Shown here: piece by piece, positions 1 through 64,000 of the stretch
Layout of the letters: the number at the start of each line of letters is the position of its first letter
Numbering within the stretch: position 1 is the stretch's first letter
Source of the DNA: an uncultured Pelagibacteraceae bacterium
GTDB lineage: Bacteria; Pseudomonadota; Alphaproteobacteria; Pelagibacterales; Pelagibacteraceae
Direction of reading: 5' to 3'
Length of the DNA stretch: 64,000 bases
NCBI GenBank assembly: GCA_902530635.1
Contig: CACABC010000005.1
Location: 1-64,000 of the forward strand
Program-made: the position numbers and the translations under genes
Notes under the pieces: generated by a model
Databases searched by the model: none
Told to the model about the DNA's origin: nothing
The model's input: only the letters and a program-made list of their open reading frames with translations

Positions 1-562
1 AATAAATCGAGATTATTGCAATTAACATTAAAACAGACCCTAGAAGCGTAAATAGAAAAAATTTAAATGCAGAATAAACTCTTCTAGGTCCTCCCCAGAT
101 TCCAATAATTAAAAACATTGGTATTAGACCTGCTTCAAAGAAAAGGTAAAAAATTACCAAGTCTAGAGAGCAGAAAACACCTATCATAAAAGTCTCTAAA
201 ATTAGAATGGCAATTAAAAATTCTTTTAATCTATTTTTAACACTATTAATGCAAGAGATAACACATATTGGTATAATAAAAGCAGTCAGTAAAATAAATA
301 AAATAGAAATCCCATCAATACCAAATTTAAATTTAATAAAACCACTTATCCAAACGGACTCCTCGACAAATTGAAAATTTGATGATGAATTGTCAAATGA
401 ATACCATAAAAATAAAACAAGAAAAAAATTTGCAAAACTAGTGAATAAGGATACGTAAATAGCTCCTCTATTTACTTGGTTTATCTCACCTCTAGTTAAA
501 AATACAAAAAAAGCTCCTATTAAAGGTAAAAATGTTATTGATGATAAAATTGGAAAATTCAT
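1..562 (-). CDS. nuoM: NADH-quinone oxidoreductase subunit M, 5' part (cut by window edge)
   Basis: This is the N-terminal part of NuoM, one of the antiporter-like proton-pumping membrane subunits of complex I. It is not in the ORF track because it runs off the left edge. Translation of the minus strand from the ATG at 562-560 gives MNFPILSSITFLPLIGAFF, then further hydrophobic segments and the family motif region FEAGLIPMFLIIGIWGG. The reading frame is open to base 1, about 187 codons. The start codon shares one base with the nuoL stop (TAATG), so the two genes are probably translationally coupled. The C-terminal part, and presumably nuoN, lie to the left of the window. Confidence 0.93.
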   Translation of the reverse strand, partial: MNFPILSSITFLPLIGAFFVFLTRGEINQVNRGAIYVSLFTSFANFFLVLFLWYSFDNSSSNFQFVEESVWISGFIKFKFGIDGISILFILLTAFIIPICVISCINSVKNRLKEFLIAILILETFMIGVFCSLDLVIFYLFFEAGLIPMFLIIGIWGGPRRVYSAFKFFLFTLLGSVLMLIAIISIY

Positions 563-2469
563 TATTTAATAATTAAAAAAGTTAATAGTATAGAAAAGCC
601 AAGTAGCATAACAAAAGCATAGTCAAATAAATAACCAGTTTGGAATTTTGATGCTTTATAAGAAATATTTTTTATTAAACGTGAAATACCGTCTGGTCCA
701 TATCTATCAATTGTTTTTTGATCACCAGATTTCCAAAAAAAGGATCCTAATTTTTGAACTGGTTTAACAAAAATAACGTCGTATGCCTCATCAAAGTACC
801 ATTTATTTAACAAAAATTTATAAATTTTTTTATTTTTAAAAATTATTTGATCTAAATATTTTGGATTTTTTATAAACAAATAATAGGAAAAAGGTATAGC
901 TAAAACTACAAGAAATGGGGTAATGTATAAAATCCATAATGGTATCAAACTATGATCAAAATCTTTCAAAATTAAAATAGAAGATCCCCAAAATTCTTGA
1001 TTGGTTTCTCCTATTAATAAATCTTTAAAAATATATCCAGAAAAAATTGATCCTAAAATTAGAATACCTAAAGGAATAGTAATAGATAGGCCTGACTCCT
1101 TAATTTTTGATTTTGAAATATTCTTATTATTAAATTTTCCATGAAAAGTTTTAAAAATTAATCTCCATGAATAAATAGCTGTTAAAAGTGCTGTTGTTAT
1201 TCCTACTGCAGTAGCGATATAACCAATATTGCTTTGACTTAAATATGCATATTCGATAATTGCATCTTTGGAATAATACCCTGACAAAAGAGGAAATCCT
1301 GTTAATGCAAGCGTTCCAACAATCATTGCTATCCAAGTAAAAGGCATTTTTTTCCACAGATCGCCCATATTTCTTATATCTTGATCATCATTCATCGAAT
1401 GGATAACGGAACCAGATCCTAGAAATAAAAGTGCTTTAAAGAATGCGTGTGTGAATAAATGAAACATAGCAACATTATAAGCTCCAACACCGGCTGCAAA
1501 AAACATATAACCTAGTTGGCTACATGTTGAATAAGCTATTATTTTTTTTATATCATTTTGCACAATTGCTACTGTTGCTGCAAAGAATGCTGTGGTCATT
1601 CCAATAATTGTGACAATATTTAAAGCAAATTGAGAATATTCAAAAATTGGAGAACATCTTACAACTAAAAAAACACCAGCTGTAACCATTGTTGCTGCGT
1701 GAATTAGTGCAGAGACAGGTGTTGGACCTTCCATAGCATCCGGTAACCAAGTGTGTAAGAAAAATTGGGCAGATTTTCCCATAGCGCCAATGAAAAGAAA
1801 TAAACTAATTAAAGTTATTAAATTTGCTTCTAAACCAAGAAAATTAATTTCCTTTTCAGAAAAATTTGAAGCCAGTTTGAAAACTTCATTATAATTTAAA
1901 GTTCCGAAATAAAAAAATATCAAAAATATACCGATGGCGAGTCCAAAATCTCCAATTCTATTTACCAAAAATGCTTTAATTGCAGCTTTGTTAGCAGATT
2001 CTTTTTTATACCAAAAACCAATTAAAAGGTACGATGACAGACCGACACCTTCCCAACCAAAAAACAGTTGTATGAAATTATCTGATACAACCAAGACTAA
2101 CATAGCAAAGGTAAACAATGAAAGATACGACATAAATCGTGGTTTAAATGGGTCATGACTCATGTAACCAATCGAATAAATATGAACCAATGCTGAAACA
2201 AGTGTGACTACAACGAGCATTATTGAACTTAATGGATCAATATTTATTGACCAATTAATCTGAAAATTACCAGACTTAATCCATTCAAAAATTATGTAGT
2301 TTCCATAATTATCATAAACTAACCCGTTATAAAAAATTGCTAATGATAATATAGCTGCTACACAAACTGTAAGAGTGGTTAATAATTGTGAAGCTATATC
2401 ACCGAAATATTTAGATAAATATCCAATTATTGTTCCTAATAACGGTAAAAAAATAACCGCGTACTCCAT
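562..2469 (-). CDS. nuoL: NADH-quinone oxidoreductase subunit L
   Basis: Antiporter-like membrane subunit at the distal end of the complex I arm, which pumps protons and carries the long lateral helix. The 635 residues are close to the usual length of just over 600. Visible family segments are QLFFGWEGVGLSSYLLIGFW near residues 130-155, the AMEGPTPVSALIHAATMVTAG lysine/histidine region near 240-265, and a hydrophobic C-terminus (MLLGFSILLTFLI) after the amphipathic stretch expected for the lateral helix. It begins directly after the nuoK stop with no spacer and its stop overlaps the nuoM start, so it belongs to one long nuo transcript. Confidence 0.98.
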   Translation of the reverse strand: MEYAVIFLPLLGTIIGYLSKYFGDIASQLLTTLTVCVAAILSLAIFYNGLVYDNYGNYIIFEWIKSGNFQINWSINIDPLSSIMLVVVTLVSALVHIYSIGYMSHDPFKPRFMSYLSLFTFAMLVLVVSDNFIQLFFGWEGVGLSSYLLIGFWYKKESANKAAIKAFLVNRIGDFGLAIGIFLIFFYFGTLNYNEVFKLASNFSEKEINFLGLEANLITLISLFLFIGAMGKSAQFFLHTWLPDAMEGPTPVSALIHAATMVTAGVFLVVRCSPIFEYSQFALNIVTIIGMTTAFFAATVAIVQNDIKKIIAYSTCSQLGYMFFAAGVGAYNVAMFHLFTHAFFKALLFLGSGSVIHSMNDDQDIRNMGDLWKKMPFTWIAMIVGTLALTGFPLLSGYYSKDAIIEYAYLSQSNIGYIATAVGITTALLTAIYSWRLIFKTFHGKFNNKNISKSKIKESGLSITIPLGILILGSIFSGYIFKDLLIGETNQEFWGSSILILKDFDHSLIPLWILYITPFLVVLAIPFSYYLFIKNPKYLDQIIFKNKKIYKFLLNKWYFDEAYDVIFVKPVQKLGSFFWKSGDQKTIDRYGPDGISRLIKNISYKASKFQTGYLFDYAFVMLLGFSILLTFLIIK

Positions 2470-2781
2470 TTAACCTTTCATCTCATTAATTTCCTCTACC
2501 CTAACTGATCCACGATTTCTGTAATAAGAAACAATAATTGCTAAACCGATTGCTGCTTCTGCTGCTGCAACAGTCAAAATTAGCATTGTAAATATTTGAC
2601 CTGTAATATCTTGAAGATATATAGAAAAAGAAACTAAATTTATATTCACCGCAAGTAATATTAACTCTACAGACATTAAAATGACGATAACGTTTTTTCT
2701 ATTTAAAAATATACCAAGAGTTCCTATTGAAAAGATTATTGCTCCAAAAGTTAAATAGTGACCTAAGCCGATTTCAATCAT
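2470..2781 (-). CDS. nuoK: NADH-quinone oxidoreductase subunit K
   Basis: Small three-helix membrane subunit of complex I, homologous to mitochondrial ND4L. It has 103 residues, the normal family length. The conserved intramembrane acidic residues are visible in [18 protein letters not shown] and in [18 protein letters not shown]. The start overlaps the end of nuoJ by 8 nt and the stop abuts nuoL, consistent with coupled translation of membrane-arm subunits. Confidence 0.97.
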
Positions 2782-3406
2782 CTAAATTTATTCCTTTCCC
2801 TGACTCAACTTCAACAAGTTTGATAGAGTCCTCTCTTTCCCTTCCAACTTGTGTAAAATAACTTTGTCTCTTGACACCTTCTCTTTTCCTGTAGGTTAAA
2901 ACTATAGCTCCAATCATTGATAACAATAGTATTAGGCCTGATATTTGAAAGAGATGTATATACTCGGTATACATAACATTTCCAATTGCATGAGTATTTG
3001 TAAAATCTTTTTCAAAATTTAAGAACTTTGTTTCTGAAAAAGTATCTCTATATTGCCAACCACCGACAACAACAATTAATTCAAGCAAAATTACTGCTCC
3101 AACGGCTAAACCTATTGGTATATGTTTTGTTTTTCTTGAACCTCTAAACCAGGAAAGCTTTTGTTCACTAACGTTCAATAACATCACTACAAACAAAAAT
3201 AAAACTGCAACGGCTCCTACATAAACAATTATCATCATCATTCCTAAAAACTCTGCACCAATAAGAATAAAAAGTGACGCAATCGATATAAAGTCTAATA
3301 TTAAAAAAAATACTGCGTGTACGGTATTCCTAGAAACAATAACCATAATTGCAGAAAGTATTGCTATTATTGAAAAAAAATAAAAAAATAAAGCGTGTGC
3401 TATCAT
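2774..3406 (-). CDS. nuoJ: NADH-quinone oxidoreductase subunit J
   Basis: Membrane-arm subunit of complex I (ND6 homologue), 210 residues with about five transmembrane helices. The conserved glycine-rich bend region is visible as [20 protein letters not shown] near residues 54-74. The C-terminal ~40 residues (after [15 protein letters not shown]) are hydrophilic and probably cytoplasmic. It starts 5 nt after the nuoI stop and overlaps nuoK by 8 nt. Confidence 0.97.
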
Positions 3407-3411
3407 TAAAA

Positions 3412-3897
3412 TTATCTGTAAGGTTTATCCAGTTTTAAATTCTTAGCTAAAACTGACTCCCATTGATCTCCATTTTTAAGCAATTTTTCTTTGTTGTAAT
3501 AAAGCTCTTCTCTTGTCTCTGTTGCAAATTCAAAGTTCGGTCCTTGCACGATAGCATCTACTGGACAAGATTCTTCGCATAGCCCACAATAAATACATTT
3601 AAGCATATCAATATCATAACGAGTTGTTTTCCTACTCCCGTCTGATCTTTCTTCAGACTCAATGGTTATAGCTTGAGCAGGACATACGGCTTCACATAAT
3701 TTGCAGGCAATACATCTTTCCTCTCCATTTGGATATCTTCTTAAAGCATGTTCTCCTCTAAATCTTGGACTTATTGCTCCTTTTTCGAATGGATAGTTTA
3801 TTGTTTTCTTATTCTTAAAAATCTCCTTAAAAGCAATTGCTATAGATTTTATAAATTCTGATAAAAAAATGATTTTTAAAATACGGTTTAGCTTCAT
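3412..3897 (-). CDS. nuoI: NADH-quinone oxidoreductase subunit I (two 4Fe-4S clusters)
   Basis: Peripheral-arm ferredoxin-like subunit that carries clusters N6a and N6b and passes electrons to NuoB. The 161 residues contain two complete 4Fe-4S motifs, [12 protein letters not shown] near residue 62 and [12 protein letters not shown] near residue 101. The segment [17 protein letters not shown] before the first cluster is typical of alphaproteobacterial and mitochondrial (TYKY) forms. It sits between nuoH and nuoJ in the standard order and its start abuts the nuoH stop. Confidence 0.98.
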
Positions 3898-4902
3898 TTA
3901 AATTCCTTTGTTTGGTAGTAAATCAAAATAAATTAAAAAACTTGCTGTCAAAACAACATATATTAATGAAAAAGGCAAAAATACTTTCCAGCCTAATCTC
4001 ATAAGTTGGTCGTATCTATATCTTGGAACTATTGCTTTAATAATTGCAAACATAAAAAATAAGATTAAAATTTTTATTATCATCCATACAACACCAGGAA
4101 TTAAATTTAATGGATAGACATCAATGGGTGATAACCAACCTCCAAGAAAAAGTATAGAACCAAGTGCGCACATCAAAAGAATATTTGCATATTCACCTAG
4201 CCAAAACATTGCATACATCATTCCTGAATATTCTGTTTGATATCCAGCCACCAATTCAGCCTCTGCCTCTGGTAAATCAAATGGAGGTCGATTAGTTTCT
4301 GCAAGGGCAGATATAAAAAAAATAACAAACATTGGAAACAGAGGTACTACAAACCATAAATTCTGTTGTGCTAAAACGATTTCTTTTAAATTCAAAGAGC
4401 CTGTACACAAAAGAACATTTATAATAATTATTCCAATTGATACTTCGTAAGAAACCATTTGTGCCGCAGATCTTACCGCACCAAGAAAAGGGTATTTAGA
4501 ATTTGATGCCCAGCCTCCCATTAAAATTCCATAAACACCTAAAGAGGAAATTGCAAAAATATAAAGTATCCCAACATTTATATCTGCGATTACCATCTTT
4601 TCACTTAAAGGAATTACAGCCCATGCAGATAAAGCTAATGTCATCGTGACTATTGGTGCTAAAATAAAAATAACTTTATTGGAACTTGCAGGAATAATTA
4701 TTTCTTTGAATATATACTTTAATGCATCAGCTAAGGTTTGAAATAATCCAAATGGACCGACTACATTTGGCCCTTTACGCTTTTGAACGAAACCCCAAAC
4801 TCTTCTATCAAACCAGACTATCATAGCTACGGAGACCAAGATTGGTATTAATAAGAATAAGATTTTATAAACTTCATTATATAGAACTATTAAATATTCC
4901 AT
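3898..4902 (-). CDS. nuoH: NADH-quinone oxidoreductase subunit H
   Basis: Membrane subunit that connects the peripheral arm to the membrane arm and forms much of the quinone-access channel (ND1 homologue). The 334 residues have about eight helices. Diagnostic features are [20 protein letters not shown] near the N-terminus, the [20 protein letters not shown] loop near residues 200-220 with its acidic residues, and [19 protein letters not shown] directly after it. There is no spacer to nuoG upstream or nuoI downstream. Confidence 0.98.
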
Positions 4903-6954
4903 TTAACCTATCTTTCTATTCTCAATATTTAGAATTTTTTCAGCCCTACAATCACTCATAGTTTTTGATGCTCTAGCAACTGGATTGCTAAAGTAATAAT
5001 CAATTGGTCTTATTGAAACGTCCTCGCTATAAAAATTTCCTAAGCTTAAATTTATTTTTTTTGTTTGAGTTGCAGGTAATGTATCTATATTTTTACTATC
5101 TTTTATTTTTGACAAACTATCATCGATTAAGTCCTTATAATTTGTAAATAAATTTTTATTCTTTAATTTATTACAAATAAGATTAAATATTTTCCAATCT
5201 TCTTTTGCATTGCCAATGGGGTTTGTAGCTTTATAAGCTTTCTGCAATCTTCCCTCTAAATTTATAAAAAATCCATTTTGCTCTGTATATGCTGGACTAG
5301 GTAATACTACATCTGCTATTTGAGCTATTCTATCGCCATGACTTCCTTGATAAATAATAAATTCATTATTTTTTTGAAAGTTTAATTCATCGGATCCAAC
5401 AAAATATAATAATTTAAAAATATGATTTTTTAGTTTATCAAAAAAATTTCCGCTTCCATTTGCTTTATTTAAAAAATTTAAATCCAAAGCACCGACAGTA
5501 GCAGCATTTTGACTTAATATATTAAAAGAATTCCAATTTTCATTTATAAATTTATTTTTATGCAAAAAATCTTTTAAACCTTCCAAAATATATTTGCCAG
5601 ACTTTAGCTCCAGTGCTGACTCACCAATGATTACTAATGGGTTTTTAGATTTTTTAAATAAATTGTTAATCTCGCTTTTTCCATCTAAGATTTGTTTAAT
5701 ATCATCTGTTTTATTTCCAATTATTTTGTAAGGATAAGTTAAATCGCCAGGATCACCAATAGAAAATATTGGTAGTTTATTTTTTAAATACGTTTTTCTA
5801 ATTCTAGCGTTTAAAATTGTTGCTTCGAGTCTTGGGTTAGCGCCTACGAGTAATAAAAGATCAGATTTTTCAATTCCTTGTATTGATGAATTGAAAATAT
5901 AGTTCATTTTTTCGTCAGGATTTACATAAAAATCTTTTTCTCTGAATTCATAATTTTTTACGTTGATTTCTTCTAAAAATTTTTTAAATGAATTTATAGT
6001 TTCAATACTATTAAGTCCGCCAATGTGGCCAGCTATTTTATCGTTATCGGTTGAATTAATTTTCGAAGAAATTAAATTAATCGCATCATCCCAACTTGAC
6101 TCGACTAATTTATTTTCTCTTCTAATATAAACTTTGTCCAATCTTTGTTTTAATAACCCGTCACATGCGTATCTTGTTTTATCCGATATCCACTCCTCAT
6201 TAATTGAATTGTTTAGTCTTGGTAAAATTCTTTTCACTTCCCAGCCATAACTATCAACTCTTATATTAGATCCTACCGCATCCATGACATCTATACTTTC
6301 AGTTTTTTTTAATTCCCAGGGTCTTGCTTCGAAAGCATAAGGTTTTGATGTTAAAGCGCCAACGGGACATAAATCTATTACATTGCCTGACAATTCAGAG
6401 ATCATGGATTTTTCTAAATATGTTGTTATTTCCATATCTTCTCCTCTGCCTATTGCGCCAAGTTCGGGTACTCCGGCAACTTCAGTTGCAAATCTGATAC
6501 ATCTTGTACAATGAATGCATCTGGTCATTTGAGTCTTGATTAAAGGTCCCATATATTTATCTTTAACCAACCTTTTATTTTCCTTAAACCTTGAACTATC
6601 AAAACCATAGTAAAGCGATTGATCTTGTAGATCACATTCACCACCTTGATCACAAACAGGACAATCCAAAGGATGATTCACAAGTAAAAATTCCATTACC
6701 CCTTTTCTTGCTTTCTCTACCATTTGAGTATTTGTTTTAATTTTCATTCCATCAGTAGCTGGCATAGCACATGATGCTATGGGTTTTGATGACTTCTCCA
6801 TTTCAACTAAACACATTCTACAATTACCTGCTATTGATAATCTTTCATGATAACAAAATCTTGGAATTTCAGCTCCCGCAAGTTCACATGCTTGTAACAC
6901 TGTCATCCCTTTTTGAAATTCTATCTGTTTATTATTAATAAATATTTTAGGCAT
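4903..6954 (-). CDS. nuoG: NADH-quinone oxidoreductase subunit G
   Basis: Largest peripheral-arm subunit of complex I, carrying clusters N1b, N4 and N5; 683 residues. The N-terminal 2Fe-2S ferredoxin domain is visible ([19 protein letters not shown] and CAMPATDGM). It is followed by the His/Cys N5 motif [18 protein letters not shown] and the N4 motif [10 protein letters not shown] ending in [11 protein letters not shown]. The rest is the molybdopterin-oxidoreductase-like domain, which is weakly conserved and Asn/Lys-rich, as expected because it binds no cofactor here. The start overlaps the end of nuoF by 8 nt. Confidence 0.97.
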
Positions 6955-8278
6955 CTTTGCTCTCTAAGTTGTGTTGATCAATTAAGTAAGGAATTTTTCT
7001 TTTTTTCTTAAAAATCGGATCTGCGGTACATCTTTTATCAATCTCTTTCCTAAAGTGTCTTAAGAGCCCTTGAACTGGCCATGCAGAACCTTCGCCGAAT
7101 GCACATATAGTGTGGCCTTCTATTTGTTTCGTAACATCTGACAACAAGTCAATATCTTTATGCGTAGCTTCTCCTTTTGCTGTTCTCTCAAGTATTCTCC
7201 ACATCCAACCAGCGCCTTCTCTACAAGGAGTACATTGACCGCAACTTTCGTGTTTGTAAAATCTTGCGATTCTAGCCATACATTTAATGATGTCTTCGTC
7301 TTTGTTGATTACTACTACTCCAGCGGTACCTAATCCGCTTTTTACACCTACTAATGAGTCAAAATCCATTCTTAATGTTTCACAAATATCTTTGGGAACC
7401 ATCGGCATTGAAGATCCCCCAGGGATTACGGCTTGAAGATTTTTCCACCCACCTATTACTCCACCAGCATGTTTTTCTATGAGTTCCTTTAATGGGATTC
7501 CCATTTCCTCTTCAACATTACAAGGTGTATTTACATTTCCAGAAATGCAAAATATTTTTGTACCGGTATTTTTTGGTCTTCCCATAGATGCAAACCATTT
7601 AGCTCCTCTCCTTAGTATCGTTGGAACTACAGCAATTGTTTCAACATTATTTACAATTGTTGGACAGCCATAAAGTCCGACTAAAGCAGGAAAGGGTGGT
7701 TTTAATCTTGGTTGCCCTTTATTACCTTCTAAGCTTTCGAGAAGTGCCGTTTCCTCACCACATATATATGCACCAGCACCATAATGAATATAAATATCTA
7801 AATCCCATCCAGTATTACTAGCATTTTTACCAATTAAATTTTTTGAATAAGCTTGGTCTATTGCTTCCTGAAGTCTTTTGCCCTCATTTGAGTATTCACC
7901 TCTTATATAAACATAACAAACTTTTGCGTTAACTGCGTAGGAGGTAATTAAACATCCTTCTATTAATTTTTGAGGCTCAAATCTAAGTATATCTCTATCT
8001 TTACAAGTTCCAGGTTCGGATTCATCTGCATTAATGACTAAGTAATGCGGTCTTGAACCAACTTTTTTGGGTGCGAATGACCATTTCAATCCTGTTGAAA
8101 AACCAGCTCCCCCTCTACCTCTTAACTCTGATGTTTTAATCTCGTTTATAATCCAGTCTCTTCCCTTATCGATAATTTTTTTGGTGTCTAGCCAATCATC
8201 TCTTTTTACTGCATTTTCTAGCTCCCAACCATATTCGTTATATAAATTTTTAAAAATTTTATTTTCTTCTTTAAGCAT
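6947..8278 (-). CDS. nuoF: NADH-quinone oxidoreductase subunit F (NADH/FMN site)
   Basis: NADH-binding subunit with FMN and cluster N3. The glycine-rich NADH/FMN fold is visible as [15 protein letters not shown] near residue 55. The 4Fe-4S ligands are in [15 protein letters not shown] with a further Cys in HTICAFGEG. The ORF track starts at 8290, but I prefer the internal ATG at 8278 (MLKEENKIF). It overlaps nuoE by 8 nt, the same overlap seen at nuoK/nuoJ, nuoF/nuoG and nuoC/nuoD, whereas the upstream ATG would overlap by 20 nt. Neither start has a clear Shine-Dalgarno, so the start remains uncertain by four codons. Confidence 0.95.
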
Positions 8279-8879
8279 TTTTATTTCCATTTATAAGTAT
8301 TTGATTTTTTTCAGGTGCAGAATTTTTTCTATTTCTGTAAGACCCTGATTTTAAAGGCTTGTCCTCTAAAAAAGAATTTAATATTTTTGTTGTGTTTGTT
8401 TCATCTAAATCCTCATAATATTCTTCATTTACCTGCATCATTGGTGCGTTTATACAGGCACCTAAGCACTCAACTTCAGTCCATGAGCACAGTCCATTTT
8501 GCGATAACTCATTTTGATTTTTAGATATCTTTTCTTTACAAATATCTACTAATTTATTAGCGCCCCTTAAAGCGCAAGGGCTTGTAGTACAAACTTGAAC
8601 GAAATATTTTCCAACAGGAGCTAAATTATACATGCTGTAAAAAGTTGCTATTTCGTAAACATTTATATAAGGCATATTAAGAAATTTACCTATATATTTC
8701 ATTGCTGCTAGGGGTATCCAATTTTCGTTTTGATTTTGTGCTAAATAAAGTAATGGCATAACAGCACTCTTTTTTTGATCTGACGGATATTTTTTTAAAA
8801 TTTTATCAGCTAAATCCAGGTTAGTTTCTGTAAACTCAAATTTATCTGGTTGATTATCATGAATTTTTTTTAGACTCAT
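8271..8879 (-). CDS. nuoE: NADH-quinone oxidoreductase subunit E (2Fe-2S)
   Basis: Thioredoxin-fold subunit carrying the off-pathway cluster N1a, 202 residues. The four cysteine ligands are visible in [13 protein letters not shown] and [12 protein letters not shown]. The usual N-terminal helical region that packs on NuoF ([19 protein letters not shown]) is present. About 30 Lys/Asn-rich residues follow the core at the C-terminus ([14 protein letters not shown]) and look disordered. The start overlaps the nuoD stop by 4 nt (ATGA). Confidence 0.97.
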
Positions 8880-10051
8880 CTATCAACCTCCCCAAAAACA
8901 ATATCGAGAGAGCCTAAAACTGCGGGTACGTCAGCTAACATATGTCCTTTAAGTAAATAATCCATTGCTTGAAGATGAGAAAAACCCGGGGCTCTTATTT
9001 TACATCTATAAGGTTTGCTGCTTCCGTCCGATATAAGATATACTCCAAATTCTCCTTTAGGAGCCTCTACTGCAGTATAAACTTTTCCTTTAGGTACCCG
9101 ATATCCCTCAGTAAAAAGTTTAAAATGATGAATTAATGCTTCCATTGACTCCTTTAATTGATCTCGAGTTGGTGGCGATACCTTTCCATCTACAGTTTTT
9201 ATTGGACCTGATGGTATTTTTTTTAAGCATTGCTTAATTATTTTTATACTCTCTCTCATTTCTTCAACTCTACAAAGATATCTATCGTAACAATCCCCGT
9301 TTTTACCTACAGGCACTTTGAAATCTAAATCTTTGTAACACTCATAAGGTTGCGATTTTCTCAAATCCCATGCCACGCCCGAACCTCTTAACATCACACC
9401 AGAAAAACTATGAGCAAGAGCTTCGTCCTTTGTTACAATTCCTATCTGAACATTTCTCTGCTTAAAAATCCTATTGTCGGTCAATAAATTTTCCAGATCA
9501 TCTATTATTTTTGGAAACGTCTCACAAAACTTTCCAATATCAATTAAAAGATTATTAGGTACATCTTGGTGCACTCCTCCGGTTCTAAAATAATTTGCGT
9601 GTAATCTTGAGCCTGAGGCTCTTTCGTAAAATGTCATTAAAGTTTCTCTTTCTTCAAAACCCCAAAGAGAAGGTGTCAAAGCTCCAACATCAAGTGCTTG
9701 TGTTGTTATATTAAGTAAATGACTCAAAATTCTTCCAATCTCACAAAAAATAACTCTTAGATATTGTGCTCTTATTGGTATCTGAATATCTAATAACCTT
9801 TCGGTGGCGAGTGCAAAAGCATGTTCTTGATTCATTGGCGCAACATAATCAAGTCTGTCAAAATAAGGTAGTGCCTGAGCATAAGTTTTATGTTCAATTA
9901 ATTTTTCAGTACCTCTATGTAGTAAGCCTATATGGGGATCAACTTTTTCAACAAGTTCTCCGTCTAACTCTAATATTAATCTTAAAACTCCATGTGCTGC
10001 AGGATGCTGAGGTCCAAAATTTAGATTCATTGTTTTTTTTTCTTTAGCCAT
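8876..10051 (-). CDS. nuoD: NADH-quinone oxidoreductase subunit D
   Basis: Peripheral-arm subunit (49-kDa homologue) that forms the quinone-reduction site with NuoB. The family signature [17 protein letters not shown] lies at the N-terminus and [11 protein letters not shown] near the C-terminus. The ORF track extends to 10117. I shorten it to the ATG at 10051 ([13 protein letters not shown]) because the added 22 residues overlap nuoC and are not family sequence. This start also gives the 8-nt overlap ATGGCTAA with the nuoC stop, matching other nuo junctions. Confidence 0.96.
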
Positions 10052-10646
10052 CCTCTTTTCCTTTATTTTTAATTTCGTCAATATATTTTGTGCCTTCCCA
10101 TGGGCTATCAAAGTCAAATTTTCTATAATCTTGTTCTAATTTAACTTTCTCATAGATTACTTTTTTATCTTTTTCGCTGTACCTAACCTCATTAAAACCT
10201 GTTAGAGGAAAATCTTTTCTAAGTGGGTGACCATCAAATCCATAATCTGTAAGTATTCTTCTCAAATCTGGATGATTTTTAAATTTTATTCCATACATAT
10301 CGAACACTTCTCTTTCCATCCAATTTGCTGAAGGATAAAGTTTTGTTATTGAAGGAATTTTTTCATCCAGGTTAAAATTTATAATAATTTTAATTCTTAA
10401 ATTGTTTTCATGGCTTAAAAATAAATAACAAATTTCAAATCTATTTTCTTCATCTGGATAATCTGCTGCTGCAATATCTATTAGTTGCTTAAATTTGCAT
10501 TTTTCATCCGTTTTTAAAAATAAAATTACTTGGTATAAGTTTTCTACCTTAACATCTATTGATAGTTCGTTATTTTCAATATTGGTATTTTTAATTTTAG
10601 TTGTTAACTCTGAATTTATCAGTTTGTTTATTTCGTTAAGATTCAT
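10044..10646 (-). CDS. nuoC: NADH-quinone oxidoreductase subunit C
   Basis: Peripheral-arm subunit (30-kDa homologue) that packs against NuoD, 200 residues, encoded separately from nuoD. The signature region is visible as [19 protein letters not shown] near residue 105, followed by [20 protein letters not shown]. The Lys/Glu-rich tail ([11 protein letters not shown]) matches alphaproteobacterial forms. It starts 5 nt after the nuoB stop. Confidence 0.97.
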
Positions 10647-10651
10647 TTTAA

Positions 10652-11185
10652 TTATCTATTTTGAGTTCCTTCTCTTCTTATTTTTTTCTGAAGCTGAAGT
10701 ACTCCATACAATAATGCCTCTGCTGAAGGAGGACATCCGGGAACATAAATATCGACCGGTACAATTCTATCACAACCTCTTACAACAGAATAAGAATAGT
10801 GGTAATACCCACCTCCATTTGCACAACTACCCATAGATATTACGTATCTGGGTTCTGGCATTTGGTCATAAACTTTTCTAAGTGGCGCTGCCATTTTATT
10901 TGTCAATGTACCTGCAACAATCATAACGTCGGACTGCCTTGGTGAAGCTCTTGGTGCTGCTCCAAATCTTTCAAGATCATATCTGGGCATAGATGTTTGC
11001 ATCATCTCAACAGCGCAACAGGCTAAACCAAATGTCATCCAGTGAAGCGATCCTGTTCTAGCCCAATTTATTAAATTCTCTGAAGAAGTTGTTACAAACC
11101 CTTTTTCACTAAAATCTTTAGCAATTTGTTTAAACTCCTTCGGAATTTGCTTTTCTTTTTCTTTATTAAAAAAACCTATTCCCAT
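10652..11185 (-). CDS. nuoB: NADH-quinone oxidoreductase subunit B (cluster N2)
   Basis: Subunit that carries cluster N2, the last iron-sulfur centre before quinone. The tandem cysteines are visible in [12 protein letters not shown], with the remaining ligands in [10 protein letters not shown] and [10 protein letters not shown]. The ORF track begins at 11206, but a Shine-Dalgarno-like AAGGAG ends about 8 nt before the ATG at 11185 ([10 protein letters not shown]), so I use that start. This leaves a 10-nt overlap with the nuoA stop instead of 31 nt. The protein is then 177 residues, normal for the family. Confidence 0.96.
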
Positions 11186-11544
11186 TCTAACGCTCCTTTT
11201 TTCCACTCATAAATAAAGCCAACAGTTAAAATCAGTAAAAATGTCATCATTGAGTAAAAGCCTAGTAAACCTATATTTCCTAATGATATTGCCCACGGGA
11301 ATAAAAAGGCAATTTCTAAATCAAATATGATAAAAAGTATTGCAACTAAATAAAACCTAACATCAAATTCTATTCTGGCGTTATCAAATGCTTCAAATCC
11401 ACATTCATAAGCTGATAATTTTTCAGGATCAGGGTTATTTGGAGAAGCTATATAGTTAATAACTACAAAACCAATACTCAACAGTAATGAGATAAATAAA
11501 AAAATTATTATAGACAGGTATTCTGACAAAAAGTTCGTAATCAT
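11176..11544 (-). CDS. nuoA: NADH-quinone oxidoreductase subunit A
   Basis: Three-helix membrane subunit (ND3 homologue) and first gene of the nuo operon, 122 residues. The conserved loop around the quinone-site cysteine is visible as [16 protein letters not shown] near residue 44, followed by [21 protein letters not shown]. It starts 141 nt downstream of tRNA-Asp on the same strand. No strong intrinsic terminator is visible between the tRNAs and nuoA, so read-through from the tRNA promoter is possible. Confidence 0.98.
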
Positions 11545-11560
11545 GTTTCACCAATATGTA

Positions 11561-11582
11561 CCTCAATGCAAATAGCTTGAGG
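11561..11582 (-). other. Small stem-loop in the nuoA leader
   Basis: The minus strand contains CCTCAA, a 10-nt loop and TTGAGG, ending about 16 nt before the nuoA start codon. It is a 6-bp stem, so it may be chance. It is the only obvious secondary structure in the 141-nt gap between tRNA-Asp and nuoA. The rest of that gap (11583-11685) shows only weak AT-rich -10-like hexamers. Confidence 0.35.
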
Positions 11583-11685
11583 ATTTTCATACTAATTGAT
11601 TCTTAATATATAGCATTTTTTGAAACTGTATAGAGGACAGATATTCACACTAATATGAAACTGAAAACGATTCTCAACCCAAAAG

Positions 11686-11763
11686 TGGCGGGAGTGACGG
11701 GACTCGAACCCGCGACCTCCTGCGTGACAGGCAGGCGCTCTAACCAAACTGAGCTACACCCCC
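11686..11763 (-). tRNA. tRNA-Asp (anticodon GTC)
   Basis: The minus strand folds as a complete cloverleaf. The acceptor strands GGGGGTG and CACTCCC pair, followed by discriminator G and an encoded CCA. The D-arm reads TAGCTCAGTTTGGTTAGAGC, the anticodon stem-loop is CCTGC-CTGTCAC-GCAGG with GTC at positions 34-36, and the T-arm is GCGGG-TTCGAGT-CCCGT. It lies 2 nt after tRNA-Val, so the pair is almost certainly processed from one transcript. Confidence 0.97.
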
Positions 11764-11765
11764 AC

Positions 11766-11841
11766 TGGTGGGCGGTAAAGGACTCGAACCTATGACCCTC
11801 TCGGTGTAAACGAGATGCTCTACCAACTGAGCTAACCGCCC
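11766..11841 (-). tRNA. tRNA-Val (anticodon TAC)
   Basis: Complete cloverleaf on the minus strand. The acceptor strands are GGGCGGT and ACCGCCC, with discriminator A and encoded CCA. The anticodon stem-loop is CTCG-TTTACAC-CGAG, giving TAC. The T-loop is TTCGAGT. It is the first of a two-tRNA unit with tRNA-Asp, and a good promoter lies about 18 nt upstream. Confidence 0.97.
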
Positions 11842-11858
11842 CATCTTTAACAAAGCGT

Positions 11859-11887
11859 GGTATACAACAAAAAAATAGGAATGTAAA
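11859..11887 (-). promoter_or_regulatory. Sigma-70 type promoter for tRNA-Val/tRNA-Asp
   Basis: Reading the minus strand, TTTACA (5 of 6 matches to TTGACA) is followed after exactly 17 nt by TATACC as the -10. Transcription would begin near 11852, about 10 nt before the mature 5' end of tRNA-Val. Hexamer quality, spacing and position all fit. The same transcript may extend into nuoA. Confidence 0.7.
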
Positions 11888-11925
11888 AACCTAAAACTTT
11901 TGTTAATCTAGGAATACTACAATAT

Positions 11926-11931
11926 TATAAT
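11926..11931 (+). promoter_or_regulatory. -10 box directly before the zinc-ribbon gene
   Basis: A perfect TATAAT lies 8 nt before the ATG at 11940. If used, transcription would start at or within about 2 nt of the start codon, giving a leaderless mRNA. No convincing -35 hexamer is visible 17 nt upstream (TTAATC). The box could be chance in AT-rich DNA, but the same arrangement recurs at other genes in the window. Confidence 0.5.
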
Positions 11932-11939
11932 TTAGTTAA

Positions 11940-12482
11940 ATGATTATTACTTGCACAGAATGTAGAAAGCAATTTGTTGTTCCAGACGCGGCAATACCAG
12001 CTGAAGGTAGAATAGTTCAGTGTAGCTCCTGTTCTAATGAATGGAAACAAATGCCAATTAAACTGAGTAGCACAGTTAAAAAAACCACTTCTTTTGCACC
12101 AAAAAAAATAACTTCAAAAACTATCAAAAAAAAGGTTAAAGACAGAGACCCCGCGCCATATTCAAAAGAATACATGCAGCAGAAATGGGGAAGTACAGTT
12201 CAAAATTATGCTGAAAAAAAAGGCTTATCAAACAAAAACAAGAGAATAATAACAAACAAAAAAACCAAAAAACCAAAAATTATAAAAACATCCGAAAAAC
12301 CTAGTTTTGGTTTTTTTAATTATATTATTACTTATTCTATTTTATTTACATTTTTAATAGGTATTCTGAATTTTGAAAGAGGAAGAATTTCAAGAAAATT
12401 TCCTGTTCTAGAACCTTATATTGAACATTTTTTTGAAACAATAAATAACCTTAAAATTTTTATTCTAGATTTTTATAGATAA
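11940..12482 (+). CDS. MJ0042-type zinc-ribbon membrane protein
   Basis: The 180-residue protein begins with a four-cysteine zinc ribbon: CTECRKQF near residue 4 and CSSCSNEWKQ near residue 29, with the VPDAAIPAEGR linker typical of the MJ0042/zinc-ribbon_5 family of alphaproteobacteria. A long Lys-rich, probably disordered stretch follows. One transmembrane helix (YIITYSILFTFLIGILNF) lies near residues 122-140, and a short tail follows it. Regulation and partners are unknown. Relatives are often found near cell-division or secretion genes, but the neighbours here are metabolic. aacS starts 6 nt after its stop, so the two may be co-transcribed. Confidence 0.8.
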   Translation: MIITCTECRKQFVVPDAAIPAEGRIVQCSSCSNEWKQMPIKLSSTVKKTTSFAPKKITSKTIKKKVKDRDPAPYSKEYMQQKWGSTVQNYAEKKGLSNKNKRIITNKKTKKPKIIKTSEKPSFGFFNYIITYSILFTFLIGILNFERGRISRKFPVLEPYIEHFFETINNLKIFILDFYR

Positions 12483-12488
12483 AAGTTA

Positions 12489-14456
12489 ATGAAAAAAATA
12501 CAGTCTTCATTATGGTCAGCAAATGAGACATATAAAAAAAACTCACAACTAGAAAAGTTTTGTAAGAAATTAGAAGAAAAAAAACTTTTCAAAAAAACTT
12601 CAAATTTTAAAGATCTTTGGCGCTGGTCAATTAAAAATCCATCTATCTTCTGGTCTGAAGTATGGGATTTTACAAAAATAAAAGGTATAAAAAAAGGAGT
12701 AAGTATCAAAAAAAATAAAATATTCTATAAAAATGTTTTTTTTCCTGAGGCTAAAATTAACTATGCTGAAAATCTTTTAGTAAAAAAAAATAATCAGACA
12801 GCAATAAATTTTTTATCAGAATGTGGTATTGAAAAAAATATTACTTGGAAACAATTATATGAAAATGTTTGTAAATTTTCCTATTATTTGAAAAAAATTA
12901 AATTAAAGGAAAAAGAAAGAGTGGCAGCATACGTACCTAACACAATTGAAGCCGTCACAGCATTTCTTGCTACATCAAAAAATGGACTTATATGGTCATC
13001 ATGTTCACCTGATTTTGGTTCAGATGGAGTAATAGATAGGTTTGCACAAATAAAACCAAAAGTTTTAATAACCTGTGAGTACTATTTTTATAATGGTAAA
13101 AAAATTAATATTCTAGAAAAAATTCCGAAAATATTAAAAAAAATCAAATCAATTAAAAAAGTTATTGTTTTTCCATACAAAGATAATTTTGAAAATAATT
13201 TAAACGCAAAGTATCTTAATTTTTATTCTATTATTAAAGAGTCTAAATTAGATAAAAATTTTAAAAAATTTAATTTTAATCATCCTCTTTATATACTTTA
13301 CTCAAGTGGAACAACTGGAATGCCTAAATGTATTACACATGGTGCTGGTAACGTACTAATCGAACACAACAAAGAATTTATACTTCACTGTAATATTATT
13401 AATAATGATAAAATTTTCTATTATACAACAACTGGTTGGATGATGTGGAACTGGCTTGTTGGAGGATTGTCTGTAGGTGCTAGTTTATATTTATACGACG
13501 GATCCCCTACTTTTCCAACAAATGATAATTTGATTAAGTTATGTTCAAAAGAAAAAATTAACCTTTTTGGTGTTAGCGCTAAATATATTGATTTTCTTAA
13601 AAAAGAAAATTTATATTTTAAAAAAATTGATTTATCTAATCTAAAAATTATTACTTCGACTGGATCACCTCTGGTAAAAGAGAGTTTTGAGTTTGTTTAT
13701 AAAAATATTAAAAGTGATGTTCATCTTGCGTCAATAAGCGGTGGCACAGATTTAGTTGGATGCTTAGTTTTGGGTAATGTTTACTCCAAAGTTTATGCTG
13801 GTGAAATACAGGGTGAAAGTCTTGGCATAGATATTGATATATTTAATTCAAATGGAAAAAGTATAAAAAGAAATGAAAAAGGTGAATTAGTAGTAAAAAA
13901 ACCTTTTCCAACAATGCCTATCAAATTTTGGAATGATATAAATGATAAAAAATATAAAAAAGCTTATTTTTCTAAATATAAAAATATATGGCATCATGGT
14001 GATTTTATACAGAGAACAAAAAACAATGGTTTTATTATTCACGGAAGATCAGATGCAACATTAAATCCTGGGGGCGTAAGAATAGGAACAGCTGAAATAT
14101 ATAGACAGGTTGAAAATATAAATTTTATTCGTGAAAGTTTAGTTATTGGTCAAAATTGGAAAAACGACGTCAGAATAATTTTATTCGTTGTTTTAAATAT
14201 GAAAGATAAACTAAATAATAAAGATATTGATTTATTAAAAAAAAATATTAGAAAAAATTCATCGCCTAAACATGTACCTTATAAAATCATTCAAGTACCT
14301 GAAATACCTAGAACTAAAAGTGGAAAAATAGTAGAATTAGCAGTGAAGAAAGCTTTACATGGAGAAAAAATTGATAATTTGCAAGCATTGGCAAATCCGC
14401 AAAGTTTAAATTTTTTTCAGAGGATTTATAAAAATAAAATTTTAAATGAAAAATAA
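12489..14456 (+). CDS. aacS: Acetoacetyl-CoA synthetase
   Basis: AMP-forming acyl-CoA ligase that activates acetoacetate to acetoacetyl-CoA. It has 655 residues, the usual length. The ATP/AMP motif is YSSGTTGMPKCITHG near residue 268. Later motifs are TTGWMMWNWLVGGLS, the hinge region HGRSDATLNPGGVRIGTAEI near 515, and RTKSGKIVELAVKKAL with the adenylation lysine near the C-terminus. The N-terminal FPEAKINYAENLL and SEVWDFTKI distinguish acetoacetyl-CoA from acetyl-CoA synthetases. A role in using ketone bodies or polyhydroxybutyrate breakdown products is an inference. Confidence 0.9.
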   Translation: MKKIQSSLWSANETYKKNSQLEKFCKKLEEKKLFKKTSNFKDLWRWSIKNPSIFWSEVWDFTKIKGIKKGVSIKKNKIFYKNVFFPEAKINYAENLLVKKNNQTAINFLSECGIEKNITWKQLYENVCKFSYYLKKIKLKEKERVAAYVPNTIEAVTAFLATSKNGLIWSSCSPDFGSDGVIDRFAQIKPKVLITCEYYFYNGKKINILEKIPKILKKIKSIKKVIVFPYKDNFENNLNAKYLNFYSIIKESKLDKNFKKFNFNHPLYILYSSGTTGMPKCITHGAGNVLIEHNKEFILHCNIINNDKIFYYTTTGWMMWNWLVGGLSVGASLYLYDGSPTFPTNDNLIKLCSKEKINLFGVSAKYIDFLKKENLYFKKIDLSNLKIITSTGSPLVKESFEFVYKNIKSDVHLASISGGTDLVGCLVLGNVYSKVYAGEIQGESLGIDIDIFNSNGKSIKRNEKGELVVKKPFPTMPIKFWNDINDKKYKKAYFSKYKNIWHHGDFIQRTKNNGFIIHGRSDATLNPGGVRIGTAEIYRQVENINFIRESLVIGQNWKNDVRIILFVVLNMKDKLNNKDIDLLKKNIRKNSSPKHVPYKIIQVPEIPRTKSGKIVELAVKKALHGEKIDNLQALANPQSLNFFQRIYKNKILNEK

Positions 14457-14664
14457 ATATAATGTTACAGATATTATCGAAGCAATTAACTTGCTATTAG
14501 AGCCAAATATAAATACTAAAAAGTTTACCAGTAAATTGGAAAAACCTAAAATTGAACCTTTAAAATTGGTAAATGAGATTAAACCTTCCGAAAATAAAAT
14601 CGAGACTATACCAAGGGATACTGAAAATATAATTGTACAAGCAGAAAAATACTTGAAGAAATAG
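14446..14664 (+). CDS. Small hypothetical protein overlapping aacS
   Basis: A 72-residue ORF whose ATG overlaps the last 11 nt of aacS (ATGAAAAATAA), an arrangement typical of coupled genes. The product is Lys/Glu/Ile-rich, with a helical N-terminus (VTDIIEAINLLLEP), a Pro/Lys-rich middle and no signal peptide or transmembrane segment. I do not recognise a family. It ends 5 nt before the convergent lon stop. The overlap and the continuous frame favour a real gene, but compositional bias could also produce such an ORF. Confidence 0.5.
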   Translation: MKNKYNVTDIIEAINLLLEPNINTKKFTSKLEKPKIEPLKLVNEIKPSENKIETIPRDTENIIVQAEKYLKK

Positions 14665-14669
14665 TTTTA

Positions 14670-17045
14670 CTAATGTCTGCTTGTAGCTTCTCCTTTGGTT
14701 GAAGATTGATTAATCTCAGCCCATTTTATAGGTTTAAGTGTTTTAGTTAACGCATGTTTCAAAACTTCATCAACAGTGTTGACTGGGATAATGTTTATAC
14801 TCTTTCTAATTACCTCAGGAATTTCAACTAAGTCTTTTTTATTATCTTGGGGAATTAAAACTGTCTTGATCCCAGCTCTATGAGCGGCTAATAATTTTTC
14901 TTTAAGTCCACCAATTTGAAGGACGTGTCCTCTTAAGGTTACTTCACCCGTCATTGCAACATCCTTATTTACAGGGACACCAGTTATTGATGATATAATT
15001 GAAGTCACTATTGCTATACCAGCCGATGGGCCATCTTTTGGTGTTGCACCTTCAGGTACGTGAATATGGAAATCTTTTTTTTCAAAAAAAGGAGGTATTA
15101 TTCCGTATTCTAGAGATTTGGACCTTACGTATGATTTTGCAGCTTTTACAGACTCTTGCATTACTTCACCAAGCTTTCCAGTAATTTGCATTTTCCCTTT
15201 TCCTGGCATATTAACCGATTCTATTTTTAAGATTTCTCCACCTACTTCAGTCCATGCTAGACCTGTGGCTACGCCAGTTTTATTTTCTTTCTCTATTTCA
15301 CCGTAATTATATTTTTTTACACCTAAATAGGAATTTACATCGTCCTCTGATAGAGTTTTGTTTACTTTTTCTTTTGCATCAATTTTTTTAACCATTTTTC
15401 TAGCAATTTTAGATATTTCTCTTTCTAAGTTTCTTACACCAGACTCTCTTGTATAATCTCTAATAATTTTTCTGTTTACTTTTTCCGAAATATCCCATTC
15501 TTCTTTTTTCAATCCATTATTTTCACTTTGTTTTGGTATTAAAAATTTTTGGGAAATATTAACTTTTTCATCCTCAGTATATCCAGGTATTCTTATAATT
15601 TCCATTCTGTCTAAAAGTGGAGGAAGTATGTTTAATGTGTTTGCAGTAGTTACAAATAATACGTCTGATAAATCATAATCAACTTCTAAATAGTGATCAT
15701 TAAATGTTTTATTTTGTTCAGGATCCAAAGCTTCTAATAGTGCTGAGGATGGATCTCCCCTGTAGTCGCTTCCTACTTTATCTATTTCATCTAATAAAAA
15801 TAGCGGATTGTTAGTTCCTGCTTTTTTCATCATCTGAATAATTTTTCCAGGTAATGAACCTATGTATGTTCTTCTGTGACCTCTAATTTCAGCTTCATCT
15901 CTAACTCCACCTAAAGATATTCTCACAAATTTTCTGCCTGTTGCTCTTGCTATTGACTTCCCTAAAGAGGTTTTTCCAACACCAGGTGGTCCAACTAAAC
16001 ATAGTATAGGACCTTTAAGTTTTTCAATTCTTTTTTGAACCGCTAAATATTCTATTATTCTTTCCTTAACTTTTTCTAATCCATAATGATCTTCATCTAG
16101 AACTTTTTGAGCTGTATTCAAATCAGAGATTATTTTACTTTTGTTGCTCCACGGTAAATCAATCATCCAGTCAAGATAATTTCTAACTACTGTTGCTTCA
16201 GCTGACATTGGGCTCATTCCTTTTAATTTCTTCAGCTCGGCCATACATTTATTTTGTGCTTCTTTAGTCATTTTTGCTTTTGTAATAGATTTGCTTAAGC
16301 TTGATACTTCGTCTTTACCGTCTTCGATTTCTCCCAACTCTTTTTGGATTGCTTTTAATTGTTCATTTAAATAGTATTCTCTTTGAGTTTTTTCCATTTG
16401 AGTTTTAACTCTACCTCTAATTCTTTTCTCCATACTAATAACACTAGATTCTTTTTCTATTAATTCATAAATTTTTTCTAATCTTTTTTTAAGATTAGTC
16501 GTCTCAAGTAGTTCTTGTTTTTCAAATATTTGTATATTTAGATTAGAACAAATATTATCTGCTAATTGTGTTGCGTTTTTCAATGATTTCAAACCTTTTG
16601 TGAAATCCGATACATCTTTCTTATTTAAAGTAGATAATTTTTCGAATTTTTTAATTAAATTAGATGCGAAAACTTTATTTTCTTCAGTCTCCTTATCTGT
16701 TTCTACAACTTGAGTTTTACAGCTTAAGAATTTTTTAACATCCTCCTCTATTTCTAGTATTTTGACCCTTGCCAGTCCTTCAACTAAAACTTTTACGGTC
16801 CCGTCGGGTAATTTTAACAATTGTAAAACTTTGCTAAGACAACCAAATGAATAAATATCTTTTTCATTTGGATCATCAATTTCAGAATTTTTTTGGGTTA
16901 CCAGAATTACAGATTTATCTGTTTTCATTGCTTCCTCTAAAGCTTTAATGGATTTTTTTCTTCCTACAAATAGAGGAACAACAATTGAAGGAAAGATAAC
17001 TATATCTCTTAAAGGTAATAAAGGTTTTTTAATATCTGAGCCCAT
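14670..17045 (-). CDS. lon: ATP-dependent protease Lon
   Basis: Cytoplasmic AAA+ serine protease that degrades misfolded and regulatory proteins; 791 residues. The LON substrate-binding domain (LPLRDIVIFPSIVVPLFVGR) is at the N-terminus, and a coiled region lies around 190-250. Walker A is GPPGVGKTSLG near residue 350. The protease domain has the catalytic serine in PKDGPSAGIAI and a lysine in GGLKEKLLAAHRAG. It is the last gene of a clpP-clpX-lon block on the same strand, 42 nt after clpX, a common alphaproteobacterial order. Confidence 0.98.
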   Translation of the reverse strand: MGSDIKKPLLPLRDIVIFPSIVVPLFVGRKKSIKALEEAMKTDKSVILVTQKNSEIDDPNEKDIYSFGCLSKVLQLLKLPDGTVKVLVEGLARVKILEIEEDVKKFLSCKTQVVETDKETEENKVFASNLIKKFEKLSTLNKKDVSDFTKGLKSLKNATQLADNICSNLNIQIFEKQELLETTNLKKRLEKIYELIEKESSVISMEKRIRGRVKTQMEKTQREYYLNEQLKAIQKELGEIEDGKDEVSSLSKSITKAKMTKEAQNKCMAELKKLKGMSPMSAEATVVRNYLDWMIDLPWSNKSKIISDLNTAQKVLDEDHYGLEKVKERIIEYLAVQKRIEKLKGPILCLVGPPGVGKTSLGKSIARATGRKFVRISLGGVRDEAEIRGHRRTYIGSLPGKIIQMMKKAGTNNPLFLLDEIDKVGSDYRGDPSSALLEALDPEQNKTFNDHYLEVDYDLSDVLFVTTANTLNILPPLLDRMEIIRIPGYTEDEKVNISQKFLIPKQSENNGLKKEEWDISEKVNRKIIRDYTRESGVRNLEREISKIARKMVKKIDAKEKVNKTLSEDDVNSYLGVKKYNYGEIEKENKTGVATGLAWTEVGGEILKIESVNMPGKGKMQITGKLGEVMQESVKAAKSYVRSKSLEYGIIPPFFEKKDFHIHVPEGATPKDGPSAGIAIVTSIISSITGVPVNKDVAMTGEVTLRGHVLQIGGLKEKLLAAHRAGIKTVLIPQDNKKDLVEIPEVIRKSINIIPVNTVDEVLKHALTKTLKPIKWAEINQSSTKGEATSRH

Positions 17046-17087
17046 ACATATTAATATGGCTACTTAAAATGTTATTGCAAGAGAAAT

Positions 17088-18341
17088 TTATGCCGCGCTT
17101 GTAGATTTATTTTTTGAGAAACTAATAATAGGTTCAGTTTTACCCTTGACAACAGATTTATCGATTACTACTGAATCAACGTTTTCCATATCTGGTAGTT
17201 CGAACATGGTTTTTAATAATATTGACTCTAAGATAGATCTAAGTCCTCTTGCTCCAGTTTTCTTGTTTATGGCTCTTTTGGCTATTTCGGTTAATGCATC
17301 TTCTCTAAATTCTAATTTAACATTTTCAAACTCAAAGAGTCTTTTGTATTGTTTAATCAAAGAATTTTTTGGCTCTTTTAAAATAGTAATTAAAGACTTT
17401 TCATCTAAATCTTGAAGTGTTGTAACAATTGGCATTCTTCCAACAAATTCAGGTATCAAACCATACTTGATTAAATCTTCTGGTTCTAATTTTTTTATAA
17501 TGTCTGATGGTTTATTTTCATCATTGCTTTTAACTTTGGCTCCGAAGCCTATTGATGTACCTTTACCTCTGGCCTCTATTACTTTATCTAAACCAGCAAA
17601 GGCCCCGCCGCATATAAATAAAATATTTGTAGTATCAACTTGTAAAAATTCTTGTTGAGGATGTTTTCTACCACCCTGTGGAGGAACACTCGCAATTGTA
17701 CCCTCCATAATTTTTAAAAGAGCTTGTTGTACACCTTCTCCTGAAACATCTCTAGTTATTGAAGGGTTTTCAGATTTTCTACTAATTTTATCAACCTCAT
17801 CAATATAAACTATTCCTCTTTGAGCTTTTTCAACATTATAATCAGCGGCCTGAAGCAATTTTAAAATAATATTCTCTACATCTTCACCTACATAGCCGGC
17901 TTCAGTCAGTGTTGTAGCGTCAGCCATTGTGAACGGTACATCCAATATCCTTGCTAATGTTTGTGCCAACAAAGTTTTTCCGCATCCTGTAGGTCCTACT
18001 AACAAGACATTTGACTTTGATAGTTCCAAATCTTTGTTACTTTTAGACTCATGATTAAGTCTTTTATAGTGATTGTGAACAGCTACTGACAAAACTTCTT
18101 TTGCATAATTCTGTCCAATCACATAGTCGTTTAAAACTTTGCATATTTCACTTGGTGTGGGAACTCCCTCTTCGTTCTTAAATAATGAACTTTTAGTTTC
18201 TTCCTTAATGATATCCATGCAAAGTTCGACGCACTCATCACAAATAAAAACTGTAGGTCCAGCAATAAGCTTTTTTACTTCGTGTTGACTCTTTCCACAG
18301 AAAGAGCAGTAAAGAATATTTTTATTATTTTTTTCTGACAT
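17088..18341 (-). CDS. clpX: ATP-dependent Clp protease ATPase subunit ClpX
   Basis: AAA+ unfoldase that delivers substrates to ClpP; 417 residues. The N-terminal zinc-binding domain has CSFCGKSQ and CDECVELC. Walker A is [15 protein letters not shown] near residue 115, Walker B is [10 protein letters not shown], and the pore loop is GYVGEDVEN. An IGF-type ClpP-binding loop is visible as [10 protein letters not shown] near residue 274. clpP lies 77 nt upstream and lon 42 nt downstream. Confidence 0.98.
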
Positions 18342-18418
18342 AACGAATCAAAATCCAATTTAAATGTATGGAGAATCTTTGGCAAGTATAAGTTGTGTCT
18401 ATATCTAGATATTGTGTA

Positions 18419-19030
18419 TTATTTTCTTTTATCGACTACAAAATCGATTAGGCCAAAATCTTTGGCTTCATTAGCTGTCATAAATTTATCTCTTTCAAGC
18501 GCTTGTGATATTTCCTTAACCGATTTACCAGTATGTTTTGAATAGATTTGGTTTAACCTTTCTTTAAGAGATAAAATTTCTTTTGCGTGAATTTGTATAT
18601 CTGTAGCTTGTCCTTGAAAACCTGCTGAAGGTTGGTGTACCATAATTCTTGAGTGAGGTAATGAAAATCTTTTACCTTTCTCTCCAGCTGCTAAAAGAAA
18701 TGAACCCATTGATGATGCCTGTCCTATACAAAGTGTAGATACCGGGGACTTTACATATTGCATTGTATCATAAATACCTAGACCTGAAGTGACTAGACCT
18801 CCGGGACTATTAATATAAAAGTTTATTTCTTTTTTTGGGTTTTCAGACTCTAAAAATAAAAGTTGAGCTGTAACTAATGAAGCTACATTATCATTAACTG
18901 GTCCTACCAAAAAAACAATTCTTTCTTTTAAAAGTCTTGAATAAATATCGTATGCTCTTTCTCCCTTAGTTGTTTGCTCTACAACCATTGGAATAAGATT
19001 ATTCATTTGTTCTTCAATTTTACGAATCAT
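18419..19030 (-). CDS. clpP: ATP-dependent Clp protease proteolytic subunit ClpP
   Basis: Serine peptidase that forms the tetradecameric barrel used by ClpX; 203 residues. Catalytic residues are visible as Ser in [14 protein letters not shown], His in [15 protein letters not shown], and Asp in [10 protein letters not shown] or the nearby RDKF context. The N-terminal region [20 protein letters not shown] is typical. It follows tig by 46 nt and precedes clpX, the conserved tig-clpP-clpX-lon arrangement. Confidence 0.98.
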
Positions 19031-19076
19031 ATCTGTAACGCTTATACAATTTTAAAGAAGTTTTTGCTAATTTTTT

Positions 19077-20438
19077 CTATTTTTTTTGATTTTTTTTTGT
19101 TTTTTTCTGTTGTTTTTTGAATTTAGAAGACCTTGGATTTTTAGAAACTTCGCTAATATTTTTTAAGATTTCTTCAGCCTCCTTAGTATTGATAGTTTTT
19201 TTATCTAATTTAATTTTAGTTTTTATTAAATCAATAACTTTTTCTTCATATAAAGCTCCTCTCAAACTAGCAACTGCATTTTGATTTTTTTGATAATAGT
19301 CCATTACCATTTTTTCTTGACCTGGCATACTTTTTATTTGTTTTTGAATTTCATTTTGTATCTCTGTTTCATTTACTTTTAAATTATTTTTAATTCCAAT
19401 TTCATTTAAAATTAAACCTGTCTTAATTCTTGACTTCGCTAATTTATTATTTTGTATTTTATTTTTTTCAAGATCTTCCTTTTTTAAGTTCTGAGTAAGT
19501 ATTTTGGTTTCTTGCTCTACTAAATTCTCTGGCAAATCAACTTCATATGATTTTTCGATTTGTTCTAAAATTTTTCTTTTTGTTATTGTTTCTAATGTAT
19601 GCTGATATTGATGTTGTATTTGTTTTTTTATTAAATTTTTTAAATCATTAAGATCTTTGGCCCCAAGTTTTTTTCCTAGTTCATCATCAATTTTTACTTC
19701 GATTGGCTTTCTTAACCCAGTCACTTTACAATCAAATGTTGCTTGTTTATTCGCAAGATCCTTTTTAGGATAATTTTCAGGTAGTTTAACTTTTACTGAT
19801 TTATTATTATTTATTTTTACTCCAACTAATTGTTCGTCAAATCCTTTGATAAATAAATCTTTTCCTAAAACAAGTTGGATTTTTTTTCCCTCATTACCCT
19901 CGAATTTTTTACCTTCTACTGTTGCTATATAATCAAAAATAATAAGATCTCCCATACTTGATTGCTCTCCTTCTTTTTTGTCAGAAAAATTTTGTTGATT
20001 TTTAGCTAGTTCTTTTAATCTTTTTTCAACTAAATCGCTTTCAACATTAATTTCATAATTTGTAGCTTTAATTTTATCTAAAGGTTTCAATTTTACATCT
20101 GGTAAAATATCCATTTCAATTGTGTAATCTAAATCTTTACCCTCTCCAAATGTTTTAAGATTGATTTTAGGCTGACCTGCAACTTTTATCTTATTGTCTT
20201 CAATTGCTTTGGTTGAAGTTTCTTTTAAAATTCCATCAATTACCTCACCATAAATTGCTTTACCAAATTGATTTTTTATTACTTGGGGAGGGACTTTGCC
20301 TGGTCTAAAACCTTTTAGCTGAACCTTGGTTTGAAGTTCAACTAGTTTCTCTTCTAATTTTTTTTGTATATCTTTCTTATCTATTAATACTGATAAGCTA
20401 GCCTTTAAACCTTTTTTTGAATTAACTGTAACTTTCAT
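19077..20438 (-). CDS. tig: Trigger factor (ribosome-associated chaperone)
   Basis: Ribosome-bound chaperone and prolyl isomerase for nascent chains. The start is taken at 20438 (MKVTVNSKKGLK), because the longer ORF in the track reads through tRNA-Leu. The ribosome-binding signature is GFRPGKVPPQVI near residue 44, followed by an FKBP-like PPIase domain (GDLIIFDYIATVEGKKFEG) and a helical C-terminal domain. The last ~20 residues are strongly Lys-rich (KKQQKKTKKNQKK). Only 6 nt separate the start codon from the tRNA CCA end, so there is no Shine-Dalgarno outside the tRNA body. Confidence 0.95.
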   Translation of the reverse strand: MKVTVNSKKGLKASLSVLIDKKDIQKKLEEKLVELQTKVQLKGFRPGKVPPQVIKNQFGKAIYGEVIDGILKETSTKAIEDNKIKVAGQPKINLKTFGEGKDLDYTIEMDILPDVKLKPLDKIKATNYEINVESDLVEKRLKELAKNQQNFSDKKEGEQSSMGDLIIFDYIATVEGKKFEGNEGKKIQLVLGKDLFIKGFDEQLVGVKINNNKSVKVKLPENYPKKDLANKQATFDCKVTGLRKPIEVKIDDELGKKLGAKDLNDLKNLIKKQIQHQYQHTLETITKRKILEQIEKSYEVDLPENLVEQETKILTQNLKKEDLEKNKIQNNKLAKSRIKTGLILNEIGIKNNLKVNETEIQNEIQKQIKSMPGQEKMVMDYYQKNQNAVASLRGALYEEKVIDLIKTKIKLDKKTINTKEAEEILKNISEVSKNPRSSKFKKQQKKTKKNQKK

Positions 20439-20444
20439 ATTTTT

Positions 20445-20529
20445 TGGTGGGCAAGAAGAGACTCGAACTCTTAAGCCTTGCGGCACTAGTTCCTAAGACT
20501 AGCGCGTATACCAATTCCGCCACTTGCCC
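20445..20529 (-). tRNA. tRNA-Leu (anticodon TAG)
   Basis: Class II cloverleaf on the minus strand. The acceptor strands GGGCAAG and CTTGCCC pair, with discriminator A and encoded CCA. The anticodon stem-loop is CTAGT-CTTAGGA-ACTAG, giving TAG. A long variable arm (TGCCGCAAGGCTT) and the T-loop TTCGAGT follow. The start codon of tig lies 6 nt downstream of the CCA, so the tRNA and mRNA probably share a transcript. Confidence 0.97.
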
Positions 20530-20562
20530 TTTTGTTTATTTTTCAACAGCAACTTATAACAA

Positions 20563-21627
20563 CTATTGCTTTTTTAAGAAACTAAAAAATAAATAATAAG
20601 TAACTAAATAAATTAATAACAAAGAGAAAAACCAATATCTGCAAATTAACCCGTTATCATTGAAGAATATTGCTGGTAAAATTAAACCTATATAAACTAA
20701 ATTGATCATAAGTGAATTTAGATAATTACAATCTTTAAATTTTTGTGATTTATCTAAAAAATTATATGAAAGCATATGCAGGTGTTGTCTATCGGGTTTT
20801 AAAGGATGCGCGCCAATATAGAGTTTTCTAAAAAAAGAGAAAAAAACCTCAAAGAACAAATAGAACAAAAGCACACAGAAAAAAAATGATGAAATTTCAG
20901 GGTTTAGATTGTTTGTTTGAATAACATTAAAAGCAACCAGGGATCCAAAAAGATATGACCCCCCATCACCCAAAAACATTTTTGCTCTAGGAAAATTAAA
21001 AAGTAAAAATGATAATAAAACTACAATTTGCGCTGTAATTACCACTGTTAAAGTTTCGTTATTATTATTCAAATTTAAAAACAAAAGAATAAGATTTATA
21101 ATCAATAGATGAATTGTTAAAAGACCATTAAAACCATCAATTAAATTTGCTCCATTTATAATAAAGAGAAAACATAATGTTAAAAAAATAATTGAAAACA
21201 TGTTATTTTTCATCCAATGATTTAAAAAGACAAAATCAATAGTTCCTAAATTAATAGAAAATGATGTTATAAAAAATACCAAAAGGGCTATCATTAAAAT
21301 TAATCTATAATTTGGATTTATTTTAAAATTAATATCTTCCAAAAAACCTAGTGAAAACATGAATATTGATAGCATAAGATAATCAATTAAAATTTCCTGA
21401 AATAACAAATTGTATAAAATAAAAAAAATTAATAGTGATATTATTCCTGCTAATCCGCCACTTCTAGGAATGAGTTCATTGTGAAAAGCCTGCGGTTTTT
21501 TAAAGTCGTGATCTAACAAAATACCATTTCCTATCTTATCTGAAAATTTACTAGTTATTAGAGCAACAAAAAAGCTAGCAAGAGATATTACTGATAAAAG
21601 ACTCAATGAAGCCGATTCTGCTGGCAT
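20563..21627 (-). CDS. WecA/MraY-family phospho-sugar transferase
   Basis: Polytopic membrane enzyme (glycosyltransferase family 4) that transfers a phospho-sugar from a UDP-sugar to undecaprenyl phosphate. The 354 residues have about ten hydrophobic helices. Motifs are RSGGLAGI, LGFLEDI, NLIDGFNGL, FLGDGGSYLFG and HPLKPDRQHLH, the last two being the catalytic Asp and His-rich loop regions. RQHLH rather than an MraY-type loop suggests a WecA-like enzyme for surface polysaccharide, but the exact sugar cannot be read from the sequence. Its start overlaps the next gene's stop by one base (TAATG). Confidence 0.85.
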   Translation of the reverse strand: MPAESASLSLLSVISLASFFVALITSKFSDKIGNGILLDHDFKKPQAFHNELIPRSGGLAGIISLLIFFILYNLLFQEILIDYLMLSIFMFSLGFLEDINFKINPNYRLILMIALLVFFITSFSINLGTIDFVFLNHWMKNNMFSIIFLTLCFLFIINGANLIDGFNGLLTIHLLIINLILLFLNLNNNNETLTVVITAQIVVLLSFLLFNFPRAKMFLGDGGSYLFGSLVAFNVIQTNNLNPEISSFFFCVLLFYLFFEVFFSFFRKLYIGAHPLKPDRQHLHMLSYNFLDKSQKFKDCNYLNSLMINLVYIGLILPAIFFNDNGLICRYWFFSLLLIYLVTYYLFFSFLKKQ

Positions 21628-22520
21628 TATAAATTTTCTATTCCTTTGTTTCCTTTTTTTACAATGTATATACCTGAAATTATAATTATTAAAGAAGCCA
21701 GAACTTTCCAGGTAATTTGTTCATCCATAATCAAATAGCCAAATATAACTCCAAAAATAGGTATTAAGTAGGCAACCTGAGTTTGAAAAACCATTCCTAC
21801 TTTTGTTAAAATATGAAATCTTAGCATCCAAGCAACTCCTGTAGCAAAAACACCTAAGTAAATTAATGCAATTGTAGATTCGACAGATGGATTTAAATTA
21901 TTCCAAGGCTCTTGATATAAACAAAAAGGGAAAAGAAAAATTAGAGACCATAGAATCGTTGATGTTGATACATTTTCATTTCCCTCATTTTTTAAAAACT
22001 TTAAAGTTAAAATTCCACCGATTACATAAAAAGTTGATCCGCAAAGAATAATTATAACATAGAATATATTACTTTCAGATATTACAAGTTTATCAAAAAA
22101 TAAAAATAGGATTCCTAAAAAACCCAATGAAACTCCTATGGATTTTAAAATATTTAATTTTTCATTTGATATAAAAAAATGTGCTAAAATAGTCCCACTT
22201 AAAGGTGTTGTGCTCATTAATATTGCTGATAAATAACTGTCAACTACATTTGTTCCATAAGCTATTAGCAAAAAAGGAATTGTAATATTTGTAAGGCCAA
22301 CAATTGCATACATCTTCCAACCTTTTGAAAAGGCTAATATTTTTATTTTTTTGTAAACACAATAAAAACCTAATGCAATTAAAGCAAAGAAAACTCTAAC
22401 AAAAACTAAGGTGATAGGATCATAGGTGTATGTTGCGATTTTAATATTAAAAAAAGCTGAACCCCAAATAGCACCAAGTAAAATTAATAATAATATATCT
22501 ATAGTTTTAGGTTCTTTCAT
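21627..22520 (-). CDS. EamA/DMT-family transporter
   Basis: Inner-membrane drug/metabolite transporter superfamily protein, 297 residues. It has about ten helices arranged as two EamA repeats: the first begins ILLLILLGAIWGSAFFNIKIA and the second IIILCGSTFYVIGGILTLKF. The motif AYLIPIFGVIFGYLIMDEQI near the C-terminus is typical. The substrate is not predictable from the sequence. It overlaps the ybaK-like gene upstream by 4 nt and the WecA-like gene downstream by 1 nt. Confidence 0.88.
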   Translation of the reverse strand: MKEPKTIDILLLILLGAIWGSAFFNIKIATYTYDPITLVFVRVFFALIALGFYCVYKKIKILAFSKGWKMYAIVGLTNITIPFLLIAYGTNVVDSYLSAILMSTTPLSGTILAHFFISNEKLNILKSIGVSLGFLGILFLFFDKLVISESNIFYVIIILCGSTFYVIGGILTLKFLKNEGNENVSTSTILWSLIFLFPFCLYQEPWNNLNPSVESTIALIYLGVFATGVAWMLRFHILTKVGMVFQTQVAYLIPIFGVIFGYLIMDEQITWKVLASLIIIISGIYIVKKGNKGIENL

Positions 22521-22999
22521 TCAGTTATTTCTTCTTCAGATCCTTTTGTTAACTTTGTTAAATCTTGATAGGTAATTTTAAATACACAATCAGGATGACC
22601 TGCTGCACCATACACATATTTGAATCTACTTAAAGATTTATCTATGATTATTTTTAAATTTTTTAAGTACCCAGTCGGTGCAACACCACCAATTGAAAAC
22701 CCAGTATGATCTTTAACCTCATTTGCATTTGCCATAGCTACATCTTTTTTATTTAAAATTTTTTTTAACATATTTAACGAGCATCTCTTGTCGCCAGAAA
22801 CAAGACAAACCAAAAATTCACCTTCGACTTTGAAGACTAAGCTCTTCACGATTGCACCTAATTCACATTTTAAACTGCTTGCAGCATCTTTAGCTGTTCT
22901 TGCGGTTTCATCTAAAGCGATAATTTTTAAATTGGTGTCAAATTTTTTTAAAACCTTCTCCACTCTTTTAACTGTTTCTTTATTTAATAATTCATTCAT
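22517..22999 (-). CDS. YbaK/EbsC-family aminoacyl-tRNA editing protein
   Basis: Stand-alone editing domain of the ProX/YbaK family that hydrolyses mischarged tRNAs; 160 residues. Typical segments are CELGAIVKSLVFKVEGEFLV around the conserved lysine, LVSGDKRCSLNMLKKIL, and GFSIGGVAPTGYLKNLKIIIDK. Which mischarged tRNA it edits (Pro, Cys or another) cannot be decided here. It overlaps the following gene by 4 nt on each side of a tight four-gene operon. Confidence 0.85.
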   Translation of the reverse strand: MNELLNKETVKRVEKVLKKFDTNLKIIALDETARTAKDAASSLKCELGAIVKSLVFKVEGEFLVCLVSGDKRCSLNMLKKILNKKDVAMANANEVKDHTGFSIGGVAPTGYLKNLKIIIDKSLSRFKYVYGAAGHPDCVFKITYQDLTKLTKGSEEEITE

Positions 23000-23835
23000 T
23001 TTTTTAATCTTTTTAAAGCAGATGGAATACCTTTGATTAAATCCTCTGAAATTAATCCTCTACCATATTTTTTTGCAATATCACCGTGTAACCATGCTCC
23101 GGCTGCTGCAGCTTCTAAAATAGACATTTTATTATCTCCAACAAGACTTGTGATTATTCCAGCTAAAACGTCACCAGAACCAATAACAGCTAACTCACTA
23201 GATGAGTGTGAGTTTTTAATAATCTTTTTTTCTGAACCTATTATTGTCGTACTTCCTTTTAATAATATATTTGATTTGCATAATTTCAAAAATTTTAAAA
23301 CTTTTTCTTTATTTTCCAAACTGCTTTTTATTGAGGGAAATAGTCTCTGAAATTCAGCTTTGTGAGGAGTGATAAGTTTGTTTTTATCTAAATATTTAAG
23401 AAGATTTTTTGTTTTATGACGAAACGAATTTAAGGCATCAGCATCTAAGATTACATATTTTATGTGTTTTAAAAATTCTTCGGTAAACTTCATTGTTTTA
23501 GAGTTACTTCCTGCACCAGGTCCAACTAATGCAACCGACGCAATTTTTTTCTCTTTTTTAAGAAAGCTCTTTAAATAAGAAATATTATTTATTTCTACTT
23601 TAAGTGCAGATGGAAATTTTAAAGATAGAATTCTGATTGTCTCTTTGGTGCAGATAATTTTAACTGACCCAACTCCAACCCGTAAGCATGCTTCAGCAGC
23701 AAGTATAGTAGCACCGATCATGTTCTTTTGACCTCCAAGAATAAGGACCCTGCCTCTTGAATATTTATTGCTAGATTTTTTTTTCCATGGAAATTTTTTA
23801 ATCCAAATTTTAGGCGTGTTTTTAATAAATTTCAT
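22996..23835 (-). CDS. nnrD: ADP-dependent NAD(P)H-hydrate dehydratase
   Basis: Ribokinase-fold enzyme that repairs hydrated NAD(P)H using ADP or ATP; 279 residues. Motifs are GRVLILGGQKNMIGATILAA near the N-terminus, LVGPGAGSNSK, LITPHKAEFQRLFP, and AVIGSGDVLAGIITSLVGD with the catalytic aspartate. It corresponds only to the C-terminal half of E. coli YjeF. No NnrE epimerase domain is fused or adjacent, so the epimerase would have to be encoded elsewhere. It is the first gene of its operon, divergent from glnA. Confidence 0.88.
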   Translation of the reverse strand: MKFIKNTPKIWIKKFPWKKKSSNKYSRGRVLILGGQKNMIGATILAAEACLRVGVGSVKIICTKETIRILSLKFPSALKVEINNISYLKSFLKKEKKIASVALVGPGAGSNSKTMKFTEEFLKHIKYVILDADALNSFRHKTKNLLKYLDKNKLITPHKAEFQRLFPSIKSSLENKEKVLKFLKLCKSNILLKGSTTIIGSEKKIIKNSHSSSELAVIGSGDVLAGIITSLVGDNKMSILEAAAAGAWLHGDIAKKYGRGLISEDLIKGIPSALKRLKK

Positions 23836-23951
23836 TCAATTGAGAATTGTATAATGTAAAAATTGCATACCAGCCATATATTTTTTAAGCCTACTTGAAA
23901 TGTAAAAATTTGATAATGTAAAACGTTTTTCGAACAATTTGAAAGGAATTT
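23836..23951. promoter_or_regulatory. glnA/nnrD divergent promoter region with ATGTAAAA repeats
   Basis: The 116-nt gap carries three direct copies of ATGTAAAA on the plus strand, at 23854-23861, 23900-23907 and 23916-23923. The first is preceded by TATAAT (23850-23855) and the third by GATAAT. A 10-mer palindrome AAAACGTTTT lies at 23920-23929. glnA has a clear Shine-Dalgarno-like AAAGGA about 7 nt before its ATG. No spaced -35/-10 pair stands out. The repeats could be regulator sites or chance in AT-rich DNA. Confidence 0.4.
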
Positions 23952-25358
23952 ATGAGTGCTAGTTCGGTTAAAAAGATAATGAAAGATAAAGAGATCGAGT
24001 ACGTAGATCTTAGATTCACTGACCCAAGAGGAAAACTTCAGCATGTTACTATGGATGCAACAATAGTTGATGAAGACATGTTAAATGAAGGTGTTTTCTT
24101 TGATGGTTCATCTATTGCTGGATGGAAAGCAATTAATGAGTCGGATATGATTTTAAAACCAGATTTATCAAGAGCAGTGGTAGATCCCTTTACATCACAC
24201 AATACACTAAACATATTTTGTGACATTCTTGATGCAATTAAAAAGGATCCTTACGAAAGAGATCCAAGGGGTACAGCAAAAAAAGCAGAAGCATATTTAA
24301 AGAAAACTGGTGTGGGAGATAAAGCTTACTTCGGACCAGAACCAGAATTTTTCGTTTTTGATGATGTAAGATATTCAAACGATATGAATCATACGGGATT
24401 TCAAATTGATAGTTCTGAAGGTCCATATAACACTGGAAAAAAATACGAAAATGGAAACATGGGTCATCGTCCTGGAATTAAAGGAGGTTACTTCCCTGTG
24501 CCACCGGTTGATAGCGCACAAGATATGAGAAGTGAATATTTAAAAGCAATGAAAGATATGGGGATTAAAGTAGAAAAACATCACCACGAAGTTGCTCCGA
24601 GCCAACACGAACTTGGAATGTATTTTGGAACCTTGGTTGACCAAGCAGACAATCTTCAACTTTATAAATATGCGGTACATATGGTTACACACTCGTTTGG
24701 TAAGACTGCAACTTTTATGCCTAAACCGGTTAAAGGTGATAATGGTTCTGGTATGCACTGTCACCAATCAATATGGAAAGGAAGCACCGCAGTATTTTCT
24801 GGAGATAAATATGCAGGGCTTTCTGATACAGCATTACATTATATTGGCGGAATATTAAAACACGCAAGAGCTATAAATGCTTTTTCAAACGCAACAACAA
24901 ATAGTTATAAAAGATTAATACCAGGTTTTGAAGCTCCTGTGCTATTAGCTTACTCTGCAAGAAATAGATCTGCTTCTTGTAGAATTCCAATTACACAAAG
25001 CAAGAAAGCTGCAAGATGTGAAGTTCGTTTCCCTGATGCAGCGGGAAATCCATATTTAACATTTTCTGCACTATTAATGGCTGGTTTAGATGGAATAAAA
25101 AATAAAATAAATCCAGGTAAATCTTTGGACAAAGACCTTTATGCATTGAATGAAGAAGAGGTTAAAAAAATTCCAACTGTATGTGGTTCATTAAGAGAAG
25201 CCATGGAAAGTTTGGATAAAGATAGAAAATTTTTAACACAGGGTAACGTTTTTACTGACGATCAAATAGATGCTTACATCGCTCTTAAATATGAAGAAAT
25301 TTATAATTTTGAGCACACTCCACATCCAATGGAGTTTCAAATGTATTATAGCTGCTAA
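23952..25358 (+). CDS. glnA: Glutamine synthetase, type I
   Basis: Cytoplasmic dodecameric enzyme that makes glutamine from glutamate, ammonia and ATP; 468 residues. The N-terminal beta-grasp domain contains [15 protein letters not shown]. The catalytic domain has [35 protein letters not shown] and the ATP site [20 protein letters not shown]. The tyrosine that is adenylylated in enteric enzymes is conserved in the [14 protein letters not shown] context near residue 398, so adenylylation control is possible. With amtB in the same window it forms the ammonium assimilation route. It is preceded by a good ribosome binding site. Confidence 0.98.
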
Positions 25359-25425
25359 AGTGAATGCATTTAAGGTGTGACACTATTTTTAATAATTAAC
25401 TAATAATAAAGGATATGATTGCTTA

Positions 25426-25812
25426 ATGAATAAAATTTTTTTATCACTAATTATAGTAAGCTTTATAACGATAACATCTTTTGCAGCTGGTCATATAACT
25501 AAGGCTCAAAAAGAAAATGCTATCGAATGTCTCGGTCATTACACTGCTACCGCTGTATTACCAGCAGATACGGTTGAAGTTAAGGATATTGAAATAGCTC
25601 TAGCCGCATCAAAAGTAATCCGAGAATACCTTAACAAAGAAGGTATTAAAAATGATGAAATCAATAAAGGAATGAACGTTTATGTAGATAAAGTTTACGG
25701 TAAACCTTTTAATAAACAAAAAAACGGCGAGTGCAATAAATCTATCTACAAACTGATACCAGGATCAGAACAAGAAATAGAGAAATTATCTAGAACAATT
25801 TACCAAGGGTAA
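25426..25812 (+). CDS. Small exported protein of unknown function
   Basis: A 128-residue protein with a clear signal peptide (MNKIFLSLIIVSFITITSFAAG, probable cleavage after the Ala-rich end). The mature part is helical and hydrophilic, with two cysteines (AIECLGHY and GECNKSIY) that could form a disulfide in the periplasm. I do not recognise a family. It lies 67 nt after glnA on the same strand, so it may be part of the glnA transcript or have its own promoter (a TAATAATAAAGGA stretch precedes it). Confidence 0.7.
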   Translation: MNKIFLSLIIVSFITITSFAAGHITKAQKENAIECLGHYTATAVLPADTVEVKDIEIALAASKVIREYLNKEGIKNDEINKGMNVYVDKVYGKPFNKQKNGECNKSIYKLIPGSEQEIEKLSRTIYQG

Positions 25813-25813
25813 A

Positions 25814-26014
25814 TTAACAACAGCCACACTTTTTACTTTTTAAGATTCTGCTATCAGCTATCTTACCTTTGTTAATACCTTCTTTAATAGTGTATTCAAA
25901 AGTACCATTAGCACCTTTGTTGACAGCTTTTATCTTATTTTTGAAAAGAGATTTTTCTTTCTCTTTCTCTGATCTTTCCCTTGCAAAGCTCTCTAAATGT
26001 TTAGTATCTCTCAT
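25814..26014 (-). CDS. Small CGCC-tailed protein at the end of the suf operon
   Basis: A 66-residue ORF that starts 6 nt after the sufA stop, with AAGGA just before its ATG. The N-terminus is a charged helix (HLESFARERSEKEKEK). The middle resembles a small beta segment (NGTFEYTIKEGINKGKIA), and the protein ends in KKCGCC. It is not a family I can name. Its position and terminal cysteines make a role in Fe-S or metal handling plausible, but that is inference only. Confidence 0.6.
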   Translation of the reverse strand: MRDTKHLESFARERSEKEKEKSLFKNKIKAVNKGANGTFEYTIKEGINKGKIADSRILKSKKCGCC

Positions 26015-26020
26015 GATTCC

Positions 26021-26356
26021 TTATACCTTAAATGATTCTCCACATCCACAACGTTCAGTTTCGTTGGGGTTTTTAAATACAAATTGTGAAGAAAACTTAT
26101 CTTTTTTATAGTCCATTTCGGTTCCTAACAAATACATTACTGCATTAGCGTCTATAAAAACTTTTACCCCTTTGTCTTCTATGACTTCTTCATTTTTTTT
26201 TGATTCTTTAGCATATTCCATTACATATGACATACCTGCGCATCCACCAGATTTAACACCTACTCTTACTCCAATAGCAGTATTATCTGCTTTAGACATA
26301 ATCTCTTTAATTCTGTTTGCAGCGTTATCACTCAATTTAATAACTTGTTCACTCAT
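26021..26356 (-). CDS. sufA: A-type iron-sulfur carrier (SufA/IscA/ErpA family)
   Basis: HesB/IscA-family carrier that receives Fe-S clusters from the SUF scaffold and passes them to apoproteins; 111 residues. The three conserved cysteines are visible in KSGGCAGMSYVMEY near residue 38 and in RCGCGESF near the C-terminus. It overlaps sufT by 4 nt. Whether it acts like SufA or ErpA cannot be told from the sequence; the operon position favours SufA. Confidence 0.9.
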   Translation of the reverse strand: MSEQVIKLSDNAANRIKEIMSKADNTAIGVRVGVKSGGCAGMSYVMEYAKESKKNEEVIEDKGVKVFIDANAVMYLLGTEMDYKKDKFSSQFVFKNPNETERCGCGESFKV

Positions 26357-26655
26357 AAATTCAATTCCAATTTAGCTGCTTCTGACATTTTAGATTTATC
26401 CCAGGGTGGATCCCAAACGAGATCTAATTTAACATCAGAAACACCCTTAACTTTTAATATATATTCCTTTACTTGTTTTGGCAAACTTTCTGCTACGGGA
26501 CAATTGGGTGATGTTAAGGTCATATCAACTTTAACAACATTTTTTTCATTTATTTCTATTTTGTAAATTAGACCTAATTCATAAATATTAACTGGAATTT
26601 CAGGATCGTAAACCTTTTTAATTTCTTTTATTACTTTTTCTTTTAAATCACCCAT
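26353..26655 (-). CDS. sufT: SufT-like MIP18/DUF59 protein
   Basis: A 100-residue protein of the MIP18 (DUF59) family, associated with Fe-S cluster maturation. Family segments are KVYDPEIPVNIYELGLIY near residue 14, DMTLTSPNCPVAESLP with the conserved cysteine, and a C-terminal LDLVWDPPWDKSKMSE. It sits 3 nt after sufU and overlaps sufA by 4 nt, the usual place for sufT in alphaproteobacterial suf operons. Confidence 0.9.
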   Translation of the reverse strand: MGDLKEKVIKEIKKVYDPEIPVNIYELGLIYKIEINEKNVVKVDMTLTSPNCPVAESLPKQVKEYILKVKGVSDVKLDLVWDPPWDKSKMSEAAKLELNL

Positions 26656-26658
26656 AAT

Positions 26659-27123
26659 TTATTTTTCGGTTTTAACTGTATTTCTGTTTCCTTCTACAGC
26701 ATGCATAAAAGTGTGCCATGCCAAAGTAGCACATTTCACTCTCATTGGGAATTGTTTGACTCCCGAAAGAGACATCATTCTGGTATTTTCGTCATCTGTT
26801 AGGCTGTTTATACTTAATTTTGAACCTTCCTTTAGCATATTAAGAAAATGTTCTAATATTTTTTTTGCTACATTAAATTCTTTACCTTTAACAATTTCTG
26901 TCATTATAGATGCAGATGCCATTGATATTGCGCAACCTTCTCCTTCAAAAGAAATATCCTCTACTTTTTTTTCTTTATCTAACTTTATATATACATGTAC
27001 TTTATCACCACAAAGAGGGTTGTGGCCTTTAGCATCTTTATTAAAATCCTTGCATTTATTTTTATTTCTAGGATTCTTACCGTGATCTAAAATAATATCT
27101 TGATATAGTTCCTTAATATCCAT
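26659..27123 (-). CDS. sufU: SufU-type NifU/IscU N-terminal domain protein
   Basis: Sulfur-relay or scaffold protein of the NifU-N family that works with SufS; 154 residues. The three cysteines are visible in HNPLCGDKVHVY near residue 38, GEGCAISMASASIM near 62, and MRVKCATLAWHT near 129. The insertion between the second and third cysteines fits SufU more than IscU. It follows sufS without a gap. Confidence 0.9.
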   Translation of the reverse strand: MDIKELYQDIILDHGKNPRNKNKCKDFNKDAKGHNPLCGDKVHVYIKLDKEKKVEDISFEGEGCAISMASASIMTEIVKGKEFNVAKKILEHFLNMLKEGSKLSINSLTDDENTRMMSLSGVKQFPMRVKCATLAWHTFMHAVEGNRNTVKTEK

Positions 27124-28341
27124 TTAACTATTAAATACTTTGTTACATTTTTTTATAGCGCTGCTTAAAGCGTCTATATCATCTTTTGAATTGTAAATTC
27201 CCAATGATGCTCTAGCTGAAGCTGCGATCCCCATCTTCTCATGTAAAATTTGACAACAATGATGTCCTGCTCTAATAGCCACTCCATCTTCATCTAGGAT
27301 TGTAGCTATATCATGTGGATGAATTCCTTTTATAGTAAAAGAAATTATTGAACCTCTGTTTTTAGGATCACCAATTACTCTTACCGAATTATTTTTTTTA
27401 ATTTCATCTAAACCATATTCTAAAATTTCTTTCTCGTGCTCCATAATTTTTTTTATTCCAATATCCTCTATGAATTTTATAGATTCGGAAAAACCAACCA
27501 CTTCTGCTGTTTGTAATGTTCCTGCTTCATATTTTGTTGGGCTTTGTGGGTAAGTAATATTATCTTTTTTCACTTCTTCAATCATTCCACCACCACCTTG
27601 ATAAGGAGGCAAAATATCAACCCATTTTTTTTTTGCATATAAGATTCCAACTCCAGTTGGTCCGTACATTTTGTGGCATGATATTGCATAAAAATCACAA
27701 CCTAATTCCTGCATATTCAGTTTTAAGTGTGGAGCTCCTTGACAACCGTCAACTAATACAGGAATTTTTTTCTTACTCGCCATATCTACAATCTTTTTAA
27801 TTGGCATTATTGCGCCTGTAACATTTGATAAATGAGTTATCGCAATAATTTTTGTTTTATTACTTATCAATTTTTTAATCTCATCAATATCAACCTCACC
27901 TTTCTCATTACACTCTGCAAATTTAATAACCGCTCCTTTTTTTTGTCTAAGAAAGTGCCATGGTACATAATTAGCATGATGTTCTAATTCTGTAATTAGA
28001 ATTTCATCACCTTTTTTTATAAAGTTTTCGCCGTAAGATGAGGCAACTAAATTTATTGCTTCAGTTGCATTTTTTGTGAATATGATTTCTTCTCTAGACT
28101 TTGCATTAATATATTTTTTCACTAAATCTCTAGTATCTTCAAATCTATTTGTAGCTGTTACTGCTAAAGAATGCACACTTCTGCCAATATTTGAAAACTC
28201 TTTAGAATAAAATTTTGAGATTCTTTCGATAACACTCTTTGGTTTTTGAGAAGAATTGGCATTATCAAGATATATTAACGGTTTGCCGTTGATTTTATTT
28301 TTAAATATTGGAAATTGGGATTTAATAGATTTAATTTCCAT
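27124..28341 (-). CDS. sufS: Cysteine desulfurase SufS
   Basis: PLP enzyme that takes sulfur from cysteine for cluster assembly; about 405 residues. The start is set at 28341 (MEIKSIKSQFPIF), which overlaps the sufD stop by 11 nt; the longer ORF would overlap by 41 nt. The PLP lysine is in SCHKMYGPTGVGIL near residue 226, the PLP-binding histidine is in TELEHHANYVPW, and the sulfur-accepting cysteine is in RAGHHCCQ near 360. It belongs to the group II (SufS/CsdB) desulfurases. Confidence 0.95.
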   Translation of the reverse strand: MEIKSIKSQFPIFKNKINGKPLIYLDNANSSQKPKSVIERISKFYSKEFSNIGRSVHSLAVTATNRFEDTRDLVKKYINAKSREEIIFTKNATEAINLVASSYGENFIKKGDEILITELEHHANYVPWHFLRQKKGAVIKFAECNEKGEVDIDEIKKLISNKTKIIAITHLSNVTGAIMPIKKIVDMASKKKIPVLVDGCQGAPHLKLNMQELGCDFYAISCHKMYGPTGVGILYAKKKWVDILPPYQGGGGMIEEVKKDNITYPQSPTKYEAGTLQTAEVVGFSESIKFIEDIGIKKIMEHEKEILEYGLDEIKKNNSVRVIGDPKNRGSIISFTIKGIHPHDIATILDEDGVAIRAGHHCCQILHEKMGIAASARASLGIYNSKDDIDALSSAIKKCNKVFNS

Positions 28342-29584
28342 GAATTTGTTCCTCAATTTTTTTTTGTACAAATTTTTTAATTGAATTACTTTTTATCATC
28401 TCAATTATTTCATTTAAAAAACCGCTAACAAGTAATCTTACAGATTCTTCTCTATTTAATCCTCTGGACATCAAATAATAGATAGATGTTTCGTCTATAC
28501 TCCCAGAAGTTGACCCGTGTGAACACTTAACGTCATCAGCGTATATTTCTAACTCTGGTTTAGAATTAAATTCAGAATTATCATTTAATAATAGAGCTTT
28601 GCTTAGTTGATAAGCATCAGTTTTTTGCGCAATATCTTTAACAAAAATTTTTCCTTGGTAAACACCTTTGCTCTCTGTGTTTAAAACATTCTTGACTATT
28701 TGGTAACTTTTACAATTTGGAACAAGATGATTAATTCTAGTTTTGATTTCTTGGTGATCATTTTTATTTAGTAAAGATGCAGCTTGTAAATTACACTCAC
28801 TTCCTTCACCCTCTAGGTTAAATTCTAAATCTAATTTATTAAATTTTAATCCTGATGGAAAAATGAATGATGAATATTTAGATTTAGAAGATAGTGTATT
28901 TTTTGAAAATTTATGAAAAAAACCATCACTTTTCTCATTTTGAATGCATATATTTTTATAAATGGCATTTTCTTTTAATATAACATTTTCATAAACATTA
29001 TTCATGAATTTATTTTTTGACTCATTTACAACTAAATCAATTGTATGAAGTTCTGAATTCTTTCCAATTTGAATTTTATTTCTGCTGTTTAATATATTTT
29101 CATTTAATTCTTTAGTAAAAATATTATAAATGACCAGTGTTTTTTTAAATTTATAATTATCAGCTATTTCTAAAGAATAACCTGTGTCTGATAAAGCATG
29201 GTTAAGATGAATTAATGGATTGTATTTGTTTATATCTGAAAAATTGTCATTGTAAAAATTTTTAATTTTAATTTTATTTTTTTCTTCAAAATCGAAATTA
29301 CTAGAAGATAAATTACCGTTAATAAGAACTAAAAAGTTGTGGTCAAAATTTTTTATTAATGTAGTATTTTTACTTTTTGAATTGATAATTTGTACATCTA
29401 ATTTTTTAAAGTTTTTAGAAACTATATCTCTTAAATCTGAGAATTTCCAATCTTCACTTTTGTTATTTGGGAAACCGTTTTTGTTAAAAAGATTTAGATT
29501 TTTAATTCTAAATTCTTTTTCTTGCTTACTGATTTTTTTAAATTTATCAATTTCATTTGAATTGACTTTAAAATTATTTATCAT
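28331..29584 (-). CDS. sufD: Fe-S assembly protein SufD
   Basis: Partner of SufB and SufC in the SufBC2D scaffold complex; 417 residues. The conserved C-terminal SufBD core is visible in YADDVKCSHGSTSGSIDETS near residue 350 and YLMSRGLNREESVRLLVSGF. The N-terminal half is poorly conserved and Asn/Lys-rich, as usual for SufD in AT-rich genomes. It follows sufC by 1 nt and overlaps sufS. Confidence 0.95.
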   Translation of the reverse strand: MINNFKVNSNEIDKFKKISKQEKEFRIKNLNLFNKNGFPNNKSEDWKFSDLRDIVSKNFKKLDVQIINSKSKNTTLIKNFDHNFLVLINGNLSSSNFDFEEKNKIKIKNFYNDNFSDINKYNPLIHLNHALSDTGYSLEIADNYKFKKTLVIYNIFTKELNENILNSRNKIQIGKNSELHTIDLVVNESKNKFMNNVYENVILKENAIYKNICIQNEKSDGFFHKFSKNTLSSKSKYSSFIFPSGLKFNKLDLEFNLEGEGSECNLQAASLLNKNDHQEIKTRINHLVPNCKSYQIVKNVLNTESKGVYQGKIFVKDIAQKTDAYQLSKALLLNDNSEFNSKPELEIYADDVKCSHGSTSGSIDETSIYYLMSRGLNREESVRLLVSGFLNEIIEMIKSNSIKKFVQKKIEEQIHGN

Positions 29585-29585
29585 T

Positions 29586-30320
29586 TTATTTTATTTTTTT
29601 ATATCCGGTTTTTTCAAGTTCTACGGCAAGCTCCATGCCACCTGATTTTACAATTTTCCCGTCTGACAATACGTGAACAAAGTCAGGTTTTATATAATTT
29701 AACAATCTTTGATAGTGGGTTATCACTAAAAAAGATTTTTTTTTATCACGGGATGAATTTACACCATTTGCAATAGTTTTTAATGCGTCAATATCTAAAC
29801 CAGAGTCTGTTTCGTCAAGTATCATAAAACTTGGATCTAAAATTTTCATTTGTAAAATTTCATTTTTTTTCTTTTCTCCGCCAGAAAAACCCACGTTAAG
29901 TTGTCTTGATAAAATTTTTTCATCAATTCCGAGTTCTGCTGATTTTTCCTTTACAATTTTCAAAAAGGTTAAGGTATCTAATTCTTTTTCTCCTTTTGAT
30001 TTTCTTACTTTGTTAAGAGAGGTTTTTAGAAAATTATTTGTGTTTACACCGGGTATTTCAGTTGGATATTGAAAAGCAAGAAAAATTCCTTTTTGCGCTC
30101 TCTCATCAACCGGTATTTCAATGAGATTTTTACCCTTATACTGAATTACTCCTGAAATATGATATCCATTCTTTCCAGAAAGAACATTGGCAAGTGTGCT
30201 TTTACCAGAACCGTTTGGGCCCATTATTGCATGAAGTTCGCCAGGTTTAATTGTAATATCTAAACCTTTAATAATATCTCTACTGTTAATGGAGGCTTTT
30301 AAGTTTTTGATCTCTAACAT
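29586..30320 (-). CDS. sufC: Fe-S assembly ATPase SufC
   Basis: ABC-type cytoplasmic ATPase that powers the SufBC2D scaffold; 244 residues. Walker A is GPNGSGKSTLANVLSG near residue 35, the ABC signature is NVGFSGGEKKKNEIL, and Walker B is SFMILDETDSGLD. The switch histidine is in VITHYQRLL. It overlaps sufB by one base and is followed by sufD. Confidence 0.98.
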   Translation of the reverse strand: MLEIKNLKASINSRDIIKGLDITIKPGELHAIMGPNGSGKSTLANVLSGKNGYHISGVIQYKGKNLIEIPVDERAQKGIFLAFQYPTEIPGVNTNNFLKTSLNKVRKSKGEKELDTLTFLKIVKEKSAELGIDEKILSRQLNVGFSGGEKKKNEILQMKILDPSFMILDETDSGLDIDALKTIANGVNSSRDKKKSFLVITHYQRLLNYIKPDFVHVLSDGKIVKSGGMELAVELEKTGYKKIK

Positions 30321-31756
30321 TATCCTACACTTCCCTCTAAACTAATTCCTACTAATTTTTGTGCTTCAACAGCAAATTCCATTGGTAATTGCTGAAGAAC
30401 CTCTTTACAAAAACCGTTAACAATTAAACTTACAGCTTCTTCTTGGTTCATACCTCTTTGATTACAATAAAATAATTGTTCGTCGTTTATTTTTGAAGTT
30501 GTTGCCTCATGTTCAACGGTAGATGAAGAATTTTTATTTTTGATGTATGGAACTGTGTGAGCACCACATTTGTTACCCATTAGTAAAGAGTCACACTGAG
30601 TAAAGTTTCTAGAGTTAGATGCATTTTTTCCAATATCAACTAAACCTCTATATGTGTTATCAGCTTGTCCTGCGGATATACCTTTGGAAATAATTTTACT
30701 TTTAGTGTTTTTTCCAAGATGTATCATTTTAGTCCCTGTATCCGCTTTTTGATGATTATTTGTAATTGCTATTGAATAAAATTCTCCGACAGAATTGTCG
30801 CCTTGTAAGATACAACTTGGATATTTCCATGTTATAGCTGAGCCAGTCTCAACTTGGGTCCAGGATATTTTTGAATTTTTTCCTCTGCATGCACCTCTTT
30901 TTGTTACGAAGTTATATATTCCTCCAACACCATCTTTGTCGCCAGGATACCAATTTTGAACTGTTGAATATTTTATTTCAGCATCATCAAGAGCTACTAG
31001 CTCTACGTTAGCAGCATGTAATTGATTTTCATCTCTCATAGGTGCTGTGCAGCCCTCAAGATAACTGACGTAACTTCCTTTATCTGCAATTATTAAAGTT
31101 CTTTCGAATTGACCAGTTTCTGATGCATTAATCCTGAAATAAGTAGAAAGTTCCATCGGACACCTAACTTTTGGTGGTATGTAAACAAATGAGCCATCAG
31201 TAAACACAGCTGAATTTAAAGTTGCAAAATAATGGTCAGTCAATGGTATAACTGAACCAAGATATTTCTTAACTAAATCAGGGTGGTTTCTTATTGCCTC
31301 AGAAATTGAGCAAAAAATTATCCCTTTTTTTGTAAGTTCCTCTTTATAAGTCGTAGCAACTGATACTGAGTCAAAAACTGCATCCACAGCAACACCGCTC
31401 AATCTTTTTTGTTCATTGAGTGGAATTCCAAGCTTTTTGTATGTTTCAATTAATTTTGGATCTACTTCATCTAGACTTTTTGGTTTTTCAGATGCACTTT
31501 TTGGAGCAGAATAATAATATAGATCCTGATAATTTATTTTTGGATATTTAGGTTTTTGCCAATTTGGTTCTTTAAGATTTTTTAATCTATTAAAAGCTTT
31601 TAATCTCCAATCAAGCATCCATTGAGGTTCTTTTTTCATTTTAGAAATAAACTTAATTGAATTTTCACTCAAACCTTTGGGTGCTCTTATACTTTCAATA
31701 TCTGTAGTAAAGCCATATTTATAGTCTTCTAAAGTATTTATATTTTGGTTTTTCAT
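30320..31756 (-). CDS. sufB: Fe-S assembly protein SufB
   Basis: Core scaffold subunit on which the Fe-S cluster is built; 478 residues. Diagnostic segments are FIYP-like [18 protein letters not shown] near residue 190, [20 protein letters not shown] near 235, and [10 protein letters not shown] with [17 protein letters not shown] near the C-terminus, followed by [19 protein letters not shown]. It overlaps iscR by one base, so the regulator and scaffold are co-transcribed. Confidence 0.98.
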
Positions 31757-32175
31757 TAGTTTTTATTTTTTTGATCTAAAAAATCATTAAGGCTTTTACT
31801 TTCAAAAAACAAATTTATATGTTGTTCTAAATCATCCCATAAATTGTGTGTTATACATTTGGTTGATTTACCATGACATCCTCTTTTAGAATCTTTTTTA
31901 CAATTTAGTGTCTTTATATTTTCATCTACTGCAAAAATAATATTAGAAAGTTTAATTTCTTTTGGATTTCTATCAAGAATATACCCACCTCCAGAACCTC
32001 TAATGCTTTTAACCAATTTTTTATTTTTAAGCCTAGAAAAAAGTTGTTCTAAGTAAGACAGAGAAATATTTTGTCTCAAAGATATATCGTTAAGACTTAC
32101 TGGTTTACCATTTTGATATATAGCAATATCGGCCATTGCCATTACTGCATATCTGCCTTTTGTTGTTAGTTTCAT
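31756..32175 (-). CDS. iscR: Rrf2-family Fe-S regulator (IscR-like)
   Basis: Winged-helix regulator of the Rrf2 family heading the suf operon; 139 residues. The DNA-binding region is [18 protein letters not shown] through [28 protein letters not shown]. The Fe-S ligands are visible as Cys, Cys, Cys, His in [16 protein letters not shown] followed by ITH near residues 92-110, matching the IscR ligand set. A matching operator overlaps the promoter in front of it, which suggests autoregulation by cluster occupancy. Confidence 0.92.
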
Positions 32176-32203
32176 TTTAACCTTTATTTGCAGGGTTTAT
32201 TTA

Positions 32204-32230
32204 ATAATTCCCAGTAAAATAGTCAACTTT
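32204..32230 (-). promoter_or_regulatory. IscR type 1-like operator over the suf promoter -35
   Basis: On the minus strand, TTGACTATTTTACTGGG resembles the E. coli IscR type 1 consensus YYGACTRWWWYAGTCRR: the left half-site is perfect and the right half-site matches at most positions. Its TTGACT is also the best -35 hexamer, with a weaker AT-rich -10 (TAAATA) 17 nt on. A repressor bound here would block polymerase. It lies about 35 nt upstream of the iscR start codon. Confidence 0.65.
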
Positions 32231-32310
32231 AATAATAAATAAATTTGAAGCAGTTAAAACATGCTATAAATCTATTTTTTTTTTGAAAATAATTATCATT
32301 ATTAAAAATT

Positions 32311-32967
32311 ATGAAACAAAAAAGTTCAGAAATTTTCATTCCAGGTCCAAGCGGAAGATTGCATGGGAAATATTTTAAAAATCCTAAAAAGAACTCTCCA
32401 GTAGCAATAGTTTTGCAACCACATCCACAGTATGGGGGAACAATGAATAATAGAGTTGTTATTGAAACATATAATGTTTTTATAAAAAATAATTTTTCTG
32501 TATTAAGAATTAATTTTAGGGGTGTTGGAAAAAGTGATGGTACATTTGATAATGGTCAAGGAGAATTATCAGATGCAGCTGCTGCATTAGATTGGATAGA
32601 AAGAGAGAATCAGGATTATAGTCAGTGTTGGGTATCAGGATTTTCTTTTGGATCGTTAATATGCATGCAATTAATAATGAGAAGACCAGAAGTAAATAAA
32701 TTTATTGCAATTTCACCTCAACCAAATGTATATGATTTTACTTTTCTTGCTCCATGTCCTGCTTCAGGACAAGTTATTTATGGTGAAAAAGACGAGCTTG
32801 TTTCAAAAAACAGCATAAATGATCTTAATAATAGATTGAAAAGTCAAAAAGGAATTGAAGTTAACTTTTCTGAAATAAAAAATTCAAACCATTTTTTTAA
32901 GGATAAAGAAGAAGATTTAAAAAAAACTATCGATAAATACATTAAAGACAAAACTAAACTTATTTAA
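32311..32967 (+). CDS. Alpha/beta hydrolase (COG2945-like)
   Basis: A 218-residue serine hydrolase-fold protein. The N-terminal segment IFIPGPSGRLHGKYF and the oxyanion region VLQPHPQYGGTMNNRVV are typical of the COG2945-type alpha/beta hydrolases. The nucleophile serine is in VSGFSFGSLI near residue 110, an acidic residue in YGEKDELV near 170, and a likely catalytic His in NSNHFFK near 194. The substrate is unknown. It is divergent from iscR and convergent with anmK, overlapping its stop by 8 nt. Confidence 0.85.
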   Translation: MKQKSSEIFIPGPSGRLHGKYFKNPKKNSPVAIVLQPHPQYGGTMNNRVVIETYNVFIKNNFSVLRINFRGVGKSDGTFDNGQGELSDAAAALDWIERENQDYSQCWVSGFSFGSLICMQLIMRRPEVNKFIAISPQPNVYDFTFLAPCPASGQVIYGEKDELVSKNSINDLNNRLKSQKGIEVNFSEIKNSNHFFKDKEEDLKKTIDKYIKDKTKLI

Positions 32968-34036
32968 TTTTTACAATTGTTCCACCAGATTGGGCTTCTT
33001 TTATACCGGTAGTTCCTGGAAATGATATTGGAAGATTGAGATATGATCTTATAGAGATATAAGCAAAAGCCTGTGACTCAACGAAGTCTCCATTAATTCC
33101 TAAATTATCTATTAATTCAATTTTTCCATTTATTTTTTGTTGTATTCTTTCTAACAAGAATTTATTTTTACGTCCTCCACCACATACAAAAATTTTATTA
33201 TCTAAAGAAATTCTTGCTATAATTTCTGCTGTTAATTCAGTTAAAGTTGCTGCGCCATCTTCTATTGATAAACCTCTAATAAAGGATAGATCAAAATCAT
33301 TAATATCATAGGATTTGTTTTGTTCTATATTGAAATGAAAATTTTCCATTGTCTGATTTAAAATAATTTTATTTATTTTTCCTGATTTAGCCAATAAACC
33401 ATCTTTATCGAAATTTTTTTTTGAATTTAGCCTTATCCATTTATCGATTAAACAATTTCCAGGTCCTATATCGGTACTAAAAATTATATTATTGTTTTTT
33501 AATGAAGTTAAATTAGCTATTCCACCAATATTTAAGATTGATACAGGTAAAGATATTTTTTTTTGTTCAACTATTAATTTGTGAAATATTGGAGCGAGTG
33601 GTGCTCCTTGGCCTCCATTCTGGAGATCATTTTCCCTAAAATTGTAAACAACATCTTTTTTAATAAGTTGTGATAGTAGTTTACCATCACCTAATTGTTT
33701 TGAAATTTTCTCTGATGCATTGTGAAAAATAGTTTGTCCATGGAAGCCCACCATATCAAAATTCTCGTTAGATAAATTAGTCACAATTTCAGCATGGAAT
33801 ATGGTTATCTTTTTTTCTAGTTTTGCAATTTCTTTACTTAATATTTTTAAATCTTTTGAGGAGTTAATCCCTTCTTTCAATTTATGAATATTTTCGTAAA
33901 TATCATCGTTATATTTAAAATATTTGTCTAAAATTACAGTGTATTTGTTTGTGCCATTAGATTTTACAATTGAAGCATCTACACCATCCCCTGATGTACC
34001 ACTCATTAAACCCAAAGCTGTATATTCTTTACTCAT
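32960..34036 (-). CDS. anmK: Anhydro-N-acetylmuramic acid kinase
   Basis: Cell-wall recycling enzyme that phosphorylates and opens anhydro-MurNAc; 358 residues. The N-terminal ATP site GLMSGTSGDGVDASIV is diagnostic. Further motifs are HGQTIFHN, NIGGIANLT near residue 180, DIGPGNCLID, and the C-terminal FVCGGGRKNKFLLERIQQKI. It lies back to back with tyrS, a pairing seen in other alphaproteobacteria. Confidence 0.95.
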   Translation of the reverse strand: MSKEYTALGLMSGTSGDGVDASIVKSNGTNKYTVILDKYFKYNDDIYENIHKLKEGINSSKDLKILSKEIAKLEKKITIFHAEIVTNLSNENFDMVGFHGQTIFHNASEKISKQLGDGKLLSQLIKKDVVYNFRENDLQNGGQGAPLAPIFHKLIVEQKKISLPVSILNIGGIANLTSLKNNNIIFSTDIGPGNCLIDKWIRLNSKKNFDKDGLLAKSGKINKIILNQTMENFHFNIEQNKSYDINDFDLSFIRGLSIEDGAATLTELTAEIIARISLDNKIFVCGGGRKNKFLLERIQQKINGKIELIDNLGINGDFVESQAFAYISIRSYLNLPISFPGTTGIKEAQSGGTIVKIK

Positions 34037-34063
34037 ATTTATATTTATTTATATAAATTTTTG

Positions 34064-34069
34064 TATAAT
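34064..34069 (+). promoter_or_regulatory. -10 box of tyrS
   Basis: A perfect TATAAT lies 24 nt before the tyrS ATG, which implies a leader of only about 18 nt. There is therefore no room for a T-box or other tyrosine-responsive leader. The -35 side is plain AT-rich sequence. Confidence 0.5.
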
Positions 34070-34093
34070 AGTAGCATTAGCATATAAAGCTCT

Positions 34094-35335
34094 ATGAAAA
34101 ATGCTTTTTTATCCGAAATGAATTCTAGAGGTTTTCTAAATCAATGCACAGATTTGGACAAACTTGAAAGAATTTTAAACGGAAAATCAATTAAAGCTTA
34201 TATAGGTTTTGATAGTACAGCACCAAGCCTGCATGTAGGTAGTTTGCTTCAAATAATGGTCTTGAGGCTTTTGCAGAAACATGGCCATCAGCCAATAGTG
34301 TTACTAGGAGGTGGAACAACATTAATAGGTGATCCTTCAGGAAAAGATTCGACTAGAAAATTCTTACAACACAAAGATATTAAAAAAAATATATCCAGTA
34401 TTAAAAAAATTTTTGAAAAACTTTTACCTTCAAAAAATAAAAAAACTAAACCCATCTTTGTAGATAATTATGATTGGCTTGGAAAACTAAAATATATCGA
34501 TTTTCTAAGAGATGTTGGAAAACATTTTACAATAAATAAAATGCTAACCTTTGATAGTGTAAAACTTAGACTAGATAGAGAGCAGTCTCTTAGTTACATG
34601 GAGTTTAATTATATGATTTTACAAGCCTATGATTTTTACCAGTTATTTAAAGATCAAAATTGTATATTGCAATTAGGCGGATCGGATCAATGGGGTAACA
34701 TTGTTAATGGAGTTGAACTAATTAGGAGAACATTACAAAAAGAGGCTTTTGGTCTTACTACACCACTTATAACTTTGTCTACAGGTGCTAAAATGGGAAA
34801 AACTGAAAAAGGAGCAGTTTGGTTAGACAAAAAAATGTTCACTCCATATGAATATTGGCAATTCTGGAGAAATACAGCTGACGAGGACGTAAAAAAATTT
34901 TTAAAATACTTTACGGAAATAGAGATGGATCAAATTTCAAATAAAATTAACAGTGAAAAAGATATCAATAAATTAAAAATACTTTTAGCAAATGAGACCA
35001 CTAGTATTTTACATGGTGCTAAGGCCTCTAAAGATAGTCAGGAAACTGCGGAAACAACATTTTCTAAAGGTGGAATTGGAAAAAATATTCCTGAAAGAAA
35101 AATTTCAAAAGATTCTGTTGTTAAAGGTATTAATATTTTAGATTTGATATTTCAAAACGATCTTTTAAGTTCAAAAAGTGAAGCTAGAAGAATAATAAAA
35201 AATAAAGGTATCAAAATAAATGATAAAGTTATTGATGATGATAAAAAGGTTGTTGGAATAAATGAGTTCGAAGGTAAAAATTATATTAAATTATCTGTAG
35301 GCAAAAAAACTCATGTAAAAGTTACAATTACTTAG
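34094..35335 (+). CDS. tyrS: Tyrosyl-tRNA synthetase
   Basis: Class I aminoacyl-tRNA synthetase charging tRNA-Tyr; 413 residues. The HIGH-like motif appears as PSLHVGSLLQI near residue 45, the tyrosine pocket as QAYDFYQLF and QLGGSDQWGNI, and the KMSKS-like loop as AKMGKTEKGAVW near 237. The C-terminal S4 RNA-binding domain (SKSEARRIIKNKGIKIND) is present. It overlaps the convergent AsmA-like gene by 8 nt. Confidence 0.98.
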   Translation: MKNAFLSEMNSRGFLNQCTDLDKLERILNGKSIKAYIGFDSTAPSLHVGSLLQIMVLRLLQKHGHQPIVLLGGGTTLIGDPSGKDSTRKFLQHKDIKKNISSIKKIFEKLLPSKNKKTKPIFVDNYDWLGKLKYIDFLRDVGKHFTINKMLTFDSVKLRLDREQSLSYMEFNYMILQAYDFYQLFKDQNCILQLGGSDQWGNIVNGVELIRRTLQKEAFGLTTPLITLSTGAKMGKTEKGAVWLDKKMFTPYEYWQFWRNTADEDVKKFLKYFTEIEMDQISNKINSEKDINKLKILLANETTSILHGAKASKDSQETAETTFSKGGIGKNIPERKISKDSVVKGINILDLIFQNDLLSSKSEARRIIKNKGIKINDKVIDDDKKVVGINEFEGKNYIKLSVGKKTHVKVTIT

Positions 35336-37154
35336 ATTGTTTTTTTTTCATCTCCTCTAATGCTCGGGTAATAAATCTAGGTGTTAATGTTTTTACTGGA
35401 TTTACAGTAGTTTTAAAATCCTCTGTAGAGCCTTTAATTTTAAAACTGACCCCAAAAATTCCTTCACCAACTTTTTTTCCGATTAATATATCGCCTACTA
35501 CAGGAATTTTTGAAACTATATTATTTAATGTTTTGGCTGGCACTAATGTTCCTCGTAAACTTAAAATATCTTTTTTCTTATCAAAATATCCTTCAACTAA
35601 TACAGAAATAGATGGTCCAATGATAAAGATTTCTTTTATATCCATCCATGTAGAACTACTTTCATATTTTATTACCAAGCTATCAAAGCTTATACCGTCT
35701 CCTCTTAATGCGTCAGTCAAACCTTTTAAATCAGCTAAACTTAATAGCTTAGCTAAACCGGGTGCTTTGTTTAATTTAAAATTTTTTATTTCTAAAACAC
35801 CTGAAGATTTTTTATTATTAGATTTAGATGAATAAGTTAAGTTACCTCCCTCTAGACCTTCAAAAAAATCATAACTATTTACTAATGGTCTAGCAATATC
35901 TGAATAAATCTCCACTAAACTCATATTAGTATTTTTTTCTTTTTTAATAGAAATATCTAAAAATTTATCTTCTTCAAATTCACTTTTTGCAGATATTTTT
36001 TCTAACTTACCTTTCTTAACTAATCCAACCATTCTGAATTTATTAAATGGAAACTCTGTATCTGTTAATACTTTAGAAAAGTCTGCCTCTATATTTTTTG
36101 AAATTTTCTTCAAAAAATTATTATTCTTCTCTGGCTCATCTAATTCTTTTAATAAAATTGTTGCATCAAAAATTTTTCCATCAACAATTATAGACTCCTT
36201 GTTATTTTTAATAATAAAATCATTATTTACAGTTTTATTTTCTTTTGTTTTTACTCTAATTTTTTTGAAGTCTACAAGGTTATAGGTTTTATTTAATACC
36301 ATATCATCAATTTCAAAAAAATTATCTTCATTTTGAAGAGTAAGATTTTTTATTAATATATTTTTGTTGTCTCTAAATGAGAGATCCGTTTGTAATGAAA
36401 AACTTTCTCCAACTTTGATTGATTTATTAATTATGGATAATCCTACTTTATTACTTTGTAAAATAATTTTTGATTCTGCTTTAAAGCTAATTGCGCCTTT
36501 TGATTTATAAAACTCTATTTTACCATTCTTAATACTAATCGTGTTATACTTTGAAGATAAATTTTTAATCTTTAATTGTTTGTTAAAGTAAGAAAAGCGG
36601 AAATTTAATTCTGAAATCTTATGATTATTATTATGTATAAATTCAGTATCTTTTACAATCCCGTTTAAAACAAAATCATCTGCCAATTTGTAATTTTTAT
36701 CAAAAGTAAATTCAGAATTTATTTTAACTTTTGATTTTTTAATTTTATTTAAACTACTTTGATTAAACTGATCTAATTTTAGTATATTTGCGACTAATTT
36801 TATTGAATTAAAATTTAAATATTTGGTTTCAACTATAATCTTTTTTATTCCAACCTCTTTTTTTAAAGTAGAAACCAAATCTATATTTGCTCTTAGCATA
36901 TCTAGTGGGATCTTTGCTGATTGATATTCAACTTCAGGATCAATAAATTTTATAAATAAGGTTAGCTTCTTAATATCTAGCAAAATTGAAATTTTTTTAA
37001 AATCTAAATCAATATTTTTCTCATTCTTTTTAATTTCCGACTTAATAATATAATTAAACCTATCTGTCTCATAACCGTAGAAAGACAAGTAAGATATTAA
37101 AAAAACAAATGATACTAAAAGTAATAAAAATATAGAAAGAAAAAATTTTTTCAT
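35328..37154 (-). CDS. AsmA/YhdP-like membrane-anchored protein
   Basis: A 608-residue protein with one N-terminal transmembrane anchor (FFLSIFLLLLVSFVFLISYL) and a long periplasmic part rich in beta-strand-like Lys/Asn/Ile repeats. The C-terminal end (GSTEDFKTTVNPVKTLTPRF) and the middle GLADLKGL-type segments match the AsmA-like C-terminal domain of the YhdP/TamB group. Relatives are linked to lipid transport to the outer membrane; that function is inferred here. It directly follows prfB with no spacer. Confidence 0.75.
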   Translation of the reverse strand: MKKFFLSIFLLLLVSFVFLISYLSFYGYETDRFNYIIKSEIKKNEKNIDLDFKKISILLDIKKLTLFIKFIDPEVEYQSAKIPLDMLRANIDLVSTLKKEVGIKKIIVETKYLNFNSIKLVANILKLDQFNQSSLNKIKKSKVKINSEFTFDKNYKLADDFVLNGIVKDTEFIHNNNHKISELNFRFSYFNKQLKIKNLSSKYNTISIKNGKIEFYKSKGAISFKAESKIILQSNKVGLSIINKSIKVGESFSLQTDLSFRDNKNILIKNLTLQNEDNFFEIDDMVLNKTYNLVDFKKIRVKTKENKTVNNDFIIKNNKESIIVDGKIFDATILLKELDEPEKNNNFLKKISKNIEADFSKVLTDTEFPFNKFRMVGLVKKGKLEKISAKSEFEEDKFLDISIKKEKNTNMSLVEIYSDIARPLVNSYDFFEGLEGGNLTYSSKSNNKKSSGVLEIKNFKLNKAPGLAKLLSLADLKGLTDALRGDGISFDSLVIKYESSSTWMDIKEIFIIGPSISVLVEGYFDKKKDILSLRGTLVPAKTLNNIVSKIPVVGDILIGKKVGEGIFGVSFKIKGSTEDFKTTVNPVKTLTPRFITRALEEMKKKQSK

Positions 37155-38250
37155 TTATTTTTTTGAGCCAAAAATTCCACCCTCAATAAATTTATCTATA
37201 TTTCCATTTAAAACTTGATCTGGATTTGTATCTTCTATCTTGTATCTCAAATCTTTTACAAGCCTATAAGGTTGTAAAACATATGATCTTATTTGGTGTC
37301 CCCATCCAATATCAGTTTTTGCTTCAATCTGACTTTGATTCTTCTCCTCCCTTTTTTGAATTTCATACTCATAAAGTCTAGCTTTCAACATTTTGTAGCA
37401 GGTCTCTTTATTTTTATGTTGTGATCTTTCATTCTGACATTGAACTACTGTTTTTGTTGGTAAGTGTGTAATTCTAACTGCACTATCTGTCGTATTCACA
37501 TGTTGTCCTCCCGCACCGCTTGAACGGTAGGTGTCTATTCTTAAATCTTTTTCGTCTATAACAATATCTATACTGTCATCAACAGAAGGATATACCCAAA
37601 TGCTTGCAAAACTGGTGTGTCTTCTTGCACCTGAATCAAACGGTGATATTCTGACTAAACGATGTACGCCAGACTCTTTTTTCATTAAACCGTATAAATT
37701 TTCACCTGTTACTTTTAAGGTGCAAGACTTAATCCCTGCTTCTTCTCCCTTATGTTCACTAATCATTTGATAACTAAATTTTTTTTTATCAAACCACTTT
37801 AAATACATTCTTCTTAGCATATCTGCCCAATCCTGGCTTTCTGTTCCTCCTGCACCAGCATGAATTTCCATGTAAATATCTAAATTATCATTTTCGCCAG
37901 ACAAAAAGCATTTGGTTTCAAAAACTTTAATTTCTTTTAGAATGTTTAAAATTTTCTTTGAACAATCGTTTAATATTACTGAGTCTTTTTCTTCAATAGC
38001 TAATTTGTTTAAATCTAGAAGGTTGTTGATTTCATTCGCTGAATTTGTATAAAACTCAAGTATACTTTCAAGAAAATTTTTTTCTTTTGTTACTTTTTTT
38101 GATTTGTTGCTGTCCTTCCAAAAATCTTTTTTTAATATTTCCTGGTTTAAACTTGAGATTTTATCTTCAACTTTTTTTTCATCAAAGATACCCCCTAATA
38201 TTTCTTAAAGATTTTTCAGACAACTGATAATTTTTTTCAAAATCGTTCAT
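37155..38250 (-). CDS. prfB: Peptide chain release factor 2 (programmed +1 frameshift)
   Basis: Release factor that reads UAA and UGA. The ORF track shows only the C-terminal 249 residues, but the gene starts at the ATG at 38250. It reads 22 codons (MNDFEKNYQLSEKS...GYL) to an in-frame TGA at 38184-38182, then continues one base on as DEKKVEDKISSLNQEIL to 37155. The joined protein is about 364 residues, the length of E. coli RF2. The peptidyl-hydrolysis motif region RSSGAGGQHVNTTDSAVRI is intact. The start overlaps the mrcA stop (TAATG). Confidence 0.96.
38181..38196 (-). promoter_or_regulatory. RF2 recoding site
   Basis: The minus strand reads AGGGGGTATCTTTGAT. It has the Shine-Dalgarno-like AGGGGG, a 3-nt spacer, the slippery CTT codon and the in-frame TGA, the same core as in E. 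coli prfB except for the final base. It makes RF2 synthesis depend on slow termination at UGA, so RF2 controls its own level. Confidence 0.95.
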
Positions 38251-40598
38251 TAATAGAATCTCCTAAATTTATTGAATTTATCATAATTTTGTCCAAGATT
38301 TAAATTTTTTGATTTAATTTCATCTAAGCTTCCCTCTTTAAAGGCTTCTATTATTGCTTTAGAGTTACCGAAATTTAGACCTTTGCCCGTATTATAATCC
38401 ACAGGAAAGAAGTAAATATTTGATGGAACTTTGAAGGCCTTCATTTCCTCTTTATACATAGCTTTCTCAATAAAACTTTTAAATATTGGCAATGCCGCTT
38501 TTGATCCTGTTTCAAACTTTCCTAGAGTTTTTGGTTCGTCATAACCAACATAAACACCTATTGCCAAGTCTGAAGTAAATCCAATAAACCATGCATCAAA
38601 ATTTTTATTTGTCGTGCCTGTTTTTCCGGCTAAAGGTACCCCTAGTACTTTAAGTTTTTTTCCTGTCCCTCTTTTAACAACGCCTTCAAGGATCGATGTC
38701 ATTTGATAAGCAGTTTCTTGGCTAATGACCTGCTCTTTTTTATCGATAATCTTTGGTGAATAATTTTCATTGATATTTACAATTTCGCAACCTTCGCACT
38801 TTCTTTTGTCAAAATTGAATATAGTTTTACCTCTCCGATTTTGAATTCTACTAATTAAAGTTGGTTCTACTTTTATTCCACCATTAACAAAAGAACAATA
38901 GGCTGTTGTTAATTTAAGCAGAGTTGTTTCATTTGAGCCCAATGAAACAGAAAGAAGCTCTGGAACATCATCGTAGACACCTAATTTTTTAGAAATTAAA
39001 GATATTTTATCGAAACCTAATTTTTGAGCTACTCTCACTGTCATTAAATTTCTTGATTTTTCAACTCCCATTCTTAATGTGGACGGACCGTAAAACTTTT
39101 TTCCATAGTTTTGAGGTTTCCAATTTTTTAAACCTTCTCCTTGTTTACTTACGAATGGAGCATCTAAAACTAGTGAGTTTGGTAAAAAACCATTTTCCAA
39201 AGCAGCAGCATAAACAATTGGTTTGAAAGCTGATCCAGGCTGTCTCTTAGCTTGAGTTGCTCTATTAAATTCGCTTGAAATAAAACTATAACCTCCGACC
39301 AAAGCTTTAACTTTTCCATTTTCTGGCTCCATTACAACTATACTTCCATTGACCAATGGTAATTGTTTTAATATCCAAATATTTTTTGATTTATTTTTTA
39401 CAAATATAACATCGCCTATTTTTAATAATGTATTGAAATTTTTTTTATTCGTCCATTTGAGGCCTTCAAAATTTATTTTTCCTTTTTTATTTTGTTTGAT
39501 TAATTTAATTTCTGATACATTATCTTGTACATTAATTACTTGTGCTATTTCCCATTTTAAAGTTTTATCAAGTTTTATATTTTTAATTTTATTTTCCCAA
39601 TTTTTATTTTCAAAAATATTTGTTATTGGTCCTCTCCATCCTCTACGTTTATCATAAGACTCAATTCCTGATCTTAAAGCATCTAAAGCTGCAACCTGGT
39701 ACTTTCCGTTTAGTGGTGTACTTATTGATAAACCTTCTGAATAAACTTTTTCAAATCCATATTCTGTATTTATAATTCTCCTAACTTCTTCTGTGTAGGA
39801 CTGGGCTTCACCAGCAAGAATGACTCGCCTTTTTTTTAATTTTATTTCCTCTTTTGTGAAGTTTTTAAATTCTGTTTTATTTATGTATCCATTATCTTTA
39901 AGATTTTTTAAAACCATATTTCTTCTCGACTTCGCTAAATCTATGTTTTTATATGGGTTGTATTTACTTGGAGCTTTTGGCAATGCTGCTAAAAGAGCTG
40001 ATTCTTTGTAGTTTAATTCCTTTACAGATTTATCAAAATATTCAAGACTTGCTGAAGCTACTCCGTAGGTACCTTGACCTAAATATATTTCATTTAGATA
40101 AAGTTCAAGAATTCTACTCTTAGAATAAGCTTTTTCTATTCTAAATGCTAAAATAGCTTCCTTTATTTTTCTTCTTAAAGAAACTTCACTTGTTAACAAA
40201 AAATTTTTTGCCACTTGTTGGGTAATAGTTGAAGCTCCTTCTAATCTTTTGCCACTTAAAACATTTTGAATATTATTTAAAACAGCTCTGGTTATTCCTT
40301 TTGCATCAATACCTGGATGTAAAAAGAAATTTTTATCCTCAGCAGATAAAAAGGAATTTATTACTACCTCTGGAATTGACTCGATCGGTATAAAAAGCCT
40401 TTTTTCTATAGCGTATTCTGCTATTAATTCACCAGAGTCATCATATACCCTGCTTGACACGGATGGTTCGTATTTTGCTAATTTTTTATAATCAGGTAAA
40501 CCCAAAGAGAAATACCAAAAAGCTGAGAAAATTAGAAAAAAAATGATTATAAAAATTAGAATTCCTAACTTTACTAAACGATTAAGTGTTTTTTGCAT
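38250..40598 (-). CDS. mrcA: Penicillin-binding protein 1A (transglycosylase/transpeptidase)
   Basis: Bifunctional class A PBP that polymerises and cross-links peptidoglycan; 782 residues. It has an N-terminal membrane anchor (LGILIFIIIFFLIFSAFWYF). The GT51 domain has SAEDKNFFLHPGIDAKGI with the catalytic Glu and GASTITQQVAKN. The transpeptidase domain has the serine in RQPGSAFKPIVYA near residue 460, the SxN motif in KSRNLMT, and KTGTTNKNFDAWF. The Cys pair in RKCEGCEIV is typical of alphaproteobacterial PBP1A. It is the first gene of an mrcA-prfB-asmA unit. Confidence 0.96.
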   Translation of the reverse strand: MQKTLNRLVKLGILIFIIIFFLIFSAFWYFSLGLPDYKKLAKYEPSVSSRVYDDSGELIAEYAIEKRLFIPIESIPEVVINSFLSAEDKNFFLHPGIDAKGITRAVLNNIQNVLSGKRLEGASTITQQVAKNFLLTSEVSLRRKIKEAILAFRIEKAYSKSRILELYLNEIYLGQGTYGVASASLEYFDKSVKELNYKESALLAALPKAPSKYNPYKNIDLAKSRRNMVLKNLKDNGYINKTEFKNFTKEEIKLKKRRVILAGEAQSYTEEVRRIINTEYGFEKVYSEGLSISTPLNGKYQVAALDALRSGIESYDKRRGWRGPITNIFENKNWENKIKNIKLDKTLKWEIAQVINVQDNVSEIKLIKQNKKGKINFEGLKWTNKKNFNTLLKIGDVIFVKNKSKNIWILKQLPLVNGSIVVMEPENGKVKALVGGYSFISSEFNRATQAKRQPGSAFKPIVYAAALENGFLPNSLVLDAPFVSKQGEGLKNWKPQNYGKKFYGPSTLRMGVEKSRNLMTVRVAQKLGFDKISLISKKLGVYDDVPELLSVSLGSNETTLLKLTTAYCSFVNGGIKVEPTLISRIQNRRGKTIFNFDKRKCEGCEIVNINENYSPKIIDKKEQVISQETAYQMTSILEGVVKRGTGKKLKVLGVPLAGKTGTTNKNFDAWFIGFTSDLAIGVYVGYDEPKTLGKFETGSKAALPIFKSFIEKAMYKEEMKAFKVPSNIYFFPVDYNTGKGLNFGNSKAIIEAFKEGSLDEIKSKNLNLGQNYDKFNKFRRFY

Positions 40599-40766
40599 AA
40601 TGTTATAATTTAAATAATAAATGCCTAATTTAGGCTATCTTAAGGCATTATTGAGCTGAGAAAAACTGTATTTTTAAAGAGAAAGAATGTATAGTAAAGT
40701 TATGAACATTGGAAAAAATAATAAGAAAAAAATTACATCAAATTTTATGAACGGAATTTATTCATT
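40599..40766. other. mrcA/rne divergent intergenic region
   Basis: This 168-nt gap holds a short inverted repeat GCCTAA-T-TTAGGC at 40623-40635, followed by AAGGCAT, which could pair alternatively with the upstream ATGCCT. The mrcA side contains TTATAATTTAAATAATAAA as candidate -10 material. The plus-strand ORF 40687-40875 that starts here overlaps rne out of frame and looks like chance. I see no clear structured RNase E feedback leader. Confidence 0.35.
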
Positions 40767-42575
40767 ATGGAAAAAAATTTATATATCGATGCTTCGCATC
40801 CAGAAGAAACTAGAGTTGTACTTAAATCAAAATCTCATATCGAAGAGTATGAATATGAGAGCAAAAATAATCTAAATCTTAAGAGCAACATATACCTAGG
40901 TAAGATAAGCAGAGTTGAGCCATCTTTACAGGCAGCTTTTGTTAATTACGGAAGGGAAAGGCATGGATTTTTAGCATTTAACGATATTCAATCTGACTAT
41001 TATCAAATTCCAATTGAAGATAAGGAAGAATTACAAAAAGCTGAAGAAAAAATTAGAGAAGATCTTAAAGAAGAGAGTAAAGACACAGAGGTAAAAACGG
41101 CTGACTCTTCGGATGATGGGTCTAATCTTAATAATTCTGAAAATAACAATGTTGAAAACAAAAATATCAAACCACATCAACCAGAACAAATTAGGGAAAA
41201 GCTAAAAAATAGATATGGAGTAAGAAGATATAGAATTCAAGAAGTAATAAGACCAGGACAAGTTATTCTTATACAAATAACAAAAGAAGAAAGAGGACAA
41301 AAGGGTGCTGCTCTAACTACTTTTATTTCTTTGGCAGGTAAATATATTGTTTTAATGCCAAACACTGCTAAAGGTGGAGGAATTTCTAGAAAGATACTTA
41401 ATCATGAAGAAAGAAATAAAATTAGAACAATGTTAAAAGAAATTGAAATTCCTAAAAGCATGGGTCTAATTGTAAGAACTGCTGGTTCTAGAAAAACAAA
41501 AAAAGAAATTCAAAATGATTTGGAGAATACAATTGCTATATGGGAAGAAATTAAAGAAAAAGCCATGGAGTCAGCAGCTCCAATCCTAATTCATGAGGAG
41601 GGAGATATAATTAAAAGAGCTCTTAGAGATATATACGATAATGACACTAAATATGTCCATGTTGAGGGTAATGATGGATATCAAAAAGCTAAACTATTCA
41701 TGAAACAGTTTATGCCACGGAATTCGAAGCTTGTTAAAAAATACAAGGGTAAAATACCTATGTTTCACAATGAAAACATAGAGAAAGATTTAAATAAGAT
41801 TTTTGAACCTGTTGTTAAATTAAAATCTGGAGGTTACCTAGTTATCAACCCGACCGAAGCTTTAGTGGCAATAGATGTAAACTCGGGACAATCAACAAGA
41901 CAAATAAATATTGAAAAAACTGCCTTAAATACAAATGTTGAAGCAGCCGAGGAAATAGCCAGACAAATTAAGATGAGAGATTTATCTGGTTTAATTGTAA
42001 TAGATTTTATTGATATGATTAATTTTCATAATAGAAGAATAGTTGAAAGAAAGATTAGGGAAAAAATGAAGTTAGATAGGGCAAGAATACAAACTGGAAG
42101 GATAAGTAACTTTGGCCTTATGGAGATGACCAGACAAAGACTTAGGGAAAGTTCAATAAAATGGGAAACAAACTTATCTCTTGAGTCTTTTGGTTTAAAA
42201 ATTGTAAAAAAAATTGAGACATTGGCTTTTTCTAATAAGACAAAAATTATAATGGCATATGTCCCAGAAAAAGTTTCTGTATATTTAAATTTACATCTTA
42301 AAAAGGAATTATCTTTTTTTGAAAAGAAATATAAGTTTAAAATTTCAATTCAACCTGATAGCAACTTAATTATACCGGAATATAAAATTCATTTATTAAA
42401 TAAAAATAAAAAAATTATTGATAAAATAGAAAAAGCAAAAAATATTGTAAAAGGTTTTGAGAATAAAAAAATAGAAACAAATAATAAAAAAATAGAATTT
42501 AAAAATACAAAAATAAAAAAAACTGTCAGTAAAATATTGTGGGTTAGAAGAAAAAGAAAGAATAAATTAAATTAA
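40767..42575 (+). CDS. rne: Ribonuclease E/G, short form without zinc-link cysteines
   Basis: Endoribonuclease for mRNA decay and rRNA/tRNA processing; 602 residues. The S1 domain ([22 protein letters not shown]) is interrupted by an acidic Asn/Glu-rich insertion around residues 90-140, as in other alphaproteobacteria. The catalytic aspartates are in [11 protein letters not shown] and IVIDFIDM. At the place where family members carry the CPxC zinc-link, the sequence runs [20 protein letters not shown], and the whole protein contains no cysteine. The scaffold tail is reduced to about 80 Lys/Asn-rich residues ending [13 protein letters not shown]. Confidence 0.93.
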
Positions 42576-43340
42576 TCCCTCATTTGGGCTACTTGCCGAT
42601 CCATAATTCTGTAAATTAATTCTTCCAGCTAAATAAGATTGTCTTCCAGCAATAACTGCATGCTTCATTGACAATGCCATCAAAATTGGATTTTTGGCTT
42701 TAGCAATTGCAGTATTGATTAAAACTCCGTCGCATCCTAACTCCATTGCTATCGAAGCATCTGAAGCTGTTCCGATACCTGCATCTACAATTACAGGAAC
42801 TTTCGAATTATTAATTATAATAGAAAGATTAAGTTTATTTTTAATTCCTCTGCCAGAACCAATGGGTGATGCTAAAGGCATAATTGCAGATGCTCCGAGA
42901 TCTTCTAATTTTTTTGCTATAATTGGATCATCTGAACAATATACCATGACTTTAAAACCTTCTTTTACAAGAACTTCGGTTGATTTTAAAGTTTCAATCA
43001 TATTAGGATACAAAGTTTTCTTGTCTCCAAGAACTTCTAATTTGACTAGTTTCCATCCTCCCATTTCTCTTGCTAACCTTAGTGTTCGAAGAGCTTCTTC
43101 TGAAGTAAAACATCCCGCAGTGTTTGGTAAATAAATAATTTTTTTAGGATCTAAATAATCCATTAATACAGGTTTTTTTTTATCTAAGATATTTACTCTC
43201 CTTACTGCTACAGTAACCATATCTGCACCAGAAGCTTTTACGGCTTCAGCTGTTTCTTTAAAATTTTTATATTTACCAGTACCAACGATTAAACGTGATT
43301 TAAGTATTACTCTTCCTATTTTGAAATTATCTTTTTTCAT
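42567..43340 (-). CDS. thiG: Thiazole synthase ThiG
   Basis: TIM-barrel enzyme that builds the thiazole phosphate of thiamin from deoxyxylulose phosphate, ThiS thiocarboxylate and dehydroglycine; 257 residues. Motifs are [20 protein letters not shown] near the N-terminus, [26 protein letters not shown], and the phosphate-binding [20 protein letters not shown]. It is encoded with thiS by a one-base overlap and is convergent with rne, overlapping it by 9 nt. No thiC, thiE or thiO is nearby. Confidence 0.96.
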
Positions 43341-43543
43341 TAGCCCCCTCCAATAAATTGGACAATTTCAATTTTATCATTATTTTTTATTTTCGTTTTT
43401 TTGTATTTTTGTTTTGGTAAAATAGTTCCATTAAGCTCAATTGCTATTTTTTCCTGATTTAATCTGTGTTTTTTTAGAAGATCTTTGATGCTCAAATTCA
43501 TGCGAATTTTTATTTGTTTTCCATTTAATTGTATTTTTGCCAT
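43340..43543 (-). CDS. thiS: Sulfur carrier protein ThiS
   Basis: Ubiquitin-like sulfur carrier for thiazole synthesis; 67 residues. The C-terminal di-glycine (VQFIGGG) that becomes the thiocarboxylate is present, as are the small beta-grasp pattern ([13 protein letters not shown]) and the central [13 protein letters not shown]. It is directly upstream of thiG on the same strand. Confidence 0.95.
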
Positions 43544-43576
43544 AATTGAGATATTTTAACTATTTATTATATCAAA

Positions 43577-44023
43577 ATGATACAAAAAATCCTTGTTATA
43601 AATGGTCCAAATCTAAACCTCCTTGGGACAAGAGAAAAGGAAAAATACGGAAAATCTTCTCTAGATGATATTAAAAAAAAATGTGAAGCTCATTCTAAAA
43701 AAATAGGACTCGAGTTAGATTTTAAACAGTCTAATATTGAAGGAGAAATAGTGAATTTTATTCAAGAAAGTAGGAAAAAAAATAGTGGAATTATTATTAA
43801 CGCTGGTGGATATACTCACACTTCAGTTGCTATATTAGATGCATTGCTTGCTGTTAAGAAACCAACAATAGAGCTACACATAACTAATATTTACAAAAGA
43901 GAGGATTTCAGGCATAAATCATTGATCAGTAAGGCCGCTGATGGAATTATTTGTGGTTTAGGTGAAGACGGTTATATTATGGCTCTTGATGGAATTAAAA
44001 AAATTATAAAAAATGAAAATTGA
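43577..44023 (+). CDS. aroQ: 3-dehydroquinate dehydratase, type II
   Basis: Dodecameric shikimate-pathway enzyme; 148 residues. The flexible active-site loop is visible as GPNLNLLGTREKEKYGKSSL near residue 10. NAGGYTHTSVAILDAL near 75 and ELHITNIYKREDFRHKS near 100 carry the catalytic His and Arg residues. It is the first gene of an aroQ-accB-accC unit, the common order in proteobacteria, and overlaps accB by 11 nt. Confidence 0.97.
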   Translation: MIQKILVINGPNLNLLGTREKEKYGKSSLDDIKKKCEAHSKKIGLELDFKQSNIEGEIVNFIQESRKKNSGIIINAGGYTHTSVAILDALLAVKKPTIELHITNIYKREDFRHKSLISKAADGIICGLGEDGYIMALDGIKKIIKNEN

Positions 44024-44420
44024 TAAAAAATTAATAAAAGAACTTAGAGACTATTTAGATGAGTTTGATTTATCGGAGATTGAATATCAAGATGGAGATA
44101 AAAAAGTAAAAGTAGCAAAAAATGTGGTTTCATCACCTGCTGTAACAGTTAATAAACCAAGTATATCAAAAAGTAAAGATGAAAGTGGTACAAAAATTAA
44201 TTCTCCAATTATTGGAACTGCCTACTTAGCGCCAGAACCAGGAGCAAAGAAATTTGTTGAGGTAGGAAATCAAATTAAAAAAGGTCAGACTGTTATGATT
44301 GTAGAGGCCATGAAAACAATGAATCACGTTCCTTCTACAGCCGATGGTATAGTAAAAAAAGTTTTAGTACAGGATGGTGAAGCTGTAGAATTTGGTCAAG
44401 TTTTAATTCTTCTTAAATAA
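44013..44420 (+). CDS. accB: Biotin carboxyl carrier protein of acetyl-CoA carboxylase
   Basis: Biotin carrier of fatty-acid synthesis; 135 residues. The N-terminal helix (KLIKELRDYLDEFDLSEIEY) and a short Ser/Pro/Lys linker are followed by the biotinyl domain NSPIIGTAYLAPEPGAKKFV. The biotinylated lysine is in EAMKTMNHV; E. coli has EAMKMMNQI, so one residue after the lysine differs. It lies between aroQ and accC with an 11-nt overlap and a 3-nt gap. Confidence 0.97.
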   Translation: MKIDKKLIKELRDYLDEFDLSEIEYQDGDKKVKVAKNVVSSPAVTVNKPSISKSKDESGTKINSPIIGTAYLAPEPGAKKFVEVGNQIKKGQTVMIVEAMKTMNHVPSTADGIVKKVLVQDGEAVEFGQVLILLK

Positions 44421-44423
44421 TTA

Positions 44424-45761
44424 ATGTTTAAAAAAGTTTTAATTGCTAATAGAGGCGAGATTGCTGTAAGAGTTATAAGAGCATGTAAAGAATGGGGTAT
44501 AGGAACTGTTGCAATACATTCTGATGTGGACTCTGACTCTATGCATGTTCGCTTAGCAGACGAAAGTGTATGCATAGGATCACATCAGCCTCAAAATAGT
44601 TATTTAAATATTTCAGCCATAATGTCTGCGGTAGATCTTACTGGTGCTGAAGCAATTCATCCTGGGTACGGTTTTTTATCGGAAAATCATAAATTTGCTG
44701 AGATAGTTGAAAAACATAATATTAAATTTATAGGGCCTAAGTCTAATATCATAAAAAAAATGGGTGACAAGATTGAAGCAAAAAAAATTGCAAAAAATAA
44801 TGGTCTTCCTGTGATTGAAGGTTCTGAAGGGGGTATAAAAGATCTAAGTGAAGCTAAGTCTATATGTAAAAAAATAGGTTACCCAATTTTAATTAAAGCT
44901 TCTGCTGGTGGCGGTGGTAAAGGAATGAAAGTAGTTGATAATGAGAAAGATTTACCAGGGCTTTACTCACTTGCTCGTTTAGAGGCAAAAAAATATTTTG
45001 GTAATGATGAAGTTTATATAGAAAAATACTTTAAAAATCCTAGACATATTGAAGTTCAAATTTTATCAGGTAAAAATAAAACTGTTCATTTAAATGAGAG
45101 AGATTGTACTGTTCAAAGAAAACACCAAAAACTTATTGAAGAAACGCCAAGCCCAGTTTTAGATGACAAGACCAGAACTGATTTGTTAAATAAAACTGTA
45201 AAGATGGTTGAATCTTTGGGATATGAAGGTGCTGGAACAGTTGAATTCATATATGAAAATGGAAAATTTTATTTCCTAGAAATGAATACTAGAGTTCAAG
45301 TAGAACACCCTGTGACAGAAGTACAAACTGGAATAGATATTGTAAAAGAACAAATATGGATTGCTCATTCTGGTGAAACTGCTTTAAAACAAAGTGACAT
45401 TAGTGCTAGAGGACATACTATTGAATGTAGAATAAATGCAGAAGATCCAGCCAAAAATTTTCAACCAAGTCCAGGGATAATCTCCGTATGCCATCAACCT
45501 TCTGGGTTCAGAACTCGTGTAGATGGATCAATATTTCAAGGATGTAAAATAACACCATATTATGACAGTTTGATATGTAAATTAATCTGCAAAGGAAGAA
45601 ATAGGACTGAGGCTATACAAAGAACGTTAAGATCACTAAACGAATTCGTTATTGATGGTATTACAACCACAATAGACTTACATAAAAAAATATTATCTCA
45701 CGAAAAATTTATAACATCAAATTTTGATACCAATTGGTTAACAAAAGAAAGATTTTATTAA
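44424..45761 (+). CDS. accC: Biotin carboxylase subunit of acetyl-CoA carboxylase
   Basis: ATP-grasp enzyme that carboxylates biotin on AccB; 445 residues. Motifs are KVLIANRGEIAVRVIRACKE at the N-terminus, IHPGYGFLSEN, the ATP-binding KASAGGGGKGMKVV near residue 160, EMNTRVQVEHPVTE near 285 and RINAEDP near 335. It ends about 50 nt before the basic miniprotein gene. Confidence 0.98.
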   Translation: MFKKVLIANRGEIAVRVIRACKEWGIGTVAIHSDVDSDSMHVRLADESVCIGSHQPQNSYLNISAIMSAVDLTGAEAIHPGYGFLSENHKFAEIVEKHNIKFIGPKSNIIKKMGDKIEAKKIAKNNGLPVIEGSEGGIKDLSEAKSICKKIGYPILIKASAGGGGKGMKVVDNEKDLPGLYSLARLEAKKYFGNDEVYIEKYFKNPRHIEVQILSGKNKTVHLNERDCTVQRKHQKLIEETPSPVLDDKTRTDLLNKTVKMVESLGYEGAGTVEFIYENGKFYFLEMNTRVQVEHPVTEVQTGIDIVKEQIWIAHSGETALKQSDISARGHTIECRINAEDPAKNFQPSPGIISVCHQPSGFRTRVDGSIFQGCKITPYYDSLICKLICKGRNRTEAIQRTLRSLNEFVIDGITTTIDLHKKILSHEKFITSNFDTNWLTKERFY

Positions 45762-45812
45762 TTCAATTATTTAAATTGAAAATTAATATTTAAAGTGATA
45801 TTAAAATAAATT

Positions 45813-45896
45813 ATGGGATATCCAAAAAAACATAGAGGAAGACGTAAGATTGGTTCAAAAAAAAGAAGAGCCAGAAGAAGAAACAAGAAAAGATAG
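45813..45896 (+). CDS. 27-residue strongly basic miniprotein
   Basis: This ORF is too short for the track. It reads ATG, 26 further codons and TAG, giving MGYPKKHRGRRKIGSKKRRA followed by RRRNKKR. Nineteen of 27 residues are Lys, Arg or His, and there are no acidic residues. It lies between accC and the membrane protein gene on the same strand, 51 nt and 12 nt away. Size and charge resemble tiny ribosomal proteins such as bTHX or the COX24/AURKAIP1 (mS38-like) family, but I cannot assign it. An Arg codon bias to AGA and a proper start and stop favour a real gene. Confidence 0.6.
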   Translation: MGYPKKHRGRRKIGSKKRRARRRNKKR

Positions 45897-45908
45897 TCTG
45901 AACAAATT

Positions 45909-46613
45909 ATGGAATCAATAGCTCAAATTAAAAAATTGAGTTTATGGATATTTATAATACCTTTCGTAGCTATTAATCTTTGTCTTTTTATTTCTGTAAA
46001 TTATCAAATTTTTGATAATACATTTCTTTCAGTTGATCAGATAGGAAGGACAAATCCGACTTTTCCATATTTTGATGGTGGAGTTTCAATAAGTAGAACA
46101 GCAAGAACATATCCTGCCTACCTAGTCTTTAAACCCTCAATGATTTTTGCATCAATATTATTAATACTATATTGGATTAAAACTAATAAATTAATAAATT
46201 CTTTTGAAGACAAAAAAAATAGAAATAATACTTTTAAGACTTTTGGAATATTATCAGCAATATTTCTTATTGTTCATTCTATATTTTTAGGAGTTAAATT
46301 TGACTACGATATATATAAGTTTTTTAGAAGATTTGTTTTGTTGTCATTTATTATTTTTGAAATTGTAGCGCAATCCCTTCTTGTTTACCGTTTCTTCAAG
46401 CTAAAATCTTTAATTAAAAAATATATAAATAATTATGTTTTGATACTTAAGATTATACTGGTTAGTATTTTGGTTATTGTTGCAATTGTGAGTTTGCCAA
46501 TTGTGGTAACGAGTGGAAATGTACATTTTAAACATGGGCTTGAATGGAACTATTTTGTTGGTGTAATTATTTTTTATCTTTTAACTTTTTTATTTTGGAA
46601 AAGAGTAGAGTGA
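45909..46613 (+). CDS. Six-helix membrane protein, possibly Frag1/PGAP2-like
   Basis: A 234-residue integral membrane protein with about six hydrophobic helices (first: LSLWIFIIPFVAINLCLFIS). The loop between helices 1 and 2 is long and polar (TNPTFPYFDGGVSISRTART), and a HGLEWNYFVGVIIFYL segment forms the end. The helix layout, the Pro/Ser-rich first loop and the His-x-x-Glu-Trp near the last helix recall the Frag1/DRAM/Sfk1 (PGAP2) family. This is a tentative resemblance, and no function can be given. It starts 12 nt after the miniprotein ORF. Confidence 0.6.
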   Translation: MESIAQIKKLSLWIFIIPFVAINLCLFISVNYQIFDNTFLSVDQIGRTNPTFPYFDGGVSISRTARTYPAYLVFKPSMIFASILLILYWIKTNKLINSFEDKKNRNNTFKTFGILSAIFLIVHSIFLGVKFDYDIYKFFRRFVLLSFIIFEIVAQSLLVYRFFKLKSLIKKYINNYVLILKIILVSILVIVAIVSLPIVVTSGNVHFKHGLEWNYFVGVIIFYLLTFLFWKRVE

Positions 46614-46615
46614 AA

Positions 46616-46796
46616 CAAAAAAAACTGCCGTCCACACACCTTTCGGTGCGTAGACTTTAGTTTTGGCTCGTCGTTAATGCGCTACCGCCAAGCCTCCCGT
46701 TCCACAATTTTAGCGCTACTCTGCGGAACTTTCTGCCCGTTAAGCTTGAACCTCTCGGTTTTTCCCTAACTGGCCAGTTGAGAGTTGCCTCTCAAT
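46616..46796 (-). ncRNA. Structured RNA of unknown class, GC-rich, with three GNRA tetraloops
   Basis: The only intergenic stretch of about 50% GC in DNA of about 30% GC. Read on the minus strand it forms CTCTC hairpins capped by GNRA loops: stem 46778-46795 with loop GCAA, stem 46749-46760 with loop GAGA, and stem 46634-46651 with loop GAAA. A larger helix pairs 46689-46693 with 46744-46748 and 46699-46705 with 46723-46729. Its apical loop GCGCTA can pair with a downstream TAGCGC as a pseudoknot. AACTG near the 5' end pairs with CAGTT before a run of eight Ts, a likely terminator. It has no ORF and matches no tmRNA, 6S, SRP or RNase P signature I know. Confidence 0.7.
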
Positions 46797-46869
46797 TCAA
46801 TTATTATTAAATCATACCTCGATAAAATTTAACATCACTTTATGGTTGTTTTATTCAATGGTTTGTTAA

Positions 46870-48000
46870 TTATGTGGATAAATTTTTATTGATAGCTTTA
46901 TCTATCCATCCCCCACCCAAAACTCTTTCTCCGAGTTTATCTTTTGAATAAAAGACACATGCTTGGCCTGGCGAAATCCCTTTTTCATCTTGCAGTATTT
47001 TCACAACTGTTTTGTCTTTTTTGATTGTTATTTTTGATTTTAGTAATTTACCTGTGGATCTTACTTTTATAAAAACTTCTTTTTCAAAACACTTTGCATC
47101 AGATAAAAGGTTAACATTTCTTAAATAAAGTTTTTTTATATTTAAAAAATCTTGTTTACCTACAATGATGGTATTGTCTATTGCTCTAATATCAACAACA
47201 TAAAGAGGATCTGTGCTAGAAATTTTAATGCCTTTTCTTTGACCGATAGTGTAATTTATAATTCCGTTATGTGTACCTAATTTATTTCCATTTATATCTA
47301 AAATATCCCCCTTTTTGAAAGATTGAGGTCTGTATTTTTCTATCACAGAAGCGTAATTTCCGTTTGGAACAAAACATATGTCTTGGCTATCTGGCTTTGT
47401 GGCTACATTAAGTTTTAACTTATTTGCTACATTTCTCGTTTCAGATTTTTTTATAGAACCTAATGGAAATCTTAAATAATCAAGCTGCTGTTGGGTTGTG
47501 CTAAATAAGAAATAACTTTGGTCACGTTCCTTGTCTTCTGCTCTGTACATAGCACCTGAACCATTATTTTCACGTCTTAAAACATAATGTCCTGTAACCA
47601 ACGCATCAGCTTTTAGTTCTTTTGAAAATTTAAATAAGTCTCTAAATTTAACAGTTTGATTACATTGTACACATGGTATAGGTGTTTCACCTGAAACGTA
47701 ACTATCAATAAAAGAATCTATAACCTCTGCTTTAAATTTTTTTTGGTAGTACAAAATTTTATGTTCAATATTTAGAGTTTCTGACACTCTTTTAGCGTCT
47801 ATAATATCTCTACCAGCACAGCATTGTCTTCCATTTGTTGGTATTTTAGAATCGTCGTATAATTTTAATGTTATTCCAGTAACGTTATAACCTTGTTCTT
47901 TTAGAAGCCCTGCAACAACAGATGAATCTACACCTCCGGACATTGCTACTACTACCTTGGTATTTTTAGGCGACTTTTTTATACCTAGTGAGTTAATCAT
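46870..48000 (-). CDS. mnmA: tRNA-specific 2-thiouridylase MnmA
   Basis: Enzyme that thiolates U34 of Lys, Glu and Gln tRNAs; 376 residues. The PP-loop is [18 protein letters not shown] near residue 17. The catalytic cysteines are in [14 protein letters not shown] near 110 and QDICFVPNG near 208. The C-terminal domain contains [14 protein letters not shown] and VLGGGWI. Its -10 box (TATAAT at 48018-48013) lies 12 nt before the ATG, so the mRNA may have almost no leader. The structured RNA lies downstream on the same strand. Confidence 0.97.
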
Positions 48001-48038
48001 AAACTGTTATATATTATAAAAATAAACAATTATCCATT

Positions 48039-48215
48039 ATGCAATATGATTTAGAACCAGGTGATTTTGTGATAAACCCATCAGAAAAAGGTTGGGGATT
48101 GGGACAAGTACAATCAATAATAAAGAATAAAGCCACTGTAAATTTTGAAAATTGTGGAAAAAAAGTAATCAACTTAGACAATATAGGTTTAAAAAAAGCT
48201 AAAAATGAACAGTAA
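48039..48215 (+). CDS. DUF3553 family protein
   Basis: A 58-residue ORF missing from the track. The translation MQYDLEPGDFVINPSEKGWG then LGQVQSIIKNKATVNFENCG and KKVINLDNIGL fits the DUF3553 pattern: a small SH3-like or CarD/UvrD-tail-like domain with GDxVxxP...WGxGQVxS...TVNFExxGKK. Similar domains bind RNA polymerase or nucleic acid in other proteins, but the function of stand-alone copies is unknown. It overlaps cysQ by 11 nt and is divergent from mnmA. Confidence 0.8.
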   Translation: MQYDLEPGDFVINPSEKGWGLGQVQSIIKNKATVNFENCGKKVINLDNIGLKKAKNEQ

Positions 48216-48984
48216 TGAATTAAAGAGTGTTGCAGAAAGTTTGATTGAAACGACAGATATAGCTGGAAAAAAATCTATAGAACTTTATGAAAAGGGATTA
48301 AAAAAGATAATTAAACCCGATAACTCTCCAGTTACAAATGGTGACCTTGAGGTTAACAAAATTATTACTGATAAGATTAAAGAATTAACTCCTAATATAC
48401 CAATAATATCTGAAGAGACTGTTGATTTACAAAAAAAAAATATTTTGAATACTTTCTGGCTTGTTGATCCTATTGATGGGACAAAAGAGTATATTAAGGG
48501 AGAAGATGAATACACAATCAATGCTGCGCTTGTAGTAAATTATATACCCACTATTGGGCTAGTAGGTGCTCCGAAAAAAAATAGATTATTTTATACATAT
48601 GGAAAAGGAAATTCATTTTTAATTGAGAAAGGTAAAACTTTAAAATTAGATTGTAAGAAAAAAACAGAAAAAGGAAAAGTTTTTGCTGTATCTGCAAGTG
48701 ATAAACCTTCTTCTATGATTTTAGACATACATAATAAATTTAAAGTGGCTTCTTATACACCAATGCATAGTTCTTATAAATTTTGTGTTATCGCTACAGG
48801 AGAGTTTGATTTTTATGTAGCCAAAGAAAGAGCTTACGAGTGGGATTACGCTGCTGGGCATGCTGTTGCAGAAAATGCGGGGGCTATAATTACAACACTG
48901 GAAAATAATCCTTTTAAATATGGTAAAGATGATTATAAAAATTTAAGTTTAATGATTAAAAGAAGTGAGAAATTAGATGATTAA
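48205..48984 (+). CDS. cysQ: 3'(2'),5'-bisphosphate nucleotidase CysQ
   Basis: Magnesium-dependent phosphatase of the inositol monophosphatase family that removes the 3' phosphate from PAP, a by-product of sulfate assimilation and coenzyme A metabolism; 259 residues. Metal-site motifs are SEETVD near residue 72, WLVDPIDGTKEYI near 90, and EWDYAAGHAVAENAGA near 212. It is placed between two tiny ORFs that overlap it by 11 and 8 nt. Confidence 0.93.
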   Translation: MNSNELKSVAESLIETTDIAGKKSIELYEKGLKKIIKPDNSPVTNGDLEVNKIITDKIKELTPNIPIISEETVDLQKKNILNTFWLVDPIDGTKEYIKGEDEYTINAALVVNYIPTIGLVGAPKKNRLFYTYGKGNSFLIEKGKTLKLDCKKKTEKGKVFAVSASDKPSSMILDIHNKFKVASYTPMHSSYKFCVIATGEFDFYVAKERAYEWDYAAGHAVAENAGAIITTLENNPFKYGKDDYKNLSLMIKRSEKLDD

Positions 48985-49114
48985 AACTATTGCCATAATA
49001 GTAGTTTCTGTTTCAATATTTGGTTTAGTTCTTTTTGTTTTTGTAAAAAACACAATGAAAAAAAGAATTGAATATTATTTAAAATTAAATGAAAAAAAGA
49101 AAAAAACTAAATAA
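48977..49114 (+). CDS. 45-residue single-helix membrane protein
   Basis: Not in the ORF track. It begins at an ATG overlapping the cysQ stop by 8 nt and encodes MIKTIAIIVVSVSIFGLVLF, then VFVKNTMKKRIEYYLKLNEK and KKKTK. There is one N-terminal transmembrane helix and a short Lys-rich cytoplasmic tail. Such proteins resemble CcmD-like or other small anchors in shape only; no family is recognised. It overlaps the convergent recX stop by 8 nt. Confidence 0.55.
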   Translation: MIKTIAIIVVSVSIFGLVLFVFVKNTMKKRIEYYLKLNEKKKKTK

Positions 49115-49667
49115 GTTTTAGTAATTTTTTAAATTCACTTTCTTCCATAGAGAGTAATTTTTTTGATATGTCATAACTAAACCCTGATCTTGCTAGAACA
49201 CCCATATCTTTTTTATAAAAAAGCTCTCTATTAGCTCCAGGTCTCATCGGACCAATTCTTTTTTTTTTACAAATTTTAATTGCCGAAACAAAATCAGGAT
49301 CAGTTTTTTCATTTTTTATTTTTTCTATACTATTTTTTATAAATTTTTCTTCCAGTCCCTTGCTTTTTAATGAATATGTAATTTTATTTAGTGAATAACC
49401 TCTTCTATAAAGATTTCTGGCCTTAGAGTCTGAATATAAAGCATCATTTAGATAATTGTTTTTTTCTAAGCTAAATACAATTTTATCTATTATTTCAGAA
49501 ACCTCTTTTCTAGTTTTTGATCCTTGAAATTTAGTTAAATATTTCTTCAAAAGAAAAGTTTTTGTCTGTTGTCTAGACGGGTTATATTTTTCGATATATG
49601 AATAAGCTAAATCCCTTAGTTTGATAGTTAAATCTTCAAAATCTTTTTTGTTTGATATTGGATCCAT
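49107..49667 (-). CDS. recX: Regulatory protein RecX
   Basis: Helical-repeat protein that modulates RecA filaments; about 186 residues. Family segments are YSYIEKYNPSRQQTKTFLLK near the N-terminus, NYLNDALYSDSKARNLYRRG in the middle, and a C-terminal FSYDISKKLLSMEESEF. I prefer the start at 49667 (MDPISNKKDF) to the track's 49685, because the upstream ATG lies inside a perfect TATAAT (49682-49677). That box would start transcription about 3 nt before this codon. No recA lies in the window. Confidence 0.8.
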   Translation of the reverse strand: MDPISNKKDFEDLTIKLRDLAYSYIEKYNPSRQQTKTFLLKKYLTKFQGSKTRKEVSEIIDKIVFSLEKNNYLNDALYSDSKARNLYRRGYSLNKITYSLKSKGLEEKFIKNSIEKIKNEKTDPDFVSAIKICKKKRIGPMRPGANRELFYKKDMGVLARSGFSYDISKKLLSMEESEFKKLLKLI

Positions 49668-49691
49668 AGCTTTTATATTATACAAGATTCT

Positions 49692-50162
49692 ATGATTAAT
49701 GATCTTCTACAATTTTTAAATTACGAAAATATTTATCTTATTGCAAATATAGGCGTGATTCCCTGTTGGCTTTTACTAATTTTTTTACCTAGAGCAATAT
49801 TTACAAAAATTTTGGTTAAATCAGTAATAATTCCAGCTTTATTATCCACAGCTTATATTTTTATTGCCTATCAAATTTATATAACTGAAAATATTTTTGA
49901 AATTTTTAATCTTTATCGTGGTTTAGACGAACTATATTCTTTGTACTCCAATGAAGGATTTTTATTAATCTTTTGGCTTCATTTTTTAACAATAAACCTT
50001 TTTGCAGGAAACTGGATTGCAAACGACGCTCAAACCTTTTCTGTATCAAAACCTTTTGTAATAATTTCCTTAATTACAACTTATTTTACTGGTCCTCTGG
50101 GTCTTGTATTATATTGGTTAATACGAATTTTTTATTCAAAAAAAATTAATTATTATGACTAA
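49692..50162 (+). CDS. ABA4-like (DUF4281) membrane protein
   Basis: A 156-residue, four-helix membrane protein. The conserved family end FWLHFLTINLFAGNWIANDA near residue 95 and TGPLGLVLYWLIRIFY near 133 match the ABA4-like (DUF4281) family. Plant ABA4 is needed for neoxanthin synthesis, but the role of bacterial copies is not established. It is divergent from recX and overlaps the next gene by 8 nt. Confidence 0.8.
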   Translation: MINDLLQFLNYENIYLIANIGVIPCWLLLIFLPRAIFTKILVKSVIIPALLSTAYIFIAYQIYITENIFEIFNLYRGLDELYSLYSNEGFLLIFWLHFLTINLFAGNWIANDAQTFSVSKPFVIISLITTYFTGPLGLVLYWLIRIFYSKKINYYD

Positions 50163-50742
50163 ATCTATTGAGTTTTATTTCGACTTTAGTAGTCCGTATG
50201 CGTATCTTGGTTTTAAAGAAATTAAAAAATACGAAAAGAAATATCCGTTTCAAATTAAATATATGCCAATATTTTTAGGAGGTCTTCACAATGCTGCTGG
50301 TATAACCCCCGCAGCATTTAACAAGATGAAATCTAAATATATGATTCAAGACACAAAGTTAGTTGCGACCAAAAAAAATATCAAATTTAGTTTCAATTCT
50401 TATTTTCCAATAAAAACAGTAAACTTTATGAGAGGTGCTATAATCGCAAAAAATGATAATTCTGAAAAAATTTATATTGAAAAGATTTTTGATGCTATTT
50501 GGAGGGATGGACTAAATATGAATGATAATATTATAATTAACAAAGTATTAAAAAATTTAGATTTGAATCCTAATATCTTTTTTGGAAAAGTTTCAGATAT
50601 AAAGATTAAAGATAAATTAAAAAAGTTAACAAACGATGCTTTAAAAAAAGGAATATTTGGTGCTCCAACATATTACGTAAATCGAAAAATCTTTTTTGGT
50701 CAGGATCGATTGATTTATGCTATTGATGAAATTAAAAGATAA
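50155..50742 (+). CDS. DsbA-fold isomerase (2-hydroxychromene-2-carboxylate isomerase-like)
   Basis: Kappa-class glutathione-transferase/DsbA-fold protein of 195 residues. The N-terminal YFDFSSPYAYLG has the Ser-Pro in place of a CXXC redox motif, which is typical of hydroxychromene-carboxylate isomerases. IFGAPTYYVNRKIFFGQDRL near the C-terminus contains the cis-proline and the usual GxxRL end. The natural substrate is probably not naphthalene-derived in this organism and cannot be predicted. It overlaps its neighbours by 8 and 1 nt. Confidence 0.82.
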   Translation: MTKSIEFYFDFSSPYAYLGFKEIKKYEKKYPFQIKYMPIFLGGLHNAAGITPAAFNKMKSKYMIQDTKLVATKKNIKFSFNSYFPIKTVNFMRGAIIAKNDNSEKIYIEKIFDAIWRDGLNMNDNIIINKVLKNLDLNPNIFFGKVSDIKIKDKLKKLTNDALKKGIFGAPTYYVNRKIFFGQDRLIYAIDEIKR

Positions 50743-51770
50743 TGAGAGAAATTAAATCAAAAAAAAATAATCCTTTCAAAAAAATTTTTATAAAAATTTG
50801 TAGAATTTTTGGAGTAGAATTAATAGACCAGAGTAATTTTTCTATTCCAACTTCTAATAAGTCTATTAATGAAACTTTGAGTATGCCCGGAAAAAACTCA
50901 ATAACTCTACCGATGGGTAAAGTTGATATCACTAGACCAGTAAAATCACTAAATATTATTTTACGAACCTGTATGTCTGTTAATATGCTTACTCAATCAA
51001 AAAATCGAATTTTTGAAAAGGATAAAGAGCAATATACGAAAAGAACACTTATTTCATTAATTAAAAGTGTTGATTGCGCAAAAGATATTTTTAAAGAAGT
51101 TAAATTTAAAATACACGTGATTGATCATAATTCTTCGAAAAAACAAATTAATGATATTAAAACAATTTTAGAAAGATCAAATTTAAGTTTTGAAATTTTA
51201 AATTTAAAGTTTGAAGAATTTTCAAATCTTATCGAAAATACCAATGAAGAAAAAAAGGAGGTAACTAATAATCAAAAATCAAATATGTCAAACATTCACC
51301 AATCTTTGGTTCTTTCTAAGGAGATATGTGAAGATCTTACTTATTTTGTAGAAGACGACTACATTCATGAAAAAAATAGTCTTACAGAAATGCTTTTTAC
51401 ATATGAAAAGATTGCCTCACTCACTAAAAAAGAATTAATTATTTGCCCTACGGATTATCCATTTCTTTATAGTCAAAGCGAAGGTACTAGAATTTTTTTA
51501 GGTGATAAAAAGCACTGGCGTCAAGTAGATCAAACATTATGTACATTTTTAACTTCTAAAGAAATTATCGAGAGATATTGGGATCAAATTATAAGCATGT
51601 GTAAATTCGAACACTATCCTTTTGAAAAACCATTACATAATATTTATAAAAAAGAATTATGCATATCGCCAATTCCTTCATTAGCTTTACATTTCACAAA
51701 CGTAAACTCAATTTATGGTTTGTCTCCAAATGTAGATTGGAAGAGGTTGTGGGATGAAAATTCAAATTAA
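50742..51770 (+). CDS. Glycosyltransferase-like protein of unknown specificity
   Basis: A 342-residue soluble protein with a basic amphipathic N-terminus (KNNPFKKIFIKICRIFG). The central part looks like a GT-A fold: NIILRTCMSVN begins a strand-rich region, and LTYFVEDDYIHEKNSLTEML carries a DxD-like EDDY motif near residue 205, with ELIICPTDYPFLY after it. The C-terminal half has aromatic-rich segments (FEHYPFEKPLHNIY). I cannot assign a named family or substrate. It overlaps the upstream gene by 1 nt and bcp by 17 nt. Confidence 0.55.
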   Translation: MREIKSKKNNPFKKIFIKICRIFGVELIDQSNFSIPTSNKSINETLSMPGKNSITLPMGKVDITRPVKSLNIILRTCMSVNMLTQSKNRIFEKDKEQYTKRTLISLIKSVDCAKDIFKEVKFKIHVIDHNSSKKQINDIKTILERSNLSFEILNLKFEEFSNLIENTNEEKKEVTNNQKSNMSNIHQSLVLSKEICEDLTYFVEDDYIHEKNSLTEMLFTYEKIASLTKKELIICPTDYPFLYSQSEGTRIFLGDKKHWRQVDQTLCTFLTSKEIIERYWDQIISMCKFEHYPFEKPLHNIYKKELCISPIPSLALHFTNVNSIYGLSPNVDWKRLWDENSN

Positions 51771-52215
51771 TAAAAAAGCAATAAATTTTAAGTTACAGTC
51801 TACATCAGGCAAGGTTTTTAATTTATCAGATATAAAAAGGGGGTTAGTTGTATATTTTTATCCGAAAGACAACACCCCAGGATGCACCTTGGAAACCAAA
51901 GATTTTTCTACACTTTATAAGAAGTTTAAAGCACTAAAGTACGAGGTTGTTGGTGTATCTAAAGATAATATGGAAAGTCATTTAAAATTCAAAAAAAAAT
52001 TTAAAGTTCCTTTTCAACTACTTTCTGACGAAAAAGTTCTGGTACAAAAAAAATATGGTGTATGGGGACCTAAGTCTTTTATGGGTAAAAAGTTTATGGG
52101 AACAATTAGATCAACTATTGTTATCAATAATGGTAGAATTATTAAATTATGGTCAAATGTTAGAGTTAAAGATCACGCAAAAGAAGTTCTTAATTTTATA
52201 AAATCATCAAAATGA
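51754..52215 (+). CDS. bcp: Thiol peroxidase Bcp/PrxQ
   Basis: Cytoplasmic peroxiredoxin Q that reduces hydroperoxides; 153 residues. The peroxidatic cysteine is in YPKDNTPGCTLETKDF near residue 44. The resolving cysteine found five residues later in many PrxQ proteins is not present (the equivalent position is Lys/Asp), so this is probably a 1-Cys-type form. MGTIRSTIVINNGRIIKLW is the usual C-terminal strand. It is followed at once by a strong hairpin terminator. Confidence 0.92.
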   Translation: MKIQINKKAINFKLQSTSGKVFNLSDIKRGLVVYFYPKDNTPGCTLETKDFSTLYKKFKALKYEVVGVSKDNMESHLKFKKKFKVPFQLLSDEKVLVQKKYGVWGPKSFMGKKFMGTIRSTIVINNGRIIKLWSNVRVKDHAKEVLNFIKSSK

Positions 52216-52217
52216 AA

Positions 52218-52237
52218 AGGCCCGATTTCTCGGGCCT
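52218..52237. terminator. Hairpin terminator after bcp
   Basis: A perfect 8-bp stem AGGCCCGA/TCGGGCCT with a TTTC loop lies 2 nt after the bcp stop. It is very GC-rich for this genome. Downstream on the plus strand is only moderately T-rich (ATATT), while the minus-strand side has TTTTCATTTT, so it may act in both directions. Confidence 0.75.
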
Positions 52238-52239
52238 AT

Positions 52240-52265
52240 ATTACCTAAACTTTAGGGAAGGTAAT
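52240..52265 (+). other. Middle hairpin between the two terminators
   Basis: ATTACC (52240-52245) pairs with GGTAAT (52260-52265), with an inner CCTA/TAGG that can alternatively close a smaller loop. It stands between two GC-rich hairpins that share the AGGCCCG/CGGGCCT arms. The three could refold into one long structure. Confidence 0.4.
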
Positions 52266-52276
52266 CTTTTTAAAAA

Positions 52277-52304
52277 TAAGGCCCGGACTAAAAACCGGGC
52301 CTTA
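52277..52304 (-). terminator. Hairpin terminator after amtB
   Basis: A perfect 10-bp stem TAAGGCCCGG/CCGGGCCTTA with an 8-nt loop ends about 33 nt after the amtB stop on the minus strand and is followed there by TTTTT. It is the strongest intrinsic terminator in the window. Confidence 0.85.
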
Positions 52305-52336
52305 ATTTATCTCCTAAACAAGGGAGGGAGAGTAAT

Positions 52337-53629
52337 TTAATCTCTTATTCCGTAAGCGATTACACCAACTTCGGATTTATCAGTACCAAGCTTTTCAGCC
52401 TCTTTACTAATTCTAATTCCAATAGTTGCTTTCATAATTGACCATACAATGTATGACACTACGAAAACAAAGATTACTACTGAAATTGTTCCGAGGAATT
52501 GTGAACCAAAACCTACTTCTGTATTTGTAAATGGAACTGCTAATGTACCCCATACTCCAGCAACTAAGTGTGCAGGAATAGCACCAACAACATCATCTAT
52601 TTTCATTTTGTATAATAGTTTTGTTGAGTAGTACATTAATACACCAGCTATTGCTCCAATCACGATTGCAGCAAGTGGGCTTGGCGCTAAAGGTTCTGCT
52701 GTTATACCTACTAAACCAGCGATCGCACCATTAAGCATCATTACTACGTCTGTTTTTCCACCAGCAAGTCTAGATACTGTAGCAGCGGCTAATACACCAC
52801 CACCTGCAGCTAAGTTTGTATTGATATATATTGTTGCAACAGAGCTAACGTCTTCTAATGTTCCAGCAGCTAATTGAGAACCACCGTTAAATCCAAACCA
52901 ACCTAACCAAAGTATAAATACTCCAAGTGTTGCTAATGGAATTGATGAAGCTGCATAAGGTGCCATAGCTTTAGGGCTACCTCCTGAAGTAAATCTTCCA
53001 GATCTAGCACCTAGTACTATTGCACCGGCAAGAGCAGCAGCTCCTCCAGCAGCATGTACTAATGTTGAACCTGCAAAATCAGAAAAACCAGCAGCTGATA
53101 ACCAACCACCGCCCCACTGCCATCCCATTTCAATTGGATAAATAAATCCAGTTAAAATAGCTGCAAATAAGAAGAATGGCCAAATTTTAATTCTTTCAGC
53201 CAATGTTCCTGATACGATTGACATTGTTGTTGCACAGAATACCATTTGGAAAAACCAATCTGATCCATCAGAATAACCAGTTTCTAATGATGATGCGTCA
53301 CTCCATGAAGAGAATGAACCTATCCATCCACCTTCTGGTATACCGTATGCTAAATTGTATCCAACTAACCAGAACATTATTCCAGCAATTGAATATAAAC
53401 CTATATTTTTTGCACAGATCGCTGATACACTTTTAGATGTAACCAGCCCTGATTCTAGCATAGCAAAACCTGCCGCCATCCACATAACCAGAAAACCTGA
53501 CATTAAAAATAATATTGTATTAAATATGTATTGTACTTCTGCCGATACAGTCGTATTTGCGTACCCTAAACCAGCAAAGCTGAAATAAAGTGCTGCACCC
53601 GCAATAAAGTAACCAAGTATTTTTTTCAT
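52337..53629 (-). CDS. amtB: Ammonium transporter AmtB
   Basis: Inner-membrane ammonium channel, about 430 residues with a signal-like first helix and eleven further helices. Motifs are MSGFLVMWMAAGFAMLESGL near residue 40, CATTMSIVSGTLAERIKIWP near 132 (gate region), STLVHAAGGAAALAGAIVLG with a pore histidine near 190, and AHLVAGVWGTLAVPF with the second pore histidine near 355. The start is set at 53629, because GGAGGA ends 3-4 nt before that ATG and the track's upstream ATG would place the ribosome site inside the ORF. No glnK lies beside it, which is unusual. Confidence 0.95.
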   Translation of the reverse strand: MKKILGYFIAGAALYFSFAGLGYANTTVSAEVQYIFNTILFLMSGFLVMWMAAGFAMLESGLVTSKSVSAICAKNIGLYSIAGIMFWLVGYNLAYGIPEGGWIGSFSSWSDASSLETGYSDGSDWFFQMVFCATTMSIVSGTLAERIKIWPFFLFAAILTGFIYPIEMGWQWGGGWLSAAGFSDFAGSTLVHAAGGAAALAGAIVLGARSGRFTSGGSPKAMAPYAASSIPLATLGVFILWLGWFGFNGGSQLAAGTLEDVSSVATIYINTNLAAGGGVLAAATVSRLAGGKTDVVMMLNGAIAGLVGITAEPLAPSPLAAIVIGAIAGVLMYYSTKLLYKMKIDDVVGAIPAHLVAGVWGTLAVPFTNTEVGFGSQFLGTISVVIFVFVVSYIVWSIMKATIGIRISKEAEKLGTDKSEVGVIAYGIRD

Positions 53630-53741
53630 ACTTCCTCCTTTTTTCATTCTAAATTCTTAAATGATTAGATAGAAAAGAGTTAAGTTAAGTGACGTAAAGA
53701 GCTATGCAGTTTTTGCAATGGGTGCGGCGTTTTCAAACAAC

Positions 53742-53764
53742 CCCTAAAATTACATATTTTAGGG
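53742..53764 (-). terminator. Hairpin after the HU gene
   Basis: CCCTAAAAT and ATTTTAGGG form a 9-bp stem with a 5-nt loop, starting about 16 nt after the hup stop on the minus strand. It is followed by GTTGTTTG, so the T-run is weak. The rest of the gap to amtB (53648-53741) should contain the amtB promoter, but no good hexamer pair is visible. Confidence 0.5.
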
Positions 53765-53779
53765 ATTGTCTAAATTCAT

Positions 53780-54055
53780 TTACTTATTGAACATGTCTTT
53801 CAAACCTTTGGCTGGAAGGAATTTTACCTTCTGAGAAGCGCTGATTTGAATTTGCTCACCAGTTCTAGGATTTCTACCTATTCTGGCCTTTCTTTTTGCT
53901 ACTTTGTAGGTGCCAAAACCAGCAATTTTGACTGCTTCGTCACTTTTAAGACAATCAAGGATAATTGTTGTGATTGTATCAAAAGTTCTTTCCGCATCAG
54001 CTTTGCTCTGACTTAAAGTAGAAGCAATTTTGTTAACTAACTGTTTTTTGTTCAT
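53780..54055 (-). CDS. hup: DNA-binding protein HU
   Basis: Nucleoid-associated histone-like protein; 91 residues, the usual length. The N-terminal helices begin MNKKQLVNKIASTLSQSKAD. The beta-arm carries AGFGTYKVAKRKARIGRNPRTGEQIQI with the intercalating proline in RNPRTG. An AAGGGG ribosome site lies shortly before the ATG. It stands alone between rseP and amtB. Confidence 0.96.
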   Translation of the reverse strand: MNKKQLVNKIASTLSQSKADAERTFDTITTIILDCLKSDEAVKIAGFGTYKVAKRKARIGRNPRTGEQIQISASQKVKFLPAKGLKDMFNK

Positions 54056-54120
54056 TTATGCCCCTTTTTATTGATATTTTGAATGTCTATAAAAATTCAA
54101 CAAAATCAACAATAATCTAG

Positions 54121-54152
54121 TATTTGCGGCAAATATTAACACAATATATTGT
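54121..54152. promoter_or_regulatory. Two inverted repeats upstream of hup
   Basis: TATTTGC-G-GCAAATA (54121-54135) is a palindrome with 7-bp arms, and ACAATATATTGT (54141-54152) is a perfect 12-mer palindrome. They lie 66-97 nt upstream of the hup start, with AT-rich -10-like sequences around them. They look like operator sites for a dimeric regulator, although the second is purely A/T except for two bases and could be chance. Confidence 0.45.
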
Positions 54153-54178
54153 ATATATAAAAAAACCCCTATTTTATT

Positions 54179-54206
54179 GGCTTTTTGACTGTATGTAAAA
54201 AAAGCC
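54179..54206 (-). terminator. Hairpin after the rseP-like gene
   Basis: On the minus strand, GGCTTTTT and AAAAAGCC form an 8-bp stem with a 12-nt loop just after the protease stop. It is followed by AATAAAATAGGGG and then seven Ts. It is a plausible though not ideal terminator between this gene and hup. Confidence 0.5.
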
Positions 54207-54213
54207 TTTTAAA

Positions 54214-55311
54214 TTACCAGGTATTTATATCGTTAAAAGTTGTGAAAACCATGAGAGAAATTAATAAAAATAGACCGATTCGAAAGAAACCTTCTTGAGT
54301 TTTTTGTGACAAAGGACGCCCTAAAATTTTTTCAAATAAGAAAAACATTAAATGTCCTCCATCTAACAAAGGTATTGGAAATAAATTAATAAGACCCAAA
54401 CTTATAGAAATGTAAGCAATGGTCATTATAAAAGCTAAAACGCCAAATTCGGCTACTTGTCCCGAAATTTTAGCTATTTTTATCGGTCCTCCTAATTGAG
54501 TAGTATCTGCTTTGCCTCTGATCAATAATCCTACATAATTAATTGTGGTTTTAGATACAAACCAAATTTCTTTTATTGAATAATATAATGCTGTAGCAGG
54601 TCCTAATTTTTTTTGATTTATCTCACTAGTTGCTGGAATTATTGAAATACCAATTACTTTTTTATTAATTGAATTTCCAAAAACATCTTTGGACTGAATG
54701 ATTTCAGTACCAGTTTCTAATGTAATTTCTCTGTCGTTTCTTAAAACCTTTATATCAATCTTATTTGATGAAGCGGTATTTATAAAAGTTGAAACCTCTC
54801 TTATGCTTAACACTTTATTATTATTTATACCTATTATGATATCATTTTTTTTCAAACCAGCTTTTTCTGCAGGACTATCTATAGAGACTTTTTCAATTTT
54901 TGGTGGAGTAAAGTCTTTACCAATAAAAATATAAATTAATGAAAAAATTAGAATAGCAAGCAAAAAGTTGGCTAAAGGCCCGCCAAAAACAATTAAAGCC
55001 CTTTGATAAAGTGGTTTAGTTATGAATAATTTTGATTGATCATTTTTACTATATTTTTTTAAAATTTCTGCTTGTTCTGCTTGACTAAAAACGTTTCTAT
55101 CTCCGAAGAATTTAACATAACCACCAAGAGGAATTAGGCAAAATTTCCACCTTGTGCCACTTTTATCGTTAAATCCAAAAATTTCTTTTCCAAAACCTAT
55201 TGAAAAATCTTTAACTCCTACACCATATTTTTTTGCAAAATAATAATGCCCGTATTCGTGAACAAAAACAACAATAGTTATTAAAATTATAAAAGGTATA
55301 ATAAAATTCAT
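54214..55311 (-). CDS. rseP: RseP-like site-2 metalloprotease
   Basis: Intramembrane zinc protease, about 365 residues. The zinc motif is VHEYGHYYFAKKYG near residue 20 and the second metal ligand is in PIPLLDGGHLMFF near 320. Between them lies one PDZ domain (SPAEKAGLKKNDIIIGINNN), as in other alphaproteobacterial RseP/MmpA proteins. The start is set at 55311, giving an ATGA overlap with the rhomboid stop; the track start is three codons upstream. It is not beside dxr or bamA, its usual neighbours, but directly behind a rhomboid protease. Confidence 0.9.
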   Translation of the reverse strand: MNFIIPFIILITIVVFVHEYGHYYFAKKYGVGVKDFSIGFGKEIFGFNDKSGTRWKFCLIPLGGYVKFFGDRNVFSQAEQAEILKKYSKNDQSKLFITKPLYQRALIVFGGPLANFLLAILIFSLIYIFIGKDFTPPKIEKVSIDSPAEKAGLKKNDIIIGINNNKVLSIREVSTFINTASSNKIDIKVLRNDREITLETGTEIIQSKDVFGNSINKKVIGISIIPATSEINQKKLGPATALYYSIKEIWFVSKTTINYVGLLIRGKADTTQLGGPIKIAKISGQVAEFGVLAFIMTIAYISISLGLINLFPIPLLDGGHLMFFLFEKILGRPLSQKTQEGFFRIGLFLLISLMVFTTFNDINTW

Positions 55312-56036
55312 TGTTCCCAAGGTCCTTTTTTATTCTCTTTTTTTGACGTTTGTTTTATTTTTTTTCCTGTATTCTTCTTATTAAAAAATAATATCAAAAT
55401 CACACCAGAAATAAAACCACCTATATGTGCGGCGTATGCTACACCACCAACTGATGATGTAGATAGGAAAGAGTTTATAAATTGTAAAATGAACCAAAAA
55501 CCCAATACATAAAGAGCTCTAATCTTAATTAATTGACTAAAAAAACCAAACGGAATTAATACTAAAACCTTAGCATTTGGATAATTTATTAAATAAGCAC
55601 CTAAAACTCCTCCGATTGCACCACTTGCTCCTATCATAGGGATTTGTGAGTTGGTATCCATTAATACTTGTGACATTGCTGCACCTACTCCACAAACAAA
55701 ATAAAAAATTATGAAATTTAAAGTTCCTAAATCATCTTCGATATTATCAGCAAAGATCCATAGGTAAAGCATATTTCCAATTAAATGCATCCAGCCACCA
55801 TGCATAAACATTGAAGTAAAAATAGTACCGACTGGAGAAATTTTATAAAGATCACTTGGCAATTGATCAATCCCTAACAGTACAGAGGGTATTAAACCAT
55901 AAGAATAAGTGAAATCTCTTAATTCGACTTCACTCAAACCTAGTTGAGCAATAAATATGAGTACGCAGAAACCAATTATACCGTAGCTAACAATTGGTCT
56001 TGAATTGGTTGGATTATCATCTTTAAGAGGTATCAT
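55308..56036 (-). CDS. Rhomboid-family intramembrane serine protease
   Basis: A six- to seven-helix membrane protease of 242 residues. The catalytic serine is in MIGASGAIGGVLGAYL near residue 138 and the catalytic histidine in AYAAHIGGFISGVIL near 207. The loop FTSMFMHGGWMHLIGNMLYL near 78 carries the conserved HxxxN oxyanion motif. A Lys-rich cytoplasmic tail ends the protein. It overlaps the site-2 protease gene by 4 nt, so the two intramembrane proteases are co-expressed. Confidence 0.92.
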   Translation of the reverse strand: MIPLKDDNPTNSRPIVSYGIIGFCVLIFIAQLGLSEVELRDFTYSYGLIPSVLLGIDQLPSDLYKISPVGTIFTSMFMHGGWMHLIGNMLYLWIFADNIEDDLGTLNFIIFYFVCGVGAAMSQVLMDTNSQIPMIGASGAIGGVLGAYLINYPNAKVLVLIPFGFFSQLIKIRALYVLGFWFILQFINSFLSTSSVGGVAYAAHIGGFISGVILILFFNKKNTGKKIKQTSKKENKKGPWEQ

Positions 56037-56101
56037 TTATAATAATTTTTAAGATCTTTTTCCTAATTAACCATTATTTTAATCATTTGATTTTATCAAC
56101 C

Positions 56102-56107
56102 TATAAT
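56102..56107 (+). promoter_or_regulatory. -10 box of the bactofilin gene
   Basis: A perfect TATAAT ends 13 nt before the ATG at 56121, which would leave a leader of only about 6 nt. No Shine-Dalgarno is visible in the gap (TGTACAATTAAAT). Confidence 0.5.
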
Positions 56108-56120
56108 TGTACAATTAAAT

Positions 56121-56432
56121 ATGGCAGAAAAAACTACAGTACTATTATCTGATGTTACAATCAAAGGTAACATAATCGAAAAAGAGAAGTTGATGACCGA
56201 CTCTAAAATCGATGGAGATATTACAGCAGATAAAGTTCAAACATATGAAAGTTCAAAAATTACAGGAAATATCAATTCTTCAAATGTAAGCTTAGGGGGA
56301 ACTTTAAAAGGAAATATAAATTCTGATAAAGTTAGAATAAAGTCAACAGCAGATGTTGATGGAGTATTAAATCAGAAAAATCTATCTATTGAAGATGGAG
56401 CAAAATTAAAAATAAAAGCAGAAACTAACTAA
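56121..56432 (+). CDS. Bactofilin-like cytoskeletal protein
   Basis: A 103-residue protein consisting almost only of a bactofilin beta-helix core, with regular turns such as VTIKGNIIEKEKLMTDSKID, GDITADKVQTYESSKITGNI and LKGNINSDKVRIKSTADVDG. The repeating G(N/D)I pattern fits the polymer-forming family that makes filaments without nucleotide. Flanking disordered tails are very short. It is a single gene convergent with the LysR gene, with no gap. Confidence 0.88.
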   Translation: MAEKTTVLLSDVTIKGNIIEKEKLMTDSKIDGDITADKVQTYESSKITGNINSSNVSLGGTLKGNINSDKVRIKSTADVDGVLNQKNLSIEDGAKLKIKAETN

Positions 56433-57323
56433 CTAAAATTTCCACTCACTTACTTTGCTGAATAAAAAATTTCTAAAAGCTTTTACTTTACCAACATTCT
56501 TTAAAGATTGAGGATAAACGAAATGTGTCTCTGTTAACGGCCCCTCAATTTCAGGTAGGACCTTAATTATATTTGGCACATTAACTGTTATATAATCTGG
56601 TAATGCAGCTAAACCAACTCCACTTTGTACAGCGAGAAGCAATCCATAAACACTATTAACTTTCATTATTGGTTTTCTCTTTTTATTATCTTTTGATCCC
56701 AATTTAAGAGCCCAATCAGGATTAAAAACAGGCGATGGTGCACCTCTTCCATATGTAATAAATTTATGTTTATTTAAATCAGATATTTTTTTTGGATGTC
56801 CACTCTTTTCTAAATATTTTGTAGATCCATAAATATGATAATGAAGGTCGATTAGTTTTTTTTGAATATAGTTTAGTTGTTTTGGTCTTCTCATAAATAT
56901 ACCTATGTCTGCTTGCCTAGTGCTCAAGTCTAATTCTTTGTCATCAAAAATTAAATCAATTTCAATTTCAGGATATAAACTCATAAACTCCTGTATTCGT
57001 GGAGTAAGCCAGGTCGTTCCAAAACTCACTACTGTCGTGACAGTTAATTTTCCATTAATTTTATCTTTCTCATCTCCAAGAGTAGCTTCAACATCCTTAA
57101 GCTTAGAAATAACTTCATTAGCTGTTTTATACAAATATTCTCCATTATTTGTAAGAACCAAGCCTCTTGCGTGTCTTTCAAAAAGATGAATTTTTAAATC
57201 TTGTTCCAAAGATTGAATTTGTCGACTAATTGCCGATTGACTAAGATTTAAAATTGTTGATGCATTAGTGAAACTTCCAGCCTCTGCGACGGTGTGAAAA
57301 ATCTTTAATTTATCCCAATCCAT
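56433..57323 (-). CDS. LysR-family transcriptional regulator
   Basis: A 296-residue LysR regulator. The helix-turn-helix is MDWDKLKIFHTVAEAGSFTN to LSQSAISRQIQSLEQDLKIH near residues 1-50. The effector domain begins KLTVTTVVSFGTTWLTPRIQ and contains SGVGLAALPDYI. The effector is unknown. It starts 14 nt after the acuI stop on the same strand and so is likely in the same operon, unlike the divergent layout usual for LysR and its target. Confidence 0.92.
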   Translation of the reverse strand: MDWDKLKIFHTVAEAGSFTNASTILNLSQSAISRQIQSLEQDLKIHLFERHARGLVLTNNGEYLYKTANEVISKLKDVEATLGDEKDKINGKLTVTTVVSFGTTWLTPRIQEFMSLYPEIEIDLIFDDKELDLSTRQADIGIFMRRPKQLNYIQKKLIDLHYHIYGSTKYLEKSGHPKKISDLNKHKFITYGRGAPSPVFNPDWALKLGSKDNKKRKPIMKVNSVYGLLLAVQSGVGLAALPDYITVNVPNIIKVLPEIEGPLTETHFVYPQSLKNVGKVKAFRNFLFSKVSEWKF

Positions 57324-57337
57324 AAATGATTATTTTT

Positions 57338-58339
57338 TTATTTGTTTGTATTAATGATTGCTCTTCCTGAAAACTCACCCTTTAATAATTTTGGATAAGT
57401 TTCTAATAGCTCATTAAGGTTAAGTTCTTGAGTAAATGTTTGTACTTTCGAGAAATCAATTAATTTAGCAGCTTCATTCCAAACAAATTCTCTTCTTTTT
57501 ATTGAAGACCCTGATGAGTCTATTCCCCAAAGTTTAACTCCTCTTATTATGAATGGCATGACTGTAGTATTAATTTTATTTCCTCCTGCATTACCGCATG
57601 CGGCTACTATACCCCCGGGTTTTGTTTGAGCAAAAATTTTTGTGAGCGAAGCTCCACCAACTGTATCAACAACACCGTCCCATATACCTTTTTCTAATAA
57701 TTTACTCTCACCCTCGAACTCTTTTCTATCAATAATATTCTTTGCACCTAAATTTTTTAAATATTCTTCCTTATCTTTTTTACCTGTCACAGCATGCACA
57801 TCATATCCCATTTTAGATAATATCATCACGGCAATACTTCCAACACCTCCAGTAGCTCCAGTCACTAAAACATCTTTTACTTTAGTGCCTAACAGTAGTT
57901 CTTCTTTTGCTTTTACCGCAAAAGAACAAAGTAATGCGGTAAAACCTGCGGTTCCAAGCATCATTGATTTTTTACTATCAAGATCTTTAGGAATTTTAAT
58001 TAAAAAATTTGAGTCAACTTTTGCGTATTGTGAAAAACCACCAAAATAAGCCTCGCCTACTCTAAAACCGGTTAATATTACATTATCGTCTTTTTCAAAT
58101 TTATTATCTACGCTTTCAACAACTGTCCCAGAAAAATCTATGCCAGGTATAAATGGAAATTTTCTTACAATTCTCCCACCATCCTTTAGTATTAAGGCAT
58201 CTTTATAATTTAAACTTGAGTAATCAACTTTAACTAATACATTCCCGTCTTTTAATATATCTTCAGTTACCTCTTTTACTTCTCGAGTAAATTGATTGTT
58301 TTGATTGTCTATAAGAATAGCTTTGAATTTATTTGACAT
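57338..58339 (-). CDS. acuI: Acrylyl-CoA reductase-like MDR oxidoreductase (AcuI/YhdH family)
   Basis: NADPH-dependent medium-chain reductase; 333 residues. The N-terminal SSLNYKDALILKDGGRIVRK and PFIPGIDFSGTVVES are characteristic of the YhdH/AcuI branch. The cofactor site is VLVTGATGGVGSIAVMILSK near residue 150, and GIDSSGSSIKRRE near 275 is also typical. AcuI converts acryloyl-CoA to propionyl-CoA, which detoxifies acrylate released from DMSP. This role is known for the family in marine bacteria and is inferred here. No ddd or dmd gene lies in the window. Confidence 0.88.
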   Translation of the reverse strand: MSNKFKAILIDNQNNQFTREVKEVTEDILKDGNVLVKVDYSSLNYKDALILKDGGRIVRKFPFIPGIDFSGTVVESVDNKFEKDDNVILTGFRVGEAYFGGFSQYAKVDSNFLIKIPKDLDSKKSMMLGTAGFTALLCSFAVKAKEELLLGTKVKDVLVTGATGGVGSIAVMILSKMGYDVHAVTGKKDKEEYLKNLGAKNIIDRKEFEGESKLLEKGIWDGVVDTVGGASLTKIFAQTKPGGIVAACGNAGGNKINTTVMPFIIRGVKLWGIDSSGSSIKRREFVWNEAAKLIDFSKVQTFTQELNLNELLETYPKLLKGEFSGRAIINTNK

Positions 58340-58403
58340 TTGTTTGATCTTACATGTGACAAATTAATATGACAAATAATTTCTTTAAGTACTATTATTT
58401 TAA

Positions 58404-58598
58404 ATGAAGAGATTTCCCTATTATATAAGATTGAGCATAATAATTTTAATATTACTCTCCCCAATACCAGCATTTCAAATAGGGTGGTATTTATTTGGAA
58501 AAAAAGATGGTTTATTATTTGCTTTTTGTTATGGAATAATTGCGGTGTCTTTTGCTTGCTACAAATTTTATTTGGATAATTGGAGAGATGAAGATTAA
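58404..58598 (+). CDS. Small two-helix membrane protein
   Basis: A 64-residue ORF with two hydrophobic helices (LSIIILILLSPIPAFQIGWYL and DGLLFAFCYGIIAVSFACYK) separated by a short FGKKDG turn, and an acidic end (NWRDED). No family is recognised. It is divergent from acuI and overlaps the convergent folE stop by 4 nt. The clear membrane topology supports a real gene. Confidence 0.6.
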   Translation: MKRFPYYIRLSIIILILLSPIPAFQIGWYLFGKKDGLLFAFCYGIIAVSFACYKFYLDNWRDED

Positions 58599-59212
58599 TT
58601 TTTATCTGAAATATATCTTAAAAAACGATTTTGAAAACTTAAATCGTTTTTAAATTTACCTAAAAAATAATTTGTAATTGTGGTTGCCTTTTCTTTTTTA
58701 ATTCCTCTCATGGTCATACACTGATGTGTAGAATCTATTGTAACTGCAACTCCATAGGCATCTAGACCTTTCATTAAAGTTTCGGCAATCTGCATAGTTA
58801 ATCTTTCTTGTGTTTGAAGTCTTTTAGAGTAAACCTCAACAACTCTTGCAAGTTTACTCAAACCTACTACTCTTTTATTTGGGAGATATGCAACGTGCGC
58901 AACTCCAATTATTGGAGCCATGTGATGTTCACAATGACTTGAGATAGATATATTTTTTTGTAAAACCATATCGTCATATCCATTAACGTCTCCGAAAGTC
59001 TTTAATAATTCTGAAGTTATTTCCTGCTTATATCCTTTGAAATATTCTTTGAAAGCTTTTGTTACTCTTCTTGGCGTTTCACGTAGTCCTTCTCTATTAG
59101 GATTTTCACCTATCCAACTCAAAATAGTCCTGAAAGCTTCTTCAGCCTGGGCATCAGTAATTTCCGATTTCTCTTTTAAGATAGTATTGTCAGTGTTTTT
59201 AACTATTTTCAT
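58595..59212 (-). CDS. folE: GTP cyclohydrolase I
   Basis: First enzyme of tetrahydrofolate synthesis; about 205 residues from the start chosen at 59212 (MKIVKNTDNTIL). The track's longer start adds 16 hydrophobic residues that are not part of the family. Zinc and catalytic residues are visible in ISSHCEHHMAPIIGVAHVAY near residue 95 and STHQCMTMRGIKK near 165. GENPNREGLRETPRRVTKAF is the typical N-terminal signature. It is divergent from hisI. Confidence 0.95.
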   Translation of the reverse strand: MKIVKNTDNTILKEKSEITDAQAEEAFRTILSWIGENPNREGLRETPRRVTKAFKEYFKGYKQEITSELLKTFGDVNGYDDMVLQKNISISSHCEHHMAPIIGVAHVAYLPNKRVVGLSKLARVVEVYSKRLQTQERLTMQIAETLMKGLDAYGVAVTIDSTHQCMTMRGIKKEKATTITNYFLGKFKNDLSFQNRFLRYISDKN

Positions 59213-59288
59213 AACAATTAGAATTAATATATAATAATTTTTATTTATGCAAACTTCCACTATATTAATAACTAATTAATTTTATCAA

Positions 59289-59756
59289 ATGTTTAAAAAA
59301 AGAGAAAATGTCGCGGATATTGAAGAGGGAAATCTACTTTCTCCTAAATTCGACAAGGATGGTCTTATCCCTGTAACAACAACAGATTTTGATACAAAAG
59401 AGGTTTTGATGCAAGGATACATGAACTCTGAGGCACTTAAAAAAACTATAGAAACTAAAGAGGCACATTATTGGAGTAGAACAAGAAAACAAGTATGGCA
59501 CAAAGGTGAAACTAGCGGTTTTGTTCAAAAAGTTATTGAGATGAGAGTTGATGATGATCAAGATTCTATTTGGTTAAGTGTAGATATAGGAGATGGATCA
59601 AGCTGCCATGTAGGATATAAATCTTGTTTTTATAGATCAATTTCACTTGGGAAAATTGAAAATAGTGAAAAAATAAAAATAGAATTTAAAGAAAAGAAGA
59701 AAAAGTTTGATCCAAAAATAGTCTATAAAGGAAAACCAAATCCAACGAAAATATAG
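59289..59756 (+). CDS. hisI: Phosphoribosyl-AMP cyclohydrolase
   Basis: Histidine biosynthesis enzyme opening the adenine ring of PR-AMP; 155 residues, the stand-alone form without a HisE domain. Motifs are EVLMQGYMNSEALKKTIETK near residue 38, HYWSRTRKQVWHKGETSGF near 62, and the zinc-site DIGDGSSCHVGYKSCFYR near 100. It is alone here; other his genes are not in the window. Confidence 0.95.
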   Translation: MFKKRENVADIEEGNLLSPKFDKDGLIPVTTTDFDTKEVLMQGYMNSEALKKTIETKEAHYWSRTRKQVWHKGETSGFVQKVIEMRVDDDQDSIWLSVDIGDGSSCHVGYKSCFYRSISLGKIENSEKIKIEFKEKKKKFDPKIVYKGKPNPTKI

Positions 59757-59758
59757 AT

Positions 59759-60277
59759 TTAACTATTAAATAACATTATAATTAAAAATAGCAGTAGTGC
59801 TTGTATAAACCAGCACACCACTACGACTCCAAATGCTTTCCATAAACTTTTGTAATCAAGAGCTTGTCTTACTCCAACAACCATACAAGCAAGCATCCAT
59901 AGAGAAGATCCAATAAACGTTACTGTCATTAACTCTGGTGTAAAACCAAAAACTCTAATTATGCCCGGAGCACTTGAAAAACCAATTGTTCTTAGTAATT
60001 CTCCATGGTTGCTTTTGGTTTGTTTGTCAGGAAATAACTTTGTTCCGACTATATAAATCAAAAATGCCCAGAAATACCAACTAGCTAAAGATAACAATGG
60101 ACCTAAAAGAAAGTTAGTGGCTCCTAAGTGTATAGCGCCAATGCCAGCAGCTAAACTTGAGAGAACGACTACAGAGGCTGCTTGAAAAGTTGCTGATTTA
60201 TCATGCTCAACTTCTTCGTACAGATCAGGATCAATCTTTATTGCTCGATAAATTCTATTTAGAAAACTTGTTTTCAT
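59759..60277 (-). CDS. Yip1-domain membrane protein
   Basis: A 172-residue integral membrane protein of the Yip1/DUF1282-like type. The soluble N-terminus SFLNRIYRAIKIDPDLYEEV is followed by about five helices. Conserved pieces are the polar SNHGELLRTIGFSSAPGIIR loop and the VVGVRQALDYKSLWKAFGVV segment. No function is known. It starts directly after the FOXRED1-like gene's stop and may share a transcript with it and tspO. Confidence 0.75.
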   Translation of the reverse strand: MKTSFLNRIYRAIKIDPDLYEEVEHDKSATFQAASVVVLSSLAAGIGAIHLGATNFLLGPLLSLASWYFWAFLIYIVGTKLFPDKQTKSNHGELLRTIGFSSAPGIIRVFGFTPELMTVTFIGSSLWMLACMVVGVRQALDYKSLWKAFGVVVVCWFIQALLLFLIIMLFNS

Positions 60278-61381
60278 TTAAAGCACATAAGGTTCAGGTG
60301 TTTTTTTATTTTCAAGAACTCTATTAACTGATAACGCACTCAAATCAATTGATTGAAACGATCCAGTGTTTATAAGTTCTGTTAAAGCTCTTCCAATACC
60401 GGGCGCTTGCATTAAGCCCCTGCCTGTAAAACCAGATGCTAAGTATAAATTTTTATACTTTGGATGTTTTCCAATAACTGCGTTGTTATCTAATTTGTTA
60501 CAATCGTAATAACCTGCCCATCCTCCTGTTAATTTTAGTTTTTCAAAAATAGGTATTCTTTTTGCTAATGCTGGCCAGACTAACTCTTCAAAATGATCCC
60601 AATCTGGTTCCAGATTATTAGCATCAAATGTTGAGATAGGTGAACCGGCCAAATATTCTTTTCCTTCTGGTCTCCAATAAACACCCGTTGTAAAATCTGA
60701 TGTCAAAGGCATTTCGGGTATATGTTTGGGACAACTAACTCTAAATACAGTATGTTTTTGTGGTACTACCGGTACATCTTTGAGTAAATTATTTGTGTTA
60801 TATCCTACTGCGCAAATAATAATATTTGAATTGATTTCAGAAACATCTTTGATTTCACCTTTTATAAACTCTGCACCTTGTTCTATAGCCTTATTTTTGA
60901 GTGCTCCATGAAATAAATAAGGGTCAATCCACCCTTCTTTTTTATCATCTGTATAAGTAACAGTTTCAATACCCTCGTCATTTACATAAGGAAATTTTTT
61001 TTTTAATTCAGATCCTTTGATATTTTTAGTACCTGCCTCGCATTGTTTATGGTTTTTTAATGCTTCATATTGTTCTGGGGCATGTTCTGGTCCAAAAAGA
61101 AATAAATAACCGTTTGGAACCACACTTGCTGTAGGTTTTGGATTTTTTTTAGTTTTTAATAGTTCAGGAACTTGAAAAATGAACTCTTTTGCATACTTAC
61201 CAAGTAATATATTTTCTTTTTGAAAGAATTGTCTTCTAAAACCACCCAAAGATAGTGGAAACGATGCTTTTTTGTATGTCGGATCCTGCTCTATAACTTT
61301 TACCTTTCTACCTTCTTTTGTTAAAAAGTAAGCTGTTGCCGTACCAATTATTCCCCCACCAATTATAACGATATCATCCAT
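60278..61381 (-). CDS. FAD-dependent oxidoreductase, FOXRED1-like
   Basis: DAO-superfamily flavoprotein of 367 residues. The FAD site is IVIIGGGIIGTATAYFLTKE at the N-terminus, followed by SLGGFRRQFFQKENILLGKY. From memory, the C-terminal half lines up closely with human FOXRED1: KKEGWIDPYLFHGAL, HFEELVWPALAKRIPIFE, GGWAGYYDCNKLDNNAVIG, SGFTGRGLMQAPGIGRAL and FQSIDLSALSVNR. FOXRED1 is a mitochondrial complex I assembly factor. Other DAO enzymes act on sarcosine or related amines, so an amine oxidase role is the alternative. It lies 2 nt after tspO. Confidence 0.82.
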   Translation of the reverse strand: MDDIVIIGGGIIGTATAYFLTKEGRKVKVIEQDPTYKKASFPLSLGGFRRQFFQKENILLGKYAKEFIFQVPELLKTKKNPKPTASVVPNGYLFLFGPEHAPEQYEALKNHKQCEAGTKNIKGSELKKKFPYVNDEGIETVTYTDDKKEGWIDPYLFHGALKNKAIEQGAEFIKGEIKDVSEINSNIIICAVGYNTNNLLKDVPVVPQKHTVFRVSCPKHIPEMPLTSDFTTGVYWRPEGKEYLAGSPISTFDANNLEPDWDHFEELVWPALAKRIPIFEKLKLTGGWAGYYDCNKLDNNAVIGKHPKYKNLYLASGFTGRGLMQAPGIGRALTELINTGSFQSIDLSALSVNRVLENKKTPEPYVL

Positions 61382-61383
61382 AA

Positions 61384-61848
61384 TTAATTCAAGTAAAAAA
61401 TACTAGCATTAAGTAATAAAGCATAGCTAGACCATAGCAAATAAGGTGTCATTAGTAAAAAACTTAATTTATTAGTTTTATAATAAATTTTCATTAACCA
61501 AAGAATAAAAAATAATATTATTAACAAATTTAGTAGTGCCAAAAAAATTTGGTGAAAACCAAAAAAAATAATGCTCCAAATTGAATTAAAAAATATATGT
61601 ATAAAATAGATTTTTAAGTTTTTAGTATCTTTGATTTTAATCCAGTTGAGCCATATTGCTATAGACATAAAAATATAAAGGGTGGTCCATACAGGACCAA
61701 AAACCCAAGATGGAGGGCTATAGGCTGGCTGGCTAATTTGAGAGTACCATGGTTCTTTGAATATTGATGTAACAACTCCACCTATTGCAGAAGCTAAAAA
61801 AGTAATTAAGACTATTATTATTAAAGATAGATATTTATTATTAAACAT
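61384..61848 (-). CDS. tspO: TspO/MBR-family protein
   Basis: Five-helix membrane protein of the translocator-protein family, which binds porphyrins and is linked to light and oxygen responses; 154 residues. The Trp/Pro-rich motif WYSQISQPAYSPPSWVFGPVW near residue 33 is diagnostic, followed by FNSIWSIIFFGFHQ near 90 and LLWSSYALLLNASIFYLN at the end. It is divergent from the SDR gene with a 21-nt gap and heads a tspO-FOXRED1-Yip1 unit. Confidence 0.93.
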   Translation of the reverse strand: MFNNKYLSLIIIVLITFLASAIGGVVTSIFKEPWYSQISQPAYSPPSWVFGPVWTTLYIFMSIAIWLNWIKIKDTKNLKIYFIHIFFNSIWSIIFFGFHQIFLALLNLLIILFFILWLMKIYYKTNKLSFLLMTPYLLWSSYALLLNASIFYLN

Positions 61849-61858
61849 TATTATGAGA

Positions 61859-61864
61859 TATAAT
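61859..61864 (+). promoter_or_regulatory. -10 box 5 nt before the SDR start codon
   Basis: TATAAT ends 5 nt before the ATG at 61870, so transcription would start at the A of the start codon or next to it. The gap between divergent tspO and this gene is only 21 nt, so a leader is hardly possible whichever -10 is used. Confidence 0.55.
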
Positions 61865-61869
61865 TAATT

Positions 61870-62622
61870 ATGAGTGAAAACCAGAAAAAAGTTTGGGTGA
61901 CGGGTGCTAGTAGCGGAATAGGAAAAGCTGTTGCTGAAAAATTTGCAAAGGAAAATTGGAAAGTTGCAATTTCTGCTAGAAGAGAAGAAATTTTAAATGA
62001 AATGGCAAAAAATCAAAATATTTTTTCTTTTCCAATGGATGTAACTGACCAAAATAAAACTGAAGAAACTTTTAATAAAATTATTAAAGAGTTTGGTAAT
62101 TTAGACTTGTGCATATTTAGCTCTGGCACTTATGAGAGAAAGTCAGAAAAAGGATTGAGTGTCGACAATGTGAAAACAGTAATAAATGTAAATTTTATTG
62201 GTGTAGTTGGTTGTGTCAAAGCGGTGCAAGAATACTTTCAAAATAAAAAAAGTGGACATATTTCAATTGTATCATCCCCAGTTGGTTACAGAGGTTTACC
62301 AAAATCTTCTGGTTATACAGCTTCAAAAGCTTCACTGAACAATTTTACACAGGGAATATATTTCGATTTCAAAAAGTTTAATGTGAGAGTTACTTTGATT
62401 TCCCCAGGATTTATCAAGACTGCTTTAACAGATAAAAATGAATTTAAGATGCCATTTTTAAAAGACACTAAATATGCTGCTGATAAGATATATGATGGTT
62501 TAATTAATAAAAAATCATTCGAAATTATATTCCCGCCACAAATAGCTTTTATTTATAAAATCTTTCAGATTTTACCAAATAAAGTTTATAATTTTTTGAT
62601 AAATAAGTTTGTTAACCGTTAA
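61870..62622 (+). CDS. Short-chain dehydrogenase/reductase
   Basis: Classical SDR of 250 residues. The cofactor site is VWVTGASSGIGKAVAEKFA near residue 9, the structural NVNFIGVVG near 107, the catalytic Ser in IVSSPVGYRG, and the YxxxK in SGYTASKAS near 151. The C-terminal segment is hydrophobic (FPPQIAFIYKIFQIL), as in SDRs that act near membranes. The substrate is unknown. Its neighbours DUF3833 and Cfa often occur with such an SDR in a conserved proteobacterial stress cluster. Confidence 0.9.
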   Translation: MSENQKKVWVTGASSGIGKAVAEKFAKENWKVAISARREEILNEMAKNQNIFSFPMDVTDQNKTEETFNKIIKEFGNLDLCIFSSGTYERKSEKGLSVDNVKTVINVNFIGVVGCVKAVQEYFQNKKSGHISIVSSPVGYRGLPKSSGYTASKASLNNFTQGIYFDFKKFNVRVTLISPGFIKTALTDKNEFKMPFLKDTKYAADKIYDGLINKKSFEIIFPPQIAFIYKIFQILPNKVYNFLINKFVNR

Positions 62623-62623
62623 T

Positions 62624-63148
62624 TTAATTTTTAACAAAAACCACAGTCAAATCGGCCACTCTAAAACCAAACTTTGTCATTTTAGCTCTGTTGATTGCAA
62701 TGCTTTCACTTTGTTTGAATATCCAATCATCAAATGTGATTTTTATTTCTTTTCCTTTTACAGGGACAAGTAAAACATACTCTAATTTGAAAGCTGATCC
62801 ATAAGAGAAACCTTTTGCTGTTCCAACAACATCTGCAGCTGTACCCTCATAATTATGTTCATCTTTTTTAATGATTTTCCATTGTCTAGTTTGAACTTCA
62901 CCATCTGACCAATTAAATTTTTCGTCGAGAATTAATTGTTTACCGTCCCACTTTCCATCTAGATCCGCTGAAAATTGTCTGGTGACTTTACCACCTCTAT
63001 TTTGAAGCACACCATACGCTTTGACATTTCCATTTAAAAATTCTTCAATAATTAATCTTGGTTTTTGATTTTTAAAGTCTTCTGGTTTCATTCCTGCTAC
63101 GCAATTCGTTAAAAATAATGTTAAAAATAAAGTTAAAATATATCTCAT
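62624..63148 (-). CDS. DUF3833 family lipoprotein
   Basis: A 174-residue exported protein with a lipoprotein signal (MRYILTLFLTLFLTNC; the lipobox-like LTNC puts the lipid cysteine at residue 16). The mature part matches DUF3833: PEDFKNQKPRLIIEEFLNGN, RQFSADLDGKWDGKQLILDE and FGFRVADLTVVFVK. It has a beta-rich lipocalin-like look. The biochemical role is unknown. It follows the Cfa-type gene by 3 nt on the same strand, the usual association. Confidence 0.85.
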   Translation of the reverse strand: MRYILTLFLTLFLTNCVAGMKPEDFKNQKPRLIIEEFLNGNVKAYGVLQNRGGKVTRQFSADLDGKWDGKQLILDEKFNWSDGEVQTRQWKIIKKDEHNYEGTAADVVGTAKGFSYGSAFKLEYVLLVPVKGKEIKITFDDWIFKQSESIAINRAKMTKFGFRVADLTVVFVKN

Positions 63149-63151
63149 TTT

Positions 63152-64000
63152 TTATTCATTCCTAAATGAAAATTGTATTAAATCAATATTTTTAGCTCTA
63201 AAACCAGCTTCACAATAAGAAAAATAAAAATCCCAGATTTTTTTAAATGAACTATCAAAACCTTGTTGTGAAATATTATTCCAAGAACCTATAAAGTTTT
63301 CTCTCCATTTACTCAACGTATGTGAGTAATGTATGCCGTAAGAATTATATCCACTCAAAGTTAGTCCGGTTTTCTTTGTGTAATCTTTTATTGATTGTAA
63401 GGAAGGTAAAAAACCTCCTGGAAAAATATATTTTTGTATAAAATCCTGATTTTTTTTGTATCTATCAAAAAGTTCATCTTTAATAATAATAGCTTGAATA
63501 GCCCCAACCCCATTCGGTTTAAGATTATTCTTAATTGTTTTAAAATATCTATTTAAATTATTCTCTCCAACCGCTTCGATCATTTCTATAGAGGCTATTG
63601 CATCATATTTGTCTTTCAAATCTCTGTAATCTAAAAATTTTACTTTAACTTTATTTTGCAAACCTAGAAGGTTTATTCTTTTTTTTGTAAACTCAAATTG
63701 TTTTTGTGAGATCGTGATACAATCAAGTTGAACATCATAATTTTTTGCAAGATGTTCAGCAAAACCGCCCCATCCACATCCTATTTCTAAAATTTTATCT
63801 CCTGGTTTTGGCTGTATTAAATTTATAAGTTTATTGTATTTATTAATTTGAGCTTTTTCTAATTCTTGACCAGGTTTATCAAAAATACCACATGAATAAG
63901 TTAATGTTTTATCTAGCCAGGTAGAGAAAAATTCATTGCCTAAGTCATAATGTTTTGAAATATCTTCAACACTTTTTTTCTTTGTGTTTGATATAAAAAG
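63152..64000 (-). CDS. cfa: Cyclopropane-fatty-acid synthase-type methyltransferase (cut by window edge)
   Basis: SAM-dependent methyltransferase acting on unsaturated phospholipid acyl chains. The ORF track lists only 169 residues from an internal Met, but the frame is open to base 64000 (283 codons including the stop). The extra part reads SVEDISKHYDLGNEFFSTWL then LEIGCGWGGFAEHLAKNYDV, the SAM site, and CITISQKQFEFTKKRI. The C-terminal half has IEMIEAVGE, KYIFPGGFLPSL and a FSYCEAGFRA end. About 100 N-terminal residues lie to the right of the window. Confidence 0.93.
   Translation of the reverse strand, partial: LFISNTKKKSVEDISKHYDLGNEFFSTWLDKTLTYSCGIFDKPGQELEKAQINKYNKLINLIQPKPGDKILEIGCGWGGFAEHLAKNYDVQLDCITISQKQFEFTKKRINLLGLQNKVKVKFLDYRDLKDKYDAIASIEMIEAVGENNLNRYFKTIKNNLKPNGVGAIQAIIIKDELFDRYKKNQDFIQKYIFPGGFLPSLQSIKDYTKKTGLTLSGYNSYGIHYSHTLSKWRENFIGSWNNISQQGFDSSFKKIWDFYFSYCEAGFRAKNIDLIQFSFRNE

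Follow-up and report, generated by a model that had tools for sequence, protein, structure and literature searches.

The structured RNA encoded on the minus strand of the DNA analysed here (a 64,000-nucleotide stretch from an uncultured Pelagibacteraceae bacterium, hereafter the window) belongs to IMES-2 (Rfam RF02035), an already catalogued family of marine RNAs, and the locus represents one more copy of it. The RNA core occupies positions 46663-46802 (-) and was matched by cmscan over the full length of the family model (model positions 1-141) with a score of 157.9 bits (E=2e-41) against a gathering cut-off of 54.7 bits, and the four-helix secondary structure of the family is present with compensatory changes among relatives. 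To our knowledge, neither a function nor a clear host has been recorded for IMES-2 so far. Comparison of related sequences goes beyond the Rfam model in three features: a conserved promoter-like region, a kissing loop that covaries and, at the 3' end, a predicted hairpin resembling a terminator. The same comparison adds a SAR11 host clade and the presence/absence behaviour of a cassette. As a catalogue entry alone this copy is ordinary. The link to Pelagibacteraceae, among them complete genomes whose close relatives lack IMES-2, supplies natural presence/absence pairs. With these pairs, a promoter region that is now defined and a tertiary contact open to test, the role of the RNA can be examined in very abundant ocean bacteria.

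Identity of the RNA

A first-pass annotation made from the letters of the window had described a structured, lineage-specific RNA on the minus strand that matched no family. The strand, the structure and the lineage specificity were borne out, and the proposed Infernal cmscan search against Rfam returned a significant match that supplies the missing name. The annotation had rightly set aside tmRNA, SRP RNA and RNase P RNA, for none of which Rfam or ARAGORN gave a match at the locus. Its descriptive observations were also reproduced: the GC content is about 50% (90 of 180 nucleotides for 46621-46800) between flanks of 26% and 22%; three hairpins with GCAA, GAGA and GAAA loops are present on the minus strand; a run of eight Ts, read on that strand, lies at 46617-46624; and the neighbouring genes are convergent, ending at 46613 (+) and 46870 (-). 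A coding function was considered and rejected, as the length of the core varies out of frame (138-142 nt) and no consistent open reading frame is found among relatives.

Structure of the core and the loop-loop contact

The minus strand has a predicted folding energy of -72.1 kcal/mol, compared with -48.2 +/- 3.7 for shuffled sequences (z = -6.5). Covariation among SAR11 relatives, named in the first-pass annotation as a test, was found both for the helices and for the loop-loop pairing. It was evaluated for the Rfam helices and the loop-loop pairing in an alignment of 33 representative sequences from six genera, in which 94.4% of the cells at 45 pairs, including the kissing pairs, form standard pairs, the alignment being sequence-based and only approximate in P2 and P3 for g2 and g8, the genera that diverge most. 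No shuffle reached this level of pairing, both-sided changes occur in 32 of the 45 pairs, and sliding the partners out of register reduces pairing to 32-40%.

The conserved shape, as deduced from this alignment, is a series of four hairpins in which P1 directly abuts P2. P1 (46778-46795, -) carries the GCAA loop, shows covariation and is paired in 100% of the cells. P2 (46733-46777, -) has a GAGA apical loop and a conserved internal loop (GAAA/CAAG), with both-sided changes in 9 of its 11 outer pairs. Such changes affect every pair of P3 (46699-46729, -), whose large loop bears UAGCGCUA. P4 (46665-46694, -) displays UAGCGC in its loop and covaries in five of nine pairs; its conserved G-A mismatch is unpaired in 33/33 sequences. 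A further helix, the closing pairing AACTG/CAGTT of the first-pass annotation, was rejected: AACTG is present in 125/125 relatives and CAGTT in 2/125, so that the helix is kept in only two, and it conflicts with the conserved structure because AACTG already belongs to P1 and P2.

The annotation had also pointed to a possible pseudoknot between a palindrome, TAGCGCTA, and a second TAGCGC, and compensatory changes back this pairing. The strand GCGCUA in the loop of P3 (46711-46716, -) pairs with UAGCGC in the loop of P4 (46679-46684, -), and for this kissing helix alone 96.5% of the cells are paired, with 11 double-change cells compared with 1.9 in shuffles. The combination GCGCU/AGCGC is found in 93 sequences, and matched alternatives occur as GCACU/AGUGC (5), GUACU/AGUAC (2), GUGCU/AGCAC (1) and UCGCU/AGCGA (1); the other 23 sequences have no perfect five-base-pair match, and those inspected keep four pairs (CGCU/AGCG). 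Since GCACU/AGUGC is not palindromic, the pairing joins two different loops, and on this comparative evidence the predicted pseudoknot between loop 3 and loop 4 holds up. The same pairing could possibly form in trans, from one molecule to another.

Promoter-like and terminator-like elements

Aligned upstream regions predict a -10-like TATGAT at 46811-46816 (-) and reveal a conserved element, AACAACCATAAAGTGAT, at 46834-46850 (-), which either overlaps the position expected for the -35 region or lies immediately 5' of it. Of 123 distinct upstream regions, 106 have the motif AAAGTGAT at a distance of 36-39 nt from the core. Further upstream are two tandem DnaA-box-like 9-mers (46864-46881, -), comprising TTATCCACA at 46873-46881 and TAATTAACA at 46864-46872, and 112 of the 123 distinct upstream regions contain TTATNCACA when a single mismatch is allowed, compared with 13% of shuffles. 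From their sequence, we infer that DnaA may bind these two 9-mers. The upstream elements accompany the RNA to every genomic site. In the window, TTATCCACA shares sequence with the final codons of mnmA (46870-46881), and the cassette therefore extends into the 3' end of that gene.

On the 3' side, the window has a terminator-like hairpin with a GAAA loop (46630-46655, -), followed by the T run at 46617-46624 (-), a likely terminator tail. A terminator-like hairpin is retained in every clade inspected, with a sequence that differs from clade to clade, and a run of at least four Ts is present in 104 of 125 relatives.

The DnaA-like boxes and the coordinates in complete genomes prompted us to consider the locus as a chromosome origin. 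This was rejected: around the locus the skew of the window does not change over in any sustained way, and the IMES-2 copy of the complete genome G015 maps close to the maximum of the cumulative skew, hence closer to the terminus than to the origin.

Host range and genomic setting

IMES-2 was found in 200 of 397 Pelagibacterales genomes and is present as a single copy in each of the genomes listed. Outside the family Pelagibacteraceae, a sample of 385 genomes of the class Alphaproteobacteria gave no match, and the matches listed for a pattern derived from the RNA, in a search of named GTDB genomes, all belong to Pelagibacteraceae or Pelagibacterales. Judged from these searches, the home of IMES-2 is SAR11 (Pelagibacterales). 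Among the IMES-2-free SAR11 genomes, twenty that are at least 95% complete were scanned again with R1, a second model built to include the divergent genera; 19 gave no match at E<=1, and the twentieth (G092) gave only a chance-level match (E=0.52). A diverged IMES-2 in the negative genomes was thus considered and rejected, R1 finding none and the promoter pattern giving scattered matches only.

At least four genomic contexts are occupied, at mnmA, at xer/ogt, at a nuclease gene and at rmuC/selO. In genera g1, g6 and g9 the RNA is flanked by mnmA and a hypothetical gene, in g3 by ogt and a small open reading frame beside a tyrosine recombinase, in g2 by genes for a nuclease and an SRAP-like protein, and in g8 by rmuC and selO; the recombinase, ogt and mnmA were confirmed by Pfam, and the remaining names are our reading of the proteins. 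The first-pass placement downstream of mnmA therefore describes genera g1, g6 and g9 correctly and does not extend to the others, and no downstream gene is consistent across genera. IMES-2-free genomes have the same neighbours without a trace of the RNA, and such empty sites occur both next to xer/ogt and next to mnmA. In a phylogeny of the recombinase, the presence of IMES-2 switches at least seven times on well-supported branches, this being the tree of a single gene rather than of the species, with some rows possibly representing a paralogue and with hosts that recombine often. Taken at sequence level, IMES-2 looks like an independent, dispensable cassette that has been repeatedly gained or lost among SAR11 species.

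These settings bear on whether the RNA acts in cis, as a structure in the 3' untranslated region of mnmA or as the leader of the next gene. In the window it follows mnmA on the same strand, and in g3 it stands just ahead of ogt; both positions would suit such a role, but the neighbours vary by genus and include sites at which the next gene is convergent, and identical promoter-like elements travel with the RNA. We regard a general cis role as very unlikely.

Comparison with 6S RNA and IMES-1

The first-pass annotation had offered a divergent 6S RNA as one identity for the locus. 6S RNA binds sigma70 RNA polymerase and templates pRNA, and an RNA polymerase regulator of this kind could stand in for a 6S RNA missing from SAR11: none of 28 SAR11 genomes (G000 and 27 others) matched the 6S model (RF00013) at E<=1, although this model detects the Caulobacter RNA, and IMES-2 resembles 6S RNA in being an independent small RNA gene of similar length. 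The two differ in architecture, however, as IMES-2 forms four hairpins in series instead of a long rod with a large central bubble, and the 6S model finds no match at the IMES-2 locus. IMES-2 is itself missing from approximately half of the SAR11 genomes, and with the different architecture and the missing match this makes a 6S-like role most unlikely.

IMES-1 (RF02034), which also comes from marine environmental sequence and likewise has no assigned function, was considered as a stand-in for IMES-2. No match exceeded the cut-off in any of 38 SAR11 genomes, and IMES-1 is therefore not a substitute in IMES-2-free species.

Proposed mode of action

The family assignment, the structure, the kissing pair, the host range, the changes of context and the conserved upstream elements are read from sequence; transcription, termination, action in trans, a protein partner and regulation we infer. 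In the account that we consider somewhat probable, IMES-2 would be an autonomous gene whose product is a structured RNA that is dispensable and acts in trans by way of a bound protein. The conserved promoter region would give rise to a transcript of ~190 nt ending at the terminator hairpin, and this transcript would fold into four hairpins with P3 and P4 locked by a loop-loop kiss of 5-6 base pairs. The rigid RNA surface so formed would be presented to a protein, in a ribonucleoprotein or as a protein decoy, rather than used for antisense pairing. An autonomous promoter-like region, the lack of a consistent target gene and a locked fold favour such a protein-binding RNA acting in trans.

The main rival is a trans-acting antisense small RNA, in which mRNAs would pair with loop 3 and loop 4 or with internal loops, possibly with the help of Hfq, and the kissing loop would open or close the RNA as a switch. 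A terminator-like hairpin with a T tail, an autonomous intergenic gene and the conserved A-rich flanks of the loops are all in keeping with this reading. The conserved unpaired stretches are very short, however, and the loop motif that would be the candidate for target pairing is occupied internally and changes along with its partner. Hardly any conserved sequence is thus left free for an mRNA, which favours protein binding, and we consider the antisense reading possible but unlikely. Against the protein-binding account it can be said that the AAA linker, the internal loops or the flanks of the loops could pair with a target, and that in g3, where the RNA lies directly 5' of ogt on the same strand, a cis role is possible.

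A more elaborate form of the protein-binding account would make IMES-2 an accessory mobile cassette of SAR11, in which DnaA at the two boxes ties expression to replication or the cell cycle and the product acts as a kissing-loop ribonucleoprotein. We regard this combination as quite improbable; we know of no such regulatory RNA described in streamlined ocean bacteria.

Virus-like contigs and a chromosomal recombinase

The virus-like contig L310 contains the 3' part of IMES-2, beginning with the GAGA hairpin of P2, directly beside a phage integrase; the break lies inside P2, and the sequence before it no longer pairs. Because the end of L310 joins IMES-2 inside P2, an integrative element or satellite of SAR11 may use the RNA gene for its attachment. 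As at the tRNA and tmRNA genes used as phage attachment sites, an integrase-bearing contig joins the RNA gene within a hairpin; unlike at those sites, there is one case, located at a contig end, and IMES-2 is a candidate attB only. This junction and the clean presence or absence at several sites would fit a sequence that is mainly mobile or an attachment site, with the RNA as part of a small selfish element. Against this, the cassette encodes no consistent protein, no terminal repeats were seen by eye, selection on the structure is strong and there is one copy per genome, and we consider a mainly mobile or attachment role improbable.

The region of L310 at 9181-10360 encodes the phage integrase, a TOTE-type primase and a second integrase-like gene. 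In the short contig L311 (1629-2149), a T4-like clamp loader and a truncated DNA methyltransferase run into IMES-2; this contig, which ends inside IMES-2, may be a chimeric assembly. The phage and plasmid records searched gave no match. A viral attachment core in the form of a 15-mer was rejected, its 72 matches being, by a rough estimate, close to chance level for the size of the collection; extension into IMES-2 occurred only in the two contigs already known.

A chromosomal tyrosine recombinase is found in 20 of 22 SAR11 genomes, and the copy in G015 lies near the GC-skew maximum. An imperfect inverted repeat (TTACTATTGATAACAATTAATTATCATTAGTAA) is conserved just 5' of the recombinase gene (L320-L339, e.g. 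L324 and L320), with a shorter form, TCCGATAACNATTAATTATCGGAA, in G009 and G001. By analogy with XerS/difSL, it could be the dif site of a single-recombinase Xer system.
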